From assembly GCF_000016785.1 (NCBI RefSeq), contig NC_009486.1, forward strand, positions 558,001-622,000: a stretch of DNA of 64,000 nucleotides, in the 5' to 3' direction. Of this stretch, positions 1 through 64,000 are shown piece by piece. A program made the translations under genes and the position numbers. Source of the DNA: Thermotoga petrophila RKU-1 (GTDB lineage: Bacteria; Thermotogota; Thermotogae; Thermotogales; Thermotogaceae). The stretch's first letter is position 1. Each line of letters begins with the position of its first letter. The notes beneath the pieces are model-generated. The model made no database searches and was not told the DNA's origin. It saw nothing but the letters and a program-made list of their open reading frames with translations.

Positions 1-17
1 AAAAAGGAGGTGAGAGT

Positions 18-1088
18 ATGAAAATCGGATTCCTCAGCAGATGGGGTGCCACGTGCGGTGTGGGGATGCACGCAGAGATACTTGCAAGAGAGTTCATCAG
101 AATGGGACACGAAGTTGTGGTCTTTGCACCAACAGAAGAGAGTGCCAGCAAGGAAGTTAAATACTACAAAAGAACGGAAGCCCAGGATCCGGAGTTCGTG
201 AAGAGAGAGATCTACACGGAAGTGGACAACGTAACAGAGGAGGGCTGGGTGAAAGAAGAAGAGATTTTAAAGGAAAACCTGGACCTGCTCATAATAGAAA
301 CCTTCTGGAGAGTTCCGGTAAAACCACTCACCAGGCTCATAGAAAAGCTGAAGATTCCGGTTATTTCCGTTTTCCATGAAGCAAACATCTTCAAAGCAAG
401 AGAAGTGGTGAAACTGCCCTGCGATAAAATCGTGGTTTTCGATAGAAGGTTTTACGATGAGATTCTGGAGTTTTACGAGATCCCCCGGGAAAAGGTCGAA
501 GTGATCAGCTACCCGGTTATGAAACCCTACGATGTGGAACCAGAAAGACCCGTCAGTGAAGACAAGTTCCTGTTCTTTTCGTTTGGAAGACAACCCGTCG
601 AAGAATACTGTGACTTCCTCAACGCCCTGAAAAAACTCAGAAAGAGATTCGACAACGTTCACTACTGGATCATCAGGTCAGATGGAAGGGTGGATTACGA
701 GGCTGAGTGGATCACTCAGTGGCAGAAAAGACCAACCGTCGAAAAACTCTACAGTTATCTGAAGGGATCGAACGTACACCTTCTACCAAAAGGAAACACT
801 CCGAACGTTGTTGTGTCTTCTACCCTGTATCAGATCATAGCGAGTGAAACCCCCATCGTCATAAGAGACAGTAGATTCGTTGAAACCATAGAGACCGACG
901 CGTACGGATTCGGCCCCATCGTGAAGTACAGAAATATTCACGATCTGGTTCACAAGCTCGAGCTTTTGATGCTGGACAGAGAGCAGGTCGAGGATATCAA
1001 GAAAGAAGTGAGGGTTTTTGTGGAAAAGTACGGCGGTGACAAGATCGCTCAGGAATTCCTGGATCTTGCAAAGACCATCACCAAATGA
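18..1088 (+). CDS. GT-B fold glycosyltransferase
   Basis: A 356-residue protein with the two-Rossmann-domain look of GT-B glycosyltransferases. The N-terminus has a glycine-rich loop (SRWGATCGVGMHAE, residues 7-20), as in GT4-like enzymes that bind the acceptor there. The C-terminal half carries a second nucleotide-binding-like domain (FFSFGRQPVEEYC, then IIASETPIVIRDS). No signal peptide or membrane segment is visible, so it is probably cytosolic. The ATG follows an excellent site, AAGGAGGTGAGAGT. It stands alone in this window and its end faces the converging lipid kinase across a shared terminator. Donor and acceptor cannot be read from the sequence; a role in surface glycan or compatible-solute synthesis is a guess. 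Confidence 0.8.
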   Translation: MKIGFLSRWGATCGVGMHAEILAREFIRMGHEVVVFAPTEESASKEVKYYKRTEAQDPEFVKREIYTEVDNVTEEGWVKEEEILKENLDLLIIETFWRVPVKPLTRLIEKLKIPVISVFHEANIFKAREVVKLPCDKIVVFDRRFYDEILEFYEIPREKVEVISYPVMKPYDVEPERPVSEDKFLFFSFGRQPVEEYCDFLNALKKLRKRFDNVHYWIIRSDGRVDYEAEWITQWQKRPTVEKLYSYLKGSNVHLLPKGNTPNVVVSSTLYQIIASETPIVIRDSRFVETIETDAYGFGPIVKYRNIHDLVHKLELLMLDREQVEDIKKEVRVFVEKYGGDKIAQEFLDLAKTITK

Positions 1089-1110
1089 GGGGGTAGCCTC
1101 CTCATTTTTT
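1084..1110. terminator. bidirectional terminator
   Basis: ATGAGG and CCTCAT form a short hairpin overlapping the stop of the plus-strand glycosyltransferase, followed by TTTTTT on the plus strand. It sits between two convergent genes and could serve both. Confidence 0.55.
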
Positions 1111-2016
1111 CACCAGCACCCTTATAACCCCGGGGATTATTGAAAAGAAAATCTTCTTGGCCCAGAAAGATTCACCATCGAATTCCACCGGTTCATCTCT
1201 TTGAAACTCCACCACCACCTTTTTCGCCTGATAACCCTCCACCCCGGGATGTTCCAACAGCTTTCCGTTGAACACCCTGTGCAGGTTAGCCAGGATTCTC
1301 AACTTTCCTATGTCGTTTATCACTGTCACAGCAAGAAGGCCGTCGTCTGGCACAGCGTGGGGAAGTTGGTTCATGCCTCCTCCATTGTATTTACAGGTCC
1401 CAACGTTCATGGAAAAAACCCTCTTCTCCCACACCTTTTCATCGATCTGGATCCTGGCAGTAGGGGGATCGTATTCGATGATAGAAGAGAAGATCCTCGA
1501 GAAGTAAGAAACGCGGTTCTTCCTCTTGAGAAGGTTGGTCCTGTAGGTCACAAATCCGTCGAAGAAAAGGCCTGCAACATTCACGAACGCGCGCTTTTCT
1601 ATCTCTCCGCTCGCTTTTTCGTATTCACCTACTCCCAGATCCTGAACGAATTCTTTTCCATCTTTCAATGTTTTGATCGCTTCTTCGATCTCAAGAGGAA
1701 CGCCGATCGTTCTCGCCCAGTCTTTGCCGCTTCCGAACGGTATCCACCCGAAGACAACTTCTCTTAAATCGTATCCGTTCAAGAAGATCCCGTTTACCAC
1801 CTCGTTTACCGTTCCATCTCCACCGAACGCTGCTATTCTTCTGTATCCCTCTTTGAAAGCCTTCTTTGAAATTTCCATCGCGTGACCTGGCCTTTTTGTG
1901 AAGGCAACCTTGTGATCTATCCCGTGTTTCTTCAGAAGATCTTCGACCCTGTCCCAGATTTTTCCAGCTCTTCCTCCACCCGCAGCGGGATTGTAGATCA
2001 GGAATACCATGTTCAT
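1102..2016 (-). CDS. diacylglycerol kinase / YegS-like lipid kinase
   Basis: A 304-residue DAGK-catalytic-domain protein. It begins with the nucleotide-binding segment IYNPAAGGGRAGK and carries the family signature FGGDGTVNEVVNGI at about residues 60-73, which binds ATP. The C-terminal half is beta-rich, as in YegS and DgkB. The family phosphorylates diacylglycerol or related lipids at the membrane surface. The reading frame is open 23 codons further upstream, but the ATG at 2016 follows GGAAGGGG and overlaps the stop of the upstream small membrane protein as ATGA, so the two are translationally coupled. The exact lipid substrate is unknown. Confidence 0.85.
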   Translation of the reverse strand: MNMVFLIYNPAAGGGRAGKIWDRVEDLLKKHGIDHKVAFTKRPGHAMEISKKAFKEGYRRIAAFGGDGTVNEVVNGIFLNGYDLREVVFGWIPFGSGKDWARTIGVPLEIEEAIKTLKDGKEFVQDLGVGEYEKASGEIEKRAFVNVAGLFFDGFVTYRTNLLKRKNRVSYFSRIFSSIIEYDPPTARIQIDEKVWEKRVFSMNVGTCKYNGGGMNQLPHAVPDDGLLAVTVINDIGKLRILANLHRVFNGKLLEHPGVEGYQAKKVVVEFQRDEPVEFDGESFWAKKIFFSIIPGVIRVLVKK

Positions 2017-2219
2017 CCCCTTCCGATCAGAGCAAGCAGAATAGATACAGCAAAGGCTCCAAGACTCACAGAGAGAAACTGCCATCCTTTTTTATCGTAG
2101 AACTTTTTCTTTTGATTCTGCTTCTTCTTTATAGCACGTGTTCCAAGATCGAAAAACACTATCGCGATGAACAAAAGTCCAAAACCGGCAAAGAACAGAA
2201 AATCCGATACAAATCTCAA
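2013..2219 (-). CDS. small two-helix membrane protein
   Basis: A 68-residue protein with a hydrophobic helix at residues 6-24, a strongly basic linker (KKKQNQKKKFYDKK) and a second helix at residues 48-65. The start is TTG, placed by GGAGGTGAGACT just upstream. Its stop overlaps the start of the lipid kinase by 4 nt, so the two are cotranscribed, and it may help hold the kinase or its lipid substrate at the membrane (inference). I do not recognise a named family. Confidence 0.65.
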   Translation of the reverse strand: MRFVSDFLFFAGFGLLFIAIVFFDLGTRAIKKKQNQKKKFYDKKGWQFLSVSLGAFAVSILLALIGRG

Positions 2220-2248
2220 AGTCTCACCTCCGCAGGGGATATTCTACC

Positions 2249-2276
2249 AAAAAAAGGGCAGGAAATCCCTGCCCTT
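2249..2276 (-). terminator. terminator downstream of the iron alcohol dehydrogenase
   Basis: On the minus strand GGGCAGG and CCTGCCC form a 7-bp stem with a 5-nt loop followed by a run of seven T. It lies 25-50 nt past the alcohol dehydrogenase stop. Confidence 0.8.
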
Positions 2277-2300
2277 CTTTAGTGTTTCTGATTCCTTTAC

Positions 2301-3509
2301 TCAATAAGGCTTCAAGGATTCTTTATAGATTGCTTCCACCAGATTCTCATCTACTTTCATTGGTGCCAAATTCAGCAGAAGATCTAATGCAGGAGTTTCA
2401 AAAGCAAGTTTTACAAGTTTGGGGATGTCTTTTTCAGAAAATCCAACATCCGCCAGTTTCTCTTTGACACCCAAGTTAAAAATCCACTGTTCAAGTTTTG
2501 AAACAGCTTCTTCCGCTTCATTCGGTCTTCCTTTTAAATCAGGAATTATAGGCTGATATACGTAAGCAAGTATTTGTGGTTTCGCTTTATATGTGTATTT
2601 AAAAACAGCTGGAAGCAGCATAGCAAGTCCCAAACCATGAGGAAGATCGGGTTTGATAGCACTCAGCGGATGTTCAAGAGCATGCGTGAGATGTAGCATA
2701 CCATTATCGAAAGAGATACCTGCTATTGCAGAAGCATACATCAGGAAGTAACGCGCTTCTAAGTTATCAGGTTTTTTGAGAACCTCGGGTAAGTATTCAG
2801 ATATCAATTCCACAGTATTTCTTGCAAGATTTATTGAAAATGGATTTCCTAAAGAAGTTGTAGCTGCTTCTGTGATATGATTCAGTGCATCAAGAGAGGT
2901 ATAAATACTTTGTTTTTCTGGAAGACTTTTAGTTAGCTCTGGATCATCGATAGAGAAGGTTGGATAAATGCAATCATAGGCTATTGGTGGTTTGTATTCT
3001 TTTTCCAGAATAGATGCCACTGCAAATCTATCGACTTCTGTTCCTGTACCATGTGTTGTGTTTATGGCAATTATGGGTTTTGCTTTTTCGGGTATGAACT
3101 TTTGTTCATACAATTCTTCAGCTGTTTTTTCAGGATACTCAAGTAATATTGCGACACTTTTTGCAGTGTCGATGGGGCTTCCTCCGCCTATTCCTATCAC
3201 GGCTTGAGCGTTTATTTCAAGCGCTTTTTTTGTAGCCTCGTTTATCTGTTCGGTTGTGGGATTTGGTGTCACATCATCATAAACTACGTATTCTATACCT
3301 CTCTTTTCCAAAGCAGGCTTCACTTTATCCCATGCACCTGTAACTTTGTACGCAACTTTGTCACTAACAACTACCACAGACTTTATACCTCTTTCCTTCA
3401 GAAAATCCAGTATATCCTCGATTTTAGCTAATGCACCCGCCCCAAAGTAACAAGTCGTTTTTGTTCTTATTTCAATTACATTTTTGATGTTAATCTCTTT
3501 GGATCACAT
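2301..3509 (-). pseudogene. iron-containing alcohol dehydrogenase with a stop at codon 2
   Basis: The frame encodes a group III (Fe-dependent) NAD(P)-alcohol dehydrogenase. It has GGGSPIDTAK for coenzyme binding and putative metal ligands in DALNH, HALEH and PHG. A strong site (AGGAGGTGA) precedes ATG at 3509, but the next codon is TGA. The 43 codons after it stay open and read as the expected N-terminus (IKNVIEIRTKTTCYFGAGA). The first usable in-frame start after the stop is GTG at 3377, giving 358 residues without the first beta strand and helix. Either the gene is defective or a weak start rescues a shortened protein. Base composition is AT-richer than in the neighbours, suggesting later arrival. 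A sequencing error cannot be excluded. Confidence 0.6.
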
Positions 3510-3531
3510 AATCTATCACCTCCTGATTTTC

Positions 3532-3559
3532 ATTGTACCCGGACTTTCTTCATTGTGAA
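3532..3559 (-). promoter_or_regulatory. possible promoter of the alcohol dehydrogenase
   Basis: Minus-strand TTCACA (3554-3559), a 16-bp spacer and TACAAT (3532-3537). The predicted start of transcription falls close to the ribosome-binding site, so the leader would be very short; this is weak support. Confidence 0.35.
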
Positions 3560-3577
3560 TTTCATAACAATTACATT

Positions 3578-3595
3578 TGTGAAAATTTTCTCACA
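3578..3595. promoter_or_regulatory. TGTGA-N8-TCACA palindrome
   Basis: A perfect 5-bp inverted repeat, TGTGA AAATTTTC TCACA, spanning the end of the threonine dehydratase gene and lying about 70 bp upstream of the alcohol dehydrogenase start. The arms are the same as in the palindrome at 4887-4901. It may be an operator; the regulator is unknown. Confidence 0.3.
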
Positions 3596-4796
3596 CGACT
3601 ATTCTCACCTCGTATCCCTTTGCGATCAACACCCTCTCTATCTCTTCAACGTGTTTTTCATCGACCGTCTCAAGCTCGAGCTCTATTTTGGCAAAACCAA
3701 TGGGAACTTCCTTTGCGGAGCGATTGTGAAAAACGGAAAGGACGTTTGCGCCGAGTTCCGCCACTATCCCGAGAAGCTCTTTCAGGGCACCAGGTCTGTC
3801 CATCACGAACGTTTCTATGAACACTTTCCTTCCGCTCTTCACGAGTCCTTTGTTTATGATTCTGTCTATCATGTTCACATCTATGTTGCCACCGCTTATC
3901 ACGATCGCTACCTTCTTTCCCTTCACATCCAGTTTGTTCAAAACAGCGGCCACCCCCACTGCTCCTGCACCTTCAGCAACCACCTTTGCTTGCTCAAGAA
4001 GGAAAAGGATGGCATCCGCTATTTCTTCTTCGTTCACCACGACCATCTCATCGACGTACTTCTTCACCAGCTCGAAGGTCAGGTCACCGGGCTTTTTCAC
4101 GGCTATTCCATCGGCAAGCGTGGGTTTACCCTCGACCCGCTCTGCCCTGCCCCTTCTCAGTGAAGCGATCATGGAAGGCATGTTCTCCGTTTGAACGCCT
4201 ATTACTTTAACCTCAGGATTCATCGATTTGATCGCAACGGATACTCCCGAAATCAAACCACCTCCACCAACGGGCACTACCACCACTTCCACATCCGGAA
4301 GATCTTCCATTATTTCCAACCCTATGGTTCCCTGCCCAGCGATGACATGAGGATCGTTGAAGGGATGCACAAAAACCGCACCTGTTTTCTCCTGTATTCT
4401 GAGAGCTGCTTCGTAGGCCTCATCAAAGATGTTCCCCTCAAGAATCACTTGAGCTCCAAGATTCCTCGTTTTGGTGATTTTAGAAAGAGGAGCGTACTTC
4501 GGCATCACGATGGTAGCGGGAATACCGAAGATTTGAGCAGCAAGTGCCACTCCCTGCGCGTGGTTTCCAGCGGACGCGGCAACGACTCCTCTCTTTCTTT
4601 CCTCTTCGCTCAGGTGGGCTATTTTATTGTACGCTCCCCTTATTTTGAACGAACCGGTCTTCTGGAGATTTTCCATCTTCAGGTAGATCTCTCCACCTGT
4701 CACTTCGCTCAGAACAGAGCTGTAAGCAAGAGCGGTCCTGTGCACCACATTCTTCAGCGTTCTTTGGGCTTCTTTTATATCCTCGAGTGTGATCAC
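3591..4796 (-). CDS. ilvA: threonine dehydratase (ammonia-lyase), PLP-dependent, with ACT domain
   Basis: Deaminates L-threonine to 2-oxobutanoate, the first step towards isoleucine. At 401 residues it has the fold-type II PLP domain (residues 1-320), with the Schiff-base lysine in KTGSFKIRGAYNK and the phosphate-binding loop GGGGLISG. A C-terminal ACT domain (from about 325, FIETFVMDRPGALKELLG) is expected to bind an amino-acid effector. The frame opens at 4805, but GTG at 4796 lies at proper spacing behind GGGAGGTG and gives the usual length. It is monocistronic here. A catabolic TdcB-like role cannot be excluded, since other isoleucine genes are absent from the window. Confidence 0.9.
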   Translation of the reverse strand: MITLEDIKEAQRTLKNVVHRTALAYSSVLSEVTGGEIYLKMENLQKTGSFKIRGAYNKIAHLSEEERKRGVVAASAGNHAQGVALAAQIFGIPATIVMPKYAPLSKITKTRNLGAQVILEGNIFDEAYEAALRIQEKTGAVFVHPFNDPHVIAGQGTIGLEIMEDLPDVEVVVVPVGGGGLISGVSVAIKSMNPEVKVIGVQTENMPSMIASLRRGRAERVEGKPTLADGIAVKKPGDLTFELVKKYVDEMVVVNEEEIADAILFLLEQAKVVAEGAGAVGVAAVLNKLDVKGKKVAIVISGGNIDVNMIDRIINKGLVKSGRKVFIETFVMDRPGALKELLGIVAELGANVLSVFHNRSAKEVPIGFAKIELELETVDEKHVEEIERVLIAKGYEVRIVV

Positions 4797-4886
4797 GAGA
4801 AACACCTCCCGGTTTTCTGAGCAACCACAGTTTTAATCTTACTCCAGGCCCGAACTCGTTTGAAAGAAGGAGTTTCTCATTTTGCT

Positions 4887-4901
4887 TGTGAGAAATTCAC
4901 A
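4887..4901. promoter_or_regulatory. TGTGA-N5-TCACA palindrome upstream of the efflux operon
   Basis: A perfect inverted repeat, TGTGA GAAAT TCACA, with a further TCACAA at 4908-4913. It lies 20-35 bp before a plausible -10 element TATAGA (4921-4926) and 63 bp before the first efflux gene. The position suits an operator. Confidence 0.35.
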
Positions 4902-4963
4902 CTTTTTTCACAAAGAAGAGTATAGAATTTTACCGTCAAACAATCGAAAAAGGAGGTATTCGT

Positions 4964-5950
4964 ATGAAAAATCTCTTCGTGGTGCTGTTGTCTCTCGTTT
5001 CTGTGCTGAGCTTTTCTGTTTCTCTGAATGATGTTCTTCAAACCGCTCTTGCAAGCAGTACAGATTATCAAATCGCGCAGATCAACTTAGAATCCGCGAC
5101 GATGGACTACGAAAAAGCAAAACTCGAAGCAACGAACAAGAGATCAGAACTCTCCGCAGAACTCAGCTACTACAACAACCTTCAAAGCTACAGAAACTCG
5201 CTGAAATCCGCTTATCAAGATGTTCTGGGAAGGATTTTCAATCTCCTGACCGCTGACCTTTCCTACGAAATCGCACAGCTGAACTTCGAAAACGCCCAGG
5301 AAGACTACAAAACCAGTCAGGAGCTTTTCAAGAAGAATCTCATTTCCGAGAACGACCTGAAAGATTCAGAGCTCACCCTCGAAGAAGCCAGCAACAACCT
5401 CCTTTCCGCCCAAAAAGACCTTGAAGAAGCCCAAAAAGATTATGAGGAGATCTTCAGCGTGGAAGTGAGTGAAATAGAGCTTCCTCTCATCGATTATCAG
5501 AACCTTGTGAGTGAAGACGAATACCTCGACAATCTTTCTTCCGTCAAGATCGCGGAGCTGAACATGAAGATCGCTGAATACGATCTCAACAACCTCTCCG
5601 CTTCCGCTTCGAAGTACGAACAGAAAAAGGCAGAGCTGAATTACAAGAAATCAAAGATGAACTACGACGAAGCTTTGAAAGAAGCAAAAGACAGCTATAA
5701 GAGCACCCTCGATTCTCTGGAAATCGCCTTCTTGAATTTGAAAGTACTGAAAGAAAAGGTTGACCTCAACGAGAACATCCTCAAAGATTACCAGGAAAGA
5801 TACGAAAAGGGACTGATCTCAAAGAAAGAACTGAACACCCAGAAGATCAATCTTCTCAACACCAAAAAGAACTACTTCAATTCGCTACGCAGCTACTACA
5901 CTTCGATCGTGAACTTCCTGATAGACGCTGGAAAAGAAGTCTCCTTTTGA
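4964..5950 (+). CDS. TolC-like outer-membrane efflux protein (first copy)
   Basis: A 328-residue protein with a cleavable signal peptide (MKNLFVVLLSLVSVLSFSVS). It is followed almost entirely by long amphipathic coiled-coil helices with repeated QINLES..DYEKAKLEA and QLNFENAQEDYKTSQELF patterns, as in the outer membrane efflux protein family. It is shorter than typical TolC (about 430-490) and lacks obvious beta-barrel insertions, so it may be a periplasmic coiled-coil partner rather than a full channel. The start is fixed by AAAAAGGAGGT. It heads a five-gene operon with a second OEP protein, a fusion protein, an ATPase and a permease; the next gene begins 15 nt downstream. Confidence 0.75.
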   Translation: MKNLFVVLLSLVSVLSFSVSLNDVLQTALASSTDYQIAQINLESATMDYEKAKLEATNKRSELSAELSYYNNLQSYRNSLKSAYQDVLGRIFNLLTADLSYEIAQLNFENAQEDYKTSQELFKKNLISENDLKDSELTLEEASNNLLSAQKDLEEAQKDYEEIFSVEVSEIELPLIDYQNLVSEDEYLDNLSSVKIAELNMKIAEYDLNNLSASASKYEQKKAELNYKKSKMNYDEALKEAKDSYKSTLDSLEIAFLNLKVLKEKVDLNENILKDYQERYEKGLISKKELNTQKINLLNTKKNYFNSLRSYYTSIVNFLIDAGKEVSF

Positions 5951-5965
5951 AGAAGGTGGTAAGAA

Positions 5966-7264
5966 ATGAAACGATTTTTTCTGGTTTTTCTCCTTGTTCC
6001 GGTTTTCCTCGTGGGGAACGTCTTCGATCTGTTCGAGGAGAACCTGAAAAATTCGTCCGGTTACTGGTCGAGTGTGGAAAAGTTCAAAGAAGCACAGCTC
6101 AACTACAAACGTTACACAAACTTCTGGAATCCTGAGATATCCGTTTCATTGGGAAAGACAGGTATCACCATAACAGAGGTTTCATTGGGAAAGACAGGTA
6201 TCACCATAACAGAGGATGGTATCTCTGATTTCTCAATATCTCCAATTGTCAACTTTGTAAACATCTACGGATTCGAGCTCGGACTTTCCTTTCCGATCTC
6301 CGTGAACACTGACGACTGGTCTTTTAACTTCGAAGGAACACAGCTCAGTGTGTCCAGAAATCTCAAAACGGAATACACAGTGGACAAGTTGAAGACAGAG
6401 GCAAACTACCTTTCCAGCAAGTATTCTTTGAAATCCACAAAGAACAGCATTTTCATCCAGACCGTCCAGGACATATTCGACTGGTACTACTACACAAAGA
6501 AGATCGAAATACTCTCGCAGAGACTTCAGGTGTTGAACGAAAAACTCAGCAAGGCAAAAGATGACGACGAAAAGAAAGCTCTGGAAAAGCAGATACTCTC
6601 CACTGAACAAACCCTGAGAAGTGCAGAATACAGTCTTCAGACGATTCAAACAAAGAACATCGACGAAGAAGTGTATCAGAAAACAAGAAAGTTTCTCGAG
6701 GGGGTCACTCTGCCGGCCACCACTCTGGAGTACAGAGAAGACCTGAAAGCTCTGGAGCTTCAAAAGAAAGCCGAAGAGATAGAAAAGAAAACATGGTTTC
6801 TTCCGTATCTTCCGGAACTGACGTTCTCGTTCAACTACGACTTCGAAGATAGCGAGTGGTTGATCGGAATAGGATTTCAGATGACGCTCTGGGACTTTGG
6901 AGAAAGAAAACTGGAAGCAGAGAAAAGAAAATCCCAGCTGGTTTCTCTGGAATATCAGGAAAAGGTGCGAAACATAGAAAACTCGTTGAGCCAAGAGCTT
7001 GTCAACATTGCCAATCTCGAGTCTCAGCTGAGACAAAAAGAAATCGAACTGGAAGATCTGGAGGAAAGCTCCAAAACAAACGATCAGCTTTTCAGGAAAG
7101 GCTTCCTGAGTGAAGAAGACTACACTCTCTCGAAACTCGACTACGTGGAAGGAACTCTCGAGAAAGAAAATCTGGAAAATTCATTGATTCTGGAAAAACT
7201 GAAATACATAAGCATCTTAGGATACGATCTTGAGAAATTCCTCAAGGAAGGTGATCAGAATTGA
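5966..7264 (+). CDS. TolC-like outer-membrane efflux protein (second copy)
   Basis: A 432-residue outer membrane efflux family protein with an N-terminal signal peptide (MKRFFLVFLLVPVFLVGNV). Beta-strand-like stretches occur around residues 50-120 and 270-300 (YLPELTFSFNYDF), flanked by long coiled coils rich in Glu, Lys and Gln. This is the alternation of barrel strands and tunnel helices expected of TolC. It probably forms the exit duct through the toga. Residues 60-83 consist of the same 12 residues twice (VSLGKTGITITE), encoded by an exact 36-bp tandem duplication. Its stop overlaps the TTG start of the fusion-protein gene by 4 nt. Confidence 0.8.
   Translation: MKRFFLVFLLVPVFLVGNVFDLFEENLKNSSGYWSSVEKFKEAQLNYKRYTNFWNPEISVSLGKTGITITEVSLGKTGITITEDGISDFSISPIVNFVNIYGFELGLSFPISVNTDDWSFNFEGTQLSVSRNLKTEYTVDKLKTEANYLSSKYSLKSTKNSIFIQTVQDIFDWYYYTKKIEILSQRLQVLNEKLSKAKDDDEKKALEKQILSTEQTLRSAEYSLQTIQTKNIDEEVYQKTRKFLEGVTLPATTLEYREDLKALELQKKAEEIEKKTWFLPYLPELTFSFNYDFEDSEWLIGIGFQMTLWDFGERKLEAEKRKSQLVSLEYQEKVRNIENSLSQELVNIANLESQLRQKEIELEDLEESSKTNDQLFRKGFLSEEDYTLSKLDYVEGTLEKENLENSLILEKLKYISILGYDLEKFLKEGDQN
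6143..6214 (+). repeat. perfect 36-bp tandem duplication in the efflux gene
   Basis: Bases 6143-6178 and 6179-6214 are identical. Each copy encodes VSLGKTGITITE in frame, adding 12 residues to a strand region of the outer-membrane protein. Complete identity, including third positions, points to a recent event. Confidence 0.95.
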
Positions 7265-8268
7265 AAAAGTGGATAACCCTGCTGATCATAGCAGTACTGG
7301 TGGTCCTGGTGATCGTTGTGATCTTTTTGAACAGAGCCAGTGCCCAGACCGTTTCTGAAAAAGACGCCACTTCAACACAGGCTCCTGTCTATCTCACCTA
7401 CACTGTGACGAAAGAGAATGAAACTGTAGAAATAGTGGGTCAGGTCACCGCCGATACGAAGAAAGTCACTTCCAAAGTATCTGGAGACGTTCTGGAAATT
7501 TACGTGGAAGAGGGAGATGTGGTTCAGGTAGGTCAGAAAATAGCAAAGATAGACGACACAGATTATCAAATCAGTTATCTTTCCGCTCTCAACAGCTACA
7601 AAACTTCTCCCACCGAGATCAACCGTTTGAATCTGGAGAAAGCAAAAGAGAACCTGGAGAACACAACGGTGGTTTCGCCTGTGAATGGAGTAGTTCAATC
7701 GGTCAATGTGGATGTGGGAGACAGAGTATCAGTTGGTACCAGCATAGTCACGATAGTGGAAACAGATACCCTCAGGGTGGAAGGTTCCATCAGTGAATAC
7801 GACCTCAAGAACGTTAAAGAAGGAATGAAGGCTGTCTTCACCTTCGAACAGCTTGGCCTCACCCTGACCGGAAAGGTGAAAAGAATCAGTCCTGTTGCGG
7901 AAACGTCCGGTGGAGTTACCGTGATACCGGTGGAGTTTTCTTTCGATCAGATACCTCCCAGCTTAGTGATACCTGGTCTCACGTGCGACGTGGAAATAAT
8001 CATCAAAGAAGCTACAAGTTCTTTCTTTGTACCAAAAGAAGCGGTCAGTCAGGATCAAAACGGTTACTACGTGATGAAACAAACACCCCAAGGACCTCAA
8101 AAGGTGTATGTTGAGGTGGGTGAAGAGCTGAACGATAAGATAGAAATCAAAAAGGGTGTTTCCGAAGGAGACGTTTTGCTTCTCATCCCGTCACAGCAGG
8201 AAATCCAGAGACTTCGAACAAGACAAGGTCTTCCAATGTTCGGCCCCGGAGGGGGACGAGCAAGATGA
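7261..8268 (+). CDS. periplasmic membrane-fusion protein (HlyD/MacA type)
   Basis: The 335-residue adaptor links the inner-membrane transporter to the outer duct. One N-terminal membrane anchor (residues 4-25) is followed by the split biotinyl-lipoyl domain (SKVSGDVLEIYVEEGDVVQVGQ and, after a very short helical hairpin, VVSPVNGVVQSVNVDVGD). A beta-barrel domain (about 170-240) and a membrane-proximal domain come next. The coiled-coil hairpin between the lipoyl halves is only about 45 residues long, shorter than in MacA, so the long helices of the OEP partners may make up the distance. The C-terminus is a flexible Gly/Arg-rich tail. TTG start; it overlaps its neighbours on both sides by 4 nt. 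Confidence 0.88.
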   Translation: MKKWITLLIIAVLVVLVIVVIFLNRASAQTVSEKDATSTQAPVYLTYTVTKENETVEIVGQVTADTKKVTSKVSGDVLEIYVEEGDVVQVGQKIAKIDDTDYQISYLSALNSYKTSPTEINRLNLEKAKENLENTTVVSPVNGVVQSVNVDVGDRVSVGTSIVTIVETDTLRVEGSISEYDLKNVKEGMKAVFTFEQLGLTLTGKVKRISPVAETSGGVTVIPVEFSFDQIPPSLVIPGLTCDVEIIIKEATSSFFVPKEAVSQDQNGYYVMKQTPQGPQKVYVEVGEELNDKIEIKKGVSEGDVLLLIPSQQEIQRLRTRQGLPMFGPGGGRAR

Positions 8269-8969
8269 AAAAGGTGATGGAGCTTGTCGATGTGTGGAAA
8301 ATATATGACCTGGGTGAGGTGAAGGTCGAGGCTCTTCGTGGTGTTTCTTTCGAGGTGTTCGAAGGAGAATACGTGATCATAATAGGACCATCTGGAAGCG
8401 GAAAGTCTACACTCCTTCACATTCTTGGATGTCTCGATCGTCCTACAAAGGGAAAGGTACTCATAGAAGGAGAAGAGGTTTCGAGGATGGGTGATCGAAG
8501 GCTCGCGCAGGTTAGAAACAGGAAAATAGGCTTTGTCTTTCAGAGTTACAACCTTCTTCCCCGTCTCACCGCTTTGGAAAATGTGGAGCTTCCAATGATC
8601 TACGCGGGTGTACCGGCGAAGGAGAGAAAAAGGAGGGCAAAAGAGCTTCTGGAATTGGTCGGTCTGGGAGACAGACTCCATCACCGGCCGAATCAGCTTT
8701 CAGGAGGTCAGCAACAAAGAGTTGCGATAGCGAGGGCTCTGGCAAACGATCCTGTCTTCATCCTCGCAGACGAACCAACGGGAAATCTGGACACAAAAAC
8801 TGGCGAAGAGATACTGGAGCTGTTCAGAAAACTCCACGAGATGGGAAAAACGCTGGTTGTTGTGACTCACAACCTCGAGATGGTGGACGAAGGAACGTGC
8901 ATCGTGAGAATCAGAGATGGAAAAATCGAAGGTGTAGAACGTCGAGGTGTTGTGTATGGAGATACTTAA
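8265..8969 (+). CDS. ABC transporter ATP-binding protein (MacB/LolD type)
   Basis: A 234-residue ATPase with Walker A GPSGSGKST (about residues 43-51), Q-loop FVFQSYN, signature LSGGQQQRVAIARA, Walker B FILADEPTGNLD and the switch histidine in VVTHN. The EPTGNLDT and YNLLPRLTALENVELP sequences are those of the LolD/MacB subgroup, which works with FtsX-like permeases as a mechanotransmitter. The start overlaps the fusion-protein stop by 4 nt and the permease begins inside its 3' end, so a stoichiometric complex is expected. The substrate is unknown (peptide, lipid or drug). Confidence 0.93.
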   Translation: MKKVMELVDVWKIYDLGEVKVEALRGVSFEVFEGEYVIIIGPSGSGKSTLLHILGCLDRPTKGKVLIEGEEVSRMGDRRLAQVRNRKIGFVFQSYNLLPRLTALENVELPMIYAGVPAKERKRRAKELLELVGLGDRLHHRPNQLSGGQQQRVAIARALANDPVFILADEPTGNLDTKTGEEILELFRKLHEMGKTLVVVTHNLEMVDEGTCIVRIRDGKIEGVERRGVVYGDT

Positions 8970-10170
8970 AGAGGTTCTGAGATCACTTCTTGCCAACAAG
9001 ATGAGAACGTTTCTATCGATGCTCGGTATTGTGATCGGAGTGACCGCCGTTATCATGGTGATGTCTCTTGGGGCAGGTATGAAAGAAAGCGTGACAGAGA
9101 GGCTCACTTCGCTTGGATCGAACATCATCATGATCACACCTGGATTCACTGGAGGAAGAGGAGGTACGATCGCTCAATCGGTGGAATCGCTCGAGGAAGA
9201 CGATGTAGAAGATATCCTGAAGATGTGCCCGAGTGTTGACAAAGCGATCGGTCTTGTGAATGGAAGTTTCCTTGTTCAGTACAGAGAGACAAACACCAGA
9301 TCGAACGTGTACTCTGCACCAGCTGATATTTTCCACATTTTGAATCTGAAAGTCTCTTCTGGAAGGACCTTCTCCCAGGAGGACAACACTGCCAACGTCG
9401 CGATCATCGGACAAGAAGTGGCGTACAACCTGTTCGGAAACGAAAATCCTCTGGGCAAAAAGATTTACCTCGTTCAGGGAAATAGAAAACTCGTCTTTGA
9501 AATCATTGGAATCTTCGAAAGAACCGGTAGCATTCTCATGTTCAACCCAGACAACATGATTCTGATCCCCTATGAAACGGGAAAATTCAGGGTCTTCCAG
9601 ACACACGGAAAGGTTTCCATGATACTCGCAACAAGTAAATCTGCAGACGTTGCTCAAAGGGCAGTCATGGAGATAGATCACCTGCTCTACACAAAGTTTC
9701 ACGAGGAAGAAAGTTACTACAACATCATCAGTCAGCAAGCCATCTTGAACGTGGTCTCTGAGAGTGTGTCTATCATCAACCTTGTTCTCGTTGCAATCAC
9801 CGCTGTGTCGCTGATCGTTGGTGGTATCGGTATCATGAACATCATGCTCGTCTCTGTTGTTGAAAGAACCAGGGAAATAGGTATAAAGATGGCTATAGGA
9901 GCATCAAGACTCAGAATTCTTTTGGAGTTTCTTGTGGAAAGCGTTGTGATCACATTCGTTGCTGGTGCCATAGGTGTTGCTCTGGGTATCTTAGGTTCGA
10001 ACACGATAGTTAACACCTTTGGCAGTCAGTACGGATTGAAAGCCGTGATAGATCCGCTCTCTGTGATTGTTGCATTTGGAGTTTCGGCAAGCGTTGGATT
10101 GTTCTTTGGGTTCTATCCCGCATACAGGGCCTCCAGACTGAGTCCAATAGAAGCCCTGAGGTACGAGTAA
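8956..10170 (+). CDS. MacB-type ABC permease (FtsX domain)
   Basis: About 404 residues with the four-helix MacB layout. There is an N-terminal amphipathic helix and TM1 (MRTFLSMLGIVIGVTAVIMV), then a periplasmic MacB_PCD domain of about 210 residues. Three C-terminal helices form the FtsX domain (INLVLVAITAVSLIVGGIG with SVVERTREIGIKMAIGA, and ending in PAYRASRLSPIEALRYE). The frame opens at 8947, but ATG at 8956 sits 8 nt behind GAGGTG. It overlaps the ATPase by 14 nt. With the fusion protein and two OEP proteins it would make a tripartite efflux pump across the toga. It is the last gene of the operon and is followed by a terminator. Confidence 0.9.
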   Translation: MEILKEVLRSLLANKMRTFLSMLGIVIGVTAVIMVMSLGAGMKESVTERLTSLGSNIIMITPGFTGGRGGTIAQSVESLEEDDVEDILKMCPSVDKAIGLVNGSFLVQYRETNTRSNVYSAPADIFHILNLKVSSGRTFSQEDNTANVAIIGQEVAYNLFGNENPLGKKIYLVQGNRKLVFEIIGIFERTGSILMFNPDNMILIPYETGKFRVFQTHGKVSMILATSKSADVAQRAVMEIDHLLYTKFHEEESYYNIISQQAILNVVSESVSIINLVLVAITAVSLIVGGIGIMNIMLVSVVERTREIGIKMAIGASRLRILLEFLVESVVITFVAGAIGVALGILGSNTIVNTFGSQYGLKAVIDPLSVIVAFGVSASVGLFFGFYPAYRASRLSPIEALRYE

Positions 10171-10206
10171 TTTAACCGGATAGCGGAAACACAAAAACAA
10201 ACATTT

Positions 10207-10227
10207 GCCCCGAAAGGGGCATTTTTT
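10207..10227 (+). terminator. terminator of the efflux operon
   Basis: GCCCC GAAA GGGGC hairpin with a tetraloop followed by ATTTTTT, 37 nt after the permease stop and just before the distal end of the CRISPR array. It could also stop transcription arriving from the CRISPR side. Confidence 0.85.
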
Positions 10228-10239
10228 GTTTTGTATCAG

Positions 10240-10733
10240 ATTTCCATGCCTCTAAGGAAGTATTGAAACTTAAGATGTCTATACCGGGCATTCTACAAAA
10301 CAGCGTTTCCATACCTCTAAGGAATTATTGAAACGTTGAGACCATTCGTCAGGATTTTCGGGTGAATAGTGTTTCCATACCTCTAAGGAACTATTGAAAC
10401 GATGATGATGTAATTGTTCTTTCAGGTAGTAGATACGAGTTTCCATACCTCTAAGGAACTATTGAAACTATGTGTTTATCTCCTCATCTTGCATGTCTCT
10501 GTCAGTTTCCATACCTCTAAGGAACTATTGAAACATATCACACATTTCACTGTGTGTCAATAACGAAAAAGGTTTCCATACCTCTAAGGAACTATTGAAA
10601 CATTGCGAGAGATCAGAAATATTCTCCGCTTTGTAAAGTTTCCATACCTCTAAGGAACTATTGAAACTAAAGGATATGAGATACTCACTACTGAGAAATC
10701 ATTGTTTCCATACCTCTAAGGAACTATTGAAAC
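10240..10733 (-). CRISPR. CRISPR array, 8 repeats and 7 spacers
   Basis: A 30-bp repeat (plus-strand ends GTTTCCATACCTC and GAACTATTGAAAC) recurs at 10240, 10305, 10371, 10439, 10505, 10572, 10638 and 10704. Spacers are 35, 36, 38, 36, 37, 36 and 36 nt. Read on the minus strand the repeat starts GTTTCAATA and ends GTATGGAAAC, the form I know from Thermotoga. The leftmost copy has three substitutions and the second has one, marking the old, leader-distal end. A promoter lies just beyond the rightmost copy. Transcription is therefore leftward. No cas gene is present in the window, so the array depends on machinery elsewhere. Confidence 0.97.
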
Positions 10734-10751
10734 CCGTTGAGTTCAAGAGAA

Positions 10752-10780
10752 ATTATACCACAAACACACTCTGAAAGCAA
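10752..10780 (-). promoter_or_regulatory. promoter of the CRISPR transcript
   Basis: Minus-strand TTGCTT (10775-10780), exactly 17 bp, then TATAAT (10752-10757). Initiation is predicted near 10745, about 12 nt before the first repeat. This agrees with the direction inferred from repeat decay. Confidence 0.7.
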
Positions 10781-11069
10781 GATGTTTTTTGACCTTCCAT
10801 ATCCTCCCTTTCCATAAACCATTCTAACACACAAAAGAGCACCTTCAAGTACTGTTTGGAAAAATGGAATAATTGCATAGTCAAACAAGAAAAGAACACA
10901 AGCAAAAAACAGAAGATAAATTATATCAACCTACGTCAGGGCATTTTTAGGTGTTTCTGGTAAAAATCGATTAGTTCCATGTTTCACAAATAGATGAAAG
11001 AAGGTATTCCTCAGTGTGTTAGAAGTTAACTACTAATTTCTCGAATTCAAAGCACTTACACGTCATCGA
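10781..11069. other. AT-rich leader-side region of the array without genes
   Basis: I see no convincing ORF, RNA or repeat here. The part next to the promoter is probably CRISPR leader sequence used in spacer acquisition; the remainder is featureless AT-rich DNA. Confidence 0.4.
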
Positions 11070-11269
11070 TTACCACAAATTCTCTTCATATTGTCTCTTA
11101 ATATCATCCATTATTCCTTTTTTAACGCATAGCTTCCGGTACCACAAACCTGCATGAAATTTTTCGTTACCGGTAATTGCATACTCTGTATCGTTCTTCC
11201 AGTGCCAGATACACGCATCACCTACTTTGTGAATGATTGGAACTAACCTGGTTTGTATGCATAAAACAT
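11070..11269 (-). pseudogene. remnant of an unidentified gene
   Basis: The minus strand has a start-like ATG at 11269 reading MFYAYKPG before a stop at 11243-11245. Shifted by one base, an uninterrupted 56-codon frame from 11240 to TAA at 11070 contains HKVGDACIWHWKNDTEYAIT and ends KGIMDDIKRQYEENLW. The two parts join naturally if one base has been lost or gained near 11243. The composition looks like real protein, not random translation. There is no ribosome-binding site before the ATG and I do not recognise the family. A decayed accessory gene beside the CRISPR array is the simplest reading. Confidence 0.35.
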
Positions 11270-11356
11270 AATATGTTAAAACAAATATATTTCACACTAA
11301 CACAAAAGCAAAGAACAGAGTGGTAAAATTTTTCAAAATTCTTGGGGAGGAAGATG

Positions 11357-11959
11357 ATGATTTCCATATTCTTCGGGAGTTTCCTTGTGGGGCTTTCCGG
11401 TGCGGTCGCACCGGGCCCTCTAATGATGATAGCCATATCCCAGAGTGCAAAAGGTTGGAAAAACTCTATAAAACTGATATCCGGCCACGTTGTTCTGGAA
11501 GCTTTTCTTGTTCTCCTGCTGGTTCTTGGCTTTCAATGGGTCCTGAAATCTCCGCTTGTGACAAAAGTGATAGGTCTTCTTGGAGGATCTTTCCTTGCTT
11601 TCATGGGGATTTCTCAGCTAACAGCCATCAAAGGTGAGATCTCACAGGTAGAAAAAAACGATCTGAAAATCCCCCTTCCCATCACAGGAGCTCTCGTTTC
11701 ACTGTCCAACCCGTACTTTCTTCTTTGGTGGATGTCCGTCGGCAGCGCTTTCCTTGTCAAAGCGCAGACATCGTTTCTGGCTGGGGTTACTGCCTTCTAC
11801 TTCGGCCACATTCTCTCAGACATTCTCTGGTACTCTCTGATAGGTGTCTTTGGAAACACCATATTGAAATCCTCACGGATCTATAAAATAGTGATGGCCG
11901 TGACCGGTCTGTTCCTCATCGGTTTTGGTCTTTTCTTCGTGCTTGATTCTTTCAGGTGA
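11357..11959 (+). CDS. LysE/RhtB-family amino-acid exporter
   Basis: A 200-residue inner-membrane protein with about six hydrophobic helices. It carries the family's N-terminal GxSxxxxPGP motif (GLSGAVAPGPLMMIAISQSAKG) and the central SNPYFLLWW helix. These transporters expel lysine, arginine, threonine or related metabolites. Two adjacent ATGs (11354, 11357) follow GGGGAGG; the second has better spacing (6 nt). Its 3' end overlaps that of convergent aroQ by 8 nt. Convergence with the aromatic operon gives no functional hint, and the substrate cannot be told. Confidence 0.82.
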   Translation: MISIFFGSFLVGLSGAVAPGPLMMIAISQSAKGWKNSIKLISGHVVLEAFLVLLLVLGFQWVLKSPLVTKVIGLLGGSFLAFMGISQLTAIKGEISQVEKNDLKIPLPITGALVSLSNPYFLLWWMSVGSAFLVKAQTSFLAGVTAFYFGHILSDILWYSLIGVFGNTILKSSRIYKIVMAVTGLFLIGFGLFFVLDSFR

Positions 11960-12386
11960 GTTCTTCCAGTTTCTTTTTTATGTACTCCAGAGCCAGAAGG
12001 TAACCGTACACACCAAGTCCGCTTATCTGACCGTCGCACACCTCAGCCGTAACGCTCCTTCTTCTGAACTCTTCCCTCCTGTGTATGTTCGATATGTGAA
12101 CCTCCACCTTCGGCACCTTCACGATCTCCAGGGCATCCCTTATGGCGTAGCTGTAGTGGGTGAAAGCCCCCGGGTTTATCACAAGACCATCGAAATCGAG
12201 CCTGTGCAGTCTATCCAAAATTTCTCCCTCGTGGTTCGACTGAAAGACCTCCACTTCCACATCGTTTTTCCTTCCCCAATCTTCTATCATCTTCACAAGA
12301 TCCTCATGAGAAAAGTTTCCATAGATGTTTTTGTCTCTTTTTCCGAGCATGTTCAAGTTGGGTCCGTTCACCACGAGTACTTTCAA
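11952..12386 (-). CDS. aroQ: 3-dehydroquinate dehydratase, type II
   Basis: The 144-residue type II dehydroquinase converts 3-dehydroquinate to 3-dehydroshikimate (shikimate step 3). Visible signatures are NGPNLNMLGKRDKNIYG at the N-terminus with the catalytic Tyr in NIYG, NPGAFTHYSYAIRDAL and the catalytic His in EVHISNIHRRE. Type II enzymes are cytosolic dodecamers of about this length. It is the last gene of the aromatic operon, and its ATG overlaps the aroKB stop by 4 nt. Confidence 0.95.
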   Translation of the reverse strand: MKVLVVNGPNLNMLGKRDKNIYGNFSHEDLVKMIEDWGRKNDVEVEVFQSNHEGEILDRLHRLDFDGLVINPGAFTHYSYAIRDALEIVKVPKVEVHISNIHRREEFRRRSVTAEVCDGQISGLGVYGYLLALEYIKKKLEELT

Positions 12387-13861
12387 TCTACCACCTCCAA
12401 AAGTTCGAGCGGATCGACCTCTAAGAATTCGATCTTTCCGATTTCTTTCACGTAAGGAAGCCTAACTCTGGAACCTTTCAGGATCTTCTTGTCGTTCAGA
12501 ATGAGATTTCTGGCTTTCTCAACATCGACGGATGGAACAGGAATTGGTACGATCTGTTTGACCTTTTCTACGATCCATCTCATGGTTTCCTTAGGCACTA
12601 TTCCCTTTCTGTACAGGTACATCGTCTCTTTTTCGATGCCCCACGCTACCGCTATACCGTGAGGTACCCCTTCCAGCATCTCGTACACATGACCGAGCGT
12701 GTGTCCCAGATTCAGGGCGTGTCTCAAACCCATGTCGTAGGGATCTTCCATTACTATCCTCGCTTTATCTTCGACGGAGATTTTTACCATCTCGCTGAGA
12801 ACTCTGAGATTTCTCTTCTCAATCTTCTCCGGCTCATCGAAGAGTTCTACCCCGCGACCCGATAGAATCGTCATCTTGAAGGCTTCCACGACTCCCTCTT
12901 CGAACCTGCCCTCATCCATCGAAAGCGTGACGGTGGGATCTATGATGACGTAGTCTGGCATTCTGAAAGTCCCAACGACGTTTTTCACTCCAGCGAAATC
13001 GATGGCATTCTTTCCACCAACGGAAGCGTCCACCTGAGCCAGAAGTGTTGTCGGATAGAAAGAAAGTCCCACTCCCCTTTTGAACGTGCTCGCCACAAAG
13101 CCAGTGAAGTCGGTGAGAGCACCTCCTCCGACACCCGCTATGGTCTTTCCCCTGGGAAAGTCCATCCTCACAAGTTCGTAGTACGCTCTGGAGACATGCT
13201 CCAGCGTCTTCACTTCCTCTCCATCCGGAAAAAGAAGCCGATTCTCTGGAAGGTACCTTCCGTATATCTTCTCCACCCTCTCCGTGGTGAAAACCAGCTC
13301 TTCGTTCCTCACCCTCTTGAAACCACCGAGGATGATCTTCACCAGGTGTGGTTTTTCTATCGTTGAGATTTCTTTCTCGTCCAGAGCCTCCAGCACAACG
13401 AGTGCGGTTGTTTCCCACTCGTTCAACTTGGAGGTGTCGATCCCTCTAAACTCCGTGTAGAACTGTTTTCTCCTTTCCCAGATCTCTCGTATTCTCTCTT
13501 TTCCTTCTCTCAGAAGAGGCCTGTTCTCTGTTGTTACTCTTTCCATCAACACTTCAGGGGGAGCGTAGAGAAAGAGAGTCTTCTCTTTCTTCAAAAGCTC
13601 CCTGTTCTCTGGATCGATCACAACACCTCCACCCGTTGCCACGACCACGTTGTCTCTTTCCACAAGTTCCCTAAGAAGTTCTTTCTCTTTCAATCGGAAG
13701 TACTCTTCACCGTCTTCTTCGAAAATCCTTCGAACTCTTCTTCCCTCTCTTCTTTCTATCTCTTCGTCCATATCTATGAACTGAAGGTCGAGCACCTCGG
13801 AAACCCTTTTACCGATCGTACTCTTTCCAGAACCCATCATCCCAACGAGGAAGATTCTCAT
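12383..13861 (-). CDS. aroKB: fused shikimate kinase - 3-dehydroquinate synthase
   Basis: A 492-residue bifunctional protein. Residues 1-160 are a shikimate kinase: Walker A GMMGSGKST at 7-15, shikimate-binding DMDEEIERREGR, GGGVV and the R-rich lid ENRPLL. The rest is an NAD- and metal-dependent dehydroquinate synthase with the GVGGGALTDFTGFVASTFKRG core, QVDASVGGKNAID, and metal-ligand histidines in HALNLGHTLGH. It thus carries steps 2 and 5 of the pathway, order kinase then synthase. The start has GGAGG 7 nt upstream. It lies inside the 3' end of aroC, an overlap of 53 nt. This fusion is known from Thermotoga; it is rare elsewhere. Confidence 0.95.
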   Translation of the reverse strand: MRIFLVGMMGSGKSTIGKRVSEVLDLQFIDMDEEIERREGRRVRRIFEEDGEEYFRLKEKELLRELVERDNVVVATGGGVVIDPENRELLKKEKTLFLYAPPEVLMERVTTENRPLLREGKERIREIWERRKQFYTEFRGIDTSKLNEWETTALVVLEALDEKEISTIEKPHLVKIILGGFKRVRNEELVFTTERVEKIYGRYLPENRLLFPDGEEVKTLEHVSRAYYELVRMDFPRGKTIAGVGGGALTDFTGFVASTFKRGVGLSFYPTTLLAQVDASVGGKNAIDFAGVKNVVGTFRMPDYVIIDPTVTLSMDEGRFEEGVVEAFKMTILSGRGVELFDEPEKIEKRNLRVLSEMVKISVEDKARIVMEDPYDMGLRHALNLGHTLGHVYEMLEGVPHGIAVAWGIEKETMYLYRKGIVPKETMRWIVEKVKQIVPIPVPSVDVEKARNLILNDKKILKGSRVRLPYVKEIGKIEFLEVDPLELLEVVD

Positions 13862-14939
13862 TCCCGAACCTCCTTTTCAGGTCGTCGATGTTTCCATCGC
13901 CCAGGTGTTCGAGCAAGGCGTCCGAAATCACCACAGCGAGCGCGGCTTCACACACGACGGAAGCGGGAGGAACGGCCGTCACGTCAGATCTCACGTACGG
14001 TGTTTTCGCCGGTTCCATTGTTCTCAAATCAACGGAGTTCAACGGCTTTCCTGTGGTAGGAATGGGTTTCACGAAGACGTTCACCCACACGTCTTCTCCG
14101 TTGGTGATGCCCCCTTCTATTCCTCCCAGATTGTTTGTTCTTCTCTTTATCCTGCCGTCTTCCAGTTCGAACTCATCCAGATAGTCAAAGCCGTACCACA
14201 TCTCTTCACTTCCAATCACCACTCCCTTCACAGCGGGAATGGCAAAAAAGAGGGAACCTATCTTCGAGTCGAGCTTTTTGAAAAGATCGGAGTAGCTCCC
14301 GATGCCTGCCGGGACACCTCTTGCAATGACCTTCACCTTGCCGCCGAGGGTGTTTCCCTCTTCTTTCGCCCTGTCGATCTCGGAGATCATTCCTTCCGTT
14401 GCCTCTGGATCTGGACAGAAAACGGCCGATTCGTCCCTCTTTCTTCTCAACTCCTCAAAATTGTCTGGGATATTCTTCGCTTCCACGTTTCCAAGTCTTG
14501 TGACAAACCCGAGAACATCTATGTTGAACTCTCTGAGGAGACTCTTCAGAAGAGCACCCGCCGCCGTGAGAGCCACCGTCCATCTGGCACTGGATCGTTC
14601 CACGTAGACGTTCAGATCCGGCAGTTTGTACTTCACAAAGGCAGCGTAATCTATGTGACCCGGTCTCGGCACGCTTCGAACGTCTTTCACCGGGTTGCCC
14701 GCTTTGTTTGGAACGAGAATCGTCACCGGTGCTCCCGTTGTGATACCTCCCCACACTCCGGAGACGATCTCGAAGGCATCTTCTTCCATGCTCATCCTCT
14801 TTCCTCTACCGTAGCAATTTCTTCTCCTGAAAAGCTCTCTTCTTATGATTTCTTCGTCGATCTTCAAACCCGCAGGAATCCCTTCCAAAACCGCTATCAT
14901 GTACTTTCCGTGGGAATCTCCCGCTATTGTGAGCCTCAT
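13809..14939 (-). CDS. aroC: chorismate synthase
   Basis: The 376-residue enzyme makes chorismate from EPSP using reduced FMN, the last common step to Phe, Tyr and Trp. Family signatures are present: GDSHGKYM at the N-terminus, RSVPRPGHIDYA, RSSARWTVALTAAGALLK and the later GGIEGGITNGEDVWV (usually GGISGG) with FVKPIPTT. Its first codon overlaps aroE by 4 nt and its last 53 nt are shared in another frame with aroKB. The overlap means the C-terminal 17 residues are constrained by two genes. Confidence 0.95.
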   Translation of the reverse strand: MRLTIAGDSHGKYMIAVLEGIPAGLKIDEEIIRRELFRRRNCYGRGKRMSMEEDAFEIVSGVWGGITTGAPVTILVPNKAGNPVKDVRSVPRPGHIDYAAFVKYKLPDLNVYVERSSARWTVALTAAGALLKSLLREFNIDVLGFVTRLGNVEAKNIPDNFEELRRKRDESAVFCPDPEATEGMISEIDRAKEEGNTLGGKVKVIARGVPAGIGSYSDLFKKLDSKIGSLFFAIPAVKGVVIGSEEMWYGFDYLDEFELEDGRIKRRTNNLGGIEGGITNGEDVWVNVFVKPIPTTGKPLNSVDLRTMEPAKTPYVRSDVTAVPPASVVCEAALAVVISDALLEHLGDGNIDDLKRRFGNENLPRWDDGFWKEYDR

Positions 14940-15697
14940 CTCAGTACCTCCTCGAACACTTCTTTGAACGATCTTTCATCGTAGATTCCCCATATTTTGA
15001 GATTCTCCATCGCCTGATAGTAAAACATGAGGTTTCCCTTTACAACGTGTTCCACTCCCAATCTCTTCGCATCAGAAACGAGAGGAGTCTCAAAGTACAC
15101 CACGTCGTAAACAAGATACAGACCTTTCAAAGAAGCTTCGGAAACGGTCAGTTTCTCTCCCTTCATTCCAACGGAAGTGGTGTTGAAGAGACTCTTCGCC
15201 TTTTTCACAACCTCGTCGAGCTGATCGAGAGAGAAAATTTTCACAGGAAAATCGAGAGCCTTCGCCCTTTCGATCGTTCTGTTCACCACCCAGATGTCTT
15301 TCACGCCCATCTGGAGGAGAGCGTAGATCACAGCACGTGCGGCTCCGCCCGCTCCCACAACGACAACGGGTTCTTTCACCTCTACACCCTCGAGCGATTT
15401 CACAACGCCAACCCAGTCGGTGTTGTATCCCTTTCCCCGAAAGACGCAGTTCACGGCTTTTATTCTCTGCGCATCTTCAGATGGTTCGACGTACCGCATC
15501 ACTCTTTCTTTGTGAGGAATTGTCGCGTTGAAACCATCGTATTCTTCGAGAATCCTTCTTATCTCCGTGTCGAAAGATTCAGGTGGTATCTCTTCCATAC
15601 CGTACGAGTGGTTCATTCCCGCCCTTTTGAAATACTCGTTGTAAAGCCTTGGTGATATGCTGTGACTCACCGGATACCCTATGATGCAGAATTTCAT
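14936..15697 (-). CDS. aroE: shikimate dehydrogenase
   Basis: The 253-residue NADPH-dependent enzyme reduces 3-dehydroshikimate to shikimate. The shikimate site is visible as [17 protein letters not shown] (residues 6-22), the catalytic Lys lies in [13 protein letters not shown], and the cofactor loop is [15 protein letters not shown], followed by NRTIERA. The open frame extends 19 codons upstream, but ATG at 15697 overlaps the aroA stop as ATGA and gives the standard N-terminus. Cytosolic; part of the aro operon. Confidence 0.95.
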
Positions 15698-16959
15698 GAT
15701 ATCACCACTCTCTCCAGCAGTTCGTAAAAGTTCGGGAAAGACACCGCCACGCATTCGTGATCTTTCACATCAACCCCCTCTTCACTCACGAGCCCTGCTA
15801 TGGAAAAGAGCATAGCCATTCTGTGGTCGCCTTCTGGATCCACCGATCCACCTTTTATGCTCTGCTTTCCAACGATCTTGAAACCATCTTTGAACTCTTC
15901 TATTTCGACACCGAGCCGTTTGAAGTTTTCCACCAGAACCCTTATCCTGTCGGATTCCTTCTTTCTCAACTCCTCCGCGTTTCTCACAACCGTTTCTCCT
16001 TCCGCAAAAACACCGAGAAGTGCCACAAGAGGCAGTTCATCTATCATGAGAGGTACGAGGTGTTCGGGAACAACCACACCTTTCAGGTTTGGAGATGTCT
16101 CAACCCTCACAGTTCCTATCGGTTCAAGATTTTCTTCCGTGATCTCCCACTCCAGGTTGGCTCCCATGAGTTTCATAACTTCGAGGAGTCCCGTTCGGGT
16201 GGGATTCAGGCCAACGTCCGTTACTGTGATTCGAGCGTTGGGATGAATGGCGCCGAGAACCACGAAGAAAGCAGCCGACGAGATATCACCAGGGACTTTC
16301 ATCGTGAAACCCCTGAAGGTAGCAGGCTCCAGAACCACACGTGTTCCCTCCACCTCGACGGGAACACCGAGGTTTTTGAGCATCCTTTCCGTGTGATCTC
16401 TGCTTTTTGCTGGTTCGATAACGATTGTTCGTCCGCTGGCTCTGAGCCCCGCCAGAAGAACCGCGCTCTTCACTTGAGCGCTCGCCACCGGTGTTTTATA
16501 GCTGATACCGGAAAGGTGATTTCCCTTGATAGCCATGGGAAGGTAGTTGTTCTGCCTCGCCATGAAACGCGCTCCCATCATCTCCAGAGGTTCGATCACT
16601 CTTCTCATCGGCCTTCTGGAAAGAGAAGAATCCCCGTAAAGCACTGTGAACATCTCGTATGAAGCAAGAACTCCACTCATCAACCTCGTGGTTGTTCCGG
16701 AGTTTCCACAGAAGAGAGGTTCTATTGGCTCAGCGAAGGGCTTCGGAAAGACCTTCATCTTTTCCCAATCGCCTTCAAAACGTGTACCGAGTTTTTCGAG
16801 AATATCGTGGGTTCTCTCTGTGTCGAGACACCTCAAGAGGTTGTACAGGGTGCTTTCCGTTTCCGCCAAAGCGGACAGAATGAGAGCCCTGTGAGTTATG
16901 GATTTGTCCGGAGGAACGCTCAGCACTCCTTCAACCTTCTTCGCCGGAAGTACCTTCAA
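15694..16959 (-). CDS. aroA: 3-phosphoshikimate 1-carboxyvinyltransferase (EPSP synthase)
   Basis: The 421-residue enzyme transfers enolpyruvyl from PEP to shikimate-3-phosphate. Recognisable elements are [17 protein letters not shown] near the start, [16 protein letters not shown] (the PEP-site loop), [14 protein letters not shown], the central [10 protein letters not shown], and KESDRIRVL plus DHRMAML near the end. The PEP loop reads GNSGTTTR instead of the GNAGTAMR of enteric enzymes, as in glyphosate-tolerant class II proteins; tolerance here is inference. It overlaps tyrA and aroE by 4 nt each. Confidence 0.95.
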
Positions 16960-17717
16960 GATATCACTTCCCTTATCACTTTTTTCAGGTTTTCGAAATC
17001 CTCTTTCTCTGTGAGATGATATAAAACATTCAGAAAGTTTCTTGCGTTCTCCAGGTATTTGAGGATGTTTTCTTTATTATATCTGATCATATCCAGCGCC
17101 ATCTCCATGTTCTGTTTCGAAAGTCTCGTGTTGGAAAGATAACCAGGTCCCGCGTATTCTTCAAAGGGTTTCCCTACGTACCGTGCGCTCAGTGAGATCA
17201 AGTACTGAACGTGGCTCACCGCAGCGACGATCTCGTCGTGGATCCTGTAGTCTATCCACAAAGGTCTGGCACCAAGATCTTTCACGATGTTTTCAATCAT
17301 CCCATCCTCTTTTCCGTCGAGAGAGCAGAGAAAGAAGATCTTTCCGTCGAACATTTCTCGATCCCAACCTGATTTTCCCTTTCGTTCGTTTCCGGCCATG
17401 GGATGTCCTCCTGTGAAGTTCAATCCCCTCTCTCTGGCTATTTCCATGAAAGGTGTCTTCACGCTCGCCACATCGAGAATCTTCCCTGAAAAGTCCGTTT
17501 CTTTCAGGAATCTCTCCTCGACGCTCATGGGAAGCGCAAGAACGAGAAGGTCTGTATCGTAGAGATCGCTTTCCTTTGAAACAGTTTCTATTCCGTTTTC
17601 TTCCAATGCTTTCATCGTTTCTTCATCTCTGTCGAAGGCTGTGACATGATGCTTTTCTTTCAATTTAAGTGCGATCGATCCACCGATGCATCCCGCTCCG
17701 AGCACAGAAATTTTCAA
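16956..17717 (-). CDS. tyrA: prephenate dehydrogenase
   Basis: A 253-residue TyrA. It has an N-terminal Rossmann domain ([18 protein letters not shown], then AFDRDEE with an acidic residue that favours NAD) and the catalytic-site sequence [13 protein letters not shown] with the conserved His. The helical dimerisation domain includes [17 protein letters not shown]. It oxidises prephenate (or arogenate) to the tyrosine precursor. There is no chorismate mutase or ACT domain fused; feedback control may lie in DAHP synthase and the upstream attenuator. It sits second in the aromatic operon, overlapping aroF and aroA by 4 nt. Confidence 0.93.
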
Positions 17718-18730
17718 TTCACCTTCACCCCCAGGGCATCAGCGAGTTTCTTCATTTCCTGAACCAGTTCCTTGAAGAGCTCGAAGTCAAGACTCTGTTT
17801 TCCATCCGAAAGTGCCTTCTCCGGCTCCGGATGAACCTCCACAATGATTCCATGAGCTCCAACCGCTATAGCGGCCCGGGAGAGTGGAATAACGAGGTCT
17901 CTTCTTCCCCCAGAGTGGCTCGGATCCACCAGAATGGGAAGATGGGATTCCTTTCTGATTATAGGAACAGCGGATATATCGAGTGTGTTCCTCGTGGCCT
18001 TTTCGAACGTTCTGATTCCCCTTTCACACAGTATGATCTTCGTGTTTCCAGAGTTTGCGATGTATTCAGCGGAGAGAAGGAACTCTTCGATGGTGTTCAT
18101 GAAACCCCTTTTCAGAAGAACGGGTTTGTTGTAGCTTCCCGCTTTAGAGAGCAATCTGAAGTTCTGAGCGTTTCTCGCTCCTATCTGAATGATATCAGCG
18201 TACTCGGCCACTTTTGGAAGATCGTCTTCTCCGAGAGCCTCCGTCACCACGTACATACCGTACTTGTCGGCAGCTTCTCTCAGGTACTCCAACCCTTTCT
18301 CTCCGAGTCCTTGGAAAGAGTAAGGAGATGTTCGAGGCTTGTAAGCCCCTCCCCTCAAAACCTTGACACCGAGTTCGCTCAAAAAGTGCGCGGTTTCCAT
18401 GAGCATTTCCCTGCCCTCAACTGAGCACGGTCCCGCTATGATGGTGAAGTAGCCGTTTCCTATCTTCACATCTCCGAGGTCGATCACCGTGTCCTCCGGA
18501 TGGAACTCACGAGAGACGAGTTTGTAAGGCTTGAGCACCCTCACAACGCTTTCCACACAGTCCAAAGATTCGAACTTGTCCGCCACCACGTACCTATCGT
18601 CCCCGATGATCCCAATAACCGTTCTTTCCTGACCTTTGGAAATGTGACACTTCAAGTTGTAACTCTCAGCCAACTTCACCACCTTCCTTATATCTTCTTC
18701 TGTGGAACCGGGTTTCAAAACGACTATCAT
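17714..18730 (-). CDS. aroF: 3-deoxy-7-phosphoheptulonate (DAHP) synthase, type I-beta
   Basis: The 338-residue entry enzyme of the shikimate pathway condenses PEP and erythrose-4-phosphate. Residues 1-65 form the ferredoxin-like regulatory domain known to bind Tyr/Phe in the T. maritima enzyme. The barrel follows with AGPCSVEGREM, GGAYKPRTSPYSFQGLG, IGARNAQNF, LLKRGF and the metal-site DPSHSGGRR. The frame is open to 18856, but ATG at 18730 follows AGGAGGTGGTAGATCT and gives the known length. It is first in a seven-gene operon and is preceded by a transcription attenuator with an aromatic-rich leader peptide (18763-18936). Confidence 0.96.
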   Translation of the reverse strand: MIVVLKPGSTEEDIRKVVKLAESYNLKCHISKGQERTVIGIIGDDRYVVADKFESLDCVESVVRVLKPYKLVSREFHPEDTVIDLGDVKIGNGYFTIIAGPCSVEGREMLMETAHFLSELGVKVLRGGAYKPRTSPYSFQGLGEKGLEYLREAADKYGMYVVTEALGEDDLPKVAEYADIIQIGARNAQNFRLLSKAGSYNKPVLLKRGFMNTIEEFLLSAEYIANSGNTKIILCERGIRTFEKATRNTLDISAVPIIRKESHLPILVDPSHSGGRRDLVIPLSRAAIAVGAHGIIVEVHPEPEKALSDGKQSLDFELFKELVQEMKKLADALGVKVN

Positions 18731-18762
18731 AGATCTACCACCTCCTACGGGATTTTGGTAAT

Positions 18763-18870
18763 AAAAAAAGGGCTCCGCTGCCCGGAGCCCTTCAGTGTTT
18801 TCTATCGCTCCGGGCAGATACCGAAAGAGGCACCTGCCCGGAGCGGTCGCACTCACGGACAGGTGCCCCT
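18763..18870 (-). promoter_or_regulatory. transcription attenuator of the aromatic operon
   Basis: On the minus strand, segment 1 (18860-18867, GGCACCTG) pairs with segment 2 (CAGGTGCC, 18829-18836). Segment 2 also contains GCTCCGGGCAG (18834-18844), which pairs over 11 bp with segment 3 (CTGCCCGGAGC, 18807-18817). Segment 3 pairs equally with the copy of GCTCCGGGCAG in segment 4 (18778-18788). Segment 4 can instead fold on itself (GGGCTCCG, loop GGCAG, CGGAGCCC) and run into seven T (18763-18769), an intrinsic terminator. A ribosome stalled on the aromatic codons leaves segment 1 free, so 1:2 and 3:4 form and transcription continues. A ribosome reaching the stop codon masks segment 1, so 2:3 and the terminator form. 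Confidence 0.85.
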
Positions 18871-18936
18871 GTTAAACCAAAAGTAATAATAATTGTGTTC
18901 AATCGATTTGAGACATATTATTCTTCCACATCGCAT
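18853..18936 (-). CDS. aromatic-amino-acid leader peptide of the aro operon
   Basis: A 27-codon ORF whose ATG (18936) lies 6 nt behind GGGGTGA. Codons 15-21 read Asn-Tyr-Tyr-Tyr-Phe-Trp-Phe, so six aromatic residues in a row, covering all three end products of the pathway. Its last codons (Gly-Thr-Cys-Pro, stop) lie over segment 1 of the attenuator, the arrangement needed for ribosome position to choose between RNA folds. The peptide itself is presumably discarded; its translation speed is the signal. It is too short for ordinary gene finding. Confidence 0.85.
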   Translation of the reverse strand: MRCGRIICLKSIEHNYYYFWFNRGTCP

Positions 18937-18961
18937 AACCTTTCACCCCTGTTTGGTTACT

Positions 18962-18990
18962 ATTCTAACAAACAACGCTGGAAAAATCAA
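18962..18990 (-). promoter_or_regulatory. promoter of the aromatic operon
   Basis: Minus-strand TTGATT (18985-18990), a 17-bp spacer and TAGAAT (18962-18967). The start of transcription is predicted about 20 nt before the leader-peptide ATG. The -35 overlaps the end of the upstream MFS gene. Confidence 0.7.
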
Positions 18991-20228
18991 GTGGGAAGCT
19001 CTTTTCCCCTCAAAGCTACCAGAAGCAGCACAGCGACCAGAAAAGAAAGCGCTCCGACAATATAGTAAAGAAAATGGACCGGCACTCTATCAACGAGGTA
19101 TCCGTAGAGAACCGATCCGAGCGGAGTGACTCCGTTTGCTACGAGAATGAGGAAAGAAAAGGCCCTCGCTCTGATGTGAGAAGGTGTCATCTTTTGAAAC
19201 GCCGTGTCCAGAGGAACGTTGATGATGGGATTCAAAAAACCCATTATCAGGAACGTGATGAAAAACAGCGAGAAAAGAACCAGTCTGTTCAAGGAAAAAT
19301 CAGGCATGACGAGAAAGCCAAGGAAGACGATGGGAAGTTCAAAAAGAAAGATAGAAATCTTCATGGCCTTCCACATGTTCTTCTTTGACAGGTACGATGC
19401 GATCAGAAAGTTCCCAAGAAGCGCCCCTAAGGTGAAGGAAGTCTCCAGGAAACCAAATTCCTGAGCCGAAAATTTCATCACTTCCCTGATCGTGTAAGGA
19501 TACACCACCATGAACAGCGGAGAGATGAGCAGATTCAGAAAAAGTGCGAAGATCAGAATGGTTCGTATGAGCTCGTGGTTCCAGATGAAGAGAAATCCTT
19601 CTTTGAGATCTTCAAGGATCTGAGAGAATTTTGCTGGCTTTTTCTCCACCTTTCGGCTGTAAACGATGAAGATCTCACTGATAGCAGAGAGGACAAAAGA
19701 CACCCCATTCACAAGAAAAACGATCGCTATACCGTAGAATCCGTAGATCACTCCTCCCAGTGCGGGGCCCAGGATCTGTGGAAAGATCCTCACCATACCC
19801 ATGATGGAGTTGGCTCTCATGAGAAAATCCTGAGGAACGATATCGGGAAACATCGCACCTGTCGGTATGTCGAAGAGATTGTCCATGACAGCCATCGCTA
19901 TCTGAGAAACGTAGAGAACGGGAAGGGTGACGGAGTTTCTGAACGCAAGAAGGGCCAGAAAACAGATGAGAAATCCCCTCAGAAAATCCATCGAGACCAT
20001 GAGAAACTTTCTATCTCCCCTGTCTCCCACGATCCCGGCTATGGGTGTGAAAAGGATCCTCGGAACCATGTAGGCTACGGTCATCAGGGCAACAGCAGAT
20101 CCAGAGTGTGTCAGATCCAGTACAAAAAGAGGAATCGCAACCGCCTGAATGGAACTTCCAAGAATCGATACGAACCTTCCGAGGGCAAGAAGGAAGAAGT
20201 TCCTCTTCCAGTGTAAGAGCTCATTCAC
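18987..20228 (-). CDS. MFS transporter
   Basis: A 413-residue major facilitator protein with about twelve hydrophobic helices. It has the A-motif-like loop GIVGDRGDRKFLMVS between TM2 and TM3, characteristic of the multidrug and macrolide-efflux (MefA-like) branch of the family. A basic cytosolic loop (SRKVEKKPAKFSQILEDLKEG) separates the two halves. GTG start with GGAGG 7 nt upstream; that site overlaps the stop of a short membrane protein. It ends an operon with the DUF2089 and filament-like proteins, so its export role may be part of an envelope response (inference). The substrate is unknown. Confidence 0.85.
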   Translation of the reverse strand: MNELLHWKRNFFLLALGRFVSILGSSIQAVAIPLFVLDLTHSGSAVALMTVAYMVPRILFTPIAGIVGDRGDRKFLMVSMDFLRGFLICFLALLAFRNSVTLPVLYVSQIAMAVMDNLFDIPTGAMFPDIVPQDFLMRANSIMGMVRIFPQILGPALGGVIYGFYGIAIVFLVNGVSFVLSAISEIFIVYSRKVEKKPAKFSQILEDLKEGFLFIWNHELIRTILIFALFLNLLISPLFMVVYPYTIREVMKFSAQEFGFLETSFTLGALLGNFLIASYLSKKNMWKAMKISIFLFELPIVFLGFLVMPDFSLNRLVLFSLFFITFLIMGFLNPIINVPLDTAFQKMTPSHIRARAFSFLILVANGVTPLGSVLYGYLVDRVPVHFLYYIVGALSFLVAVLLLVALRGKELPT

Positions 20229-20240
20229 AGTACTCCCTCC

Positions 20241-20417
20241 TCATCGATCCTGAAGACTTCCAGGTACCATTGCACTGGATGTTTCTGTGACACCCAGTTC
20301 CCAAACCGCCGGTGAAGATGGAGCTGTCTCTACAGTAGAAAAAAACAGCACATACAGCCATATCAAAGAAAACAACATCACCACAAGAATCGTCGAAACC
20401 ATCAGATACACCTTCAT
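20241..20417 (-). CDS. short single-span membrane protein
   Basis: A 58-codon frame from ATG 20417, below the size of most gene calls. It has one hydrophobic helix (VYLMVSTILVVMLFSLIWLY) followed by a polar Ser/Thr/Pro-rich tail predicted outside the membrane. An internal ATG at 20402 with AAGGTG 7 nt upstream is the likelier start, giving 53 residues. Its stop codon is embedded in the ribosome-binding site of the MFS gene and it begins 7 nt after the preceding gene, so it belongs to that operon. I do not recognise a family. Confidence 0.6.
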   Translation of the reverse strand: MKVYLMVSTILVVMLFSLIWLYVLFFSTVETAPSSPAVWELGVTETSSAMVPGSLQDR

Positions 20418-20423
20418 GGAAGA

Positions 20424-20924
20424 TCATTCTTTTCCTTCGACCTTCTTCTTGGAAGAAACAGAGATGTTACTGATGAAAGGAGAGACCATTTTCAAAATAC
20501 CGCTGACGAAGAAGTTCGATATCCTCGCGATATCACCTTCCACCACCGGTGTTTTCCCTGATTCTTTGACGCCGATGAGAGCGAGATCTCCCTTCACCGT
20601 TCCTCCATCGAATTCGATCTTTCCGCCGATGACGGCAAGATCACCTTCCACCTCTCCGGAAAAGAACGTTTCACAGTTGATGAGCGCAAGATCTCCTTTG
20701 ATTTTTCCCCTTATGATCGCTTTCTTTTTAGAAAGGACGAGATCTTCTTCCACTATCTCGTTTTCGCCGAGGATGTAGTCGCCCTCCCGTTCAGAAAAAT
20801 CACCTTTTGGCCCGATTTCTTCTCTTTCCTTTTCCTGTACCGCCTTTATCAGCATCTCCCCTTCTTCTGGACTGATTTCTCCCCTTGCCACAGCTTCCAG
20901 GATCTTTCTGATCTCCTCAGACAT
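20424..20924 (-). CDS. bactofilin-like protein with N-terminal SHOCT-like hairpin
   Basis: A 166-residue protein. Residues 1-30 (EEIRKILEAVARGEISPEEGE) form a short helical hairpin like the SHOCT-like module. Residues 50-140 contain regularly spaced beta strands ending in GDLALIN, GDLAVIG, GDLALIG and GDIARIS, a right-handed beta-helix ladder like that of polymer-forming bactofilins. The C-terminus is hydrophobic then basic. A self-assembling scaffold at the envelope is the likely role (inference). It overlaps the DUF2089 gene by 8 nt. The same hairpin module ends the DUF2089 protein, suggesting the two interact. Confidence 0.7.
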   Translation of the reverse strand: MSEEIRKILEAVARGEISPEEGEMLIKAVQEKEREEIGPKGDFSEREGDYILGENEIVEEDLVLSKKKAIIRGKIKGDLALINCETFFSGEVEGDLAVIGGKIEFDGGTVKGDLALIGVKESGKTPVVEGDIARISNFFVSGILKMVSPFISNISVSSKKKVEGKE

Positions 20925-21300
20925 CGCTCTCTCCTCCTTTTTTCCTCTTCTTCAGAATTTCCAAAGCTTCCTCAACGCTGATCTTCCCTTCTTTCACCTG
21001 CTTGAAGAGATCCTCTTCTGCAGCTTCTTCCTCCACTTCTCCAAGGGGTTGGAGATTCATCTTCTCCAGGATTCTCTCCAGCTTCCCCCTCAAGGCGAAA
21101 TAGCCCTGTCCTGTGTAACGCTCTATCTCCTTCAAATTCCCACGCGCCTTGAAGAATAGAATCACGAACTCGAGTTCATCTTTGTCGAGAAAATCGAACG
21201 GGCTCGCTTTGAAATGTCCCCGCACAGTGACATCGTCTCTTTTGCAGTGAAGCTCTGTAACTATCATTTCTTTTCCGCAGACCGGACACTTGGGCAACAT
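20917..21300 (-). CDS. DUF2089 family protein, zinc-ribbon plus helix-turn-helix
   Basis: The 127-residue protein begins with a treble-clef-like CPVCGKEM followed by LHCK, a likely metal site. A helical segment with the look of a winged or sigma-4-like HTH follows (DELEFVILFFKARGNLKEIERYTG, residues 40-63), typical of DUF2089. The C-terminus carries the helical hairpin LFKQVKEGKISVEEALEIL. It heads the operon, and three AT-rich repeats overlap its own ribosome-binding site, so autoregulation is likely (inference). Start ATG is 6 nt behind GGAGGTGA. Confidence 0.8.
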   Translation of the reverse strand: MLPKCPVCGKEMIVTELHCKRDDVTVRGHFKASPFDFLDKDELEFVILFFKARGNLKEIERYTGQGYFALRGKLERILEKMNLQPLGEVEEEAAEEDLFKQVKEGKISVEEALEILKKRKKGGESDV

Positions 21301-21351
21301 ATTTTGTCACCTCCTGCAAAATATTTTAGACTATCACCAAATATTTTGTCA
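21299..21351 (-). promoter_or_regulatory. three phased AT-rich repeats upstream of the DUF2089 gene
   Basis: ATATTTTGTCA occurs at 21299-21309 and 21341-21351, with ATATTTTAGA at 21321-21330 between them, at 20-22 bp intervals (two helical turns). The first and second also form an inverted pair (ATATTTTG and CAAAATAT) around the ribosome-binding site. This looks like a cooperative operator on one DNA face. Confidence 0.5.
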
Positions 21352-21442
21352 AGTCCCCAAAAATTTTTCTGTGAGGATTCTTATTGCTCCCTTCTTCACC
21401 GTGAAATGAGTCTTTCTTTACATATAATTAGCGTTACCTTAT

Positions 21443-21470
21443 TTGACTCTTAATCTCCCGATGATACACT
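21443..21470 (+). promoter_or_regulatory. promoter of the short-peptide unit
   Basis: TTGACT (21443-21448), 16 bp, TACACT (21465-21470) preceded by TGA. The predicted start is near 21477, about 40 nt before the peptide ATG. Confidence 0.6.
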
Positions 21471-21483
21471 TACACATGAAAAA

Positions 21484-21498
21484 TGAGAGTAATTCTCA
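21484..21498 (+). promoter_or_regulatory. Fur-family-like palindrome
   Basis: TGAGAGT A ATTCTCA is a 7-1-7 inverted repeat with one mismatch, similar in shape to Fur, Zur and PerR boxes (TGATAAT N ATTATCA). It lies just downstream of the predicted transcription start, a place where a bound repressor would block the short-peptide transcript. It could instead act as an RNA hairpin. Confidence 0.4.
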
Positions 21499-21515
21499 AA
21501 AAGGAGGTGAGGAAA

Positions 21516-21590
21516 ATGTTAGTGTTGATACCGGTAGATGTGTTGATTTCGATCCACAATGAAAAGATAAAGCAACCTCAAAAGAAATAA
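21516..21590 (+). CDS. 24-residue peptide on its own short transcript
   Basis: ATG at 21516 follows a near-perfect AAAGGAGGTGAGGAAA site and opens 24 codons, beginning MLVLIPVDVLISIHNE and ending in a basic tail KIKQPQKK. The unit has its own promoter (21443-21470) and terminator (21625-21646), so the transcript is about 170 nt. The hydrophobic first half followed by a charged tail could associate with membrane. Alternatively the RNA is the functional product and the ORF a leader. No family recognised. Confidence 0.5.
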   Translation: MLVLIPVDVLISIHNEKIKQPQKK

Positions 21591-21624
21591 GTGTCGTGCC
21601 CCTGCGTCCCTGTTTTTTAACCAG

Positions 21625-21646
21625 GCCTCGAAACGAGGCTTTTTTT
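21625..21646 (+). terminator. terminator of the short-peptide unit
   Basis: GCCTCG AAA CGAGGC followed by seven T, 35 nt after the peptide stop and 26 nt before the radical-SAM gene. Confidence 0.9.
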
Positions 21647-21671
21647 GTTTTAAAATACATAGGGTGATACT

Positions 21672-23375
21672 GTGTTTCTTCCCACAACACGTGAGGAAAT
21701 GAAAAAATTAGGCTGGAGAGAGCTCGATGTCATTCTTGTCACAGGTGACGCTTATGTGGATCATCCCTCCTTCGGTGTTGCCCTCATCGGTCATTATCTC
21801 GTCTCTCACGGCTTCAAAGTGGGAATCATAGCTCAGCCGGACTGGAGAACAGAAAAAGACATCACACGTCTTGGAAGGCCTCGTCTTTTCTTCGGTGTCA
21901 CCGCTGGAAACGTTGACTCGATGGTGGCGAATTACACGGCCTCAAAGAAAAAGAGAAAAACGGACGACTACACACCGGGTGGATCTGGTGGAAAAAGACC
22001 TGACAGAGCAACCATCGTCTATACGAATCTCATCAAGAGATTCTTCCCGGAAGTTCCCGTTGTCCTTGGTGGATTGGAAGCGAGCCTCAGAAGGTTCGCA
22101 CATTACGACTGGTGGAGCGAAAAGGTGAGAAAATCCATCCTCATCGATTCAAAGGTGGATCTCCTCGTCTATGGAATGGGTGAGAAGGCAGTTCTTGAGA
22201 TTGCACAGATTCTTTCCAGAACAGGTGATATAGAAAAGTGCAAAAGTGTTCGTGGAGTTGTCTGGTGGTCCTCTCAAAAACCTGAAGGAGGCATCGAACT
22301 ACCCTCCTACGATGAAATCTCAGAGAATCCCGAAAAATACGCCGAAGCGTTGAAACTTCAGACCTGGTATACTGATCCATACAAGAACATTCTGATCTAC
22401 CAGAAACAGGACACAAGATATGTTGTTCAGAATCCCCCGCAACTTCCACTTTCCCAGGAGGAACTCGACCGGCTCTACCTTCTTCCTTTCGAAAGAGAAG
22501 TTCATCCCTTCTACGCAAAGATGGGAAGAGTGAAGGCGATAGAAACGGTGAAGTTCTCGATAACGGCCGTGAGAGGTTGTTTCGGAAGCTGTTCTTTCTG
22601 CGCCCTCACACAGCACCAGACGACCCACGTTTCCTACCGCAGCAAAGATTCCATTCTCGAAGAAGTGAGGATCCTCACAAAGAAAAAGGATTTCAAAGGT
22701 ACCATCACGGATGTTGGAGGGCCGACTGCGAACCTCTACGGTTCGAGCTGTTCCATCAGAGAAACGAAAGGACAGTGCCAGAAGTTCTGTTTGTATCCCA
22801 GCGTGTGCAAGATTGTCCGACCGAACCATGACGAATTCATCTCTCTTCTCGAGTCGATCAGGAAAATACCAGGTGTCAGAAACGTCTTTGTCTCTTCCGG
22901 GATCAGGCACGACTTCGTCCTTGCCGAAAAAGATCCAGACGTCTTCATAAGGGAACTCGTGAAGTACACCCCGGGACAGCTGAAACTCGCCCCCGAACAC
23001 GCTCATCCAAAGGTGCTATCTCTGATGAGAAAACCGCCTGTAGAACTGTTCCTCGAGTTCAAAAGGCGCTTTGAAACACTCGCAAAGAAGATAGGAAAGA
23101 GAAAGTACGTGATCGGCTACTTCATAGTGGGACATCCGGGAGAAGGCTGGAGGGAGAACAATTACTTGAGAGACTTCATACTCAAACACCTCGGGTACTT
23201 TCCTCAGCAGATCCAGATATTCACACCTACTCCCGGAACGGTGAGCACCGCGATGTACTACTCTGGTTTGGATCCCTTCACAGGTGAAAAGGTTCACGTC
23301 GAAAGATCGCTGAAGGTAAGAAACAAGATGAAGGAGAACGTGCTGTTCAAAAAGAAGGGGAGGGAAAAGAGATGA
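21672..23375 (+). CDS. YgiQ family radical SAM protein (UPF0313)
   Basis: A 567-residue protein of the YgiQ family. An N-terminal cobalamin-binding-like domain (DVILVTGDAYVDHPSFGVALIGHYL, ending near residue 180) precedes the radical SAM core. The cluster motif is CFGSCSFCALTQHQ, a C-x3-C-x2-C motif that holds the 4Fe-4S cluster cleaving SAM. A second cysteine group (CSIRETKGQCQKFCLYPSVC) about 70 residues later suggests an additional metal site. Substrate and reaction are unknown for the family. GTG start behind AGGGTG. Its stop overlaps the esterase gene by 4 nt, so it is the first gene of the run that includes the pyrimidine operon. Confidence 0.88.
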   Translation: MFLPTTREEMKKLGWRELDVILVTGDAYVDHPSFGVALIGHYLVSHGFKVGIIAQPDWRTEKDITRLGRPRLFFGVTAGNVDSMVANYTASKKKRKTDDYTPGGSGGKRPDRATIVYTNLIKRFFPEVPVVLGGLEASLRRFAHYDWWSEKVRKSILIDSKVDLLVYGMGEKAVLEIAQILSRTGDIEKCKSVRGVVWWSSQKPEGGIELPSYDEISENPEKYAEALKLQTWYTDPYKNILIYQKQDTRYVVQNPPQLPLSQEELDRLYLLPFEREVHPFYAKMGRVKAIETVKFSITAVRGCFGSCSFCALTQHQTTHVSYRSKDSILEEVRILTKKKDFKGTITDVGGPTANLYGSSCSIRETKGQCQKFCLYPSVCKIVRPNHDEFISLLESIRKIPGVRNVFVSSGIRHDFVLAEKDPDVFIRELVKYTPGQLKLAPEHAHPKVLSLMRKPPVELFLEFKRRFETLAKKIGKRKYVIGYFIVGHPGEGWRENNYLRDFILKHLGYFPQQIQIFTPTPGTVSTAMYYSGLDPFTGEKVHVERSLKVRNKMKENVLFKKKGREKR

Positions 23376-24610
23376 GACTCACTGTCTTCCTTTCGCTCTT
23401 TCTCGGTGTGATGGTGTTTGGTGCCTTCGATCAGGAAGCGTTTCTCTTCGTTCAACATCTCACCTCTGAAAACTTCGAATCGGCTTTGAATATGTGTTCC
23501 AATCAGGTAAAAGCACAGCTCAGTGTCCAGAGTCTTTCAAACATCTGGAACTCTCTGAAAGCACAGCTCAGTGACTTCAGAGAAATCGCTGGATACGAGA
23601 AAATCATCCAGGCTGAATACGAGATCTACAACTTCACTCTGAAGTTCGACAGAGGAGAAATCTCAGCACTTGTCACCATGGACAGAGAAGGAAAAGTCGC
23701 CGGACTCTTCTTCAAACAGGCTACAAAGACAGAGTACGAACTTCCAGACTACGTGGACCCGGAGAGCTTTGAGGAGAAGGATATCACCGTGAACGGCCTT
23801 CCCGGGAAGATCACGATCCCAAAAGGAAGCGGACCGTTCCCGGCTGTTGTCCTCGTGCACGGCTCTGGACCGAACGACATGGACGAAACCATCGGTCCAA
23901 ACAAGATATTCAAGGACATCGCGTACGGTCTGTCTTCGAAGGGTATCATCGTTCTCAGATACCACAAAAGAACGTTCGTCGAGAAAGTAGACCCTACCAC
24001 CCTGACCGTCGAAAAAGAAGTCATAGAAGACGCACTGGAAGCGGTGAAGATACTCAAAGAGAGAAAAGACGTCTCCCGAGTTTATGTGCTGGGACACAGC
24101 CTCGGTGCGATGCTCACACCGGAGATAGCGGAAAGATCGAAGGCAGACGGTGTTGTCATGATAGCACCGCCCGCAAGACCGCTCGAAGAAGTCATGGAAG
24201 ATCAGTTGAAATATCTTCAGTCTCTGGGTCTTGCAAGCAACGTAGAAGAAACTCTGAACATTCTGGAAAAACTCAAAAGAAAAGAGATTCCTCCAGATGA
24301 ATTCGTCCTTGGAGCTCCCGCGAAGTACTTTTACGATCTGAGAGAAAGAGATCCTGCTTCAATTGCGAAGAGACTAACCATCCCCATGCTTTTGATCTTC
24401 GGCGGCAGAGACTACCAGGTGACTGAAAAGGACCAGGAGATCTGGTTGAAGGAACTTTCAGGCAGGGAAAATGTGAAAATACTCGTCTTCGACGATCTCA
24501 ATCACTTGATGATTTCAGGAGAAGGAAAATCAACGCCGGTTGAATACATGAAGAAAGGTCACGTTGACAAAAGAGTAATAGATGAGATCGCCAGGTGGAT
24601 GGTAAAATAA
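23372..24610 (+). CDS. estD: esterase EstD, alpha/beta hydrolase with N-terminal DUF3887-like domain
   Basis: A 412-residue serine esterase. A signal peptide (MRLTVFLSLFLGVMVFGAF) leads into an N-terminal domain of about 100 residues resembling DUF3887, then the alpha/beta hydrolase fold. The nucleophile is Ser243 in GHSLG, the oxyanion region is LVHGSGPND, and the acid and base lie in GGRDYQV and LNHLM. The length and serine position match EstD described from T. maritima, active on short-chain esters (from memory). With a signal peptide it acts outside the cytoplasm, although it sits in the pyrimidine operon, 26 nt before pyrC. I see no functional link to that pathway. Confidence 0.9.
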   Translation: MRLTVFLSLFLGVMVFGAFDQEAFLFVQHLTSENFESALNMCSNQVKAQLSVQSLSNIWNSLKAQLSDFREIAGYEKIIQAEYEIYNFTLKFDRGEISALVTMDREGKVAGLFFKQATKTEYELPDYVDPESFEEKDITVNGLPGKITIPKGSGPFPAVVLVHGSGPNDMDETIGPNKIFKDIAYGLSSKGIIVLRYHKRTFVEKVDPTTLTVEKEVIEDALEAVKILKERKDVSRVYVLGHSLGAMLTPEIAERSKADGVVMIAPPARPLEEVMEDQLKYLQSLGLASNVEETLNILEKLKRKEIPPDEFVLGAPAKYFYDLRERDPASIAKRLTIPMLLIFGGRDYQVTEKDQEIWLKELSGRENVKILVFDDLNHLMISGEGKSTPVEYMKKGHVDKRVIDEIARWMVK

Positions 24611-24636
24611 CAGGAAAGGAATTCGGAGGGAAAAGT

Positions 24637-25767
24637 GTGAGGATCTACGATCCGTTTAGAAAGAAATGGATAGAAGAAGAAATAGAAACACCCTTTCCCT
24701 CGAAAGGATTGGTTGCCACGTTTCCCTTTGTCGATCTTCACGTTCATGTTCGCCTCAATGGTGGAGAAGATTACAGCTCCTTAGAAGAAGCCTCCCTTGT
24801 GGGAGGCTTTTTTAAAGTGGTGGTACAGCCCAATACAAAGCCACTCATAGACAGCAAAGAAGTTCTGGAAAGACACCTGGATCTCCCCAAAAACAGAGCG
24901 GTCGAGTTTCTCTTTGCCGTTTCTCCCTTCGGATCGATCGAAGCTGAAGGAGAAAGAGTGGTGGGCTTTTCAACGGACGGCATAGAGTACGACTACCCTA
25001 CACTCGTTGAAACGATGAAAAAGAAAAAGAAAGCCCTCTGGTTCGACCACAGCCAGATGTACGAGGTGGATGGAATCTTCTACGAGGGAGCTCCTCTACC
25101 GTTTCAGAAAAGACCGAGATCGAACGAAGCGATAGCCATAGCACGAACCGTTCTGACGGGCCTTGAGTACGGATTCGAAAGATTCCACATCCAGCATGTA
25201 ACAACGAAGTACTCCGTAGAAGTGATATCGTTTTTGAAGAACCTGGCAAAGGTCAGCTGTGAAGTAACACCGCACCACCTGTTTTTCTGCTACGAAGACA
25301 TCAAAAACACGAACTTCAAGATCAACCCTCCTCTCGGATCTCCGGAGGATAGAAGAGCTCTCATTGAGGCCGTGAAAAAAGATGTGATCGATGTTCTAGC
25401 GACGGATCACGCGCCACACCACGAAAAACCGGACGATTTTCTCACCGCTCCCTACGGCTCAACATCCATAGAAATCGCCTTTCCTGCCTATTACACAGCC
25501 CTGGGTGATCTCGAACTCGTCGTAAAAAAACTCACGAAAAAGCCCCTCGAAGTACTCGGTGTTGAAGCTCGTCTCACAGAAGATACTCTTGTGTTCATCG
25601 ATCCGGAGGCAGAGTTCATCGTGGACGCAAAAAAATTCAAAAGCAAAGGGAAGAATTCCATGTTCGACGGTGTCAGACTGAAGGGAAAAGTGGTCGCTCT
25701 TAAACTCAAAGGAAGATGGGTGATGATAGATGGAGAGGTTATTGCTGACCAAAAAGAAAACGATTAG
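24637..25767 (+). CDS. pyrC: dihydroorotase
   Basis: The 376-residue zinc amidohydrolase cyclises carbamoyl aspartate to dihydroorotate. Metal-binding DLHVHVR lies near residue 33, later histidines are in FHIQHVT and VTPHHLFF, and the catalytic aspartate is in LATDHAPH. The frame is open from 24595, but GTG at 24637 follows GGAGGG at 6 nt and removes a non-conserved stretch. It overlaps pyrK by 38 nt. A strong intrinsic-terminator sequence lies within its 5' third (24788-24813). Confidence 0.92.
   Translation: MRIYDPFRKKWIEEEIETPFPSKGLVATFPFVDLHVHVRLNGGEDYSSLEEASLVGGFFKVVVQPNTKPLIDSKEVLERHLDLPKNRAVEFLFAVSPFGSIEAEGERVVGFSTDGIEYDYPTLVETMKKKKKALWFDHSQMYEVDGIFYEGAPLPFQKRPRSNEAIAIARTVLTGLEYGFERFHIQHVTTKYSVEVISFLKNLAKVSCEVTPHHLFFCYEDIKNTNFKINPPLGSPEDRRALIEAVKKDVIDVLATDHAPHHEKPDDFLTAPYGSTSIEIAFPAYYTALGDLELVVKKLTKKPLEVLGVEARLTEDTLVFIDPEAEFIVDAKKFKSKGKNSMFDGVRLKGKVVALKLKGRWVMIDGEVIADQKEND
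24788..24813 (+). terminator. intrinsic terminator-like hairpin inside pyrC
   Basis: AAGCCTCCC TTGT GGGAGGCTT makes a 9-bp stem and the run TTTTTT (24808-24813) completes a textbook terminator on the sense strand, encoding EASLVGGFF. It begins 151 nt after the pyrC start. While ribosomes follow the polymerase it should be suppressed; if translation of pyrC fails, transcription of the downstream pyr genes should stop. Confidence 0.6.
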
Positions 25768-26383
25768 AGTGAACGAGGATACCTGGATCGTTCTCTTCGA
25801 GGAGCGGATCGATTTCTCTCCAGGACAGTTCGTCATGTTGGAGACACCGAAACTCGTCAGAAAGCCTTTCGTTCTCGGATACTGGGAAGATCACACAGCG
25901 ATCTCCGTTCAGGTGAAGGGAAAGGGAACGAAGTGGATCGTCGAAGAAGCAGAGAAGATAAAAGGTCACGGTCCTCTTGGAAACGGCTTCGAAAAGCCTG
26001 GAAAAGGCCTTCTCATCATCTCTCCCACATGCCTCACGATGGCCGAAGCGTTCCGAAAGAAGATGAACGTGGATGTACTCGTGGGAAGCAGAACTCCCTT
26101 CCAGATACCACTTGATCACGAAACGGCCGTTGGTGATGAGGAGTTTTTGAGTAAACTCTCCTCCACGGGAGAGTACGACTGGTACCTCGTCTCCGGTTCT
26201 CGGGGAATGGAAAAAGTCTGCTGGGAACACCTGAAAGGAAAAGAAGTTTACTTCTCGCTCGAAGAATACATGGGATGCGGAATAGGAGCGTGTAAGTCCT
26301 GTGCCGTCTTCACAAAAGAGGGTGTGAAACACGTCTGCACCGATGGTCCTATATTCAGAGGTGATGAACTGTGCTGGAGCTGA
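25730..26383 (+). CDS. pyrK: dihydroorotate dehydrogenase electron-transfer subunit
   Basis: The 217-residue iron-sulfur flavoprotein subunit of type 1B dihydroorotate dehydrogenase passes electrons from PyrD's FMN to NAD. The N-terminal FAD domain is visible (FSPGQFVMLETPKLVRKPFVLG with an R-x-x-x-GY-like motif). The 2Fe-2S ligands are in MGCGIGACKSCAVF and HVCTDGPIF. The middle NAD domain is shorter than in well-known PyrK proteins. ATG at 25730 lies inside pyrC; a TTG at 25742 is an alternative. It is followed by pyrD with a 13-nt overlap, so the two subunits are cotranslated. Confidence 0.88.
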   Translation: MERLLLTKKKTIRVNEDTWIVLFEERIDFSPGQFVMLETPKLVRKPFVLGYWEDHTAISVQVKGKGTKWIVEEAEKIKGHGPLGNGFEKPGKGLLIISPTCLTMAEAFRKKMNVDVLVGSRTPFQIPLDHETAVGDEEFLSKLSSTGEYDWYLVSGSRGMEKVCWEHLKGKEVYFSLEEYMGCGIGACKSCAVFTKEGVKHVCTDGPIFRGDELCWS

Positions 26384-27183
26384 AACCTCCCCTTGTTCTT
26401 CTCTCCGGTCCTGCCGGCTTTGGAGAGTATCTGAAGCTCATGGATCACAGATACGTGGGCGGTGTTTTGCTGAAAACCGTCACGCTCCATCCGAAAGAAG
26501 GAAACCCCACTCCCAGAATGGCAGACAGCGATTTCTACGTGATAAACAGGATCGGACTGGAAAACCCCGGAATACACGCGTTCGTTGAAAACATTCCGGA
26601 ACTTCCCGTTCCCATGATCGCAAGTCTCGGCGGTGATTCTTTCGAGGAGTATCTGGAAGTGGCCCGTGTGTTCAAAAAGGTAGCGGACAGATTCTATGCG
26701 GTGGAGTTCAATTTCTCCTGTCCGAACGTGAAAGAAGGAGGACTCTCCATAGTCAAAAACGCGGAAGAGTGGAAGAAACTCCTGAACACACTTAGAAAAG
26801 AACTTCCCGACTCCTTCTTGATAGCGAAAGTGGGAGTAGAGGGTATCTTTGTGGAAGATGCCGCGGAATTTGTGATGAAAACAGGGTGGGACGGAATCAC
26901 GCTCGTGAACACGGTGAGGGGACTGCATTTTGAAAAAGACACGATGATCTTAGGAGGACTTTCTGGTCCCGTGCTGAAACCGATCGCCCTCAGGGCAGTG
27001 TACGAAGTGAAGAAAAGATTCCCAGAACTCTTTGTGATAGCAAGCGGTGGTGTGTACTCCGTGAAAGACGCAGAAGAATTCCTGAAAGTGGGAGCGGACG
27101 TGATAGGAGTCGGAAGCGCTCTCTTCAAAGATCCCGGTGTTGTGGAAGAAATTGGAAAATATCTGCTGGAGGTGAAAAGATGA
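26371..27183 (+). CDS. pyrD: dihydroorotate dehydrogenase, catalytic subunit (type 1B)
   Basis: A 270-residue FMN barrel that oxidises dihydroorotate to orotate. Signatures are VEFNFSCPNVKEGG with the catalytic Cys-containing SCPN segment, AKVGVEG, TLVNTVRG, GGLSGPVLKPIALRAVYE and the FMN-phosphate sites ASGGVYS and GVGSALF. It is slightly shorter than most class 1 enzymes (about 300-310) because the N-terminus starts directly at the first strand. GTG start behind AGGTGATGAACT. It works as a heterotetramer with PyrK and is cytosolic. Confidence 0.93.
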   Translation: MLELKPPLVLLSGPAGFGEYLKLMDHRYVGGVLLKTVTLHPKEGNPTPRMADSDFYVINRIGLENPGIHAFVENIPELPVPMIASLGGDSFEEYLEVARVFKKVADRFYAVEFNFSCPNVKEGGLSIVKNAEEWKKLLNTLRKELPDSFLIAKVGVEGIFVEDAAEFVMKTGWDGITLVNTVRGLHFEKDTMILGGLSGPVLKPIALRAVYEVKKRFPELFVIASGGVYSVKDAEEFLKVGADVIGVGSALFKDPGVVEEIGKYLLEVKR

Positions 27184-27785
27184 CACCTGTTCTCAGTCTG
27201 GACATGGAAGATCCTATCAGATTCATCGACGAAAACGGCAGTTTCGAAGTGGTGAAGGTGGGGCACAACCTCGCCGTACACGGAAAAAAGATCTTCGACG
27301 AACTCGCAAAGAGGAATTTGAAGATAATCCTTGACCTGAAGTTCTGTGATATCCCTTCAACGGTGGAACGTTCCATAAAGAGCTGGGATCATCCGGCGAT
27401 CATAGGTTTCACAGTTCACTCCTGCGCTGGATACGAAAGCGTGGAGAGAGCCCTCAGGACAACAGACAAACATGTGTTCGTTGTGGTGAAACTCACTTCC
27501 ATGGAAGGATCTCTCGAGGATTACATGGACAGGATAGAAAAACTGAACAAGCTTGGGTGTGATTTCGTGCTTCCTGGTCCATGGGCAAAGGCTCTGAGAG
27601 AGAAGATAAAAGGCAAAATTCTCGTTCCCGGCATCAGAATGGAAGTGAAAGCAGACGATCAAAAGGACGTCGTAACGCTCGAAGAAATGAAGGGAATAGC
27701 GGATTTTGCTGTGCTCGGAAGAGAGATCTACCTGAGCGAAAATCCCGGAGAAAAGATCAAAAGAATAAAGGAGATGAGACTGTGA
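27180..27785 (+). CDS. pyrF: orotidine 5'-phosphate decarboxylase
   Basis: The 201-residue enzyme forms UMP from OMP. The catalytic DLKFCDIPSTVERSI segment contains the conserved Lys and Asp, and the phosphate-binding loop PGIRMEVKADDQKDV and ADFAVLGREIYLS follow. Its length is in the usual 200-240 range. It overlaps pyrD and pyrE by 4 nt each, giving tight coupling through the last steps of UMP synthesis. Confidence 0.93.
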   Translation: MTPVLSLDMEDPIRFIDENGSFEVVKVGHNLAVHGKKIFDELAKRNLKIILDLKFCDIPSTVERSIKSWDHPAIIGFTVHSCAGYESVERALRTTDKHVFVVVKLTSMEGSLEDYMDRIEKLNKLGCDFVLPGPWAKALREKIKGKILVPGIRMEVKADDQKDVVTLEEMKGIADFAVLGREIYLSENPGEKIKRIKEMRL

Positions 27786-28345
27786 TAAAGGAAATCCTCG
27801 AGAAAACCGGTGCTTTGATGGAGGGGCACTTCATTCTCTCTTCCGGGAAACACTCCTCAAGATACGTGCAGTGCGCACGTCTTTTCGAGTTCCCAGAGTA
27901 CGGCGACATCGTGGGAGAAGAATTAGCAAAGCTTCTGAGGAAGTACGATGTGGAAACAGTAGTGGGTCCTGCGATGGGAGGAGTGATACTCTCGTACGTC
28001 GTCGCAAGGTACCTGAAAGCGAGGTCGTTGTTCGCGGAAAGAGAAAACGGAGTGATGAAACTCAGAAGGGGCTTTTTCGTAAGACCTGGTGAGAAAGCAG
28101 CGGTAGTTGAAGACGTGGTGACCACGGGTGGTTCTGTGAAGGAAGTGATAGAGCTCTTGAAAGAGTATGGAGCAAACGTGGTGTGTGTGGGTTCCATCAT
28201 CGATCGCTCCGGCGGAAAAGTGGACTTTGGAGTTCCGTTCGAAAGTCTTCTGAAGCTCGACCTTCCGGTCTACGATCCTGAAGACTGTCCACTCTGCAAA
28301 CAGGGAATCCCGGCAGAAAAACCGGGAAGCAGGGGGTTGAAATGA
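27782..28345 (+). CDS. pyrE: orotate phosphoribosyltransferase
   Basis: A 187-residue phosphoribosyltransferase joining orotate to PRPP. The substrate loop reads HFILSSGKHSSRYVQC, and the PRPP-binding motif VAVVEDVVTTGGSV-like stretch is seen as AAVVEDVVTTGGSVKEVIELL. The C-terminus contains ECP-like cysteines (DPEDCPLCKQG) as in the PyrE branch found in archaea and deep bacteria. The reading frame is open from 27581 within pyrF, but GTG at 27782 overlapping the pyrF stop by 4 nt gives the proper N-terminus. Confidence 0.93.
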   Translation: MIKEILEKTGALMEGHFILSSGKHSSRYVQCARLFEFPEYGDIVGEELAKLLRKYDVETVVGPAMGGVILSYVVARYLKARSLFAERENGVMKLRRGFFVRPGEKAAVVEDVVTTGGSVKEVIELLKEYGANVVCVGSIIDRSGGKVDFGVPFESLLKLDLPVYDPEDCPLCKQGIPAEKPGSRGLK

Positions 28346-29646
28346 TAATAAAAGGTGCCCTGGTGTGGAATGGAAGGGAGTTTGTTCAAAAAGATCTGTT
28401 CGTGGAAAACGGAGAATTCGTCGAAAAAGCAAATGAACCTGTCATTGATGCGAAAGGATACTTCCTCGTTCCGGGCTTTGTCGATTCACACGCACACGTT
28501 GTGGGAACGGGCTTTTCGAAACTCAGTGTCCAGTTCAACGATTGGGACGAGCTTTTCGAAAGAGATCTCACCAGTGAAGTTGTGGTGGGAAGGGGTTGGT
28601 TCGAAGAACCAGATGGATCGGTTGTTGAGAGGTTGGACAGAATCGAAGCGCCTGTCTTTCTCATAAGAAGGTGCGGTCACAAAGCGTTTCTCAACAAAAA
28701 AGCGATGGAGGTTCTGGGAGTCGAAGAAAGGTATCTCGTAGAGAACTTGGAAAAGATCTACGAATACGTCTTCAAAGAGAAAATAGCAGAATTCTACAGA
28801 GTAGGAGAAGAGGAATTTCTCAAACACGGTGTAACATTCGTTCAGAGCGATGACCTTTACGGTGTGAGCGTGGAAAGGCTTCTTTCCATTATAAAACACT
28901 CCAGAATCAGACTCTTCGAGAAGCTGAAACCAAAGGATCTAAAACCCGAACACTTCGGAGATCTCAACAAGAGAGTGCACGTTAAAGGAGTCAAAGTCTT
29001 CATGGACGGTTCCCTTGGAGCAAAAACGGCTCTCATCTCCGGTGAATACGACGACGGAACGCAGGGTGTGCAACTTCTCACAGAAGAAAAACTCGAAGAA
29101 CTGGCTCGCTTCTGCGACGAACACGATCTCATTTTGAACGTTCATGCCATAGGAGACAGTGCGGTGAGCCTTGTTCTCGATGTTCTCGAAAGACACCGCG
29201 GTCACAGAATCATCCACGCTCAGTTCGTCCAGGAAAAGGATCTACAACGGGTGAAAAACACCACTTTTTCCGTTCAGCCACATTTCTTCTTCGAAGATCA
29301 GCCCCTTTTGAAGAAAGTCAAGGTGAACGCTCTTCACTATCCGTTCTACAGAATGTTCAAAGCGGGTGTTTCTATCTCTTTCTCTTCGGATTCTCCCGTT
29401 TCACCGTGTGACCCAAAATATATCGCAGAACACGCACTCAAAATGGGTTTCTCCAGAGAAGAAACGTTCTACCTGATGACGGAAGCGGGGGCAAGTCAGG
29501 TGGGAATAAAAACAGGAAAGATAGAAGCAGGGTACAGAGCAGACTTTTGTCTCTACGAGAGAAATCCACTTCTTTTCGAGGATGATCCCATTGCGGTGTT
29601 TGTGGAGGGGGAGAAGATTTATGAGAAAAACGGATCCTCTCATTGA
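28342..29646 (+). CDS. YtcJ-like metal-dependent amidohydrolase
   Basis: A 434-residue amidohydrolase-superfamily protein. It has an N-terminal beta sandwich, metal-binding SHAHVVG after PGFVD, the YtcJ-type MDGSLGAKTAL, metal histidines in LNVHAIGD and HRIIHAQFV, and the catalytic Asp in SFSSDSPVSP. The C-terminal strand set reads GYRADFCLYERNPL. The family cleaves amides or cyclic ureas; the substrate here is unknown. It follows pyrE with a 4-nt overlap, so a link to pyrimidine or hydantoin turnover is plausible but unproven. Its last 26 nt overlap the restriction endonuclease gene, hinting that the original C-terminus may have been altered by insertion of that cassette. Confidence 0.83.
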   Translation: MIIKGALVWNGREFVQKDLFVENGEFVEKANEPVIDAKGYFLVPGFVDSHAHVVGTGFSKLSVQFNDWDELFERDLTSEVVVGRGWFEEPDGSVVERLDRIEAPVFLIRRCGHKAFLNKKAMEVLGVEERYLVENLEKIYEYVFKEKIAEFYRVGEEEFLKHGVTFVQSDDLYGVSVERLLSIIKHSRIRLFEKLKPKDLKPEHFGDLNKRVHVKGVKVFMDGSLGAKTALISGEYDDGTQGVQLLTEEKLEELARFCDEHDLILNVHAIGDSAVSLVLDVLERHRGHRIIHAQFVQEKDLQRVKNTTFSVQPHFFFEDQPLLKKVKVNALHYPFYRMFKAGVSISFSSDSPVSPCDPKYIAEHALKMGFSREETFYLMTEAGASQVGIKTGKIEAGYRADFCLYERNPLLFEDDPIAVFVEGEKIYEKNGSSH

Positions 29647-30295
29647 TATTTTCAAAAAGAACAAAGAGAGAATCGATATCCTTGGAAAAGCATGGGATAT
29701 CTTTTATTTTGAAGGAAGAGCTCCCGATGTAGGTAAAAGGCGTGAGAATTTCATAGTTGAGATGATAAGAAAAGAACTTTCACACTTCATAAAATCCGTT
29801 AATCAAGCCCCAGACACAGAAAGAAACTGGGATATTGAAATAACTTTTCAAGACGACTCAACAAAGAGGTACAGTATAAAAACAACTGAAGGATTTTCCG
29901 ACGTTAAAATAGCATGGGATGGATTCCCAACCAAAGATAGAATTTTAACTTTCAACTTCCAGGCAGATATATTCTACATTGCAAGAAACAAAGACAAAAT
30001 AATACTATGCGTTATTGATTTAGAAAAATTGAGAGACCTACAGAGAGAAGTAGAAAAAAATGAATCAAAGTTGGAGGAGTACTACTCACTCCCGAGCAGC
30101 AACACAAACCCGCGTGGTTTTGGATTGAAGAGTTCTACTGTAAAAAGATTGATCGAGCTTTCAAAAAAAGAGGAAAACTATTTAGAGATCGATTACAAAC
30201 CTTTTCCCGTTGAATTGATACTCAAAGCAAAAGAAGAATATTTCAAAGGATGGTACGATCTCATAAAAGAGTTGATAGAAAAATATCAACAGTGA
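29621..30295 (+). CDS. probable type II restriction endonuclease
   Basis: A 224-residue protein encoded tail-to-tail with a DNA methyltransferase, which is the main evidence for its role. Inside, WDIEITFQDDSTKRYSIKTT resembles the strand-turn-strand of a PD-(D/E)XK-type nuclease core, with D/E residues followed by K, but the catalytic set is not certain. The composition is AT-rich and Lys-rich (KKNKERID, RNKDKIIL), unlike the adjacent pyr genes, which suggests horizontal acquisition. ATG at 29621 has GGAGGGGGAG upstream; the frame extends 13 codons further. Thermotoga species carry a CGCG-specific pair (TneDI); whether this is that family I cannot tell. Confidence 0.65.
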   Translation: MRKTDPLIDIFKKNKERIDILGKAWDIFYFEGRAPDVGKRRENFIVEMIRKELSHFIKSVNQAPDTERNWDIEITFQDDSTKRYSIKTTEGFSDVKIAWDGFPTKDRILTFNFQADIFYIARNKDKIILCVIDLEKLRDLQREVEKNESKLEEYYSLPSSNTNPRGFGLKSSTVKRLIELSKKEENYLEIDYKPFPVELILKAKEEYFKGWYDLIKELIEKYQQ

Positions 30296-31212
30296 TCTTC
30301 AAAAAGAGTAGGTTTGCTGAGAATATCCTTTACCCTTTCTTCGGCCTTTTTTACGTATTCGGGATTTATCTCTATTCCAACAAAATGCCGTCCTGTTTTA
30401 ACGGCAGCCACACAAGTTGTTCCTACACCAGCAAAAGGATCGAGAACGACATCTCCTTTAAAGGTGTAGAGCTGTATACAACGGTAAGGAAGTTCCTCAG
30501 GAAAGGGGGCAGGATGTCCTACTCTCTTAGCTGACTCTGGTGGAAATTTCCACACACTCCTTGTGAATTCTAAAAATTCTTCCCTTGTTATTGTTGATTT
30601 TGCTTCTCTATCACTGGGTTTTCTTCGCTTTAGATCTCCTTTACTCATTACAATTATATATTCGTGTTGATCTCTTAGCACGGGATTTACAGGAGACATC
30701 CACGAACCCCACGCAGTCGAAGAACCACTCACCGCTTCCCCTTTGTCCCAAATGATCTCTCCACGTATCAAAAAGCCTATCTTTTCAAACAAATGGATGA
30801 GATACGCATGAAGAGGAATGTACGGTTTTCTTCCAAGATTTGCTACATTAAAACAGGCTCTTCCACCCCAGACGAGAACCCTGTACACTTCTTTCATGAT
30901 TTCTTCTATGAATTCAAGGTATTCATCAAGAGTCATATCTTCATCGTATTCTTTCCCTACATTGTACGGAGGTGAAGTCACCATGAGATGTATCGAACAG
31001 TCAGGTATTTTTTTCAGAACTTCTCTGGCATCCCCCTCAATGACCTTGTCTAAGAGATTTTCAGGAAGTGGGTTCTCGATGAGATCTTCCTCTGAAGGTT
31101 TTGGAAGGGAAAAGTTGGAATAGATCGCTCTACTATAAAATGGAGATGAATCATGGCTTTCCCGGCCTTTTACTCCAAAAGAACTGGTTCTTGTTGATTT
31201 TCTTCTCTTCAC
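30286..31212 (-). CDS. DNA methyltransferase, probably N4-cytosine type
   Basis: A 308-residue beta-class methyltransferase. Catalytic motif IV is TSPPYNVG (residues about 82-89), the TSPPY form favoured by N4-cytosine enzymes. It precedes the target-recognition region, and the SAM-binding motif I DPFAGVGTT lies near the C-terminus. The phrase WDKGEAVSGSSTAWGSW and HEYIIVMSKG are typical of this group. It would protect host DNA from the convergent nuclease, and the two stops overlap by 10 nt. The open frame continues to 31365 through the tRNA gene, but GTG at 31212 with AGGGGATG upstream is the realistic start. Confidence 0.88.
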   Translation of the reverse strand: MKRRKSTRTSSFGVKGRESHDSSPFYSRAIYSNFSLPKPSEEDLIENPLPENLLDKVIEGDAREVLKKIPDCSIHLMVTSPPYNVGKEYDEDMTLDEYLEFIEEIMKEVYRVLVWGGRACFNVANLGRKPYIPLHAYLIHLFEKIGFLIRGEIIWDKGEAVSGSSTAWGSWMSPVNPVLRDQHEYIIVMSKGDLKRRKPSDREAKSTITREEFLEFTRSVWKFPPESAKRVGHPAPFPEELPYRCIQLYTFKGDVVLDPFAGVGTTCVAAVKTGRHFVGIEINPEYVKKAEERVKDILSKPTLFEDHC

Positions 31213-31245
31213 AATGTCATCCCCTGGGGATAGGAAAATAGAAAA

Positions 31246-31322
31246 TGGAGCAGGCGGTGGGACTCGAACCCACACCCTCCGCCTTACCAAGGCGGCGCTC
31301 CACCGCTTGAAGCTACGCCTGC
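31246..31322 (-). tRNA. tRNA-Thr (GGT anticodon)
   Basis: A complete cloverleaf on the minus strand. The acceptor stem GCAGGCG pairs with CGCCTGC, followed by T and an encoded CCA. The D arm (GCTT/GAGC) and the anticodon stem CCGCC/GGCGG carry the loop TTGGTAA, so the anticodon is GGT (codon ACC, and ACT by wobble). The T arm is GTGGG TTCGAGT CCCAC. It lies between a dehydrogenase gene upstream and the methyltransferase, which starts 34 nt after its 3' end. Confidence 0.95.
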
Positions 31323-31361
31323 TCGCTTCTGTGGTTATTTTAACACACGAACCTTTTCCGT

Positions 31362-32345
31362 TCAAGATACTTCTTGATAACCCTTCTCTTTCAAAATCTG
31401 GGCTACTTCTTTATTCACCACGTATTTCGGAATATTACCCTTGAAAAAGTCCACCACAGATTGAGCAGCCATCATATTCATTCTGAGGATGGATTCCTTT
31501 GTATGCGCACCTATATGGGCTGTGGTGATGAGATTGGGACATTTGAAAAGAGGTGAATTGGGATTCGGAGGTTCCTCAGAGAAGACATCCAAGGCAGCAC
31601 CTGCTATTCTTCCCTCTTTCAAAGCTTTCACGAGTGCTTCTTCATCTACCAGTCCTCCGCGGGAGGTGTTGATCAAAAAAGCAGATTTCTTCATGAGTGA
31701 GAGTTCTCTTTCTCCTATCATGTTCTTTGTACTTTCGTTCAGCGGAACATGGAGTGAGACGAAATCACTCTCTTTTAGAAGTTGATCCAGATCATCAACA
31801 GGGGTAGCCTCCAGTAATCTAACATTATCTTTACTCACATAAGGATCGTAGACCAGCACGTTCATTCCAAGGCAGACAGCCTTTTTAACCACTTCTCTTC
31901 CTATCGAGCCAAACCCCACCACACCCAGTGTTTTTCCAGAAACTTCCTGTCCCACCGTTCCTTCCCATTTTCTTTCGAGAAACAGTTTGTTGTGAGCCCA
32001 TACAAGACCTCTAATCAGTGCGAAGATGAAAGCGATTGTGAGCTCTGCGACGGAAAGGGAATTTGCACCGGCTGTGATGGTAACGGGAATACCTTTTTTC
32101 GTGGCAGCTTCCAAATCTATGTTGTCCACCCCCACACCGTGCTTTGCTATGACTTTAAGACTGGAATTTTCTATCATTTCTGCTGTTACTGGGTGTGTTC
32201 CCACAATCAAAGCATCTACTTCCTTCAGGATGTCAGGATCTATAGTGTCGGATCTTATTATTTCGAAGCCTTCTTTTTTGAGGAATTCAACAGGTTCCTG
32301 GGAGTACTTTCCGAAGGTTCGTGTCACGATCAATACTTTTTTCAT
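31362..32345 (-). CDS. D-2-hydroxyacid dehydrogenase (phosphoglycerate dehydrogenase-like)
   Basis: A 327-residue NAD-dependent enzyme of the SerA-like family. It has substrate-domain sequence AKHGVGVDNIDLEAAT, the coenzyme loop VVGFGSIGREVVKKA, then INTSRGGLVDEEAL with the catalytic Arg, a Glu in FSEEPPN and the catalytic His in TAHIGAHT. There is no ACT domain, so it is shorter than biosynthetic SerA. It is the last gene of a TRAP-transporter operon next to an RpiR regulator and an SDR oxidoreductase, so a catabolic 2-hydroxyacid or sugar-acid substrate is likelier than serine synthesis. SD GGAGGGGGAAG. Confidence 0.85.
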   Translation of the reverse strand: MKKVLIVTRTFGKYSQEPVEFLKKEGFEIIRSDTIDPDILKEVDALIVGTHPVTAEMIENSSLKVIAKHGVGVDNIDLEAATKKGIPVTITAGANSLSVAELTIAFIFALIRGLVWAHNKLFLERKWEGTVGQEVSGKTLGVVGFGSIGREVVKKAVCLGMNVLVYDPYVSKDNVRLLEATPVDDLDQLLKESDFVSLHVPLNESTKNMIGERELSLMKKSAFLINTSRGGLVDEEALVKALKEGRIAGAALDVFSEEPPNPNSPLFKCPNLITTAHIGAHTKESILRMNMMAAQSVVDFFKGNIPKYVVNKEVAQILKEKGYQEVS

Positions 32346-32362
32346 ATCTTCCCCCTCCAGAT

Positions 32363-33205
32363 TCAGTACTTCAATTCTGAAACCGCGAGTCTACTCCTGT
32401 TGAGAATTTCTATTGCCCTTGGATCTCTTGCTGCTAAAAGCGTGTATATCGTATCGAGAATCACAAGCTGGACTATTCTCGAAGTCATCGCATCGGTTCT
32501 TATTTTCGTCTCTTTTGTGTTGGTGGCAAGGACAACATTCGAGTACTTCGCAAGCGTGGATTTTCTATTCCCTGTGATAGCAACAACCGGCATTTTCATC
32601 TCTTTCGCTTTTTTAGCGAAGTTCACCACAGAGATCGTTTCTCCGGTGTGCGAAATGGCAACCAGCAGATCGTTTGGTGAAGCTGTAGCAAGAATGGTTG
32701 CTATGATGTGCTCATCGTTAGAAAACAGACAGTTCTTTCCTATTCTTGTGAATTTGTGAAACGCATCAAACGCAACAGCTGCCGAGGCCGCGAAACCGAT
32801 GAATATGATCCTCTGAGCGTTTTTAAACAGATCGACGGCCTTTTCGATGGAATCGACATCCATCCAATTCAGTGTATCCAGGATGGCCCTCACTGTTGCT
32901 TTGAATATCTTCTCCGTGATGGTTTTCGTATCGTCCTCACTCGAGACATCTTCGTAGACGATCTCGAGCGGTGCCCTGGAGATGCTCTGAGCCAAAAGCA
33001 CCTTGAACTGTTGAAAGCTGTTCAATCCCAGTTTTTTGTAAAACTTCACGACGGAAGCTTCACTCTTCACACCTGCTTTTTCGCTGAGATCGCTGATGGA
33101 ACTCTCTATAATTCCCTTCGGATCAGAAAGGATGGTATCAGCTATTTTTTTCTCTGCATTCGTGAACTCATCGTATTTTTCCTTGATCCTCTGAATAACA
33201 TCCAC
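32363..33205 (-). CDS. RpiR-family transcriptional regulator
   Basis: A 280-residue regulator. The N-terminal 75 residues are the RpiR helix-turn-helix (FTNAEKKIADTILSD, SISDLSEKAGVKSEASVVKFYKKLG). Residues 110-250 are a SIS sugar-phosphate-binding domain with AQRIIFIGFAASAAVAFDAFHKF, VAISHTGETISVV and VAITGNRKSTLAKYS. It probably senses a phosphorylated sugar or sugar acid and controls the operon it lies in. A palindrome upstream of dctP (36862-36879) is a candidate operator. Confidence 0.88.
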   Translation of the reverse strand: MDVIQRIKEKYDEFTNAEKKIADTILSDPKGIIESSISDLSEKAGVKSEASVVKFYKKLGLNSFQQFKVLLAQSISRAPLEIVYEDVSSEDDTKTITEKIFKATVRAILDTLNWMDVDSIEKAVDLFKNAQRIIFIGFAASAAVAFDAFHKFTRIGKNCLFSNDEHIIATILATASPNDLLVAISHTGETISVVNFAKKAKEMKMPVVAITGNRKSTLAKYSNVVLATNTKETKIRTDAMTSRIVQLVILDTIYTLLAARDPRAIEILNRSRLAVSELKY

Positions 33206-33217
33206 ACTAAGACCTCC

Positions 33218-33973
33218 TTACACAGCGGTAGAACCTCCATCTATGTTTATGATACTGCCCGTCATAAATCCGGCTTCGTCACACGCCGCAAAGAGGATTG
33301 CGAAGGCAATTTCCTCTTCTTTCCCCAGTCTCTTCATGGGGATCCTGGAGGTCATCTTTTTCAGGAGTTCTTCTGGATTCGGAGAAGCCTTCACCCTCGC
33401 CATGAGCCCCTCAGACTGAGTGGTGCCTGGACACACCGCGTTGACCCTGATTCCGTAATCGACGTAGTCAACGGCAAGAGATCGTGTGAGTCCCAGGAGT
33501 GCTGCTTTTGAAACACTGTAGACACACCTTCTTGGAATCCCTATGAGTCCTGCTTCGGAGGAAACGTTCACAATGACTCCTCCGCCCTGTTTTTTCATCT
33601 GCTCGACAGCATATTTTGAAAGAAGGAAAGGCCCTTTGACGTTCACGGCTATCGTTTTGTCAAAGTCTTCCTCCGAAGTCTCTTCTATGTTCCCATAAGG
33701 CACAATACCAGCGTTGTTCACCAGGATGTCAAGCCTTCCGAACGTTTCCACTGTTTTCTTCACTATCTGTTCTGCATCTTTCGCCACATCTCCGAAGATA
33801 AACGCAGCTTCTCCTCCCCGACCCTTTATCAGCTCCACTGTTTCTTTTCCTTTTTCCTCAGAGATATCGTTAATTGCTACCTTCGCTCCTCTTTCTGCGA
33901 ACATAATGGCTGCCTTCTTTCCGATGCCGGAACCTGCTCCTGTTATCAAAACCACTTTTCCTTGGAAATTCAT
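33218..33973 (-). CDS. SDR-family oxidoreductase
   Basis: A 251-residue classical short-chain dehydrogenase. It contains the NAD-binding TGAGSGIGKKAA, NNAGIVPYGN, the active-site Ser in NVSSEAGL, YSVSKAALLGLTRSLA with the catalytic Tyr and Lys, and the C-terminal IINIDGGS. It most resembles 3-oxoacyl-ACP-reductase-like or sugar dehydrogenases; the genome context (TRAP transporter, RpiR regulator, hydroxyacid dehydrogenase) favours oxidation of an imported sugar or sugar acid. Cytosolic, likely a tetramer. Confidence 0.88.
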   Translation of the reverse strand: MNFQGKVVLITGAGSGIGKKAAIMFAERGAKVAINDISEEKGKETVELIKGRGGEAAFIFGDVAKDAEQIVKKTVETFGRLDILVNNAGIVPYGNIEETSEEDFDKTIAVNVKGPFLLSKYAVEQMKKQGGGVIVNVSSEAGLIGIPRRCVYSVSKAALLGLTRSLAVDYVDYGIRVNAVCPGTTQSEGLMARVKASPNPEELLKKMTSRIPMKRLGKEEEIAFAILFAACDEAGFMTGSIINIDGGSTAV

Positions 33974-33988
33974 AGCTTTGCTCCCTCC

Positions 33989-35272
33989 TTATCCAAAGAT
34001 GAGATTCGGAATGAACAGTACGATCTGCGGAAAGAAAATAACCAGAAATATTGCCAGTATCGCCACAAACAGAAAAGGCCAGGATGCCTGTATGTATTCT
34101 TCTATGGTTGCACCGAGCACAGAGCAACCGGCATACATGGAAGCACCTACAGGCGGTGTCTGATTACCCATAGCAGCAGATAGAATGAACACCAAACCGA
34201 AGTGAACGGGATCTATTCCCACCTGTCTTGCCACAGGAAGCAGGATTGCTGTAAGCATGAGAATCAAAGCCGTTGCGTCCACAAACAAACCAGCGAAGAC
34301 CAGGAACAAGGAGATCATTATCATCAGAACGTTTGGATTGGAAGATATTCCAAGGAGAAATTCCGCGAGCTTTTCCGGTATCCTTTCCCATATCATACCG
34401 TAACCAAAGATTGTAGACATTGAAAGTATGAACATCACACTACCGATATCACCAAGAGAATTCTCCAGGGTTTCCCAATAAAAGGTTTTGAAAGACATCT
34501 CCCTGTGTATTATGAATCCCACCAGCATTCCGTACAAAACTGCGAAAGAACCAACCTCCGAAGGGGTGAAGATACCGCCTCTCAAACCCACAATCAGCAA
34601 AACCGGAAACATAAGAGCCCAGATACTCTTTCCAAGAGATCTGAAAACTTCGTTTATCGGTGCTCGTTTCTCTCGTTCAGGTGCAAGGTTCAATCTTTTA
34701 GCAACAAACCATATGGTGATCATGTAAACCACCATCAAAAGAAGACCAGGTCCTATTCCCGCCGCAAAGAGCCTTCCTATGGAGACCTGACCGATTGTAC
34801 CGTAAATGATGAAAGCGATACCGGGAGGGATAATAGGAGTGATCAGGGACGTCCAGACGTTCACGGCAACAGCGAATCCTCTTGGATAGCCTCGTCTGAG
34901 CATCTCTGGACCGAGCATCCTTGTTTCCATCGCCGCGTCCGCAATACTGGATCCGGAAACTCCTCCCATCAACGTGGAAAGAACAGCTGAAACCTGACCG
35001 AGTCCTCCTCTCATGTGACCAACGAGGGTAGAGGCAAAATCAAGGAGTCTTCTCGTCACACCGGCAGAATTCATCACATTACCAGCCACAATGAACATGG
35101 GAATAGCAAGCAGCGTGAAATTCACTGTTTGAGAAAGCAGTCTCTGTATCGGAATAGTGATGGGAAGTTCTGGATGCTGAAGAAACCAGAGGAATCCGGA
35201 TATTCCTATAGCGAAGGCAACAGGCATGCCAAGCATCAGAAAAACAGCGAAGGCAATGAGCACTATGATCAT
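33989..35272 (-). CDS. dctM: TRAP transporter large membrane subunit
   Basis: A 427-residue DctM-type permease with about twelve hydrophobic segments. Features are MLGMPVAFAIGISGFLW at the start, GGVSGSSIADAAMETRMLGPEMLRRGYPRGFA (the conserved loop of the family), and ATALILMLTAILLPVARQVGIDPVHFG. It forms the ion-driven transport channel with DctQ and receives ligand from the periplasmic DctP. GGAGG lies 9 nt before the ATG, overlapping the end of dctQ. The C-terminus is hydrophobic right to the end (FLVIFFPQIVLFIPNLIFG). Confidence 0.92.
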   Translation of the reverse strand: MIIVLIAFAVFLMLGMPVAFAIGISGFLWFLQHPELPITIPIQRLLSQTVNFTLLAIPMFIVAGNVMNSAGVTRRLLDFASTLVGHMRGGLGQVSAVLSTLMGGVSGSSIADAAMETRMLGPEMLRRGYPRGFAVAVNVWTSLITPIIPPGIAFIIYGTIGQVSIGRLFAAGIGPGLLLMVVYMITIWFVAKRLNLAPEREKRAPINEVFRSLGKSIWALMFPVLLIVGLRGGIFTPSEVGSFAVLYGMLVGFIIHREMSFKTFYWETLENSLGDIGSVMFILSMSTIFGYGMIWERIPEKLAEFLLGISSNPNVLMIMISLFLVFAGLFVDATALILMLTAILLPVARQVGIDPVHFGLVFILSAAMGNQTPPVGASMYAGCSVLGATIEEYIQASWPFLFVAILAIFLVIFFPQIVLFIPNLIFG

Positions 35273-35273
35273 G

Positions 35274-35753
35274 TCATCTTTCCTCCTTCTTGTTGCCTCT
35301 GAACTCTTCTATCAGCTTCAGTACAGTTGTTCTGAATAGCAAAATTGCACCAACAGGAACACTCAGTGTGACCCACGTGTAGCTGAAGTTTGGTATCCCC
35401 ACGAAGGTTCTGTATCTTGTTTTATAGGAAAGATAAAAGCCCCACACGATAAGATAAACAATGAAAGCAAGGATAATGATGTAATTCACTACCCTGATGA
35501 TCTTTTGAGTCCTTTCGGAAAATTTCTTCACAAGGATGTCCACAGACATCATCTTGTTTTCACGCCAGGCCACATCCACCGCAAAGAAACAGGCCCAGGC
35601 AAAGAAAAAGCTACTCATATCAACAGCCCAGTTTATTGGATGCTTTAGAAATCTGGCAACTCCTGAAGCAAAAACGAGAACAATCATAACCATAAGGAGA
35701 ATCTTGGCGGCGTGTTTTTCAAACTTCAAAAGAATCTGGTCCACTTTTTTCAC
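35274..35753 (-). CDS. dctQ: TRAP transporter small membrane subunit
   Basis: A 159-residue DctQ-like protein with four predicted helices (AKILLMVMIVLVFASGVARF, NWAVDMSSFFFAWACFFAVD, VVNYIIILAFIVYLIVWGF, YTWVTLSVPVGAILLFRT). The WAxFxGAxxAxR-like segment of the family appears as FFAWACFFAVDVAWREN. The open frame starts at 35762, but GTG at 35753 behind AGAGGTGA is preferred. It is separated from dctP by a stem-loop (35784-35806) and directly abuts dctM. Confidence 0.88.
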   Translation of the reverse strand: MKKVDQILLKFEKHAAKILLMVMIVLVFASGVARFLKHPINWAVDMSSFFFAWACFFAVDVAWRENKMMSVDILVKKFSERTQKIIRVVNYIIILAFIVYLIVWGFYLSYKTRYRTFVGIPNFSYTWVTLSVPVGAILLFRTTVLKLIEEFRGNKKEER

Positions 35754-35783
35754 GTCTCTCACCTCTGTCTGAACAGAGTGAAA

Positions 35784-35806
35784 GCCCGACCCAGAAAGGG
35801 CCGGGC
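35784..35806 (-). promoter_or_regulatory. intercistronic hairpin between dctP and dctQ
   Basis: Minus-strand GCCCGGCCC TTTCT GGGTCGGGC forms a 9-bp stem (one G-T pair) followed by TTTCAC rather than a full T-run. It probably acts as a 3' stabiliser or leaky terminator that lets the binding protein be made in excess over the membrane subunits. Confidence 0.55.
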
Positions 35807-35815
35807 AATTGATGA

Positions 35816-36826
35816 TTACTCTCCCTTCACTTCCTTGATCAACTGGTTGAGAGCATCCTCAAGACCGAGATTCTTGTAAGCCTGTTTTGCCCTTTCCATA
35901 AAGGCTTCCTTGTCGATTTCAGAAGCTGGTATCACTGTCATACCCTTTTCAATACACTTCTGTTTGTATTCTTCTTCGAGTTCTTTCATGATTTTGAGAG
36001 AAACTTCGATTCCCGCTTTGTCAATCTCTTCCTCAATAATCTTCTGATATTCCTTGGGCAGGCTGTTGAACCAGTCTGCGCTGACGATTTCGAAGTTGAT
36101 GAGAAGGAAGTGTCCCGTTTCAGACATGTACTTCAAAACTTCGTATAGACCACCGTTGTAAACATTCGCGTAAGTGAGTTCTGCTCCATCGACCGCTTTC
36201 GTCTGGACCGCTGTGTAGATCTCTCCGAAGTTGACGGCAACAGGGATGGCACCAAGAGCTCTTATGGATTCCTGCCATGCAGGCGCACCGGGAGTTCTGA
36301 TTCTCAAACCATTCAGGTCTTCCGGTTCCCTGATGGGTTTGTTTGTCACAAAGTGTCTGTAACCCTGCACCCAGTAGAAGGAGAGAACCTTTATACCGAA
36401 TTTCTGTTCCAACTCTTTCAACCACTTCTGCATTGTTGGAGATTGCTTGATCTTCTTCAGAACCTCCATCGCCTCTTCAGGAGTTTTTGCGCCCATGAAA
36501 TCGATGAAGTATGCAAGGTTCATGACGCCGATGTCTTTAACGTACATTCCAAGCCTTGCAGAGTCCGTGTTCCATCCCACAGGCGCTCCCATTCTGATCT
36601 GCTCGATGATGTCCTCTTCCACACCAAGCTGTGAACTCGGGAAGACTTCAATTCTAACATCGCCGTTCGTTCTCTCCTCAACTGCCTTGGCCCATTTCAG
36701 AAACGCCTGATGGTACGGTTCACCTGGAGCAAGAACGTGTCCAAATCTCAGTGTGTACTTTGCACCGAACACAGCCGACACTAAAAACACGCCTAAAATC
36801 AGCATCAAAAGAAGCTTTTTACCCAT
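35816..36826 (-). CDS. dctP: TRAP transporter solute-binding protein (DctP family)
   Basis: A 336-residue periplasmic binding protein with an N-terminal signal peptide (KLLLMLILGVFLVSAVFGAKY). Family elements follow: RFGHVLAPGEPYHQAFLKWAK, EVFPSSQLG, the ligand-binding Arg in NGLRIRTPGAP, and GAIPVAVNFGEIYTAVQTKAVDGAE. It captures a carboxylate-containing ligand, possibly a uronate or other sugar acid as in the DctP-like sugar-acid group; the exact one is unknown. It is the first gene of the operon, with ATG behind AGGAGGTG. Confidence 0.92.
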   Translation of the reverse strand: MGKKLLLMLILGVFLVSAVFGAKYTLRFGHVLAPGEPYHQAFLKWAKAVEERTNGDVRIEVFPSSQLGVEEDIIEQIRMGAPVGWNTDSARLGMYVKDIGVMNLAYFIDFMGAKTPEEAMEVLKKIKQSPTMQKWLKELEQKFGIKVLSFYWVQGYRHFVTNKPIREPEDLNGLRIRTPGAPAWQESIRALGAIPVAVNFGEIYTAVQTKAVDGAELTYANVYNGGLYEVLKYMSETGHFLLINFEIVSADWFNSLPKEYQKIIEEEIDKAGIEVSLKIMKELEEEYKQKCIEKGMTVIPASEIDKEAFMERAKQAYKNLGLEDALNQLIKEVKGE

Positions 36827-36861
36827 TAACCCACACCTCCTCGGTAAAAATATTTTTTTCT

Positions 36862-36922
36862 TATGGTACTATAACCATATCTTTGCAAAAAAATTTTATG
36901 TCTCAATCGGATAGAAAGTCAA
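36862..36922 (-). promoter_or_regulatory. promoter and candidate operator of the TRAP operon
   Basis: Minus-strand TTGACT (36917-36922), 18 bp, TAAAAT (36893-36898). A perfect 6-bp inverted repeat TATGGT-N6-ACCATA at 36862-36879 lies just past the predicted start of transcription, well placed for repression, perhaps by the RpiR-family protein encoded in the operon. Confidence 0.5.
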
Positions 36923-36978
36923 TGGTTAACATTTCTGTTACATAATGTGGTGATAGTATACTGATTAGGAGGGATGAG

Positions 36979-37563
36979 ATGGGAGTTTTTTCTTTTCTTG
37001 GCGACAAATACCACGATCACGATCTCTTTCTGGAAACCTTGAAATATGCCTTAAACTGTGAGATCAATGATCTTCGTCCTGAGGATTTCCCAGAGATCAG
37101 AAAATTCCCAGATCTTGTTGTCATAGGACGCTGGAACCTCCTCGACGATGAAACACCGTGGTTCAAAGAGGAAGAAACAAAGATTCTGGAAGACTACGTG
37201 AGATCCGGAGGAATGCTCTTTGTCTGGCACTCCGGCCTTGCACGTTTTCCAGAGAGCTACAACAGGCTTGTTGGAGGAAGGTTCATCCACCATCCACCTC
37301 AGAAGAAAGTGAGATACTACGGCAAGGACGTTGAATTTGAACTCGTAGATGAACACTATTTCGTGGATCTGTATTCCGATGTGGAGATATTCCTCTGGAG
37401 TGAATCAGAAGACGGTACCTCCATCGCGGGCTGGATGAAAAGATATTACAACGGAAAAATACTGGCCCTCACACCCGCTCACAGTGAGGGCCTGAAGGAT
37501 CAGGTCTTTAGAGATTTTTTGAAGAAAGTTCTCAACACCTTTGTTAATCAGGCTTCATGGTAA
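36979..37563 (+). CDS. ThuA-like (glutamine-amidotransferase-fold) protein
   Basis: A 194-residue protein of the ThuA superfamily. The fold is suggested by FPDLVVIGRWNLLDDE, ILEDYVRSGGMLFVWHSGLARFPESYNRLVGGRF and a C-terminal GKILALTPAHSEGL. ThuA-like domains have a class I glutamine-amidotransferase fold but lack the catalytic cysteine, and are tied to sugar utilisation. It is divergent from the TRAP operon and convergent with the copper genes, overlapping copZ by 16 nt. AGGAGGGATGAG precedes the ATG. Function unknown; metabolism of the TRAP substrate is a reasonable guess. Confidence 0.72.
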   Translation: MGVFSFLGDKYHDHDLFLETLKYALNCEINDLRPEDFPEIRKFPDLVVIGRWNLLDDETPWFKEEETKILEDYVRSGGMLFVWHSGLARFPESYNRLVGGRFIHHPPQKKVRYYGKDVEFELVDEHYFVDLYSDVEIFLWSESEDGTSIAGWMKRYYNGKILALTPAHSEGLKDQVFRDFLKKVLNTFVNQASW

Positions 37564-37751
37564 CTCTCCACCGGATAGTCGATCTCCTCGAGTTTCTTCA
37601 AAACACTGTCCAGATCTTCCGTTTCAACAACCACTTTCTTCTCTTCCACGCTCACTTCGTAGTTTTTAACGCCCAGTTCTTCCAGCGCCTTCGAAATTCT
37701 CATTTTGCAGTGATTGCAGGAAATATCCGGAACGTTGAGTACGTACCTCAT
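37548..37751 (-). CDS. copZ: heavy-metal-binding (HMA) copper chaperone
   Basis: A 67-residue HMA-domain protein of the beta-alpha-beta-beta-alpha-beta type. Its metal site reads ISCNHCKMRI, the CxxC seen in Atx1/CopZ, with His and Asn in place of the usual Ala-Thr between the cysteines. Such chaperones hand Cu(I) to the ATPase encoded 27 nt upstream. It is the last gene of the copper operon and its 3' end overlaps the convergent ThuA-like gene. Confidence 0.85.
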   Translation of the reverse strand: MRYVLNVPDISCNHCKMRISKALEELGVKNYEVSVEEKKVVVETEDLDSVLKKLEEIDYPVESYHEA

Positions 37752-37778
37752 GGCAGCACCTCCTCAGATTTTGATCGT

Positions 37779-39959
37779 TCACTCTCTCACCCTCATAGAG
37801 TTGAGAGTCACAGTGATGGAACTGAAAGCCATGGCGAGTTCTGCGATCACCGGATGAAGCAGTCCCATCATCGCCATGGGAATGGCCACCACGTTGTAGA
37901 AGAAGGCCCAGAACAGGTTCTGTTTTATGATTTTGAAAGTCTTTCTTGATATTTCTATCGCATCGACGACTTTCGATATACCGCCCTTTGTTATGATGAT
38001 GTCTGCGCTGTCGATGGCAAGGTCTGTTCCCGAACCTATCGCTATTCCAACATCTGCCCCTTTCAAAGCGGCGGCGTCGTTCATACCGTCTCCCACCATC
38101 GCAACTTTCTTTCCCTGAGCCTGGTAAGACCTCACAAGGTCCAGTTTTTCAGAAGGCTTCACACCAGCGTGGAACCTTTCTATTCCAAGGCGTCTTGCAA
38201 CCGCTTTTGCAGTCTTTTCATTGTCTCCCGTTATCATGACAGGTTCTATTCCCATCTCTTTGAGTTTTCTCACAGCCTCGGAACTGTCTTCTCTGATTGG
38301 ATCTTCTATTGCGAGAAATCCTACAACTTCACCGTTTCTTCTCACCTCAACTACGGTCTTTCCTTCCTCCAGGAGAGACTCGTACTTTGAATAATCCAGA
38401 GGCTTCCCGACAAAATACTCTTCTCCCTTGTAACGTGCCCTCACTCCTTCTCCTGGGACTTCCTCCACGCTTTCTACCTCAACTACATTCTGAGAAAGTT
38501 CAGAAATTGCCTTTGCAAGAGGATGGTTCGAGTTTCTCTCTATACTCGTAACAATTTTGATCAGTTCAGCGGAGAGATTGTGATCCACCACCTTTGGACT
38601 ACCCTCGGTGAGCGTTCCTGTCTTGTCTGTGAGCACCACTCCTACATCCTTCGATGTCTGAATCGCCTCGGCGTTTCTTATGAGAAGGCCCTTCTTTGCA
38701 GCAAGCCCCGTTCCCGTGACGAGCGCCATGGGAGTTGCAAGACCAAGAGCGCACGGACACGCTATGACGATCGTTGCAACGAAGACGAAGACAGAGAAGG
38801 TCAGCGGGTCACTGGTTTGTATGATCCAGGGAAAGATTTCTCTTGCCTTTTCTACAAAAGGAAGGAACCGTTCGTAATTGAAGTACCACACCAGAGCGCT
38901 GGTTATAGCGAGGACGATGATCGTGGGAACAAACCACATGGTGATCCTGTCGGCCAGAGCCTGAATCGGTACCTTCGAACCTTGCGCTTCCTGAATCAAT
39001 TTGACCATTTGAGACAAAAAGGTGTCTTCTCCTACCTTTGTGACTTTTATTTTGATAGGACTCGATACATTCAAAGAACCACCGATCACTTCATCGTTTT
39101 CTCTCTTCAAAACCGGTATGGATTCACCCGTGACCACAGATTCGTCGATCGAAGACTGCCCTTCCACGATCACCCCATCCACGGGGATTCTTTCACCGGG
39201 TTTTACCAGCACGATGAAACCCTCTTTCACTGCCTCTATCGGCATCATCACTTCTCCTTCGTCGGTGATGACGCGGGCTTCTTTTGCTTGAAGTTTCAGA
39301 AGGGCTTTGATTTCTTTGCTGGCCCTGTCGCGCAGGTAAGATTCTATGAAACGTCCCGTGATGTGGAACGCAACGATCATCGCACCGATGGCACCAAAGG
39401 ACATTACAGGAAGTCCCACACTGTCAAGAAGAGCGGTCACCCAAGAAGTCACCGCACCGAAGAAGATGAGCGTGTCCATGTTTGTGTGTTTGTGTGTGAG
39501 GGCTATCCATGCTCCTCTGATCGTTCCTCTGCCCACGTAGAACGTAACGAACGCACCCGCGAAAACCTCTATCCAGGTGAAATAAGGTACCTCAGAAACA
39601 AACATGTGATAGATCATGAGGAGGGCAAGAGGGGCCGTGACAAGCCAGGCAAGAATCAGATTTCTCTTCGACTCTTCGTATCGCTTTCTTTCCACATCTT
39701 CCGGAGATTCTGTTGTTACTCCGTATCCTACTTCCTCCACAGCTTTTTTGATTTCCTCGAAGGATATCTCTTTCTCTGCCACTATGAACCCCGTTGAAGT
39801 GGCAAGATTCACAGCCGCGAACTTCACCCCGTCGAGTTTTTTCAGGGTCTTTTCAACGGTTTTCGCACAGGTGGCGCACGTCATTCCTGTCACAGTGAAG
39901 GTCTTCTTTATCTCCTCATTCTTCGCAGCACGATCCTCCATCGTTTTCTGATCGCTCAT
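37779..39959 (-). CDS. copA: copper-exporting P-type ATPase
   Basis: A 726-residue P1B-ATPase. One N-terminal HMA domain (TGMTCATC, residues about 23-30) is followed by eight expected membrane segments with the metal-channel CPC in IACPCALGLATP. The actuator TGES, phosphorylation site DKTGTLTEG and hinge MVGDGMNDAAAL are present. The C-terminal YNVVAIPMAMMG and MAFSSITVTLNSMR motifs fit Cu(I) export. The open frame extends upstream, but ATG at 39959 behind GGGAGGTG gives the normal start. It overlaps the upstream AhpD-like gene by 44 nt. Confidence 0.94.
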   Translation of the reverse strand: MSDQKTMEDRAAKNEEIKKTFTVTGMTCATCAKTVEKTLKKLDGVKFAAVNLATSTGFIVAEKEISFEEIKKAVEEVGYGVTTESPEDVERKRYEESKRNLILAWLVTAPLALLMIYHMFVSEVPYFTWIEVFAGAFVTFYVGRGTIRGAWIALTHKHTNMDTLIFFGAVTSWVTALLDSVGLPVMSFGAIGAMIVAFHITGRFIESYLRDRASKEIKALLKLQAKEARVITDEGEVMMPIEAVKEGFIVLVKPGERIPVDGVIVEGQSSIDESVVTGESIPVLKRENDEVIGGSLNVSSPIKIKVTKVGEDTFLSQMVKLIQEAQGSKVPIQALADRITMWFVPTIIVLAITSALVWYFNYERFLPFVEKAREIFPWIIQTSDPLTFSVFVFVATIVIACPCALGLATPMALVTGTGLAAKKGLLIRNAEAIQTSKDVGVVLTDKTGTLTEGSPKVVDHNLSAELIKIVTSIERNSNHPLAKAISELSQNVVEVESVEEVPGEGVRARYKGEEYFVGKPLDYSKYESLLEEGKTVVEVRRNGEVVGFLAIEDPIREDSSEAVRKLKEMGIEPVMITGDNEKTAKAVARRLGIERFHAGVKPSEKLDLVRSYQAQGKKVAMVGDGMNDAAALKGADVGIAIGSGTDLAIDSADIIITKGGISKVVDAIEISRKTFKIIKQNLFWAFFYNVVAIPMAMMGLLHPVIAELAMAFSSITVTLNSMRVRE

Positions 39960-40242
39960 ACTGCCACACCTCCCTCGCCCAGGTTTCTGCGATGCAGGCT
40001 CCCATGGTGACAGCAACTTCGAGGATCTCTTTTATTTCATCCTTTGTGGCACCCATTTCAATTGCTTTTTGATAGTACCCCTGAGCACAGGGCTTGCACT
40101 TTTCCACAACCGCTATGGCTAAGGCTGCCAGCACCTTGTACTTTGCAGGTATCGATCCATCAGAAAAGGCCTTATTTCTCATCCTCACAACCGCACCGCT
40201 CACCTCAGGGAATTCTCTTCTCCACCTTTCGAATTCATTCAT
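39916..40242 (-). CDS. carboxymuconolactone decarboxylase / AhpD-like protein
   Basis: A 108-residue single-domain protein of the CMD/AhpD family. It carries the redox motif EKCKPCAQGYYQKAIEMGAT (CxxC, then His position replaced by Gln) and the helix GATKDEIKEILEVAVTMG. It also ends in GGSCCEE, an extra vicinal cysteine pair suited to metal or thiol chemistry. Placed second in the copper operon, overlapping copA by 44 nt, it may deal with thiol oxidation under copper stress. A true decarboxylase role is unlikely. Confidence 0.8.
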   Translation of the reverse strand: MNEFERWRREFPEVSGAVVRMRNKAFSDGSIPAKYKVLAALAIAVVEKCKPCAQGYYQKAIEMGATKDEIKEILEVAVTMGACIAETWAREVWQYERSENDGGSCCEE

Positions 40243-40483
40243 TTTGGATCTTCCTCTTCATTCTCTCATACTCTTCTTCCGTGATTTCGCCACGGGCAAA
40301 CCTTTCCTTCAGTATCTCAAGAGCTCTATCAGTTCTTTCCACTCTTTCATGTCTTTCTCCTCCAAGCCACCTGAAGAGAAAGACAAAAAGAAACACCAGA
40401 ATAACTGCCCAGAAAATCATCATGATAACTCCTCCCCAGTTCCAGGGCCAGAAGCCCCAGCTCCAAAAACAGAATGGACACAT
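40235..40483 (-). CDS. SHOCT-domain small membrane protein
   Basis: An 82-residue protein. A Trp/Phe-rich N-terminus (MCPFCFWSWGFWPWNWGG, with a CPFC pair) precedes one membrane helix (VIMMIFWAVILVFLFVFLF). The cytosolic tail is a classic SHOCT hairpin, LEILKERFARGEITEEEYERMKRKI. SHOCT proteins are common in metal-resistance and envelope operons. It is the first gene of the copper operon, with GGAGG 8 nt before ATG. The N-terminal CxxC could be a metal site (inference). Confidence 0.75.
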   Translation of the reverse strand: MCPFCFWSWGFWPWNWGGVIMMIFWAVILVFLFVFLFRWLGGERHERVERTDRALEILKERFARGEITEEEYERMKRKIQNE

Positions 40484-40504
40484 CGTTGATTCCTCCTTTC
40501 AAAT

Positions 40505-40546
40505 TATGCTATACTAATTGTAGCATATTATGAAAGCCTAATTCAA
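40505..40546 (-). promoter_or_regulatory. copper operon promoter with overlapping palindrome
   Basis: Minus-strand TTGAAT (40541-40546), 18 bp, TACAAT (40517-40522). A 7-bp inverted repeat TATGCTA-N9-TAGCATA (40505-40527) covers the -10, the usual geometry for a repressor. It lies between the divergent copper operon and YHS gene and may control both. It is not a typical CsoR or CopY site. Confidence 0.55.
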
Positions 40547-40577
40547 GTCGAAATTTTCTAGCAAGGAGGTGGATTTT

Positions 40578-40757
40578 ATGAAAGTGAAGGATCCCGTCTG
40601 CGGAATGAAGATCGAAAAAGAAGAAGCGGCAGAAAAGATAGAGTACATGGGGAAAGAGTACTACTTCTGTTCTCAAGAGTGTGCTGAAAAGTTCAAAGAT
40701 AACCCGGAGCAGTATGCACACCAGAAAAACTCACACGGCCATGGATGCTGTCATTGA
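40578..40757 (+). CDS. YHS-domain metal-binding protein
   Basis: A 59-residue protein, nearly all one YHS domain (MKVKDPVCGMKIEKEEA, then YYFCSQECAEKFKDNPEQY), with the conserved cysteines for metal. The tail HGHGCCH adds further ligands. YHS domains occur alone or fused to copper ATPases; here it is divergent from the copper operon across one palindrome, so it probably shares its control and buffers or senses copper. Start ATG is 6 nt after AAGGAGGTG. Confidence 0.85.
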   Translation: MKVKDPVCGMKIEKEEAAEKIEYMGKEYYFCSQECAEKFKDNPEQYAHQKNSHGHGCCH

Positions 40758-40761
40758 TCAA

Positions 40762-40786
40762 AAAGGCGCCGTCCGGCGCCTTTTAT
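40762..40786. terminator. bidirectional terminator
   Basis: AAGGCGCCG TC CGGCGCCTT is a strong stem with TTTTATT on the plus side and TTTTTGATC on the minus side. It serves the converging YHS and aldo/keto reductase genes; the latter's stop lies within it. Confidence 0.85.
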
Positions 40787-41742
40787 TCATTCAGGATCTT
40801 TTCTATCTCTTCCATTACTTCATCTGTGAGTTTTTCTTTGATCTCGACTGCTTTCAGGTTCTCTTCGAGCTGTTCTGGTCTGCTCACTCCGAGAATGACA
40901 CTGCTGACGTTTTTGTTTTTCAAGATCCACGCGATGGCAAGCTGTGGAAGGCTCGCTCCGAGCTGGTCCGCTATATTCTGGAGTTTTCTGAGCTTTTCGA
41001 AGGTTTTTTCGTTGAGAAGACCTCCCTCTTCAAGCCACTTCCTCACCTGCGGGAACGTGGCAAGTCTTGAATTCTCTGGAATTCCGTTGTTGTATTTTCC
41101 AGAAAGAAGGCCAGACGCGAGAGGTGAATAAGTAGTCAGCCCCATGCCGTACTTTTCGTAGAGAGGTGCGTACTCCTTTTCCACCCTTTCTCTCACGAAC
41201 ATGTTGTACTGCGGTTGCTCCACGATGGGAGGCATGACGCCTAGTTCCTTACAAACCCTGTGCGCTTCCTCTATCTCCTTTGCACTCCACTCAGAGGTTC
41301 CCCAGTAGAGTGCAAGCCCTTCTCTCAAAATGTAGTCCATCGCGAAGACAACTTCTTCCATGGGAACGTTCGGATCGGGTCTGTGACAGTAGAGGATATC
41401 CACATAGTCCATCTGAAGCCTCTTCAAAGAGTTCCAGGTCCCCTCGAGAAGATGCTTCTTCGAAAGCCCCAGATCGTTCGGGCCACTTCCACCCCAGAAG
41501 ATCTTCGTGGAAACGACGAGGTCTTCTCTTCTGAAGTTCTTGAGTATTTTCCCAAGCATCGCCTCCGCTATTCCACCCGCATACGCCTCTGCCGTGTCGA
41601 AGAAGTTTATCCCACTGTTGAACGCTTTTTTCACAACCTCGGTGGCCATGTCCAGATCGAGTTGTTTTCCAAAAGTGAGCCACGATCCGAGTGAAAGTTC
41701 GCTGATCTTGATACCCCATTTTCCAACCTTCCTGTACTCCAT
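40783..41742 (-). CDS. aldo/keto reductase (voltage-gated K channel beta-like subgroup)
   Basis: A 319-residue TIM-barrel NADPH oxidoreductase. The catalytic Asp, Tyr, Lys and His can be placed in NFFDTAEAYAGG, VSTKIFWGG and DILYCHRPDP; SPLASGLLSGKY and LGVSRPEQLEENL are the coenzyme loops of the KvB-like subgroup. ATG at 41742 (third codon after the frame opening) is behind GAGGTG. It is last in a small operon with a Gfo/Idh/MocA dehydrogenase beside xyloglucan-type glycosidases, so a sugar or aldehyde substrate is likely. Confidence 0.87.
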   Translation of the reverse strand: MEYRKVGKWGIKISELSLGSWLTFGKQLDLDMATEVVKKAFNSGINFFDTAEAYAGGIAEAMLGKILKNFRREDLVVSTKIFWGGSGPNDLGLSKKHLLEGTWNSLKRLQMDYVDILYCHRPDPNVPMEEVVFAMDYILREGLALYWGTSEWSAKEIEEAHRVCKELGVMPPIVEQPQYNMFVRERVEKEYAPLYEKYGMGLTTYSPLASGLLSGKYNNGIPENSRLATFPQVRKWLEEGGLLNEKTFEKLRKLQNIADQLGASLPQLAIAWILKNKNVSSVILGVSRPEQLEENLKAVEIKEKLTDEVMEEIEKILNE

Positions 41743-41755
41743 AAACAGCACCTCC

Positions 41756-42733
41756 TCACAGCAGACTGGAAACAGACACCCTGTTTCCCTGAGATCTCAC
41801 ACATGCTTCTATGAAGGCAAGATCCTTCAGCGCCTCGAGAGGATCTCCCAGATCGTTTCTCTTTTCTCCCATGATCACACGGTAGAAATCCTCGAATTCT
41901 CTCTGATAACTATCCTGATGGGGAACTTCTATCTCTTCTCCGTTCAGGACTATTCTGTCCCAGAATATTTCCATTCTTCCTTTCGTTCCAACGATCTCGA
42001 ACCTGTCGTCTCCTCTCAGAGAATAGGAAACCGTGTAATTTCCAACAACACCGCTTTCAAACTCAAAAATCGAAGAAAGAAAATCCATTCCGCCAAGGAG
42101 TGGGGAGATATCCTTTGCGATGGCAGAAACCCACGCTATCTCACCAAAGATCAGTCTCATCGCCGCCACATGATGTACGCCTCCGTCCGAGAGAAAACCC
42201 CCGATGTGTTTTGGGTTCTTTCTCCAGTCGGTGTGAACGTATTTGTTGTTTTCGTCCATTCCCACCCAGATCTGCCAGCTCATGAAAACAGGATCACCTA
42301 TCGACCCGCTCTCAACCAGTTCTTTTGCCTTCCAGAACGCTGGAACGTGTCTGAAATTTTCCGCGATGTAGACTGTTTTTTCAGACTTTTTTGACAACTC
42401 GACAACTTTCTTTCCCGTTTCTACGTCCGTTGAAATGGGTTTTTCACAGATCACATGGACTCCTTTTTGAAGGGCCTTTTCAATGAACGAGAGGTTCAAT
42501 TCAACGGGAAGTGTGAGGTCGACCGCGTCAACAAGACCAGAATCCAAAAGTTCCTCGTATCTATCGAAAACAACAGGATTTCCGACCATTTTCGCGAACT
42601 CTTCAGCGTGAGACTTCGTTCTACTCGTGACAGCCGTGATCTCAAAGAGATGGGAAAGGTTCTTCAGAGCAGGAAGGTGCAGCTCTCGAGCGGCGATTCC
42701 ACACCCCACAACACCCAATCTGATCTTTCTCAA
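41756..42733 (-). CDS. Gfo/Idh/MocA-family oxidoreductase
   Basis: About 325 residues. The N-terminal Rossmann fold starts LGVVGCGIAARELHLPAL, contains the family motif CEKPIST (catalytic Lys) and the alpha/beta domain has LSDGGVHHVAAMRL with the active-site Asp and His. Such enzymes oxidise or epimerise sugars and inositols with NAD(P). The frame starts at GTG 42742, but TTG 42733 is better spaced from AAGGTG; both are possible. It is encoded just upstream of the aldo/keto reductase and adjoins genes for galactoside and xyloside degradation. Confidence 0.85.
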   Translation of the reverse strand: MRKIRLGVVGCGIAARELHLPALKNLSHLFEITAVTSRTKSHAEEFAKMVGNPVVFDRYEELLDSGLVDAVDLTLPVELNLSFIEKALQKGVHVICEKPISTDVETGKKVVELSKKSEKTVYIAENFRHVPAFWKAKELVESGSIGDPVFMSWQIWVGMDENNKYVHTDWRKNPKHIGGFLSDGGVHHVAAMRLIFGEIAWVSAIAKDISPLLGGMDFLSSIFEFESGVVGNYTVSYSLRGDDRFEIVGTKGRMEIFWDRIVLNGEEIEVPHQDSYQREFEDFYRVIMGEKRNDLGDPLEALKDLAFIEACVRSQGNRVSVSSLL

Positions 42734-42792
42734 AGGCTTCACCTTCTTTCATGTGGTTTCCGAATACATTATAGTTTGAAAATGTTTTCATT

Positions 42793-43284
42793 TCAATGTT
42801 CAGTGAAGACGTCGATCCAGGGTTTTTCAAATGAAAAAGCGGTGTAGAAGATTATGGAGATGATGAAAAGTACAACTATCACTGTTTTGAAATCTGTTCC
42901 GAGAGAATTTCTTTCCAGATTTCTCTCGAAAATTTCCGACAGGATCGCAGCAAGGAAGGTTACCACAAAAGCCCAGGAAAGATCCACAGCAAGCGATTCG
43001 ATGTGTCCAAAGAACACAGGAAGCATGTACCAGATGAGCACTATGAACCAGGGAAGAAGAACTGTTGATAGGATACGAGGATACCAGAACCCGTGTTTTT
43101 TCTTTGCGAAGAAATACTCGATGATATTCGTGAAAAAGTACGCCCAGAAGCCGATCTTGAGATGTTCAAAGACAGACTCGTCAACTCCACAGATGGGCTT
43201 TAAGAATTCCCAGCCGGAGAGTTCGTAGCCAAAGTGAAGAACAGCGTAGATACCCAGAAAGATCAAAGCCTTCCAGAGCATCAT
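42793..43284 (-). CDS. multi-span membrane protein of unknown function
   Basis: A 163-residue protein with about five hydrophobic helices (WKALIFLGIYAVLHFGYELS, FWAYFFTNIIEYFFA, ILSTVLLPWFIVLIWYMLPVFF, AFVVTFLAAILSEIF, TVIVVLFIISIIFYTAF) and a conserved-looking CGVDESVFEHLKIGF between the first two. It resembles DUF6512-type proteins. ATG at 43284 behind GGGGGTGTG is preferred to the frame opening at 43311. It stands alone between the sugar oxidoreductases and the galactosidase operon; function unknown. Confidence 0.7.
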   Translation of the reverse strand: MMLWKALIFLGIYAVLHFGYELSGWEFLKPICGVDESVFEHLKIGFWAYFFTNIIEYFFAKKKHGFWYPRILSTVLLPWFIVLIWYMLPVFFGHIESLAVDLSWAFVVTFLAAILSEIFERNLERNSLGTDFKTVIVVLFIISIIFYTAFSFEKPWIDVFTEH

Positions 43285-43325
43285 CACACCCCCTATACGA
43301 AGCTTGTACAAATTCTAACACCAGA

Positions 43326-43350
43326 ACAAAAAAGGGCGGAAATCCGCCCT
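43326..43350 (-). terminator. terminator of the galactosidase operon
   Basis: Minus-strand GGGCGGA TT TCCGCCC hairpin followed by TTTTTTG, 27 nt beyond the GH42 stop. Confidence 0.85.
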
Positions 43351-43376
43351 TGAACACACTACTGTTGGTAAAACTC

Positions 43377-45395
43377 TCACTCTTTCAGAAGGATCAAGAC
43401 ATCGAGCGGTTGCAGTCTTGCCTTTTTTTCATACAAATTTCCTTTGATCAGATCCCTGAACGTTCCTTCCGGCAAGTCAACGATCTGCGGTTCATGAGAG
43501 TGATTGAAGAGAAAGTAGAAGGTCTTCTCTCCTTTGACTTTCTTTATCACCTCTACACCATCTGGCGGTGTGATCTCTGCTCTGAGATTGTGTTCTCTCT
43601 CTATGAACTTCACAAGATCCCATACAAGATCGAAAGACGCGGAAGAACCTACGTAGTAAACCCATCCACCACCGTATCTGTTTCTCAACACGGCAGGTTC
43701 GTTCATGTAATAGTCCCTTCCAAATCTTCCGAGCACTTCCGCTGTGGTGGTTTTTATGTAGTCAAACACCAAACTACACTCGTACCTTTTGCCAAACATC
43801 AAGATTTCGTTTTTCTCCTCAGGTGGCAAAGCATCTATTTCTTCCACATAGCCCCCCATAAGATCGCGAAGATAACCTGGATAACCTCCCAGAACAACCT
43901 GATCGTCTTCATCGACAATACCGCTCATTGTTGTGAGGATCAAGATTCCTCCGTTCGAGACGTAATCTTTCAGCTTCCGTGCAAGTTCTTCGTCCACCAT
44001 GTAAAGCGCCGGAGCAACGATGATCCTGTATCCCTCAAAATTCTGATCTTTACCAACAACATCGACTCCAAGGCCGGTTTTCACAAGTGCCTTGAAATAC
44101 TTTTCTGCTTCGTTCAGGTACTTGAAGTCTATGTTCGGTGTCAGAGTGTCTTCCATCGCCCACCAGCTTTCCCAGTCGAAAAGAAGAGCAGTCTGTGAGA
44201 CAACCCTTGTGTCGAGAATATCCGATAAGGACTTTATCTCTTCTCCCACTCTTTTCACTTCTTGAAAGACCCTTGTGTTCGGACTGTCGACATGCGTGAT
44301 AACAGCCCCGTGGAATTTTTCTACTCCTCCCTTTGATTGTCTCAGCTGAAAGAACATGAGAGTCTCTGCACCGTGAGCGAGAGCGTGATAACTCCAGAGC
44401 CTCATCTCTCCTGGTCTTTTCTGGGGATTGTACCATCTCCAGCACGCCTGCGAAGGAGACTGTTCCATTAGGACGAAGGGTTTTCCTTCTTTCAAACCGC
44501 GTATCAGAGAGTGTCTCAAAGAAATCACGGAGAAATCTTCTTTGTAACCGGGATAGTTGTCCCATGCTGCAACGTCCATATGATTCGCCCATTCGAAATA
44601 GTTCCACTCCTTGAAAGTTGCCGCAATCAGATTCGTGGTGACGGGTATGTCTGGAGTGTGTTTCTTTATTGCCCTGTATTCCTCCAGGAAACACTCGAGC
44701 ATACTCTGTGTCATGAAGCGTCTGTAATCCAGATAAAGTTCCGGAAGAACAGATTGATACCTGTCCTTTCTCCAGAAGAGAACACTTCTCGTTGTTGGAA
44801 CAGGAATCTCTTCCCAGGCGGTGAAGGTCTGGGACCAGAAACGCGTGTTCCATCTTCTGTTCAATTCATCGAGTGTGCCGTACTTTTCCTTCAACCAATT
44901 CTGAAACTTCCCCCTGCAGATATCACAGTAGCAGTAGTTCAAATATTCGTTGTTCACGTGCCAAAGAACGAGAGCAGGGTGATCCTTGAAATGTTCTGCG
45001 AGTTTCTCTGCGATGTTTCTTGCAAAATATCTGTACTTCTCACTGTTGGGACAAAAGTTCTGTCTGCCTCCCTTCTCTCGCTTTACACCGTTCACGTCTG
45101 TGAGAAGGATTTCAGGGTATTTCTGCGTCATCCAGTGAGGGGGAGCGGATGTGGGAGTTGCAAGACAGACATAGATACCTTCTTTGTACAGACGATCCAT
45201 CACTTTTTCGAAGAACGAAAAATCGTAAGTGTTCTCGTCTGGTTGGATAAGACTCCATGAGAAAACCCCGAGGGTGACCACGTTGATACCTGCTTCTTTG
45301 AACATCCTGATATCTCTTTCGAACGTTTCCTCGTCCCACTGTTCCGGGTAGTAGTCTCCTCCGTACCAGATCACAGGAAGTTTCGGATTTACCAC
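43377..45395 (-). CDS. GH42 beta-galactosidase
   Basis: A 672-residue family 42 glycoside hydrolase. The acid/base is Glu150 in WHVNNEYLNYC and the nucleophile Glu311 in LMEQSPSQ. The structural zinc cluster is complete (Cys115, Cys155, Cys157, Cys160), as in thermophilic GH42 enzymes. The C-terminal glutamine-amidotransferase-like trimerisation domain (from about 390) and a small beta domain follow. There is no signal peptide, so it acts on imported oligosaccharides, releasing galactose. It follows the oligosaccharide-binding protein in an operon. GTG start behind GGAGGTGA. Confidence 0.93.
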   Translation of the reverse strand: MVNPKLPVIWYGGDYYPEQWDEETFERDIRMFKEAGINVVTLGVFSWSLIQPDENTYDFSFFEKVMDRLYKEGIYVCLATPTSAPPHWMTQKYPEILLTDVNGVKREKGGRQNFCPNSEKYRYFARNIAEKLAEHFKDHPALVLWHVNNEYLNYCYCDICRGKFQNWLKEKYGTLDELNRRWNTRFWSQTFTAWEEIPVPTTRSVLFWRKDRYQSVLPELYLDYRRFMTQSMLECFLEEYRAIKKHTPDIPVTTNLIAATFKEWNYFEWANHMDVAAWDNYPGYKEDFSVISLRHSLIRGLKEGKPFVLMEQSPSQACWRWYNPQKRPGEMRLWSYHALAHGAETLMFFQLRQSKGGVEKFHGAVITHVDSPNTRVFQEVKRVGEEIKSLSDILDTRVVSQTALLFDWESWWAMEDTLTPNIDFKYLNEAEKYFKALVKTGLGVDVVGKDQNFEGYRIIVAPALYMVDEELARKLKDYVSNGGILILTTMSGIVDEDDQVVLGGYPGYLRDLMGGYVEEIDALPPEEKNEILMFGKRYECSLVFDYIKTTTAEVLGRFGRDYYMNEPAVLRNRYGGGWVYYVGSSASFDLVWDLVKFIEREHNLRAEITPPDGVEVIKKVKGEKTFYFLFNHSHEPQIVDLPEGTFRDLIKGNLYEKKARLQPLDVLILLKE

Positions 45396-45409
45396 CCACG
45401 TTCACCTCC

Positions 45410-45434
45410 AAAAAACCCCGGCGATCGCCGGGGC
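45410..45434 (-). terminator. hairpin between the binding-protein and galactosidase genes
   Basis: Minus-strand CCCCGGCGATCGCCGGGG is self-complementary over 18 nt and followed by TTTTTTGG. It sits immediately after the binding-protein stop. It is probably a partial terminator that gives more binding protein than enzyme. Confidence 0.75.
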
Positions 45435-45438
45435 TTTC

Positions 45439-47415
45439 TCATTTCTGTTCTATGTAGAATTGTATCGGCATGGCGTTCCATGGACTGAAGAACGGCGTTG
45501 CCGTCACCAGTTCCTCCGGTACGTTCTTGAAGTTGTTCTTAACGATGGCAGGAGATATATCTTCGCCCACTGTTCCTATCATCCAGAGATTTTCCCTGTG
45601 GATCTTCGTTACTTCTTTCATGAGTTCCTTGATCTTTTCAGGATCGGAAGTGTTTTGAATCTCCTTCCATACGTCGAGTAGCTTTTCGAGAGTCTCCTTT
45701 ATACCCTCGGGTGGAACGATCGCATCTTCCTGCTGTAGATATTCCTTCAGAGATTCTTCTCCTTCAAGGTAAGAACCAGCCCAATCAGCCCAGCCAATGT
45801 ACCACGCGGAAGCGTACTCCGTGCTTCCAGGAATGATCCACAGGGGATCCACAAGGGGCTGACTTGCCCTGTCCATCACCCAAGCCTGTGCATCGAAATC
45901 GTGTGCACTGAGCCTCGAATCATAGAGTGACCTTTCGAGGTTTTCGATTTCGACCCACACACCTATCTGTTTCCAGTATTCTTTCACCATCGTCCAGACA
46001 TCAACGTGGGTCTGACCAGTGACCTGTACGGTGAATCTCAGAGGTTTTCCATTGGGAAGAAGTCTGTACTCGTGCTTGCTGTTCCACTTCAGTCCCATTT
46101 CGTCGAGGAGTTTGTTTGCTCTGTCTGGATCATACTCCACATACGCCTTCTCCCATTCGGGATCGTAGTACGGAGATCCACTCACGAACGAGGCTTGCCT
46201 TGGTTCTGCGAGTCCGTTGAAGAGAATCTCGTTGATCTCCTCTCTGTTGATAGCAAGTGAAAGCGCCTGTCTGAATCTCACATCCCTGAAAACTTCTCCG
46301 AGTACAGGATCTGGTGGATCGGAGATGTTCAGCATCACCATGCTCACGGATCCATTGTCGGTTTTCCATCTCAAAACCTTGTAACCACCGCTCTTGGCGT
46401 TTTCGAGAAGAAGCGGCAAAACACCCGGGCCGGGTCCCAGAAGACCAATGTGCCTCCACTGCATATCGATTTCTCCGGAGATTGCTTTCAACATGATAAC
46501 CTCACTACTTTGAACGTATTCGTGTCTGATCCTATCGATGTAAGGCAGTTGATTCCCTTCGATGTCAACCGCCCAGAAGTATGGATTTCTCTCGAGTATG
46601 TAGAACTGTTCTGTTGGATCTGTGATGGGTTTCCAGGGTGTCAAAACGGGCAGATCAAGACTTTCGAGAAAATCACTTTTGTCATTGAAAAGATCTACCC
46701 ATGTGTTGTGAACACCCTCAACCATTTTCTTTTCGATCTCTTCCATAGGGGTGTAATTTGGGTGGAATTGCTTCAAGAAATGTTTGGGAGAGCCTGTGAA
46801 TCCTCTGTTCGCCACCTGAAGCAGAAACAGAGCGTACGGTTGTTTGAACACGAATTTCACCGTGTAGGGATCAGGAGCTTCCACCCTGTCGAGAAGTCTG
46901 TACCAGGCGGGTTTCGCAGGGGTGAGTTCATCGTTCCCCAGTATATCGTCGACCCAGAAAAGGATATCTTCGGAAGTGTAGGGATGACCATCGGACCACT
47001 TCATGCCTTCTCTGAGATGAAAGACATATACTTTTCCATTTTCAAGTATGTCCCAGCTTTTCGCTACTCCCGGTACAAACTTCTCTCCGTTCTTGTCCCA
47101 GAACACAAGACTCGCTTGGTTGATCCTGGGAATACCCCACCTGTCAGAAGGCCCTTTCCAGACTCTCCTCCAGGTGCCACCGTACTGTCCTACACTTTCC
47201 TCAGGAACTACAACAAGAGGTTCCTTTGGAAGCCTCTGCTCGACCGGTGGGAGCTTTCCTTGTTTCACAAGTTCGGCAAGCATGGGTGCCTCGTTGAACT
47301 TTTCAATCTTTTTACCCGTGGCTTTGTAGTAGTCTTCAGGTGTTGCGTAGACACTCCAGGAAAGACCAATCACAATGAACAATGAGACCAGCAGAAAAAC
47401 AAAGACTTTCCTCAT
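45439..47415 (-). CDS. ABC oligosaccharide/peptide-type solute-binding protein
   Basis: The 658-residue exported binding protein belongs to the DppA/OppA-like class used by Thermotoga for oligosaccharides. A signal peptide ends near YATPEDYY. Family features are the lobe with VAKSWDILENGKVYVFHLREGMKWSDGHP and the later AINREEINEILFNGLAEPRQ. It sits with GH42, GH31 and GH29 enzymes, so a xyloglucan-type oligosaccharide is the likely ligand (inference). No permease or ATPase gene accompanies it in this window. ATG at 47415 is behind AAAGGGGGTG. Confidence 0.9.
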   Translation of the reverse strand: MRKVFVFLLVSLFIVIGLSWSVYATPEDYYKATGKKIEKFNEAPMLAELVKQGKLPPVEQRLPKEPLVVVPEESVGQYGGTWRRVWKGPSDRWGIPRINQASLVFWDKNGEKFVPGVAKSWDILENGKVYVFHLREGMKWSDGHPYTSEDILFWVDDILGNDELTPAKPAWYRLLDRVEAPDPYTVKFVFKQPYALFLLQVANRGFTGSPKHFLKQFHPNYTPMEEIEKKMVEGVHNTWVDLFNDKSDFLESLDLPVLTPWKPITDPTEQFYILERNPYFWAVDIEGNQLPYIDRIRHEYVQSSEVIMLKAISGEIDMQWRHIGLLGPGPGVLPLLLENAKSGGYKVLRWKTDNGSVSMVMLNISDPPDPVLGEVFRDVRFRQALSLAINREEINEILFNGLAEPRQASFVSGSPYYDPEWEKAYVEYDPDRANKLLDEMGLKWNSKHEYRLLPNGKPLRFTVQVTGQTHVDVWTMVKEYWKQIGVWVEIENLERSLYDSRLSAHDFDAQAWVMDRASQPLVDPLWIIPGSTEYASAWYIGWADWAGSYLEGEESLKEYLQQEDAIVPPEGIKETLEKLLDVWKEIQNTSDPEKIKELMKEVTKIHRENLWMIGTVGEDISPAIVKNNFKNVPEELVTATPFFSPWNAMPIQFYIEQK

Positions 47416-47421
47416 GAACAC

Positions 47422-47734
47422 ACCCCCTTTGATGAATGTTTTTATTTTTTCCTCTAAAGAACTTTCTTCGTTATTATACTACCACCACTGTACAAAGAGA
47501 ACCAAACACGAAAAAATCCGATTTTCTGGAATTATTCACAACTATCGATAAATATCGATTTTTAGCGTCAATTTTCTCACCTGAAACTGTATTTCCTAAT
47601 TTGAAAAAGCATTCAGGAAAGACTCTCGACGTTAATCTTCTATAATTCGCTGGTATCTGGTTTCAGAGGAATTATTCAAACTCTGCGTGAAAACAGTTTC
47701 ATGATAATCTTAGTTCAAAAGGAGGTGGGCCAAG
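47422..47734. promoter_or_regulatory. divergent promoter region of the glycan genes
   Basis: Minus-strand TATAAT at 47473-47478 suits the binding-protein operon. Plus-strand TATAAT at 47641-47646 suits the alpha-xylosidase; neither has a good -35, which suggests an activator. Candidate operators are the repeated TATCGAT around 47543-47559 and the inverted repeat TGAAA-ACAG-TTTCA at 47688-47701 between the plus promoter and its gene. No ORF seen. Confidence 0.45.
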
Positions 47735-50029
47735 ATGCGTTTCACAGAAGGGCTGTGGAGATTGAGAGAAGGGGTACAGCTGTTCAAACCAGAACAGGTG
47801 TACGAATACTCCTGCGATGGAAAAAGATTGATCCTTCGATCGCCGTTTCAGAGGGTGGAGCACCGGGGACAGACGCTTCAGGGTCCGGTCTTCGAGATCG
47901 AGATCTCCTCTCCGTTTGAAAACGTAATAAGAATTCGGTTCAGACATTTCAAGGGAGTACTCGAAAAGTCACCGTACTACGAAATCCACCAGGATGAAAG
48001 CTTCACACCGGATATCAAAGAAACAGAAGGAAGTTTTATCTTCACCTCAGGAAAGGTAAAAGCGATCATAAGGAAGAATCCTCTCAAGATGGAATTCTTC
48101 TACGAAGATCGTTTCCTCACGAAATCGGATCTGGGATACGCCGTGGCACCAGAAGGGAGGTTCTGTCTTGAAAGACTTCATCTGAGTGTGGGAGAGATGA
48201 TCTACGGTCTCGGAGAAAGATTCTCACCTTTCGTCAAAAACGGTCAGAGAGTTGTCATGTGGAACGAGGACGCCGGAACGATCTCCGATATGACCTACAA
48301 GAACATCCCGTTCTATGTGAGCAGCAGAAAGTACGGTGTCTTCGTGAACGATCCTGGAAAGGTGGACTTCGAAATTGCAACAGAACATGTGGAAAAGGTG
48401 CAGTTCAGTGTGAAAGGAGAGACTCTGGACTATTTCATCATCGCTGGAAAAGATCTGAAAGAAGTTCTGGAACGCTACACACTTCTCACAGGACGGCCAG
48501 AACTTCCTCCTGGCTGGAGCTTTGGACTCTGGCTCACCACATCCTTCACCACACAGTACGATGAGAGAACTGTGATGGAGTTCGTGGATGGCATGAGAGA
48601 ACGTGACATACCCCTTCATGTCTTTCACTTCGACTGCTTCTGGATGAAGGAGTTTCACTGGGTGGATCTTGAGTGGAACAGGGAGAACTTCCCCGACCCT
48701 GAAGGGTTGTTGAAACGCCTCAAAGAGAAGGGACTGAAGGTGTGCGTCTGGATAAACCCCTATGTCTCTCAGTTTTCGAGTCTCTTTGACGAGGGAAAAG
48801 AAAAGGGCTATTTCCTGAAAAAACCAGACGGAGATGTCTGGCAGACGGACGACTGGCAACCAGGAATGGCGATCATCGATTTCACGAATCCAGAAGCCAG
48901 AAAGTGGTTCGCTTCAAAACTGGAAAGATTGATAGATATGGGGGTTGACTGTTTCAAGACGGACTTTGGAGAGAGAATCCCCACAGATGTGGTCTATTAC
49001 GACGGATCCGATCCTGAGAAAATGCACAACTACTACACCTATCTGTACAACAAAACCGTCTTTGAAACTCTGGAGAGAAAACTCGGAAAGAGAAACGCTG
49101 TCGTCTTCGCGCGGTCTGCAACGGCAGGGAGTCAGAAATTCCCGGTCCACTGGGGAGGAGATTGTCTGGCTTCCTATGAGTCCATGGCGGAAACCCTGAG
49201 AGGGGGTCTTTCTCTCGCACTGTGCGGTTTCGGTTTCTGGAGTCACGACATCGGAGGATTCGAGGACATCACAACACCGGATCTGTACAAGAGATGGGTG
49301 GCATTCGGTCTTCTGTCATCTCACAGCAGGCTCCACGGAAATTCGATGTACAAGGTTCCCTGGAACTTCGATGAAGAAGCGGTGGAGGTGCTCAGATTTT
49401 TCACGAAACTGAAGTGCAAGCTCATGCCCTATATATTCGCCAGCGCAGTCGAAGTACATGAGAGGGGAATCCCTGTCACGAGACCCATGATTTTTGAGTT
49501 TCCAGACGATCCCACCTGTCTCTATCTGGACAGACAGTACATGCTGGGAGAATCACTCCTTGTCGCTCCGATCTTCAGCGAGACGGGAGAGGTAACCTAC
49601 TACCTTCCAGAGGGAGTCTGGACTCACTTTCTCACCGGTGAGAGGATAGAAGGAGGAAGATGGAGAACAGAAAAATACGACTACTTCGGGCTTCCACTCT
49701 TTGTGAGACCAAACTCCGTAATTCCAGCAGGGTCCGTCGATGACAGGCCGGATTACGATTACGCAGACGGTGTCACATTGAACGTTTTTGAAATTTCAAA
49801 CAAAACAGCGCATGTTTACAACACACGGGACGAGGTGGAATTGAGTGTGAAAGTAGAGAGAAGAGAAAACGAGATACACGTTGAGGTCCTGAAGGACTCC
49901 GGAAAACCATGGAAGCTGCTGTTCTGGAACGAAAGGCTTGAAGCTGTGGAAGGCGCTGAGACAAGAGAACTAGAAAAAGGAACAGAGGTGGTTCTCAGCT
50001 TCCAGAGAGCGATTTTAAAGACAAAATGA
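47735..50029 (+). CDS. xylS: GH31 alpha-xylosidase
   Basis: A 764-residue family 31 glycoside hydrolase. The N-terminal beta-sandwich includes GLGERFSPFVKNGQ; the barrel has the nucleophile near residue 410 in CFKTDFGERIP and the acid/base near residue 476 in HWGGD. The sequence KTDFGE is the form found in alpha-xylosidases (YicI-like), while glucosidases usually read WxDMNE. No signal peptide, so it works in the cytoplasm on imported isoprimeverose-type oligosaccharides. AAAAGGAGGTGGG precedes the ATG. It is divergent from the binding-protein/GH42 operon. Confidence 0.92.
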   Translation: MRFTEGLWRLREGVQLFKPEQVYEYSCDGKRLILRSPFQRVEHRGQTLQGPVFEIEISSPFENVIRIRFRHFKGVLEKSPYYEIHQDESFTPDIKETEGSFIFTSGKVKAIIRKNPLKMEFFYEDRFLTKSDLGYAVAPEGRFCLERLHLSVGEMIYGLGERFSPFVKNGQRVVMWNEDAGTISDMTYKNIPFYVSSRKYGVFVNDPGKVDFEIATEHVEKVQFSVKGETLDYFIIAGKDLKEVLERYTLLTGRPELPPGWSFGLWLTTSFTTQYDERTVMEFVDGMRERDIPLHVFHFDCFWMKEFHWVDLEWNRENFPDPEGLLKRLKEKGLKVCVWINPYVSQFSSLFDEGKEKGYFLKKPDGDVWQTDDWQPGMAIIDFTNPEARKWFASKLERLIDMGVDCFKTDFGERIPTDVVYYDGSDPEKMHNYYTYLYNKTVFETLERKLGKRNAVVFARSATAGSQKFPVHWGGDCLASYESMAETLRGGLSLALCGFGFWSHDIGGFEDITTPDLYKRWVAFGLLSSHSRLHGNSMYKVPWNFDEEAVEVLRFFTKLKCKLMPYIFASAVEVHERGIPVTRPMIFEFPDDPTCLYLDRQYMLGESLLVAPIFSETGEVTYYLPEGVWTHFLTGERIEGGRWRTEKYDYFGLPLFVRPNSVIPAGSVDDRPDYDYADGVTLNVFEISNKTAHVYNTRDEVELSVKVERRENEIHVEVLKDSGKPWKLLFWNERLEAVEGAETRELEKGTEVVLSFQRAILKTK

Positions 50030-50049
50030 GGGCGCTTCTGCGCCCTCAT
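50026..50049. terminator. bidirectional terminator shared by xylS and the isomerase
   Basis: A perfect 10-bp stem, ATGAGGGCGC TTCT GCGCCCTCAT. It includes the stop of the plus-strand xylosidase and the last codons of the minus-strand isomerase, so both genes end in one hairpin. Confidence 0.85.
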
Positions 50050-51467
50050 TTCATAAGCACAAAATCGATACCGGCTATTTCACAGAAGGTTTTGATCTCC
50101 TCCACGTAGTCTCCGTAGACGCCGTGGATGTGGTTGGAGGAATATTTGGTCAGGAATTCGTCTATAGGTGTCTCCATCTTCAAAAACGCGTGCGGCCAGT
50201 TGTTCTGTATGCTGTCTGCTATCTCGTAGTTTTTCTCCTCCCCAAAGTCCACGAACTCTCCAGGAACGACTGTGAATCTGTACCTTCCATCTTCCCTCGT
50301 GAGTCTTCCAAGTGTCACTTTTCCGGGTGCTGCTATGTGTTTTACCGCTGCACCACCTGCGGGGAAGTAGAACGTCTGTGGATAGAACTCCACTTTCTTC
50401 ATGTTCTCGTCGGGATCGAACGATCTGGCTGCAAAGTACGTTGCGTGGTTTCCTGAGTTGCACAGATCCAGTACATCGTACTCCTCCACGTAGTGTCTCA
50501 CGTCCGCAAAGAGCACGGGTGTCTTTGCGATCAACTTGAATATCTGCATCGTGAGCGCTCCATCGGAATCTGCCTCTGTTGCACACACGATCGGTTCGTG
50601 TTCTCCTTCCCAGTCGTAAGGATCATTCAGGAACGCCTCTGTCACATCCATCGTCACGAAGTGTTCTGTGAGTTCAAGCTGGCCTTTTATTCCCACAAAG
50701 TCCAGCTCCATCTCCTCCACGATCTCTCTCACCGCGTGGTAGCTCTTTATCTGGAGTTCAAGCTTTTCGGGTGTGAGGTACTTCCCATCGTAGTGAAACG
50801 CTTTTGCTTTCTCTTCAATCCAGAGCCTTCCTTTCCTTGCGCGCTCGTCCGGTATCAGCTGGCTTCTTCGAACGATTTCGAACTGGTCTATATGCTCCAC
50901 ATCGACACCGAAAATCTTGTTCCACAGATCCACGTTAGGAACGGCGGTGTACATACCCATCGATCTTCCACCGAACACACCGTATCTCTGACCCCTGAGT
51001 TTTTTGTATGTGCTTCCCGCTCTGATGAATGCCATCACTTTCCTGAGAACTTTCTCGTCTTTTATGCTGCCCCACATCCTGTAGTGCTTCGTTCCGTCCT
51101 GTTCCAGAGCCCCCGCCGCAGAAAGCATCGCAACCATACCAGGATACTGCGGGTTTATGTTGGAAAAGAGCAAAAACGGTCCCGGTGCAAATTTACTCGC
51201 AAGGACTGTGAAATGAGGAAACGCCCAAACTGCGTAGTTGAAGATGGTAACTTCCGCTCCCTCTTCTGCAAGTCTTTTTGCCTCTTTTTTCGCTATTGAG
51301 GGCTTCCACACGATTTCTTTTGCCCTGATTACCTCCACTTCTCCTGTTTCTTCCAGAGTTTTCGCTATCTCATCTTCGAACTTTTTCACAATTCCCTCAA
51401 GTTCCTTGTGCACGTACTCTCTTCCATCGGAAAAACTGATGAGTCCCACCCTGTATTTTTGCTTCAT
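50046..51467 (-). CDS. L-fucose isomerase-like protein
   Basis: A 473-residue protein of the L-fucose/L-arabinose isomerase superfamily. The first two domains are alpha/beta (VGLISFSDGREYVHKE, then VWAFPHFTVLASKF, GVFGGRSMGMYTAVPN). Metal-ligand candidates are in FVGIKGQLELTEHF, ATEADSDGALTMQ and NNWPHAFLK. It would convert fucose released by the adjacent GH29 enzyme to fuculose. It is shorter than E. coli FucI (591), as in the variant found in Thermotoga. It overlaps the fucosidase by 4 nt. Confidence 0.87.
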   Translation of the reverse strand: MKQKYRVGLISFSDGREYVHKELEGIVKKFEDEIAKTLEETGEVEVIRAKEIVWKPSIAKKEAKRLAEEGAEVTIFNYAVWAFPHFTVLASKFAPGPFLLFSNINPQYPGMVAMLSAAGALEQDGTKHYRMWGSIKDEKVLRKVMAFIRAGSTYKKLRGQRYGVFGGRSMGMYTAVPNVDLWNKIFGVDVEHIDQFEIVRRSQLIPDERARKGRLWIEEKAKAFHYDGKYLTPEKLELQIKSYHAVREIVEEMELDFVGIKGQLELTEHFVTMDVTEAFLNDPYDWEGEHEPIVCATEADSDGALTMQIFKLIAKTPVLFADVRHYVEEYDVLDLCNSGNHATYFAARSFDPDENMKKVEFYPQTFYFPAGGAAVKHIAAPGKVTLGRLTREDGRYRFTVVPGEFVDFGEEKNYEIADSIQNNWPHAFLKMETPIDEFLTKYSSNHIHGVYGDYVEEIKTFCEIAGIDFVLMK

Positions 51468-52804
51468 TCTTCCACCGCCTCCAGCACGAGCGTTATACTG
51501 TCTGTTTCAAGGAGCTTTTTGAGTACTGTGATTTCCAGGTTCTTCCCCACATTTTTGAAGCTCAATCTCTCCCCCGTCAGGAAATGTCTCACTGTCCCTG
51601 CTGATAGATTGAGATCCTCAATTACAATTTTTTCTCCGGTCGGGATGCCAAGAAAGATGGCAAAGATTCTGTTACATTTTCTGGTGAACCTGATCTCTGT
51701 TCCATCCTCAGTCTTCGCACAGCACCTTTCCCAGACAGAAGTACCGTAGATGGCATCTCCGTACTTTCTCAGCCATTCACCAAGGCCCAGGAGTCTTTCT
51801 TTTTGCAGATCCGAAATCGTTCCGTCGCCCTTTGGGCCAACGTTCAAAAGGAGATTTCCTCCCTTGCTCACAACGTCCACGAGTGTGTAGACGAGCTGTT
51901 CAACAGAGAGCATGTGTTCCGGTCCCTCGTTCTGGTTGTATCCGAAGGAGAGTCCTATTCCCCTTGTGAACTCCCATTTGTAGCCCGGCAGATCCCCCGG
52001 ATAGTTCACATGGTATTCGGCCGTTTTGAAATCCCAGTGCGGCAGTCCCCACCTGTCGTTCACAGCACCCTCTGAATGTTTGTTGTAGTAGTAAGTGAAG
52101 AGATACTTCAGGTCTTCCTTTCCTTTATCCGGCCAGCCCATGTCGTTCCAGAGAACGTCGGGAAGGTACAGATCCACAAGTTCCATGACCTGTTTGTAGG
52201 CGTAATCCGCGTACTCGTAGGTGTTCGGCCTGATGTAGGAGAGATCCTCAGGATACCTTATCGGCTCGGTCGTGAAGCGCCAGTCCAGACCTCCTGAGTA
52301 GTACACTCCAAATCTCAATCCGGCTTCTCTCACAGCTTTTGCGAGCTCTCCTATGAGGTCTCTCTTCGGTCCTCTCTTCACGGAGTTGAAATCTGTGTAT
52401 TTCGTCCCCCACAGACAGAATCCATCGTGGTGTTTCGTTGTCGGTATCACGTACTTCGCTCCTGCTTTTTTGAAGAGGTCTGCCCACTCGTGTGGATCCC
52501 ACTTCTCTGCGGTGAAAAGATCTGCAAACTTCTCGTACTCGAAATCTTCCTCATAGGTCTTCACGTGGTATTTCCAGGTGGGACTCTCCTTGATCCTGAG
52601 GGAATTTTCGTACCACTCAGCGTACGGATTCTGAAAAAACCACACATCCATCGGTACTTTGCCGAGTTCTCCGGTGGGCGTCGCCCATCCCGGAACAGAG
52701 TAAATCCCCCAGTGAATGAAGATCCCAAACTTCGCTTCGTCGAACCATTTTGGTACTGTGTGTTCCCTCAGAGATTCCCATGTAGGTTTGTAACGATGAT
52801 TCAC
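51464..52804 (-). CDS. GH29 alpha-L-fucosidase
   Basis: A 446-residue retaining fucosidase, recognisable as the structurally studied T. maritima enzyme. The nucleophile Asp is residue 221 here (DVLWNDMGWP). The fucose-binding histidines are in FIHWGIY and TKHHDGF. Beyond the barrel (to about residue 350) lies the C-terminal beta-sandwich. No signal peptide, so it acts inside the cell on imported fucosylated oligosaccharides. GTG start after GAGGGGGAT. It is upstream of the isomerase and downstream of a split aldolase and a kinase in one operon. Confidence 0.94.
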   Translation of the reverse strand: MNHRYKPTWESLREHTVPKWFDEAKFGIFIHWGIYSVPGWATPTGELGKVPMDVWFFQNPYAEWYENSLRIKESPTWKYHVKTYEEDFEYEKFADLFTAEKWDPHEWADLFKKAGAKYVIPTTKHHDGFCLWGTKYTDFNSVKRGPKRDLIGELAKAVREAGLRFGVYYSGGLDWRFTTEPIRYPEDLSYIRPNTYEYADYAYKQVMELVDLYLPDVLWNDMGWPDKGKEDLKYLFTYYYNKHSEGAVNDRWGLPHWDFKTAEYHVNYPGDLPGYKWEFTRGIGLSFGYNQNEGPEHMLSVEQLVYTLVDVVSKGGNLLLNVGPKGDGTISDLQKERLLGLGEWLRKYGDAIYGTSVWERCCAKTEDGTEIRFTRKCNRIFAIFLGIPTGEKIVIEDLNLSAGTVRHFLTGERLSFKNVGKNLEITVLKKLLETDSITLVLEAVEE

Positions 52805-52818
52805 TGTGTATCCCCCTC

Positions 52819-53304
52819 TTACAAATTGAGCCTCTGAACAACTTCCTCATAACTCAAATCATCGTGTATGATAGATTTCAGGGCTGCCATGACTTCTTCC
52901 ATGTTTTCTCTCTGCCATACGTTTTTTCCAAACATCACTCCTTTTGCGCCTGACCTCACTGATTCCTGAACTACCTTCAGAACCTGCTTTGGATCGTCTG
53001 ACTTTGGTCCTCCAAGCACAAAAACGGGAACACGAAGTCTATGGATTATCCGAGAGAGACGTTCTTCTCCCAAGAACTGAATCTTCAAAATATCCACTCC
53101 TATCTCCACAGCTATTCTCACAGCAGATTCTATGAGATCAAGATCGTTTCTCTCTGAAACATTCTCCCCCTGCAAGACCGGTTCGACCACCAATGGCATG
53201 TCCCAGTGCTCACATTCTTCAACGGCCTTTGATATCACTTGAACAACTTCGGCCTGTGTACTCTTTTCTAACCCCAATGGGAATAGAATCTTCACAGCAT
53301 CCAC
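52819..53304 (-). pseudogene. DhnA/LacD-like aldolase, C-terminal fragment
   Basis: 161 codons from GTG 53304 that read as the C-terminal two thirds of a class I aldolase barrel (DhnA/FbaB/LsrF family). Features are DAVKILFPLGLEKS, PLVVEPVL, GVDILKIQF, where the Schiff-base Lys is expected, and FVLGGPKSDDP. Phosphate-site sequence GAKGVMFGKNVWQ ends it. The N-terminal part lies in another frame just upstream, with about 30 residues missing at the junction (family proteins are about 265 long). It has no ribosome-binding site of its own, but its start overlaps the first frame by 13 nt, so some reinitiation is possible. Confidence 0.7.
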
Positions 53305-53531
53305 GCAGGGGTATTTTTCCCTCTGAACAAATGATCTGTCAATCTCGCTACGCCAGGATTCAAAAGAACTCCATCCATACCACAGGATATTGCTCTCTCT
53401 AAAGTTTTCATAGGATCCTCCAGTCCCTCTACGTTCCCAAACATCAAGCCATGATCTAAAGCAACAATAAGAGATCTATTAGACTTCGGATTCAAAAGCC
53501 TCGAAAACCTCACTGCCTTTCCACCATACAT
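53292..53531 (-). pseudogene. DhnA/LacD-like aldolase, N-terminal fragment
   Basis: 79 codons from ATG 53531 (SD AAGGAGTGA). They encode the N-terminus of the same aldolase family: RLLNPKSNRSLIVALDHGLMFG, then GMDGVLLNPGVARL. After FRGKNTP the reading ends in AWML and TGA, whereas intact relatives continue with a further strand and helix before the DAVK segment seen in the other fragment. A deletion that also shifted the frame explains both pieces. If the kinase next door makes fuculose-1-phosphate, this would have been its aldolase. Confidence 0.7.
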
Positions 53532-53548
53532 CCAACTCACTCCTTATT

Positions 53549-54994
53549 TTAGAACCCATAGATTTTGCTTCTAAGCTTTAAATACTCGAGGTATTTCCTT
53601 TGGAAGTAATCGCTCTCACCCGGATAGAAATATTCATATTCAAAGTTCTGAGAAGTTTCTTTGAAAAACTCTTCCCAATTCTCTTGGCCCGTTTTTGCGA
53701 TTTTAGCTATCATGGCAGCACCAAGAGCGACACTTTCATGAACAGAGAAGACTTTCACGACTCTGCCAAAGACACTCGCTTTTACCTTCAACCACTCTCT
53801 TAGCTGACTCCCTCCACCTGTTGCCACAACCTCATAATCTTTCAATCCCAGCTTCTCGAATTCGTTAAGACAGTTTTTCATCTCGAAAGCGATCGATTCA
53901 AGAGCAGCAGAGATGATAACATCCCGATCATCCGTGTCTTTCAAGTTGAAAAACGCTCCACTGATCTCTTCCCTGTCGAATGTACCACGAAGGTAGGGGA
54001 AGAAAAAGGCTGTATTTTTTTGATAATTAAACATCCTGAAAATGGAATAATCTTCCTTGAAAATTTTGCTGAGAAGCCAGTCTATACAGAATCCACCCGT
54101 GGGAAGACCTGTGAGAAGATAGTACTTACCAGGGATACAGTGGAAACCGGCTTGGAACACCTTTGGAACCTTCTTCAGGTATCTCTCTAAAGTTTCTCTG
54201 CTGACTGTCCAGAGCATAGCCTCCGTCGTGCCAGAGGAATCCATCAACTTGGTTTCATCGTGAACACCAACGGCATAGGAAGCCGTTATATGGTCCTGAC
54301 CAGCTGTTGTTACAATCACCTCTTCGGGAAAACCGATCTCTTTGGAAATTTCCTCCCTTATCTTTCCTCGTGGAACTCCACTATCTACAACTTCGGGAAG
54401 GTGCTCTTTTGGAATGCCAGATGCCTCTACTAATTCATCGTCCCATTCTCCCGTGAGTATGTTCATCAACAACGTTCTTGAGGAGTGTACCCTGTCCATC
54501 GCAACGTTTCCTGTCAACAAAAAAGCTATCAAACTTGTCACATCGAGCCACTTGTAAACTCTTTGGCTCAATTCTTCACTTCTTTTGTAGAACTTTTTCA
54601 TTTTGAACACAGAGTATATCCACGAAGGCCATAACCCTGTTTTTTTGAATATCACAATCGGTGGTACTTTTTCCAAAAACTCTCTGTATTCTCCCAGAAC
54701 GTTTTTGTTGTACCACATCATTCCGCCCCGAAGTACTTCTCCATCATTCGATACTGGAAACACCGTCTCTCCGAGGGAAGAAACACCAATGGCTTCTATC
54801 TTCTTTTTTATCTCCTTTGGAATCGACTTGAGAGAACCCAGAATCTCCGCAAAGAGTTTCTTTGATGACAGAAAATCGCCTTCTTCACTGGAAATCACCG
54901 GTGTTCTGAATTTTTTCAAAAACACTACTTTGAAACTATCATTGAACACCAGAACTTTCGTGTTGGTCGTCCCCACATCTATACCGCAATACAC
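53549..54994 (-). CDS. FGGY-family carbohydrate kinase (candidate fuculokinase)
   Basis: A 481-residue sugar kinase. It has the phosphate-1 loop GIDVGTTNTKVLVF at the N-terminus, the catalytic Asp in TAGQDHITASYAVG, and the adenosine motif ATGGGSQLREWLK near the C-terminus. The size and motifs are of the FGGY family (xylulokinase, gluconokinase, fuculokinase). Its place in the fucosidase-isomerase operon favours fuculose as substrate, though xylulose or a sugar acid is not excluded. GTG start behind GAGGGA; codon use is somewhat richer in A/T than in the flanking genes. Confidence 0.85.
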   Translation of the reverse strand: MYCGIDVGTTNTKVLVFNDSFKVVFLKKFRTPVISSEEGDFLSSKKLFAEILGSLKSIPKEIKKKIEAIGVSSLGETVFPVSNDGEVLRGGMMWYNKNVLGEYREFLEKVPPIVIFKKTGLWPSWIYSVFKMKKFYKRSEELSQRVYKWLDVTSLIAFLLTGNVAMDRVHSSRTLLMNILTGEWDDELVEASGIPKEHLPEVVDSGVPRGKIREEISKEIGFPEEVIVTTAGQDHITASYAVGVHDETKLMDSSGTTEAMLWTVSRETLERYLKKVPKVFQAGFHCIPGKYYLLTGLPTGGFCIDWLLSKIFKEDYSIFRMFNYQKNTAFFFPYLRGTFDREEISGAFFNLKDTDDRDVIISAALESIAFEMKNCLNEFEKLGLKDYEVVATGGGSQLREWLKVKASVFGRVVKVFSVHESVALGAAMIAKIAKTGQENWEEFFKETSQNFEYEYFYPGESDYFQRKYLEYLKLRSKIYGF

Positions 54995-55007
54995 AAAAAT
55001 CCCTCAC

Positions 55008-55964
55008 TTACCGAGAAAAAATCCCCTTCATCAACGCTTTGCTGTGAGACGATAGGTAATCCTTCACCCCTTCAAGATCCAGACGATCGGTGACAAGTTT
55101 TTCGAAGGGAAACTCTCCAGATTCTATGATCTTCACCGCTTCTTTCATTGTGAAGGGATTCAGGTAAGATCCGAGTATTTTCATCTCCTTTCGATATATT
55201 TCGAACGGTGAGATATCAACCATCTTGTCTTTGGAGATGACACTGAACTGAAGGAGTGTTCCACCTTTTCCTACGTGATCGAAACACGTTTTAAATCCCT
55301 CTGCCGTTCCGGAGCACTCGACAACAAGATCGTACTCACCTTTCGGTTCGTCCACTTTCAATCCAAAATTTTGTACAACGTATTCCGCGCGTTTCTCGTC
55401 CTTCTCTGCAAGGACTATCTCTGCACCCGGAAAAATTTTCTTGAAGATCAGACCAAAAATCACACCTATACTACCTGCTCCGACTACGAGGATTCTGTCG
55501 TAGAATCCATGTTTCACCATCTTCACTCCTTCGAGAACACAGGAAAGCGGTTCTGCGAAAACGGCTCTCTCTGCGGGTACATTTCTCACAGGATAAACCT
55601 GTGAGTTCTCCACGAGCACGTATTCCGCAAATCCTCCTGGTTCTGTCACGCCCGTTGCCTGAAGGTTTTCACAGAACTGAGACATACCTTTTCTACAGTA
55701 GTCACACTTCCCACAGGATCTGTTGGGATCGATCACAACCATCTGCCCCTTTTCGAAAACACCCGATCTTTCAACGACGCCGACGATCTCATGCCCTGGA
55801 ACAACTGGATAGTTGGCGTTGGTGCCTCCTGAGAATATCTTGTAGTCGGTTCCACAGATACCGCACGCGAGTACTTTCACGAGGGTCTGATCTTCACCGG
55901 GAACGGGTATCTCTTTCTCCACAACACTCGCAACACCGGGTTTTTCTATCAAAAGTACTTTCAT
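55008..55964 (-). CDS. zinc-dependent medium-chain alcohol/polyol dehydrogenase
   Basis: A 318-residue MDR dehydrogenase. The catalytic zinc ligands are CGICGTDY and PGHEIVG; the structural zinc lobe has four cysteines (CGKCDYCRKGMSQFC). The coenzyme loop is VVGAGSIGVIFGL, and Glu in LAEKDEKR suggests NAD preference. It resembles sorbitol/threonine dehydrogenases. It sits third in the fucose-type operon (SDR, this gene, kinase, aldolase, fucosidase, isomerase) and could reduce lactaldehyde or oxidise fucose or another released sugar. Confidence 0.88.
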   Translation of the reverse strand: MKVLLIEKPGVASVVEKEIPVPGEDQTLVKVLACGICGTDYKIFSGGTNANYPVVPGHEIVGVVERSGVFEKGQMVVIDPNRSCGKCDYCRKGMSQFCENLQATGVTEPGGFAEYVLVENSQVYPVRNVPAERAVFAEPLSCVLEGVKMVKHGFYDRILVVGAGSIGVIFGLIFKKIFPGAEIVLAEKDEKRAEYVVQNFGLKVDEPKGEYDLVVECSGTAEGFKTCFDHVGKGGTLLQFSVISKDKMVDISPFEIYRKEMKILGSYLNPFTMKEAVKIIESGEFPFEKLVTDRLDLEGVKDYLSSHSKALMKGIFSR

Positions 55965-55976
55965 ATTCTAACCTCC

Positions 55977-56750
55977 TCACCAGACGGTGTAGCCTCCGTC
56001 TATCACAAGATCGTGCCCTGTCATGTAATCTGAGGCGGGACTTGCAAGGAAGATAGCAGCTCCTATCAGATCGTCCACCTCTCCCAGTCTTCCAAGAGGG
56101 ATCATGTCGAGCCAGAGGGGAACAAGATCTTTCACGTTTGGAGATTCTATGAGAGGTGTTCTGATGTATCCGGGGCTTATGCTGTTCACCCTGATTCCGT
56201 ACGGGGCCCACTCGGCGGCCAGAGATCTGGTGAGATGGATCACACCCGCTTTCGAAGCGTTGTAAGCTGTCTGCTTCTGAGGTTTGTTCACGATGTGTCC
56301 GGACATGGACGCGATGTTTATGATCTTTCCGTATTTTCTTTCCTTCATAGCGTGGAACTCCGCTTTTGCGGAAAGAAACACCCCAACCAGATTCACATCT
56401 ATTACCTTTTTCCATCGTTCAACAGGGTAGTTCTCAGCTTCGCACCAGTCCCCTATCCCCGCGTTGTTGACTCCTATGTCGAGTCTTCCCCATCTGTCCA
56501 GCGCCTTTTTGACTGCTCCAAAACAATCCTCTTCTTTCGTTACATCTCCAACATAGAAATCTGCTTCACCACCTTTTTCTTTTATCTCTTCGACCGTTCT
56601 TCTAGCTGTTTCTTCGTTTATGTCCATGATCAAAACAGCTGCACCCACCGCTGCCAGCGCCTGAGCAAGGGCCTTCCCGATTCCTTGCCCCCCACCTGTC
56701 ACCATAGCAACCCTTCTTTTCAAAGAGAAAAGCTTTTCAAGAATATTCAC
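55977..56750 (-). CDS. SDR-family sugar dehydrogenase
   Basis: A 257-residue classical short-chain dehydrogenase: VTGGGQGIGKALAQALA, NNAGIGDW, NIASMSGHIVNKPQ, and YNASKAGVIHLTRSLAAEWA with Tyr and Lys. An Asp at the end of strand 2 (LIMDINEETAR) indicates NAD. The C-terminal GHDLVIDGGYTV is standard. It opens the fucose-type operon, divergent from a PfkB kinase. Relatives act on fucose, gluconate or mannitol. GTG start after GGGAGGGA. Confidence 0.88.
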   Translation of the reverse strand: MNILEKLFSLKRRVAMVTGGGQGIGKALAQALAAVGAAVLIMDINEETARRTVEEIKEKGGEADFYVGDVTKEEDCFGAVKKALDRWGRLDIGVNNAGIGDWCEAENYPVERWKKVIDVNLVGVFLSAKAEFHAMKERKYGKIINIASMSGHIVNKPQKQTAYNASKAGVIHLTRSLAAEWAPYGIRVNSISPGYIRTPLIESPNVKDLVPLWLDMIPLGRLGEVDDLIGAAIFLASPASDYMTGHDLVIDGGYTVW

Positions 56751-56858
56751 AACGATCCCTCCCGGAAAAATAACAGTTCAACACAATATTAACACACTTC
56801 GCCTTGAAGTATAATGAAGATGAAATAGAAAATCGTTTTCCGGCGGAGGTGTATTCTT

Positions 56859-57806
56859 GTGAATGTTCTCTGCACCGGTGAAATCCTCATTGATTTCATC
56901 TCAGAGGACAAAGGAAAGAACCTTTCACAGAGTGAGCTCTTCAGAAAAAAAGCGGGAGGTTCTCCTCTGAACGTCGCCGTTGCTCTCAAAAGACTGGGAA
57001 GAGAAGTTTCCTTTCTCGGAAAACTTGGAGGAGACCAGTTCTCCGAGTTCCTACTTGAGGTGATGAAAAAAGAAGGCATAGACACAACACACATCATCTT
57101 CGATTCTTCTTGTAAGACTACCCTCGCTTTTGTGGCAAGAGACGCTCAGGGAAATCCGGATTTCGTCTTCTTCAGAGAAAAACCAGCCGATACGAATCTG
57201 AGACCGGAAGAAGTGAACATCAACCCCGCACAATTTTCTTTCCTTCACATCGGCTCGTACTCCCTCGCTATTGAACCATCAAGAAGTGCTTATCTGAAAG
57301 CGATGGAAGCGTTTTTGAAGGAAGGGAAGCCCGTCTCTTACGATCCGAACGTGAGACCCTCACTGATAGAAGACAGAAACACCTTCGTGAAGGACTTTCT
57401 CGAGATCTCTTCGAAGGTAGATATCGTAAAACTCAGCGACAAGGATCTGGAATACATCTTCCAGGAAGATTTAGAAACGGCCGTTGACAAAATTCCGATC
57501 AAGGAAAACGGCCTGCTTTTTGTGACCATGGGAGAAAGGGGATGTCTTGTGAAGTTCAAAGGAGAAAAACGTATGGTTCCTTCTTTCAAAGTAAAACCTG
57601 TGGATGCCACGGGGTGCGGAGACTCGTTCACAGCCGCTGTGATACACAAGTATCTGGAGAAAACACCTGAAACGATCGAAGACGCTGTCGAGATAGGAAA
57701 GTTCGCCAACGCCGTCGCCGCTATCGTTATCACAAGAGTAGGCGGTGTAGATGCTATGCCGGTGTTAGATGAAGTTGAAATGTTTCTATCAAATCAGGAA
57801 CGTTGA
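56859..57806 (+). CDS. PfkB-family sugar kinase (fructokinase-like)
   Basis: A 315-residue ribokinase-superfamily kinase. N-terminal signature GGSPLNVAVALKRLGREVSFLGKLGGD and the C-terminal PfkB motif with the catalytic base, DATGCGDSFTAAV. The TGEILIDF start and DPNVRPSL are typical of fructokinases; 2-keto-3-deoxygluconate kinase is an alternative. GTG start after GCGGAGGTG; a TATAAT at 56810-56815 provides a -10. Transaldolase follows 98 nt downstream. Confidence 0.88.
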   Translation: MNVLCTGEILIDFISEDKGKNLSQSELFRKKAGGSPLNVAVALKRLGREVSFLGKLGGDQFSEFLLEVMKKEGIDTTHIIFDSSCKTTLAFVARDAQGNPDFVFFREKPADTNLRPEEVNINPAQFSFLHIGSYSLAIEPSRSAYLKAMEAFLKEGKPVSYDPNVRPSLIEDRNTFVKDFLEISSKVDIVKLSDKDLEYIFQEDLETAVDKIPIKENGLLFVTMGERGCLVKFKGEKRMVPSFKVKPVDATGCGDSFTAAVIHKYLEKTPETIEDAVEIGKFANAVAAIVITRVGGVDAMPVLDEVEMFLSNQER

Positions 57807-57904
57807 GTTAACTTCTTATCAACCAAAGACTAACAGAGATTTTCAAAAACTCCTATCGAGCTCTTAAAGAAAATAAGAGAGAATAGCTTCTGGGAGGTGA
57901 AACG

Positions 57905-58561
57905 ATGAAGATCTTTCTGGACACAGCAAACTTAGAAGAGATCAAAAAAGGTGTTGAATGGGGTATCGTGGATGGAGTAACGACGAATCCAACACTGATT
58001 TCAAAGGAAGGAGCAGAGTTCAAACAGAGAGTGAAAGAGATCTGCGATCTGGTGAAAGGTCCCGTTTCTGCGGAGGTTGTGTCTCTCGACTACGAAGGCA
58101 TGGTGAGAGAGGCGAGAGAACTTGCCCAGCTCAGTGAATACGTGGTGATCAAGATACCCATGACACCCGATGGGATCAGAGCGGTGAAGACACTCTCTGC
58201 CGAAGGCATCAAGACGAACGTGACTCTGGTGTTCAGCCCAGCACAGGCCATCCTCGCCGCCAAAGCGGGCGCAACCTACGTGAGTCCCTTCATCGGAAGG
58301 ATGGACGACCTCTCGAACGATGGGATGAGAATGCTCGGCGAAATAGTCGAGATCTACGACAACTACGGATTCGAGACGGAGATCATCGCCGCAAGCATCA
58401 GACATCCAATGCACGTGGTGGAGGCAGCCCTCATGGGTGTAGACATCGTGACGATGCCCTTTGCTGTGCTTGAAAAGCTCTTCAAACACCCGATGACAGA
58501 TCTCGGTATAGAGCGTTTCATGAACGACTGGAAGAAGTACCTGGAGAACCTGAAGAAATAA
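57905..58561 (+). CDS. tal: transaldolase (TalC-like)
   Basis: A 218-residue short-form transaldolase/fructose-6-phosphate aldolase. It has [29 protein letters not shown]-like N-terminal strands, IKIPMT, the Schiff-base Lys in [12 protein letters not shown] neighbourhood, [14 protein letters not shown] and [10 protein letters not shown]. The length and the sequence around the active site fit TalC-type transaldolases of the pentose-phosphate pathway. GGGAGGTGAAACG precedes ATG, and a terminator follows at once. Confidence 0.9.
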
Positions 58562-58564
58562 AAA

Positions 58565-58587
58565 GCCCGCTTCCTGCGGGCTTTTTT
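58565..58587. terminator. bidirectional terminator between transaldolase and proB
   Basis: GCCCGC TTCCT GCGGGC with TTTTTT on the plus strand and TTTTT on the minus strand. It begins 4 nt after the transaldolase stop and touches the proB stop. Confidence 0.9.
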
Positions 58588-59642
58588 CATGCAAGCCACA
58601 TGTTGTCTATGTGAACGACCACCTTGTTTCCTTCGTATCCGAGGATCTTTCTCAAATCGGAAGATTTGTGACCCGCTATTTTCTCCAGATCCGAAGACGA
58701 GTAATTCACGATTCCTCGACCGACGAGTTCTCCTTCTTCGTTCACTATCTCCACCACATCTCCCACATCGAACGTTCCTTCCACACCTGTGACACCAACA
58801 GGCAGAAGGCTATTACCGCTTTTGAGTGCCTCTTCAGCTCCTTTGTTTACGTATATCTTTCCTGCAGGTTCTGAGAGAAAGGCAATCCAGGCTTTTTTTG
58901 CTTTCAAGCGTCCTTGTGGTTCAAAAACAGTACCGACAGGTTCTCCCTTCACAAACCTTGTGAGGTTTGAAACGTCGTTTCCGCTGCATATGGTCGCTTT
59001 CACACCGCATCTTGAAGCCATCAACGCAGATTCTATCTTGGATCTGATACCACCAGTTCCCCAGCTGCTCTTTCCCATATCTTTCAGTTTCACCGACTCG
59101 TCAAATCTTTCGACAAGGTTTCCGTTCTCATCGATGACTCCATCCACCGTTGTGAAAAGCACAAGGAAGTCCGCATCCCAGGCTATCGAGAACATGGCAG
59201 CGAGCGTGTCGTTGTCACCGAGTGTGATTTCTTCTGTTGCAACTGTGTCGTTTTCGTTCACGATGGGAACAACGTCGAACTCCGAGAGTCCGATCAGCGT
59301 GTTTCTGAGGTTCAGGTACCTTTTTCTGTTGGAAAAAGTGTCCCTTGTGAGCAGGATCTGGGCGATTTTGATGCCATAGAAATCGAAGGCGTTTTCGTAC
59401 ACCTTCATGAGCTGGACCTGTCCCACAGCGCAGAGAGCCTGTTTTATGTGAAGGTCCTGTGTTCTCTTTCCTTTTCCAAGATAAGTAAAGCCCGCAGCGC
59501 GGGCCCCAGATGTGATGATGGAAATTTCGTGCCCTTGACTTTTCAAACGTGCAACCTCGCGACAGAGTTCTGCGATGTAAGACTTTCTCAAGCCAGAACT
59601 TCCCACAAGCAGGTTGCTTCCAACCTTTACAACGACTTTCAT
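58587..59642 (-). CDS. proB: glutamate 5-kinase
   Basis: A 351-residue kinase for the first step of proline synthesis. The amino-acid-kinase domain (1-255) has VVKVGSNLL, SIITSGARAAG, VPIVNENDTVATEEITLGDNDTLAA and GTGGIRSKIESA. The C-terminal PUA domain begins at about 265 (PAGKIYVNKGAEEAL). The first ATG at 59648 is too close to GAGGGA; the ATG at 59642 is better spaced. Together with proA, overlapping at the stop, it makes glutamate semialdehyde. It is the last gene of the citrate synthase operon. Confidence 0.94.
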   Translation of the reverse strand: MKVVVKVGSNLLVGSSGLRKSYIAELCREVARLKSQGHEISIITSGARAAGFTYLGKGKRTQDLHIKQALCAVGQVQLMKVYENAFDFYGIKIAQILLTRDTFSNRKRYLNLRNTLIGLSEFDVVPIVNENDTVATEEITLGDNDTLAAMFSIAWDADFLVLFTTVDGVIDENGNLVERFDESVKLKDMGKSSWGTGGIRSKIESALMASRCGVKATICSGNDVSNLTRFVKGEPVGTVFEPQGRLKAKKAWIAFLSEPAGKIYVNKGAEEALKSGNSLLPVGVTGVEGTFDVGDVVEIVNEEGELVGRGIVNYSSSDLEKIAGHKSSDLRKILGYEGNKVVVHIDNMWLA

Positions 59643-59644
59643 AA

Positions 59645-60892
59645 TCATTCCCTCACATGATAATTTCCAAGAACGACGAATTTGTACGTGGTGAGCTCTC
59701 TGAGTCCCACAGGACCTCTTGCGTGGAATCTCTGAGTGCTGATTCCGATCTCGGCACCGAATCCGAACTGTCCACCGTCTGTGAACCTGGTCGAAGCGTT
59801 CACGTAAACGGCTGCGGCATCGATTTCTGAAACGAACTTTTTAGCGTTCGAATAGTTTTCAGTCAGAATCGATTCGGAATGTCCTGTGGAATATTTCTTT
59901 ATATGCTCAATTGCCTCATCCACATCTCTGACCACTTTGATGGCGATGATGAGATCCAGATACTCGGTGGGCCAGTCCTCTTCAGTAGCCGGTACCACGT
60001 CCGGCACGATTTCTCTGGTCTTTTCACAGCCTCTCACTTCGACGCCGTGTTTTCTCAGCTCCTCCACGATCACAGGAAGAAACTCCTTCGCTATCTTCTC
60101 ATGAACGAGCAGTTTCTCTGCAGCGTTACAGGTACCAGGCCTTTGTGTCTTCGCGTTTATTATGACCGGAACAGCCTTCTTCAGATCGGCGCTCTCGTCA
60201 ACGAAGATGTGACAGTTTCCAACACCTGTTTCGAGCACCGGAACGGTCGCGTTGTCACGCACAAAGCTGATGAGGCCGTATCCACCACGTGGGATGACGA
60301 GGGAGAGATATTCTCTGAGCCGTATCATTTCAAGAACGAGGGATCTGTCAGTGTTTTCGATGAATTCGACGGAACTTTCCGGAACCTCTGTTTCTCTGAG
60401 CGCCTCCTTTATGGCCAAAACTATCGCTTTGTTCGAGTTCAGAGCGTCGGATCCGCCCCTGAGAAGTATGGTGTTACCGCTCTTCAGGGCCAAGATCGTG
60501 GTCTCCACAGTGACGTTCGGTCTGGATTCGTAAATGATCCCTATCGGACCGATGGGAACCCTTACCCTTGCAATTCTGAGTCCATCCTCCCTCACCCAAG
60601 AATCGATCACTTCTCCAACCGGATCTTTCAATCCGATTACCGTTTCGCACGCTTTTATCATCTCATCTATTCTTTTATCGTTCAGAGCGAGTCTATCAAC
60701 GAGGGACTCCTTCACACCCCGTTCGCGGGCCTTTTCCACATCGATTTTGTTCGCTTCGAGGATTTCTTTTCTCTTCTCGTCGAGTTTCTCGGCTATTTTC
60801 TTTATCGCCTTGTTCTTTTCCCTCGTTGTTGCGTTCCTCAGAACATCCCAAGCTTCCCGTACTTTCTTCGCCTTCTCGAGGAGTTCATCCAC
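59645..60892 (-). CDS. proA: glutamate-5-semialdehyde dehydrogenase (gamma-glutamyl phosphate reductase)
   Basis: A 415-residue NADPH-dependent aldehyde-dehydrogenase-fold enzyme reducing glutamyl phosphate. Motifs are GPIGIIYESRPNVTVE, LRGGSDALNSN, VIPRGGYGLI, the catalytic Cys in QRPGTCNAAEKLL and FGAEIGISTQRFHARGPVGL. GTG at 60892, behind GGGGGTGA, gives the family length; the frame opens three codons earlier. The upstream gene is leuD, 12 nt away. Confidence 0.95.
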   Translation of the reverse strand: MDELLEKAKKVREAWDVLRNATTREKNKAIKKIAEKLDEKRKEILEANKIDVEKARERGVKESLVDRLALNDKRIDEMIKACETVIGLKDPVGEVIDSWVREDGLRIARVRVPIGPIGIIYESRPNVTVETTILALKSGNTILLRGGSDALNSNKAIVLAIKEALRETEVPESSVEFIENTDRSLVLEMIRLREYLSLVIPRGGYGLISFVRDNATVPVLETGVGNCHIFVDESADLKKAVPVIINAKTQRPGTCNAAEKLLVHEKIAKEFLPVIVEELRKHGVEVRGCEKTREIVPDVVPATEEDWPTEYLDLIIAIKVVRDVDEAIEHIKKYSTGHSESILTENYSNAKKFVSEIDAAAVYVNASTRFTDGGQFGFGAEIGISTQRFHARGPVGLRELTTYKFVVLGNYHVRE

Positions 60893-60904
60893 AATCCTCA
60901 CCCC

Positions 60905-61405
60905 CTAAACTCTTGGGAAGGAACCGTGCTTTTTCAGATAGTTCACTATACCGTCTTCTTTCAGTATCTCGAGGAGAAACTTCGGAATCGGAGTGAATCT
61001 GTATTCTTTTCCTGTTGTGAGGTTCTTCAAAACACCGTTTTCGAGATCTATCTCAAGTTCGTCTCCCTGGTTGATCTCGTCGACTTCCTTGAGCTCTATG
61101 ACTGGAAGTCCCACATTGATGGCGTTTCGGTAGAAGATCCTTGCGAAAGACTTCGCCACGATACAGGAAACACCAGCGATCTTTATGATACGCGCAGCGT
61201 GCTCTCTGGAAGAACCAAGTCCGAAGTTCTTGCCAGCCACGATGATGTCACCTTTCTGCACCTTCTTCGCGAAATCCTCCATGGCATCTTCCAAGACGTG
61301 TTTTGCGAGCTCCTCAAGATTGTTCCTCAGATGAAAATACCTTCCAGGTGCTATATGGTCAGTCGATATATTGTCACCGAATTTCCAGACTCTTCCCCTT
61401 ATCAT
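60905..61405 (-). CDS. leuD: 3-isopropylmalate dehydratase small subunit-like
   Basis: A 166-residue aconitase swivel-domain protein: DNISTDHIAPGRYFHL, GKNFGLGSSREHAARIIKIAG with the substrate-binding SSREHA, and KSFARIFYRNAINVGLP. It forms the active isomerase with the large subunit encoded immediately upstream. The YLRT loop which tells isopropylmalate from homoaconitate specificity is replaced here by HIAPGRYFH-type sequence, so substrate is open. Its location beside citrate synthase and proAB suggests that citrate or homocitrate isomerisation should be considered. Confidence 0.88.
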   Translation of the reverse strand: MIRGRVWKFGDNISTDHIAPGRYFHLRNNLEELAKHVLEDAMEDFAKKVQKGDIIVAGKNFGLGSSREHAARIIKIAGVSCIVAKSFARIFYRNAINVGLPVIELKEVDEINQGDELEIDLENGVLKNLTTGKEYRFTPIPKFLLEILKEDGIVNYLKKHGSFPRV

Positions 61406-61418
61406 GCTTCACCCTCCT

Positions 61419-62675
61419 TCAAATGAATCTTCTTGGATCTGTGATGTATCCGGTTACCGCGGTGGCTGCCGCCGTTGCAGGAGAAGCAAGGTATATCTCC
61501 GCATTGGGATTCCCCATCCTTCCCTTGAAGTTTCTGTTCTGCGTGGAAAGTACCCTCTCTCCGTCTCCAAGAACACCCATGTGGATTCCAACACATGGGC
61601 CGCAACCTGGTGGTATAACTGCCGCTCCGAGTTCAACAAATTTCTTGATTATTCCCTTTTCAAGGGCGTCCATGTAGACCTTCCTTGAAGCGGGGCCGAC
61701 GATCAGCCTCACATCCGGGTGCTTTCCGTGTTTCTCAAGAATTTTCAAAGCGATCTCAAGATCCTGAAGTCTTCCGTTCGTACAGGTTCCTATGAACACT
61801 TGATCTATCTTTATCTTTTCCTTTTCAACCTCGCTCACCTTTCTCACGTTGTCCACATAGTGAGGCAAAGAGACGAGTGGTTCGAGTGTGTCGGCATCTA
61901 TCTCTATCTCTGTCTCGTAAACCGCGTCTGGATCTGCTTTCAACTCTCTGAAGTCCTCCTCTCTTCCCATCTTTTTCAGGAACTCTCTGGTCTTCTCATC
62001 AGAAGGCATGAGACCTGCTTTCGCTCCCACTTCCACCGCCATGTTGGAAATGGTGAGTCTGTCCTCCACATTCATATTTTCGATACAGCTTCCATGGAAC
62101 TCCAACGCTTTGTAAGTTGCGCCGTCGCTTCCCAGAATTCTCGCGATCTCGAGAATGATGTCTTTCGCGTAAACTCCATCCTGTAACTTCCCGTTCACCA
62201 CAACCTTGATCGTCTCAGGTACTTTGAACCAGTTCTGTCCAAGCCCGAAGATGATCGCAACATCTGTGGACCCCATTCCCGTTCCGAAAGCACCGAGCCC
62301 ACCGGCAGTGCAGGTGTGCGAATCCGCACCTGCTACCAGATCGCCGGGTTTCACGTATTTTTCCGCGAGGATCTGGTGGGATATCCCGTCTCCCGCATCG
62401 AAAACCTTGACTCCCATCTCTTTTCCAAATTCTCTCATCATCTTCTGCGAATTCGAAAGCTCTTTCCTCGGGCTCGGAGAAGCGTGATCGATGAAGAGGA
62501 AGGCCTTCGGGACCTTCACTTCTTTGAAGCCGAGTTCTCTGAATTCGTTTATCATCAGGGGGCCTGTTCCATCCTGGGCCATGGCTATATCCACTCTCGC
62601 GAGTACGATTTCTCCGGCTTTCACGTCTCTTCCAGTATGTTCAGAAAAGATCTTTTCTGCGAGTGTCTTACCCAT
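61419..62675 (-). CDS. leuC: 3-isopropylmalate dehydratase large subunit-like
   Basis: A 418-residue 4Fe-4S dehydratase of the aconitase superfamily. Cluster cysteines lie in ADSHTCTAGGLGAFGTG, IGTCTNGRLQDLE and PGCGPCVG; the SPATAAATAVTG tail is typical. The open frame starts at 62732, but ATG at 62675 behind GGAGGGATGAGA gives the standard N-terminus, overlapping citrate synthase by 8 nt. Biochemical role could be leucine synthesis or isomerisation of citrate-like acids, as with HacA. Monomers of this length belong to the short archaeal-type group. Confidence 0.9.
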   Translation of the reverse strand: MGKTLAEKIFSEHTGRDVKAGEIVLARVDIAMAQDGTGPLMINEFRELGFKEVKVPKAFLFIDHASPSPRKELSNSQKMMREFGKEMGVKVFDAGDGISHQILAEKYVKPGDLVAGADSHTCTAGGLGAFGTGMGSTDVAIIFGLGQNWFKVPETIKVVVNGKLQDGVYAKDIILEIARILGSDGATYKALEFHGSCIENMNVEDRLTISNMAVEVGAKAGLMPSDEKTREFLKKMGREEDFRELKADPDAVYETEIEIDADTLEPLVSLPHYVDNVRKVSEVEKEKIKIDQVFIGTCTNGRLQDLEIALKILEKHGKHPDVRLIVGPASRKVYMDALEKGIIKKFVELGAAVIPPGCGPCVGIHMGVLGDGERVLSTQNRNFKGRMGNPNAEIYLASPATAAATAVTGYITDPRRFI

Positions 62676-63771
62676 TCTCATCCCTCCGCTCGATAGGAAT
62701 GTATTCGACATCCATAGGACCCACGTACTCACTAGTTGGTCTGATCAGCTTGTTGTCGCTCACGTATTCGATCACATGAGCGGTCCATCCGACAACGCGA
62801 GCAGTTGCAAACAGGGCAGTGAACATGTTCCTTGGAAAACCGAGCTCTTCGAAGAGAACGCTCGAATACAGATCCACATTCGGGTATATGTTTTTGATCT
62901 TGTTAGAAACGATGTATTCTTCCAGCTTGCTGGCGATTCTGAACAGTTTGCTATCTGGAAAGTGTTCCTGAAGAACTCTCTTCAAAAACACCGCTCTCGG
63001 ATCGTAAGTTTTGTAAACTCGATGCCCGAATCCCATGATCTTTCTTTTCTCTTTCAGACACTTTTGAACGAACTCTTCCACCCTGTCTTCACTTCCGATC
63101 TCTTCTAGCATGGGCGGAACCTTTTCACTCGCACCACCGTGGAGAGGACCCTTGAGCGCACCGAGAGCCCCTACAATACAGGAATAAAGATCGGAGAGCG
63201 TGGAAGCTATCACAAGCGCGGCAAAGGTGGAAGCGTTTATATCTTGCTCCATGAGAAGAATGAACGCAGATTCCAGAAGACGGATCTTTTCGTTTCTCTC
63301 TCCGAACATCATGTAGTAGAAGTTCTCAACGTGTGATAAGTCTTTTCTTGGCTTTATCAGTTCTTTTCCTTTAGAGTATCTGTAGTAATACGCCAGTATT
63401 GTGGGAAAGACGCTGGCAACCCTGATGGCTTTTTCTCTGAGATCCTCATCGTTCCCATCCATGGAACCGTGAATGGAAAGGAATATCTTCAAAACATCAA
63501 TGTAATGAAGGTCTTTCGGAAGATGGTAAAGAATTTCAAGGGCTTCATCAGGAAGCTCTCTGTAATCTGCCATTTTCCTTTTGAATTCTTCAAGCTCACT
63601 CTTTGTGGGAAGCTTTCCGTACCAGAGAAAGTAGGCCGTTTCTTCGAAAGTCGATTTTTCCGCGAGTTCCTCAACCGGTATTCCTCGGTAGTAGAGTCTT
63701 CCGTTGATGCCGTCCAGATAGCATATCGAACTTTCACATATTTTGACGCCTTCCAGTCCCTTTTGTATCAA
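62668..63771 (-). CDS. gltA: citrate synthase
   Basis: The 367-residue enzyme condenses oxaloacetate and acetyl-CoA. Active-site sequences are GALKGPLHGGASEKV (His), MGFGHRVYKTYDPRA (His) and YPNVDLYSS (Asp). The short length is that of the dimeric thermophile/archaeal type; 2-methylcitrate synthase is the alternative in this group. TTG start with GGAGGTG upstream. It is first in an operon gltA-leuC-leuD-proA-proB, pointing to glutamate/proline supply in an organism lacking a full citric acid cycle (inference). Confidence 0.93.
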   Translation of the reverse strand: MIQKGLEGVKICESSICYLDGINGRLYYRGIPVEELAEKSTFEETAYFLWYGKLPTKSELEEFKRKMADYRELPDEALEILYHLPKDLHYIDVLKIFLSIHGSMDGNDEDLREKAIRVASVFPTILAYYYRYSKGKELIKPRKDLSHVENFYYMMFGERNEKIRLLESAFILLMEQDINASTFAALVIASTLSDLYSCIVGALGALKGPLHGGASEKVPPMLEEIGSEDRVEEFVQKCLKEKRKIMGFGHRVYKTYDPRAVFLKRVLQEHFPDSKLFRIASKLEEYIVSNKIKNIYPNVDLYSSVLFEELGFPRNMFTALFATARVVGWTAHVIEYVSDNKLIRPTSEYVGPMDVEYIPIERRDENG

Positions 63772-63793
63772 AATAACACCTCCGTGTTGTATA

Positions 63794-63821
63794 ACTATAC
63801 ACTGGAACGATTAAAAATGAA
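63794..63821 (-). promoter_or_regulatory. promoter of the citrate synthase operon
   Basis: Minus-strand TTCATT (63816-63821), 16 bp, TATAGT (63794-63799), about 23 nt before the TTG start. Confidence 0.5.
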
Positions 63822-63922
63822 GGAGGGCTTTGGGAAATTTTACCATACAAACTTGAAGGTAAAGTTAAACAGTACTGCATGGCACAGGCTGGCATTTTAA
63901 TGCTTTTCGTTTTGAAAAAGAT

Positions 63923-63952
63923 TTAACACTTTCGCAGAAAAATTGGTAGAAT
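63923..63952 (+). promoter_or_regulatory. promoter of the phosphofructokinase gene
   Basis: TTAACA (63923-63928), 18 bp, TAGAAT (63947-63952), 36 nt before the GTG start. Confidence 0.5.
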
Positions 63953-63988
63953 ATGTTTTGAAGACATTAAGCAAGGGGAGGGGTTGAA

Positions 63989-64000
63989 GTGGCTGAAAGA
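63989..64000 (+). CDS. start of PPi-dependent 6-phosphofructokinase (partial)
   Basis: Only four codons are in the window: GTG GCT GAA AGA (MAER) behind GGGGAGGGG. From memory, the pyrophosphate-dependent phosphofructokinase of T. maritima starts MAERLGIL and lies beside the citrate synthase gene. The identification rests on that and on the promoter and ribosome-binding site. Confidence 0.5.

Follow-up and report, generated by a model that had tools for sequence, protein, structure and literature searches.

The window analysed here is a 64,000-nucleotide stretch of the Thermotoga petrophila RKU-1 genome (1,823,511 bases). It carries, on its minus strand, a seven-gene operon for the shikimate and tyrosine pathway in the order aroF-tyrA-aroA-aroE-aroC-aroKB-aroQ. 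Between the promoter and the first gene lie a leader ORF with its own ribosome-binding site, an intrinsic terminator and a mutually exclusive antiterminator. The features are collected in Table 1.

Table 1. Genes and leader elements of the aro operon; positions are those of the window.
Feature	Position	Strand	Remarks
Promoter: TTGATT (18990-18985), 17-nt spacer, extended -10 TGT-TAGAAT (TAGAAT 18967-18962)	18962..18990	-	
Shine-Dalgarno AGGGGTG of the leader ORF, 7 nt 5' of ATG	18944..18950	-	
Leader peptide ORF, 27 codons, MRCGRIICLKSIEHNYYYFWFNRGTCP, then stop	18853..18936	-	homologous leaders in relatives
Regulatory codons TAT TAT TAC TTT TGG TTT (Tyr-Tyr-Tyr-Phe-Trp-Phe)	18874..18891	-	aromatic class kept in all leader-bearing relatives
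Segment 1, final codons of the leader ORF; partner is segment 2	18856..18870	-	double changes in 6/12 pairs
Segment 2	18826..18845	-	18826-18840 (3' part) pairs with segment 1; 18829-18845 pairs with segment 3
Segment 3	18806..18822	-	partner is segment 2 (17 bp) or segment 4 (11 bp, 18817-18807)
Segment 4	18778..18790	-	antiterminator partner of segment 3; also terminator 5' arm and loop
Intrinsic terminator GGGCTCC-GGGCAGC-GGAGCCC + seven U	18763..18793	-	compensatory changes in the stem across families
aroF Shine-Dalgarno AGGAGGTGG	18738..18746	-	
aroF, DAHP synthase with N-terminal regulatory domain, first gene	17714..18730	-	PRK08673, TIGR01361; matched by solved structures PDB 1rzm and 3pg9
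tyrA, prephenate dehydrogenase	16956..17717	-	
aroA, EPSP synthase	15694..16959	-	
aroE, shikimate dehydrogenase; real start probably further downstream	14936..15754	-	
aroC, chorismate synthase	13809..14939	-	
aroKB fusion, shikimate kinase / 3-dehydroquinate synthase	12383..13861	-	NF010556, 1018.8 bits
aroQ, type II 3-dehydroquinate dehydratase, last gene	11952..12386	-	

Parts of the leader

A sequence-only reading of this DNA had proposed a promoter (TTGATT-17-TAGAAT), a ribosome-binding site and a 27-codon ORF with six aromatic codons, and all of them were found on the minus strand. The 8-bp terminator stem with seven U was likewise recovered; the hairpin occupies 18790-18770, seven T follow at 18769-18763, and the stem reaches 11 bp when the A/U flank is counted. 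The 11-mer that segments 2 and 4 were said to share, with its complement in segment 3, could be placed by coordinates: GCTCCGGGCAG occurs at 18844-18834 and again at 18788-18778, and CTGCCCGGAGC lies at 18817-18807. The three exclusive pairings are also there, but their lengths are not 10, 11 and 11 bp. Checking every pair by script gave 15 bp for helix 1:2 (18870-18856 paired with 18826-18840), 17 bp for 2:3, 11 bp for 3:4 and 8 bp for the terminator. The interval 18860-18867 given for segment 1 covers just the core of its helix arm, and the distance from the -35 element to the aroF ATG (18730) is 260 nt and not 256 nt. The parts of the leader, their registers and their conservation can be read directly from the DNA of this and related genomes.

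The leader peptide ends in HNYYYFWFNRGTCP before the stop codon. Six consecutive aromatic codons are by themselves no proof of an attenuator. The genome contains the exact TAYTAYTAYTTYTGG run a single time, and the region holds three terminator-like sites where 0.5 are expected and two promoter-like sites where 0.2 are expected. A chance origin of the leader is very unlikely because it is conserved in relatives. One further run of six aromatic codons, and no others, was found in the window, at 24687 on the minus strand; it lies antisense to a dihydroorotase-like gene and is probably due to chance.

Conservation and two RNA architectures in Thermotogota

DAHP synthase was sought in 103 Thermotogota genomes and found in 58, and the DNA upstream was then inspected; four of the 58 were left out of the count owing to contig ends upstream. 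A leader with a cluster of aromatic codons, which specify products of the operon, and a terminator precede the DAHP synthase operon in 45 of the 54 evaluable genomes, in nine of ten families. Every evaluable genome has it in families f1 (8/8), f2 (1/1), f3 (4/4), f5 (1/1), f7 (1/1), f8 (9/9), f9 (7/7) and f11 (3/3), as do 11 of 19 in f10. No leader was found upstream of DAHP synthase in the other nine of the 54, eight from f10 and one from f6. In f5 and one f11 genome (L011, L014), a chorismate-mutase-like gene comes first in the operon and the leader precedes that gene; that the leader has remained with the operon speaks for attenuation. By this census, the leader is phylum-wide and is not peculiar to the T. 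petrophila genome.

Across 37 leaders the aromatic runs comprise 129 Tyr, 31 Phe and 25 Trp codons. The run is conserved with synonymous and Tyr/Phe/Trp exchanges, and the N-terminal residues drift. Among Thermotoga leaders the N-terminal half is variable (MRCGRIICLKSIEHN, MQSKRMICIEFVECD, MLVDKTMWIEPVKHN, MRRLEWKFEVNKG) and YYY[FY]WFN[RK]GTCP before the stop is constant, with one case using other Tyr codons. The promoter elements TTGAnn/TRGAAT are conserved in all Thermotoga relatives, and an AGRGGTG Shine-Dalgarno is present in six of six f1 leaders. The proposed mechanism came through the refutation test that the sequence-only reading had placed in related genomes: these retain the aromatic run as well as the terminator, and their stems carry compensatory changes.

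The leaders fall into two architectures. Type I, found in f1, f5, f7, f9 and f11, has the five-segment wiring, and helix 1:2 stands at a fixed register, starting 15-18 nt before the end of the ORF (16 sequences, five families). Each helix was compared one arm at a time, since MAFFT alignment by columns had put the terminator arms of the five-segment leaders out of place. In eight distinct 1:2 helices, 96.9% of the cells are paired and six of 12 pairs show changes on both sides. These double changes carry more weight than the paired-cell figure, which is biased towards structure because the arms were picked by best pairing. The covariation score was reached in none of 500 shuffles, and when the helix was slid out of register just 30-42% of the cells were paired. 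Type II, a simpler switch with one helix, lacks segments 2 and 3; it occurs in f2, f3, f8 and f10 and with a second class of DAHP synthase. Here, the stretch of the ORF directly 3' of the aromatic run pairs with the 5' arm of the terminator, as GACACCCATTTTGG does with CCAAAATGGGTGTC in f10 and ATGCCCTCTTCC with GGAAGAGGGCAT in f2.

The second DAHP synthase class is shorter (f3, f10; L064, L065, L067, L069) and has its own aromatic leader. These leaders differ in sequence (NYWWFYYYAGVHLRPPAVLS and others) and have a 12-bp antiterminator.

For a folding proxy common to both types, the transcript was cut at the terminator loop, and we calculated how far upstream RNA occupied the 5' arm of the terminator. 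Occupancy was high while the ribosome stood on the aromatic run and lower once it had passed, giving a positive difference in 36 of 37 Thermotogota leaders; L042 failed this test. The difference was equalled in at most five of 100 shuffles for 23 of the 37, which are related leaders and not independent tests. Full-transcript equilibrium folding was discarded as a universal test, being too insensitive for all but f1 and some f10 leaders. For several relatives (f9, f11 and the paralogues) it favoured the terminator at any position of the ribosome, so that these leaders need a kinetic argument. Helix 3:4 of f9 has just 8 bp.

Compared with positions 17714-18990 of the window, one genome (G092, leader L005) shows 100% identity in DAHP synthase and a nearly identical leader, but its hisZ is only 74% identical. 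The aro operon seems to have been exchanged recently between Thermotoga species. No relative of the DAHP synthase was found among viral contigs and none of the leader among plasmids. In a Gemmatimonadota metagenome-assembled genome (L036), the leader MSIAPRLYAYFAYLYATRTTGRERRGMRY with a terminator lies approximately 170-20 nt 5' of the DAHP synthase gene; by the folding proxy this leader scored no higher than shuffles.

Modelled switching and alternative explanations

We modelled the ribosome as a 30-nt block with its leading edge 12 nt past the A-site (the footprint is assumed) and calculated the terminator probability with the A-site at successive codons. At 80 °C, for which the extrapolated energy parameters are uncertain and co-transcriptional kinetics are assumed, it was 0.04 at Tyr1 and Tyr2, 0.03 at Tyr3 and Phe4, 0.34 at Trp5, 0.91 at Phe6 and 0.97 at the stop codon. 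Folding at 60 °C gave the same switch point, with 0.01-0.08 from Tyr1 to Phe4, 0.64 at Trp5, 0.96 at Phe6 and 0.99 at the stop. The switch is thus set in silico by whether the ribosome is at the regulatory codons or at the stop, and the switch point at the end of the aromatic run agrees with the geometry proposed earlier. The ribosome-free leader gave a terminator probability of 0.60 at 37 °C and 0.07 at 80 °C; at 37 °C, the outcome for the Thermotoga leader varies with the length of upstream RNA allowed to fold.

On sequence and folding model together, the aro operon is very probably under the control of a ribosome-mediated transcription attenuator with wiring like that of the his operon. A ribosome would translate the 27-codon peptide while RNA polymerase synthesizes the leader. 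When charged tRNA-Tyr is scarce, or charged tRNA-Phe in the case of the fourth aromatic codon, the ribosome would stall in the Tyr-Tyr-Tyr-Phe run. Segment 1 would then be free to pair with segment 2, and segment 3, being released, would pair with segment 4, so that the terminator is blocked and the operon transcribed. A ribosome that reaches the stop codon would cover segment 1, and segments 2 and 3 would pair, leaving segment 4 to fold into the terminator. The model predicts that the sensor reads mainly Tyr and then Phe (Phe4), that Trp5 is a weak sensor and Phe6 none, and that the untranslated Thermotoga leader is read through (ON). The earlier proposal that Phe, Tyr and Trp are sensed at once does not fit these results: a stall at Trp5 is partly permissive, one at Phe6 terminates, and Tyr dominates the runs of the phylum. 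The DAHP synthase of T. maritima is Tyr-regulated. A Tyr-led sensor fits with this and with the presence of tyrA in the operon.

The alternative helices are strong by themselves, translation of the leader ORF is predicted only, and the modelled untranslated leader changes state with temperature. All this would suit a switch independent of translation (a riboswitch, an RNA-binding protein or a temperature-dependent fold) with an incidental ORF. We consider such a switch very improbable: no Rfam riboswitch or leader family matches at threshold, segment 1 lies within the ORF at a constant distance from the stop, and the frame and the aromatic codons are conserved over nine families despite the changing RNA architecture. 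A constant sensor with exchanged RNA wiring is hard to explain without sensing by the ribosome.

A real attenuator might also act on aroF translation or on ribosome reinitiation instead of termination, given that translational attenuators are known and that the leader ORF lies 5' of a gene with its own strong Shine-Dalgarno. We give this hardly any weight, as that Shine-Dalgarno is outside all of the alternative helices, 122 nt lie between the leader stop codon and the aroF start codon, and the leader has an intrinsic terminator with seven U, as nearly all related leaders have a terminator. The prospect that the terminator merely ends a short independent transcript, with no regulation of aroF, is close to nil. 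The competing 3:4 helix, the same-strand site directly 5' of aroF, the lack of any promoter-like site between terminator and aroF in a scan of the region, and the co-conservation of the leader with DAHP synthase operons all speak against a small RNA, even though a terminator near the start of an operon can mark the end of a small RNA and the putative ncRNAs listed for the T. maritima transcriptome include four with small ORFs (PMC3636130).

Known attenuators and the his leader

In the his attenuator, a stall leads to two chained helices and read-through, and finishing the peptide leads to a shifted pair and the terminator. The E. coli and Salmonella his attenuator (RF00514) likewise has consecutive regulatory codons read by the ribosome (leader: PMC3896937). 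The Thermotoga leader differs from it in sensing aromatic residues, in its sequence and in having no obvious segment for shut-off when untranslated. The predicted read-through of the untranslated leader also sets it apart from the E. coli trp leader, although the E. coli pheA (RF01859, Phe_leader) and trp leaders share the same classical attenuation logic. In Corynebacterium glutamicum, AroR of the aroF operon is likewise an aromatic-codon leader before a DAHP synthase gene, with read-through when charged tRNA is short; as summarized in PMC11802643, which cites Neshat et al. 2014, its Phe-Tyr-Phe run responds to Phe and not to Tyr. The known likeness is functional; the Thermotoga leader has a Tyr-Tyr-Tyr-Phe-Trp-Phe run and five-segment wiring and belongs to another phylum. 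The uORFC-13-1 motif of Acholeplasma (PMC8632094) similarly combines a promoter, a Shine-Dalgarno, a small ORF with one or more Phe codons and a terminator before the DAHP synthase gene aroF. The main text of that study restricts the motif to Acholeplasma and environmental sequences and does not mention the present leader, and Thermotogae genomes were among those screened.

A search for Rfam leader families (gathering threshold, E≤1) returned nothing convincing. Phe_leader (RF01859) gave a weak whole-length match to the Thermotoga leader (18.6 bits, E 0.85; gathering cut-off 55 bits), exceeded its cut-off in none of the 103 Thermotogota genomes and produced scattered sub-threshold matches only. 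The T-box (RF00230) had no match in the window at the gathering threshold. By its modelled mechanism, the leader is a ribosome-mediated attenuator of the classical type that stands outside every Rfam leader family. Classical attenuators have been described for Proteobacteria, Actinobacteria and some Firmicutes (PMC3766115, PMC1262725, PMC9413887). We found no Thermotogae attenuator of this kind described in open-access full texts; a 2010 subscription survey may list Thermotogae. The taxonomic spread is surprising because a 2013 survey proposed that attenuators originated in gamma-proteobacteria. That survey relied on Rfam models only, and Rfam models miss the Thermotogota leaders.

The same genome has a second candidate, which lends support to the reading of the aro leader. 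A his leader, MKIQNEIMKMFFDEHHHHCYGPAVSPPGV, with four His codons (HHHH) before its stop, is followed by a terminator and lies 5' of hisZ-hisG (L079:530-665, G000:C1). Of 16 Thermotogota genomes whose hisZ matches, 14 have a His-rich leader in this position (L088, L091-L103). T. petrophila shows no obvious leader at its trpE, ilvB and prephenate dehydratase loci. We put forward tentatively, at somewhat less than even chances, that ribosome-mediated attenuation, at DAHP synthase and his operons alike, goes back to the ancestor of the Thermotogota or arose there very early, and does not share its origin with the leaders of Proteobacteria. On this view, the single-helix switch and the five-segment double inversion would be convertible into each other within the phylum and kept in step by the aromatic run, with the Thermotoga form ON when untranslated.

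That a thermophile-rich phylum should regulate aromatic and histidine synthesis in the same way, by RNAs of different architecture, would point to independent or much older origins. It would also imply coupling of transcription and translation at about 80 °C and an RNA switch whose energetics are tuned to that temperature. The Thermotogota leaders offer a comparative set for how attenuators are rebuilt while the sensor codons persist. At one his locus (L089, genome G091), the apparent end of a TnpB-like transposon gene lies between a remnant of the leader terminator and hisZ; this genome may have lost his attenuation.
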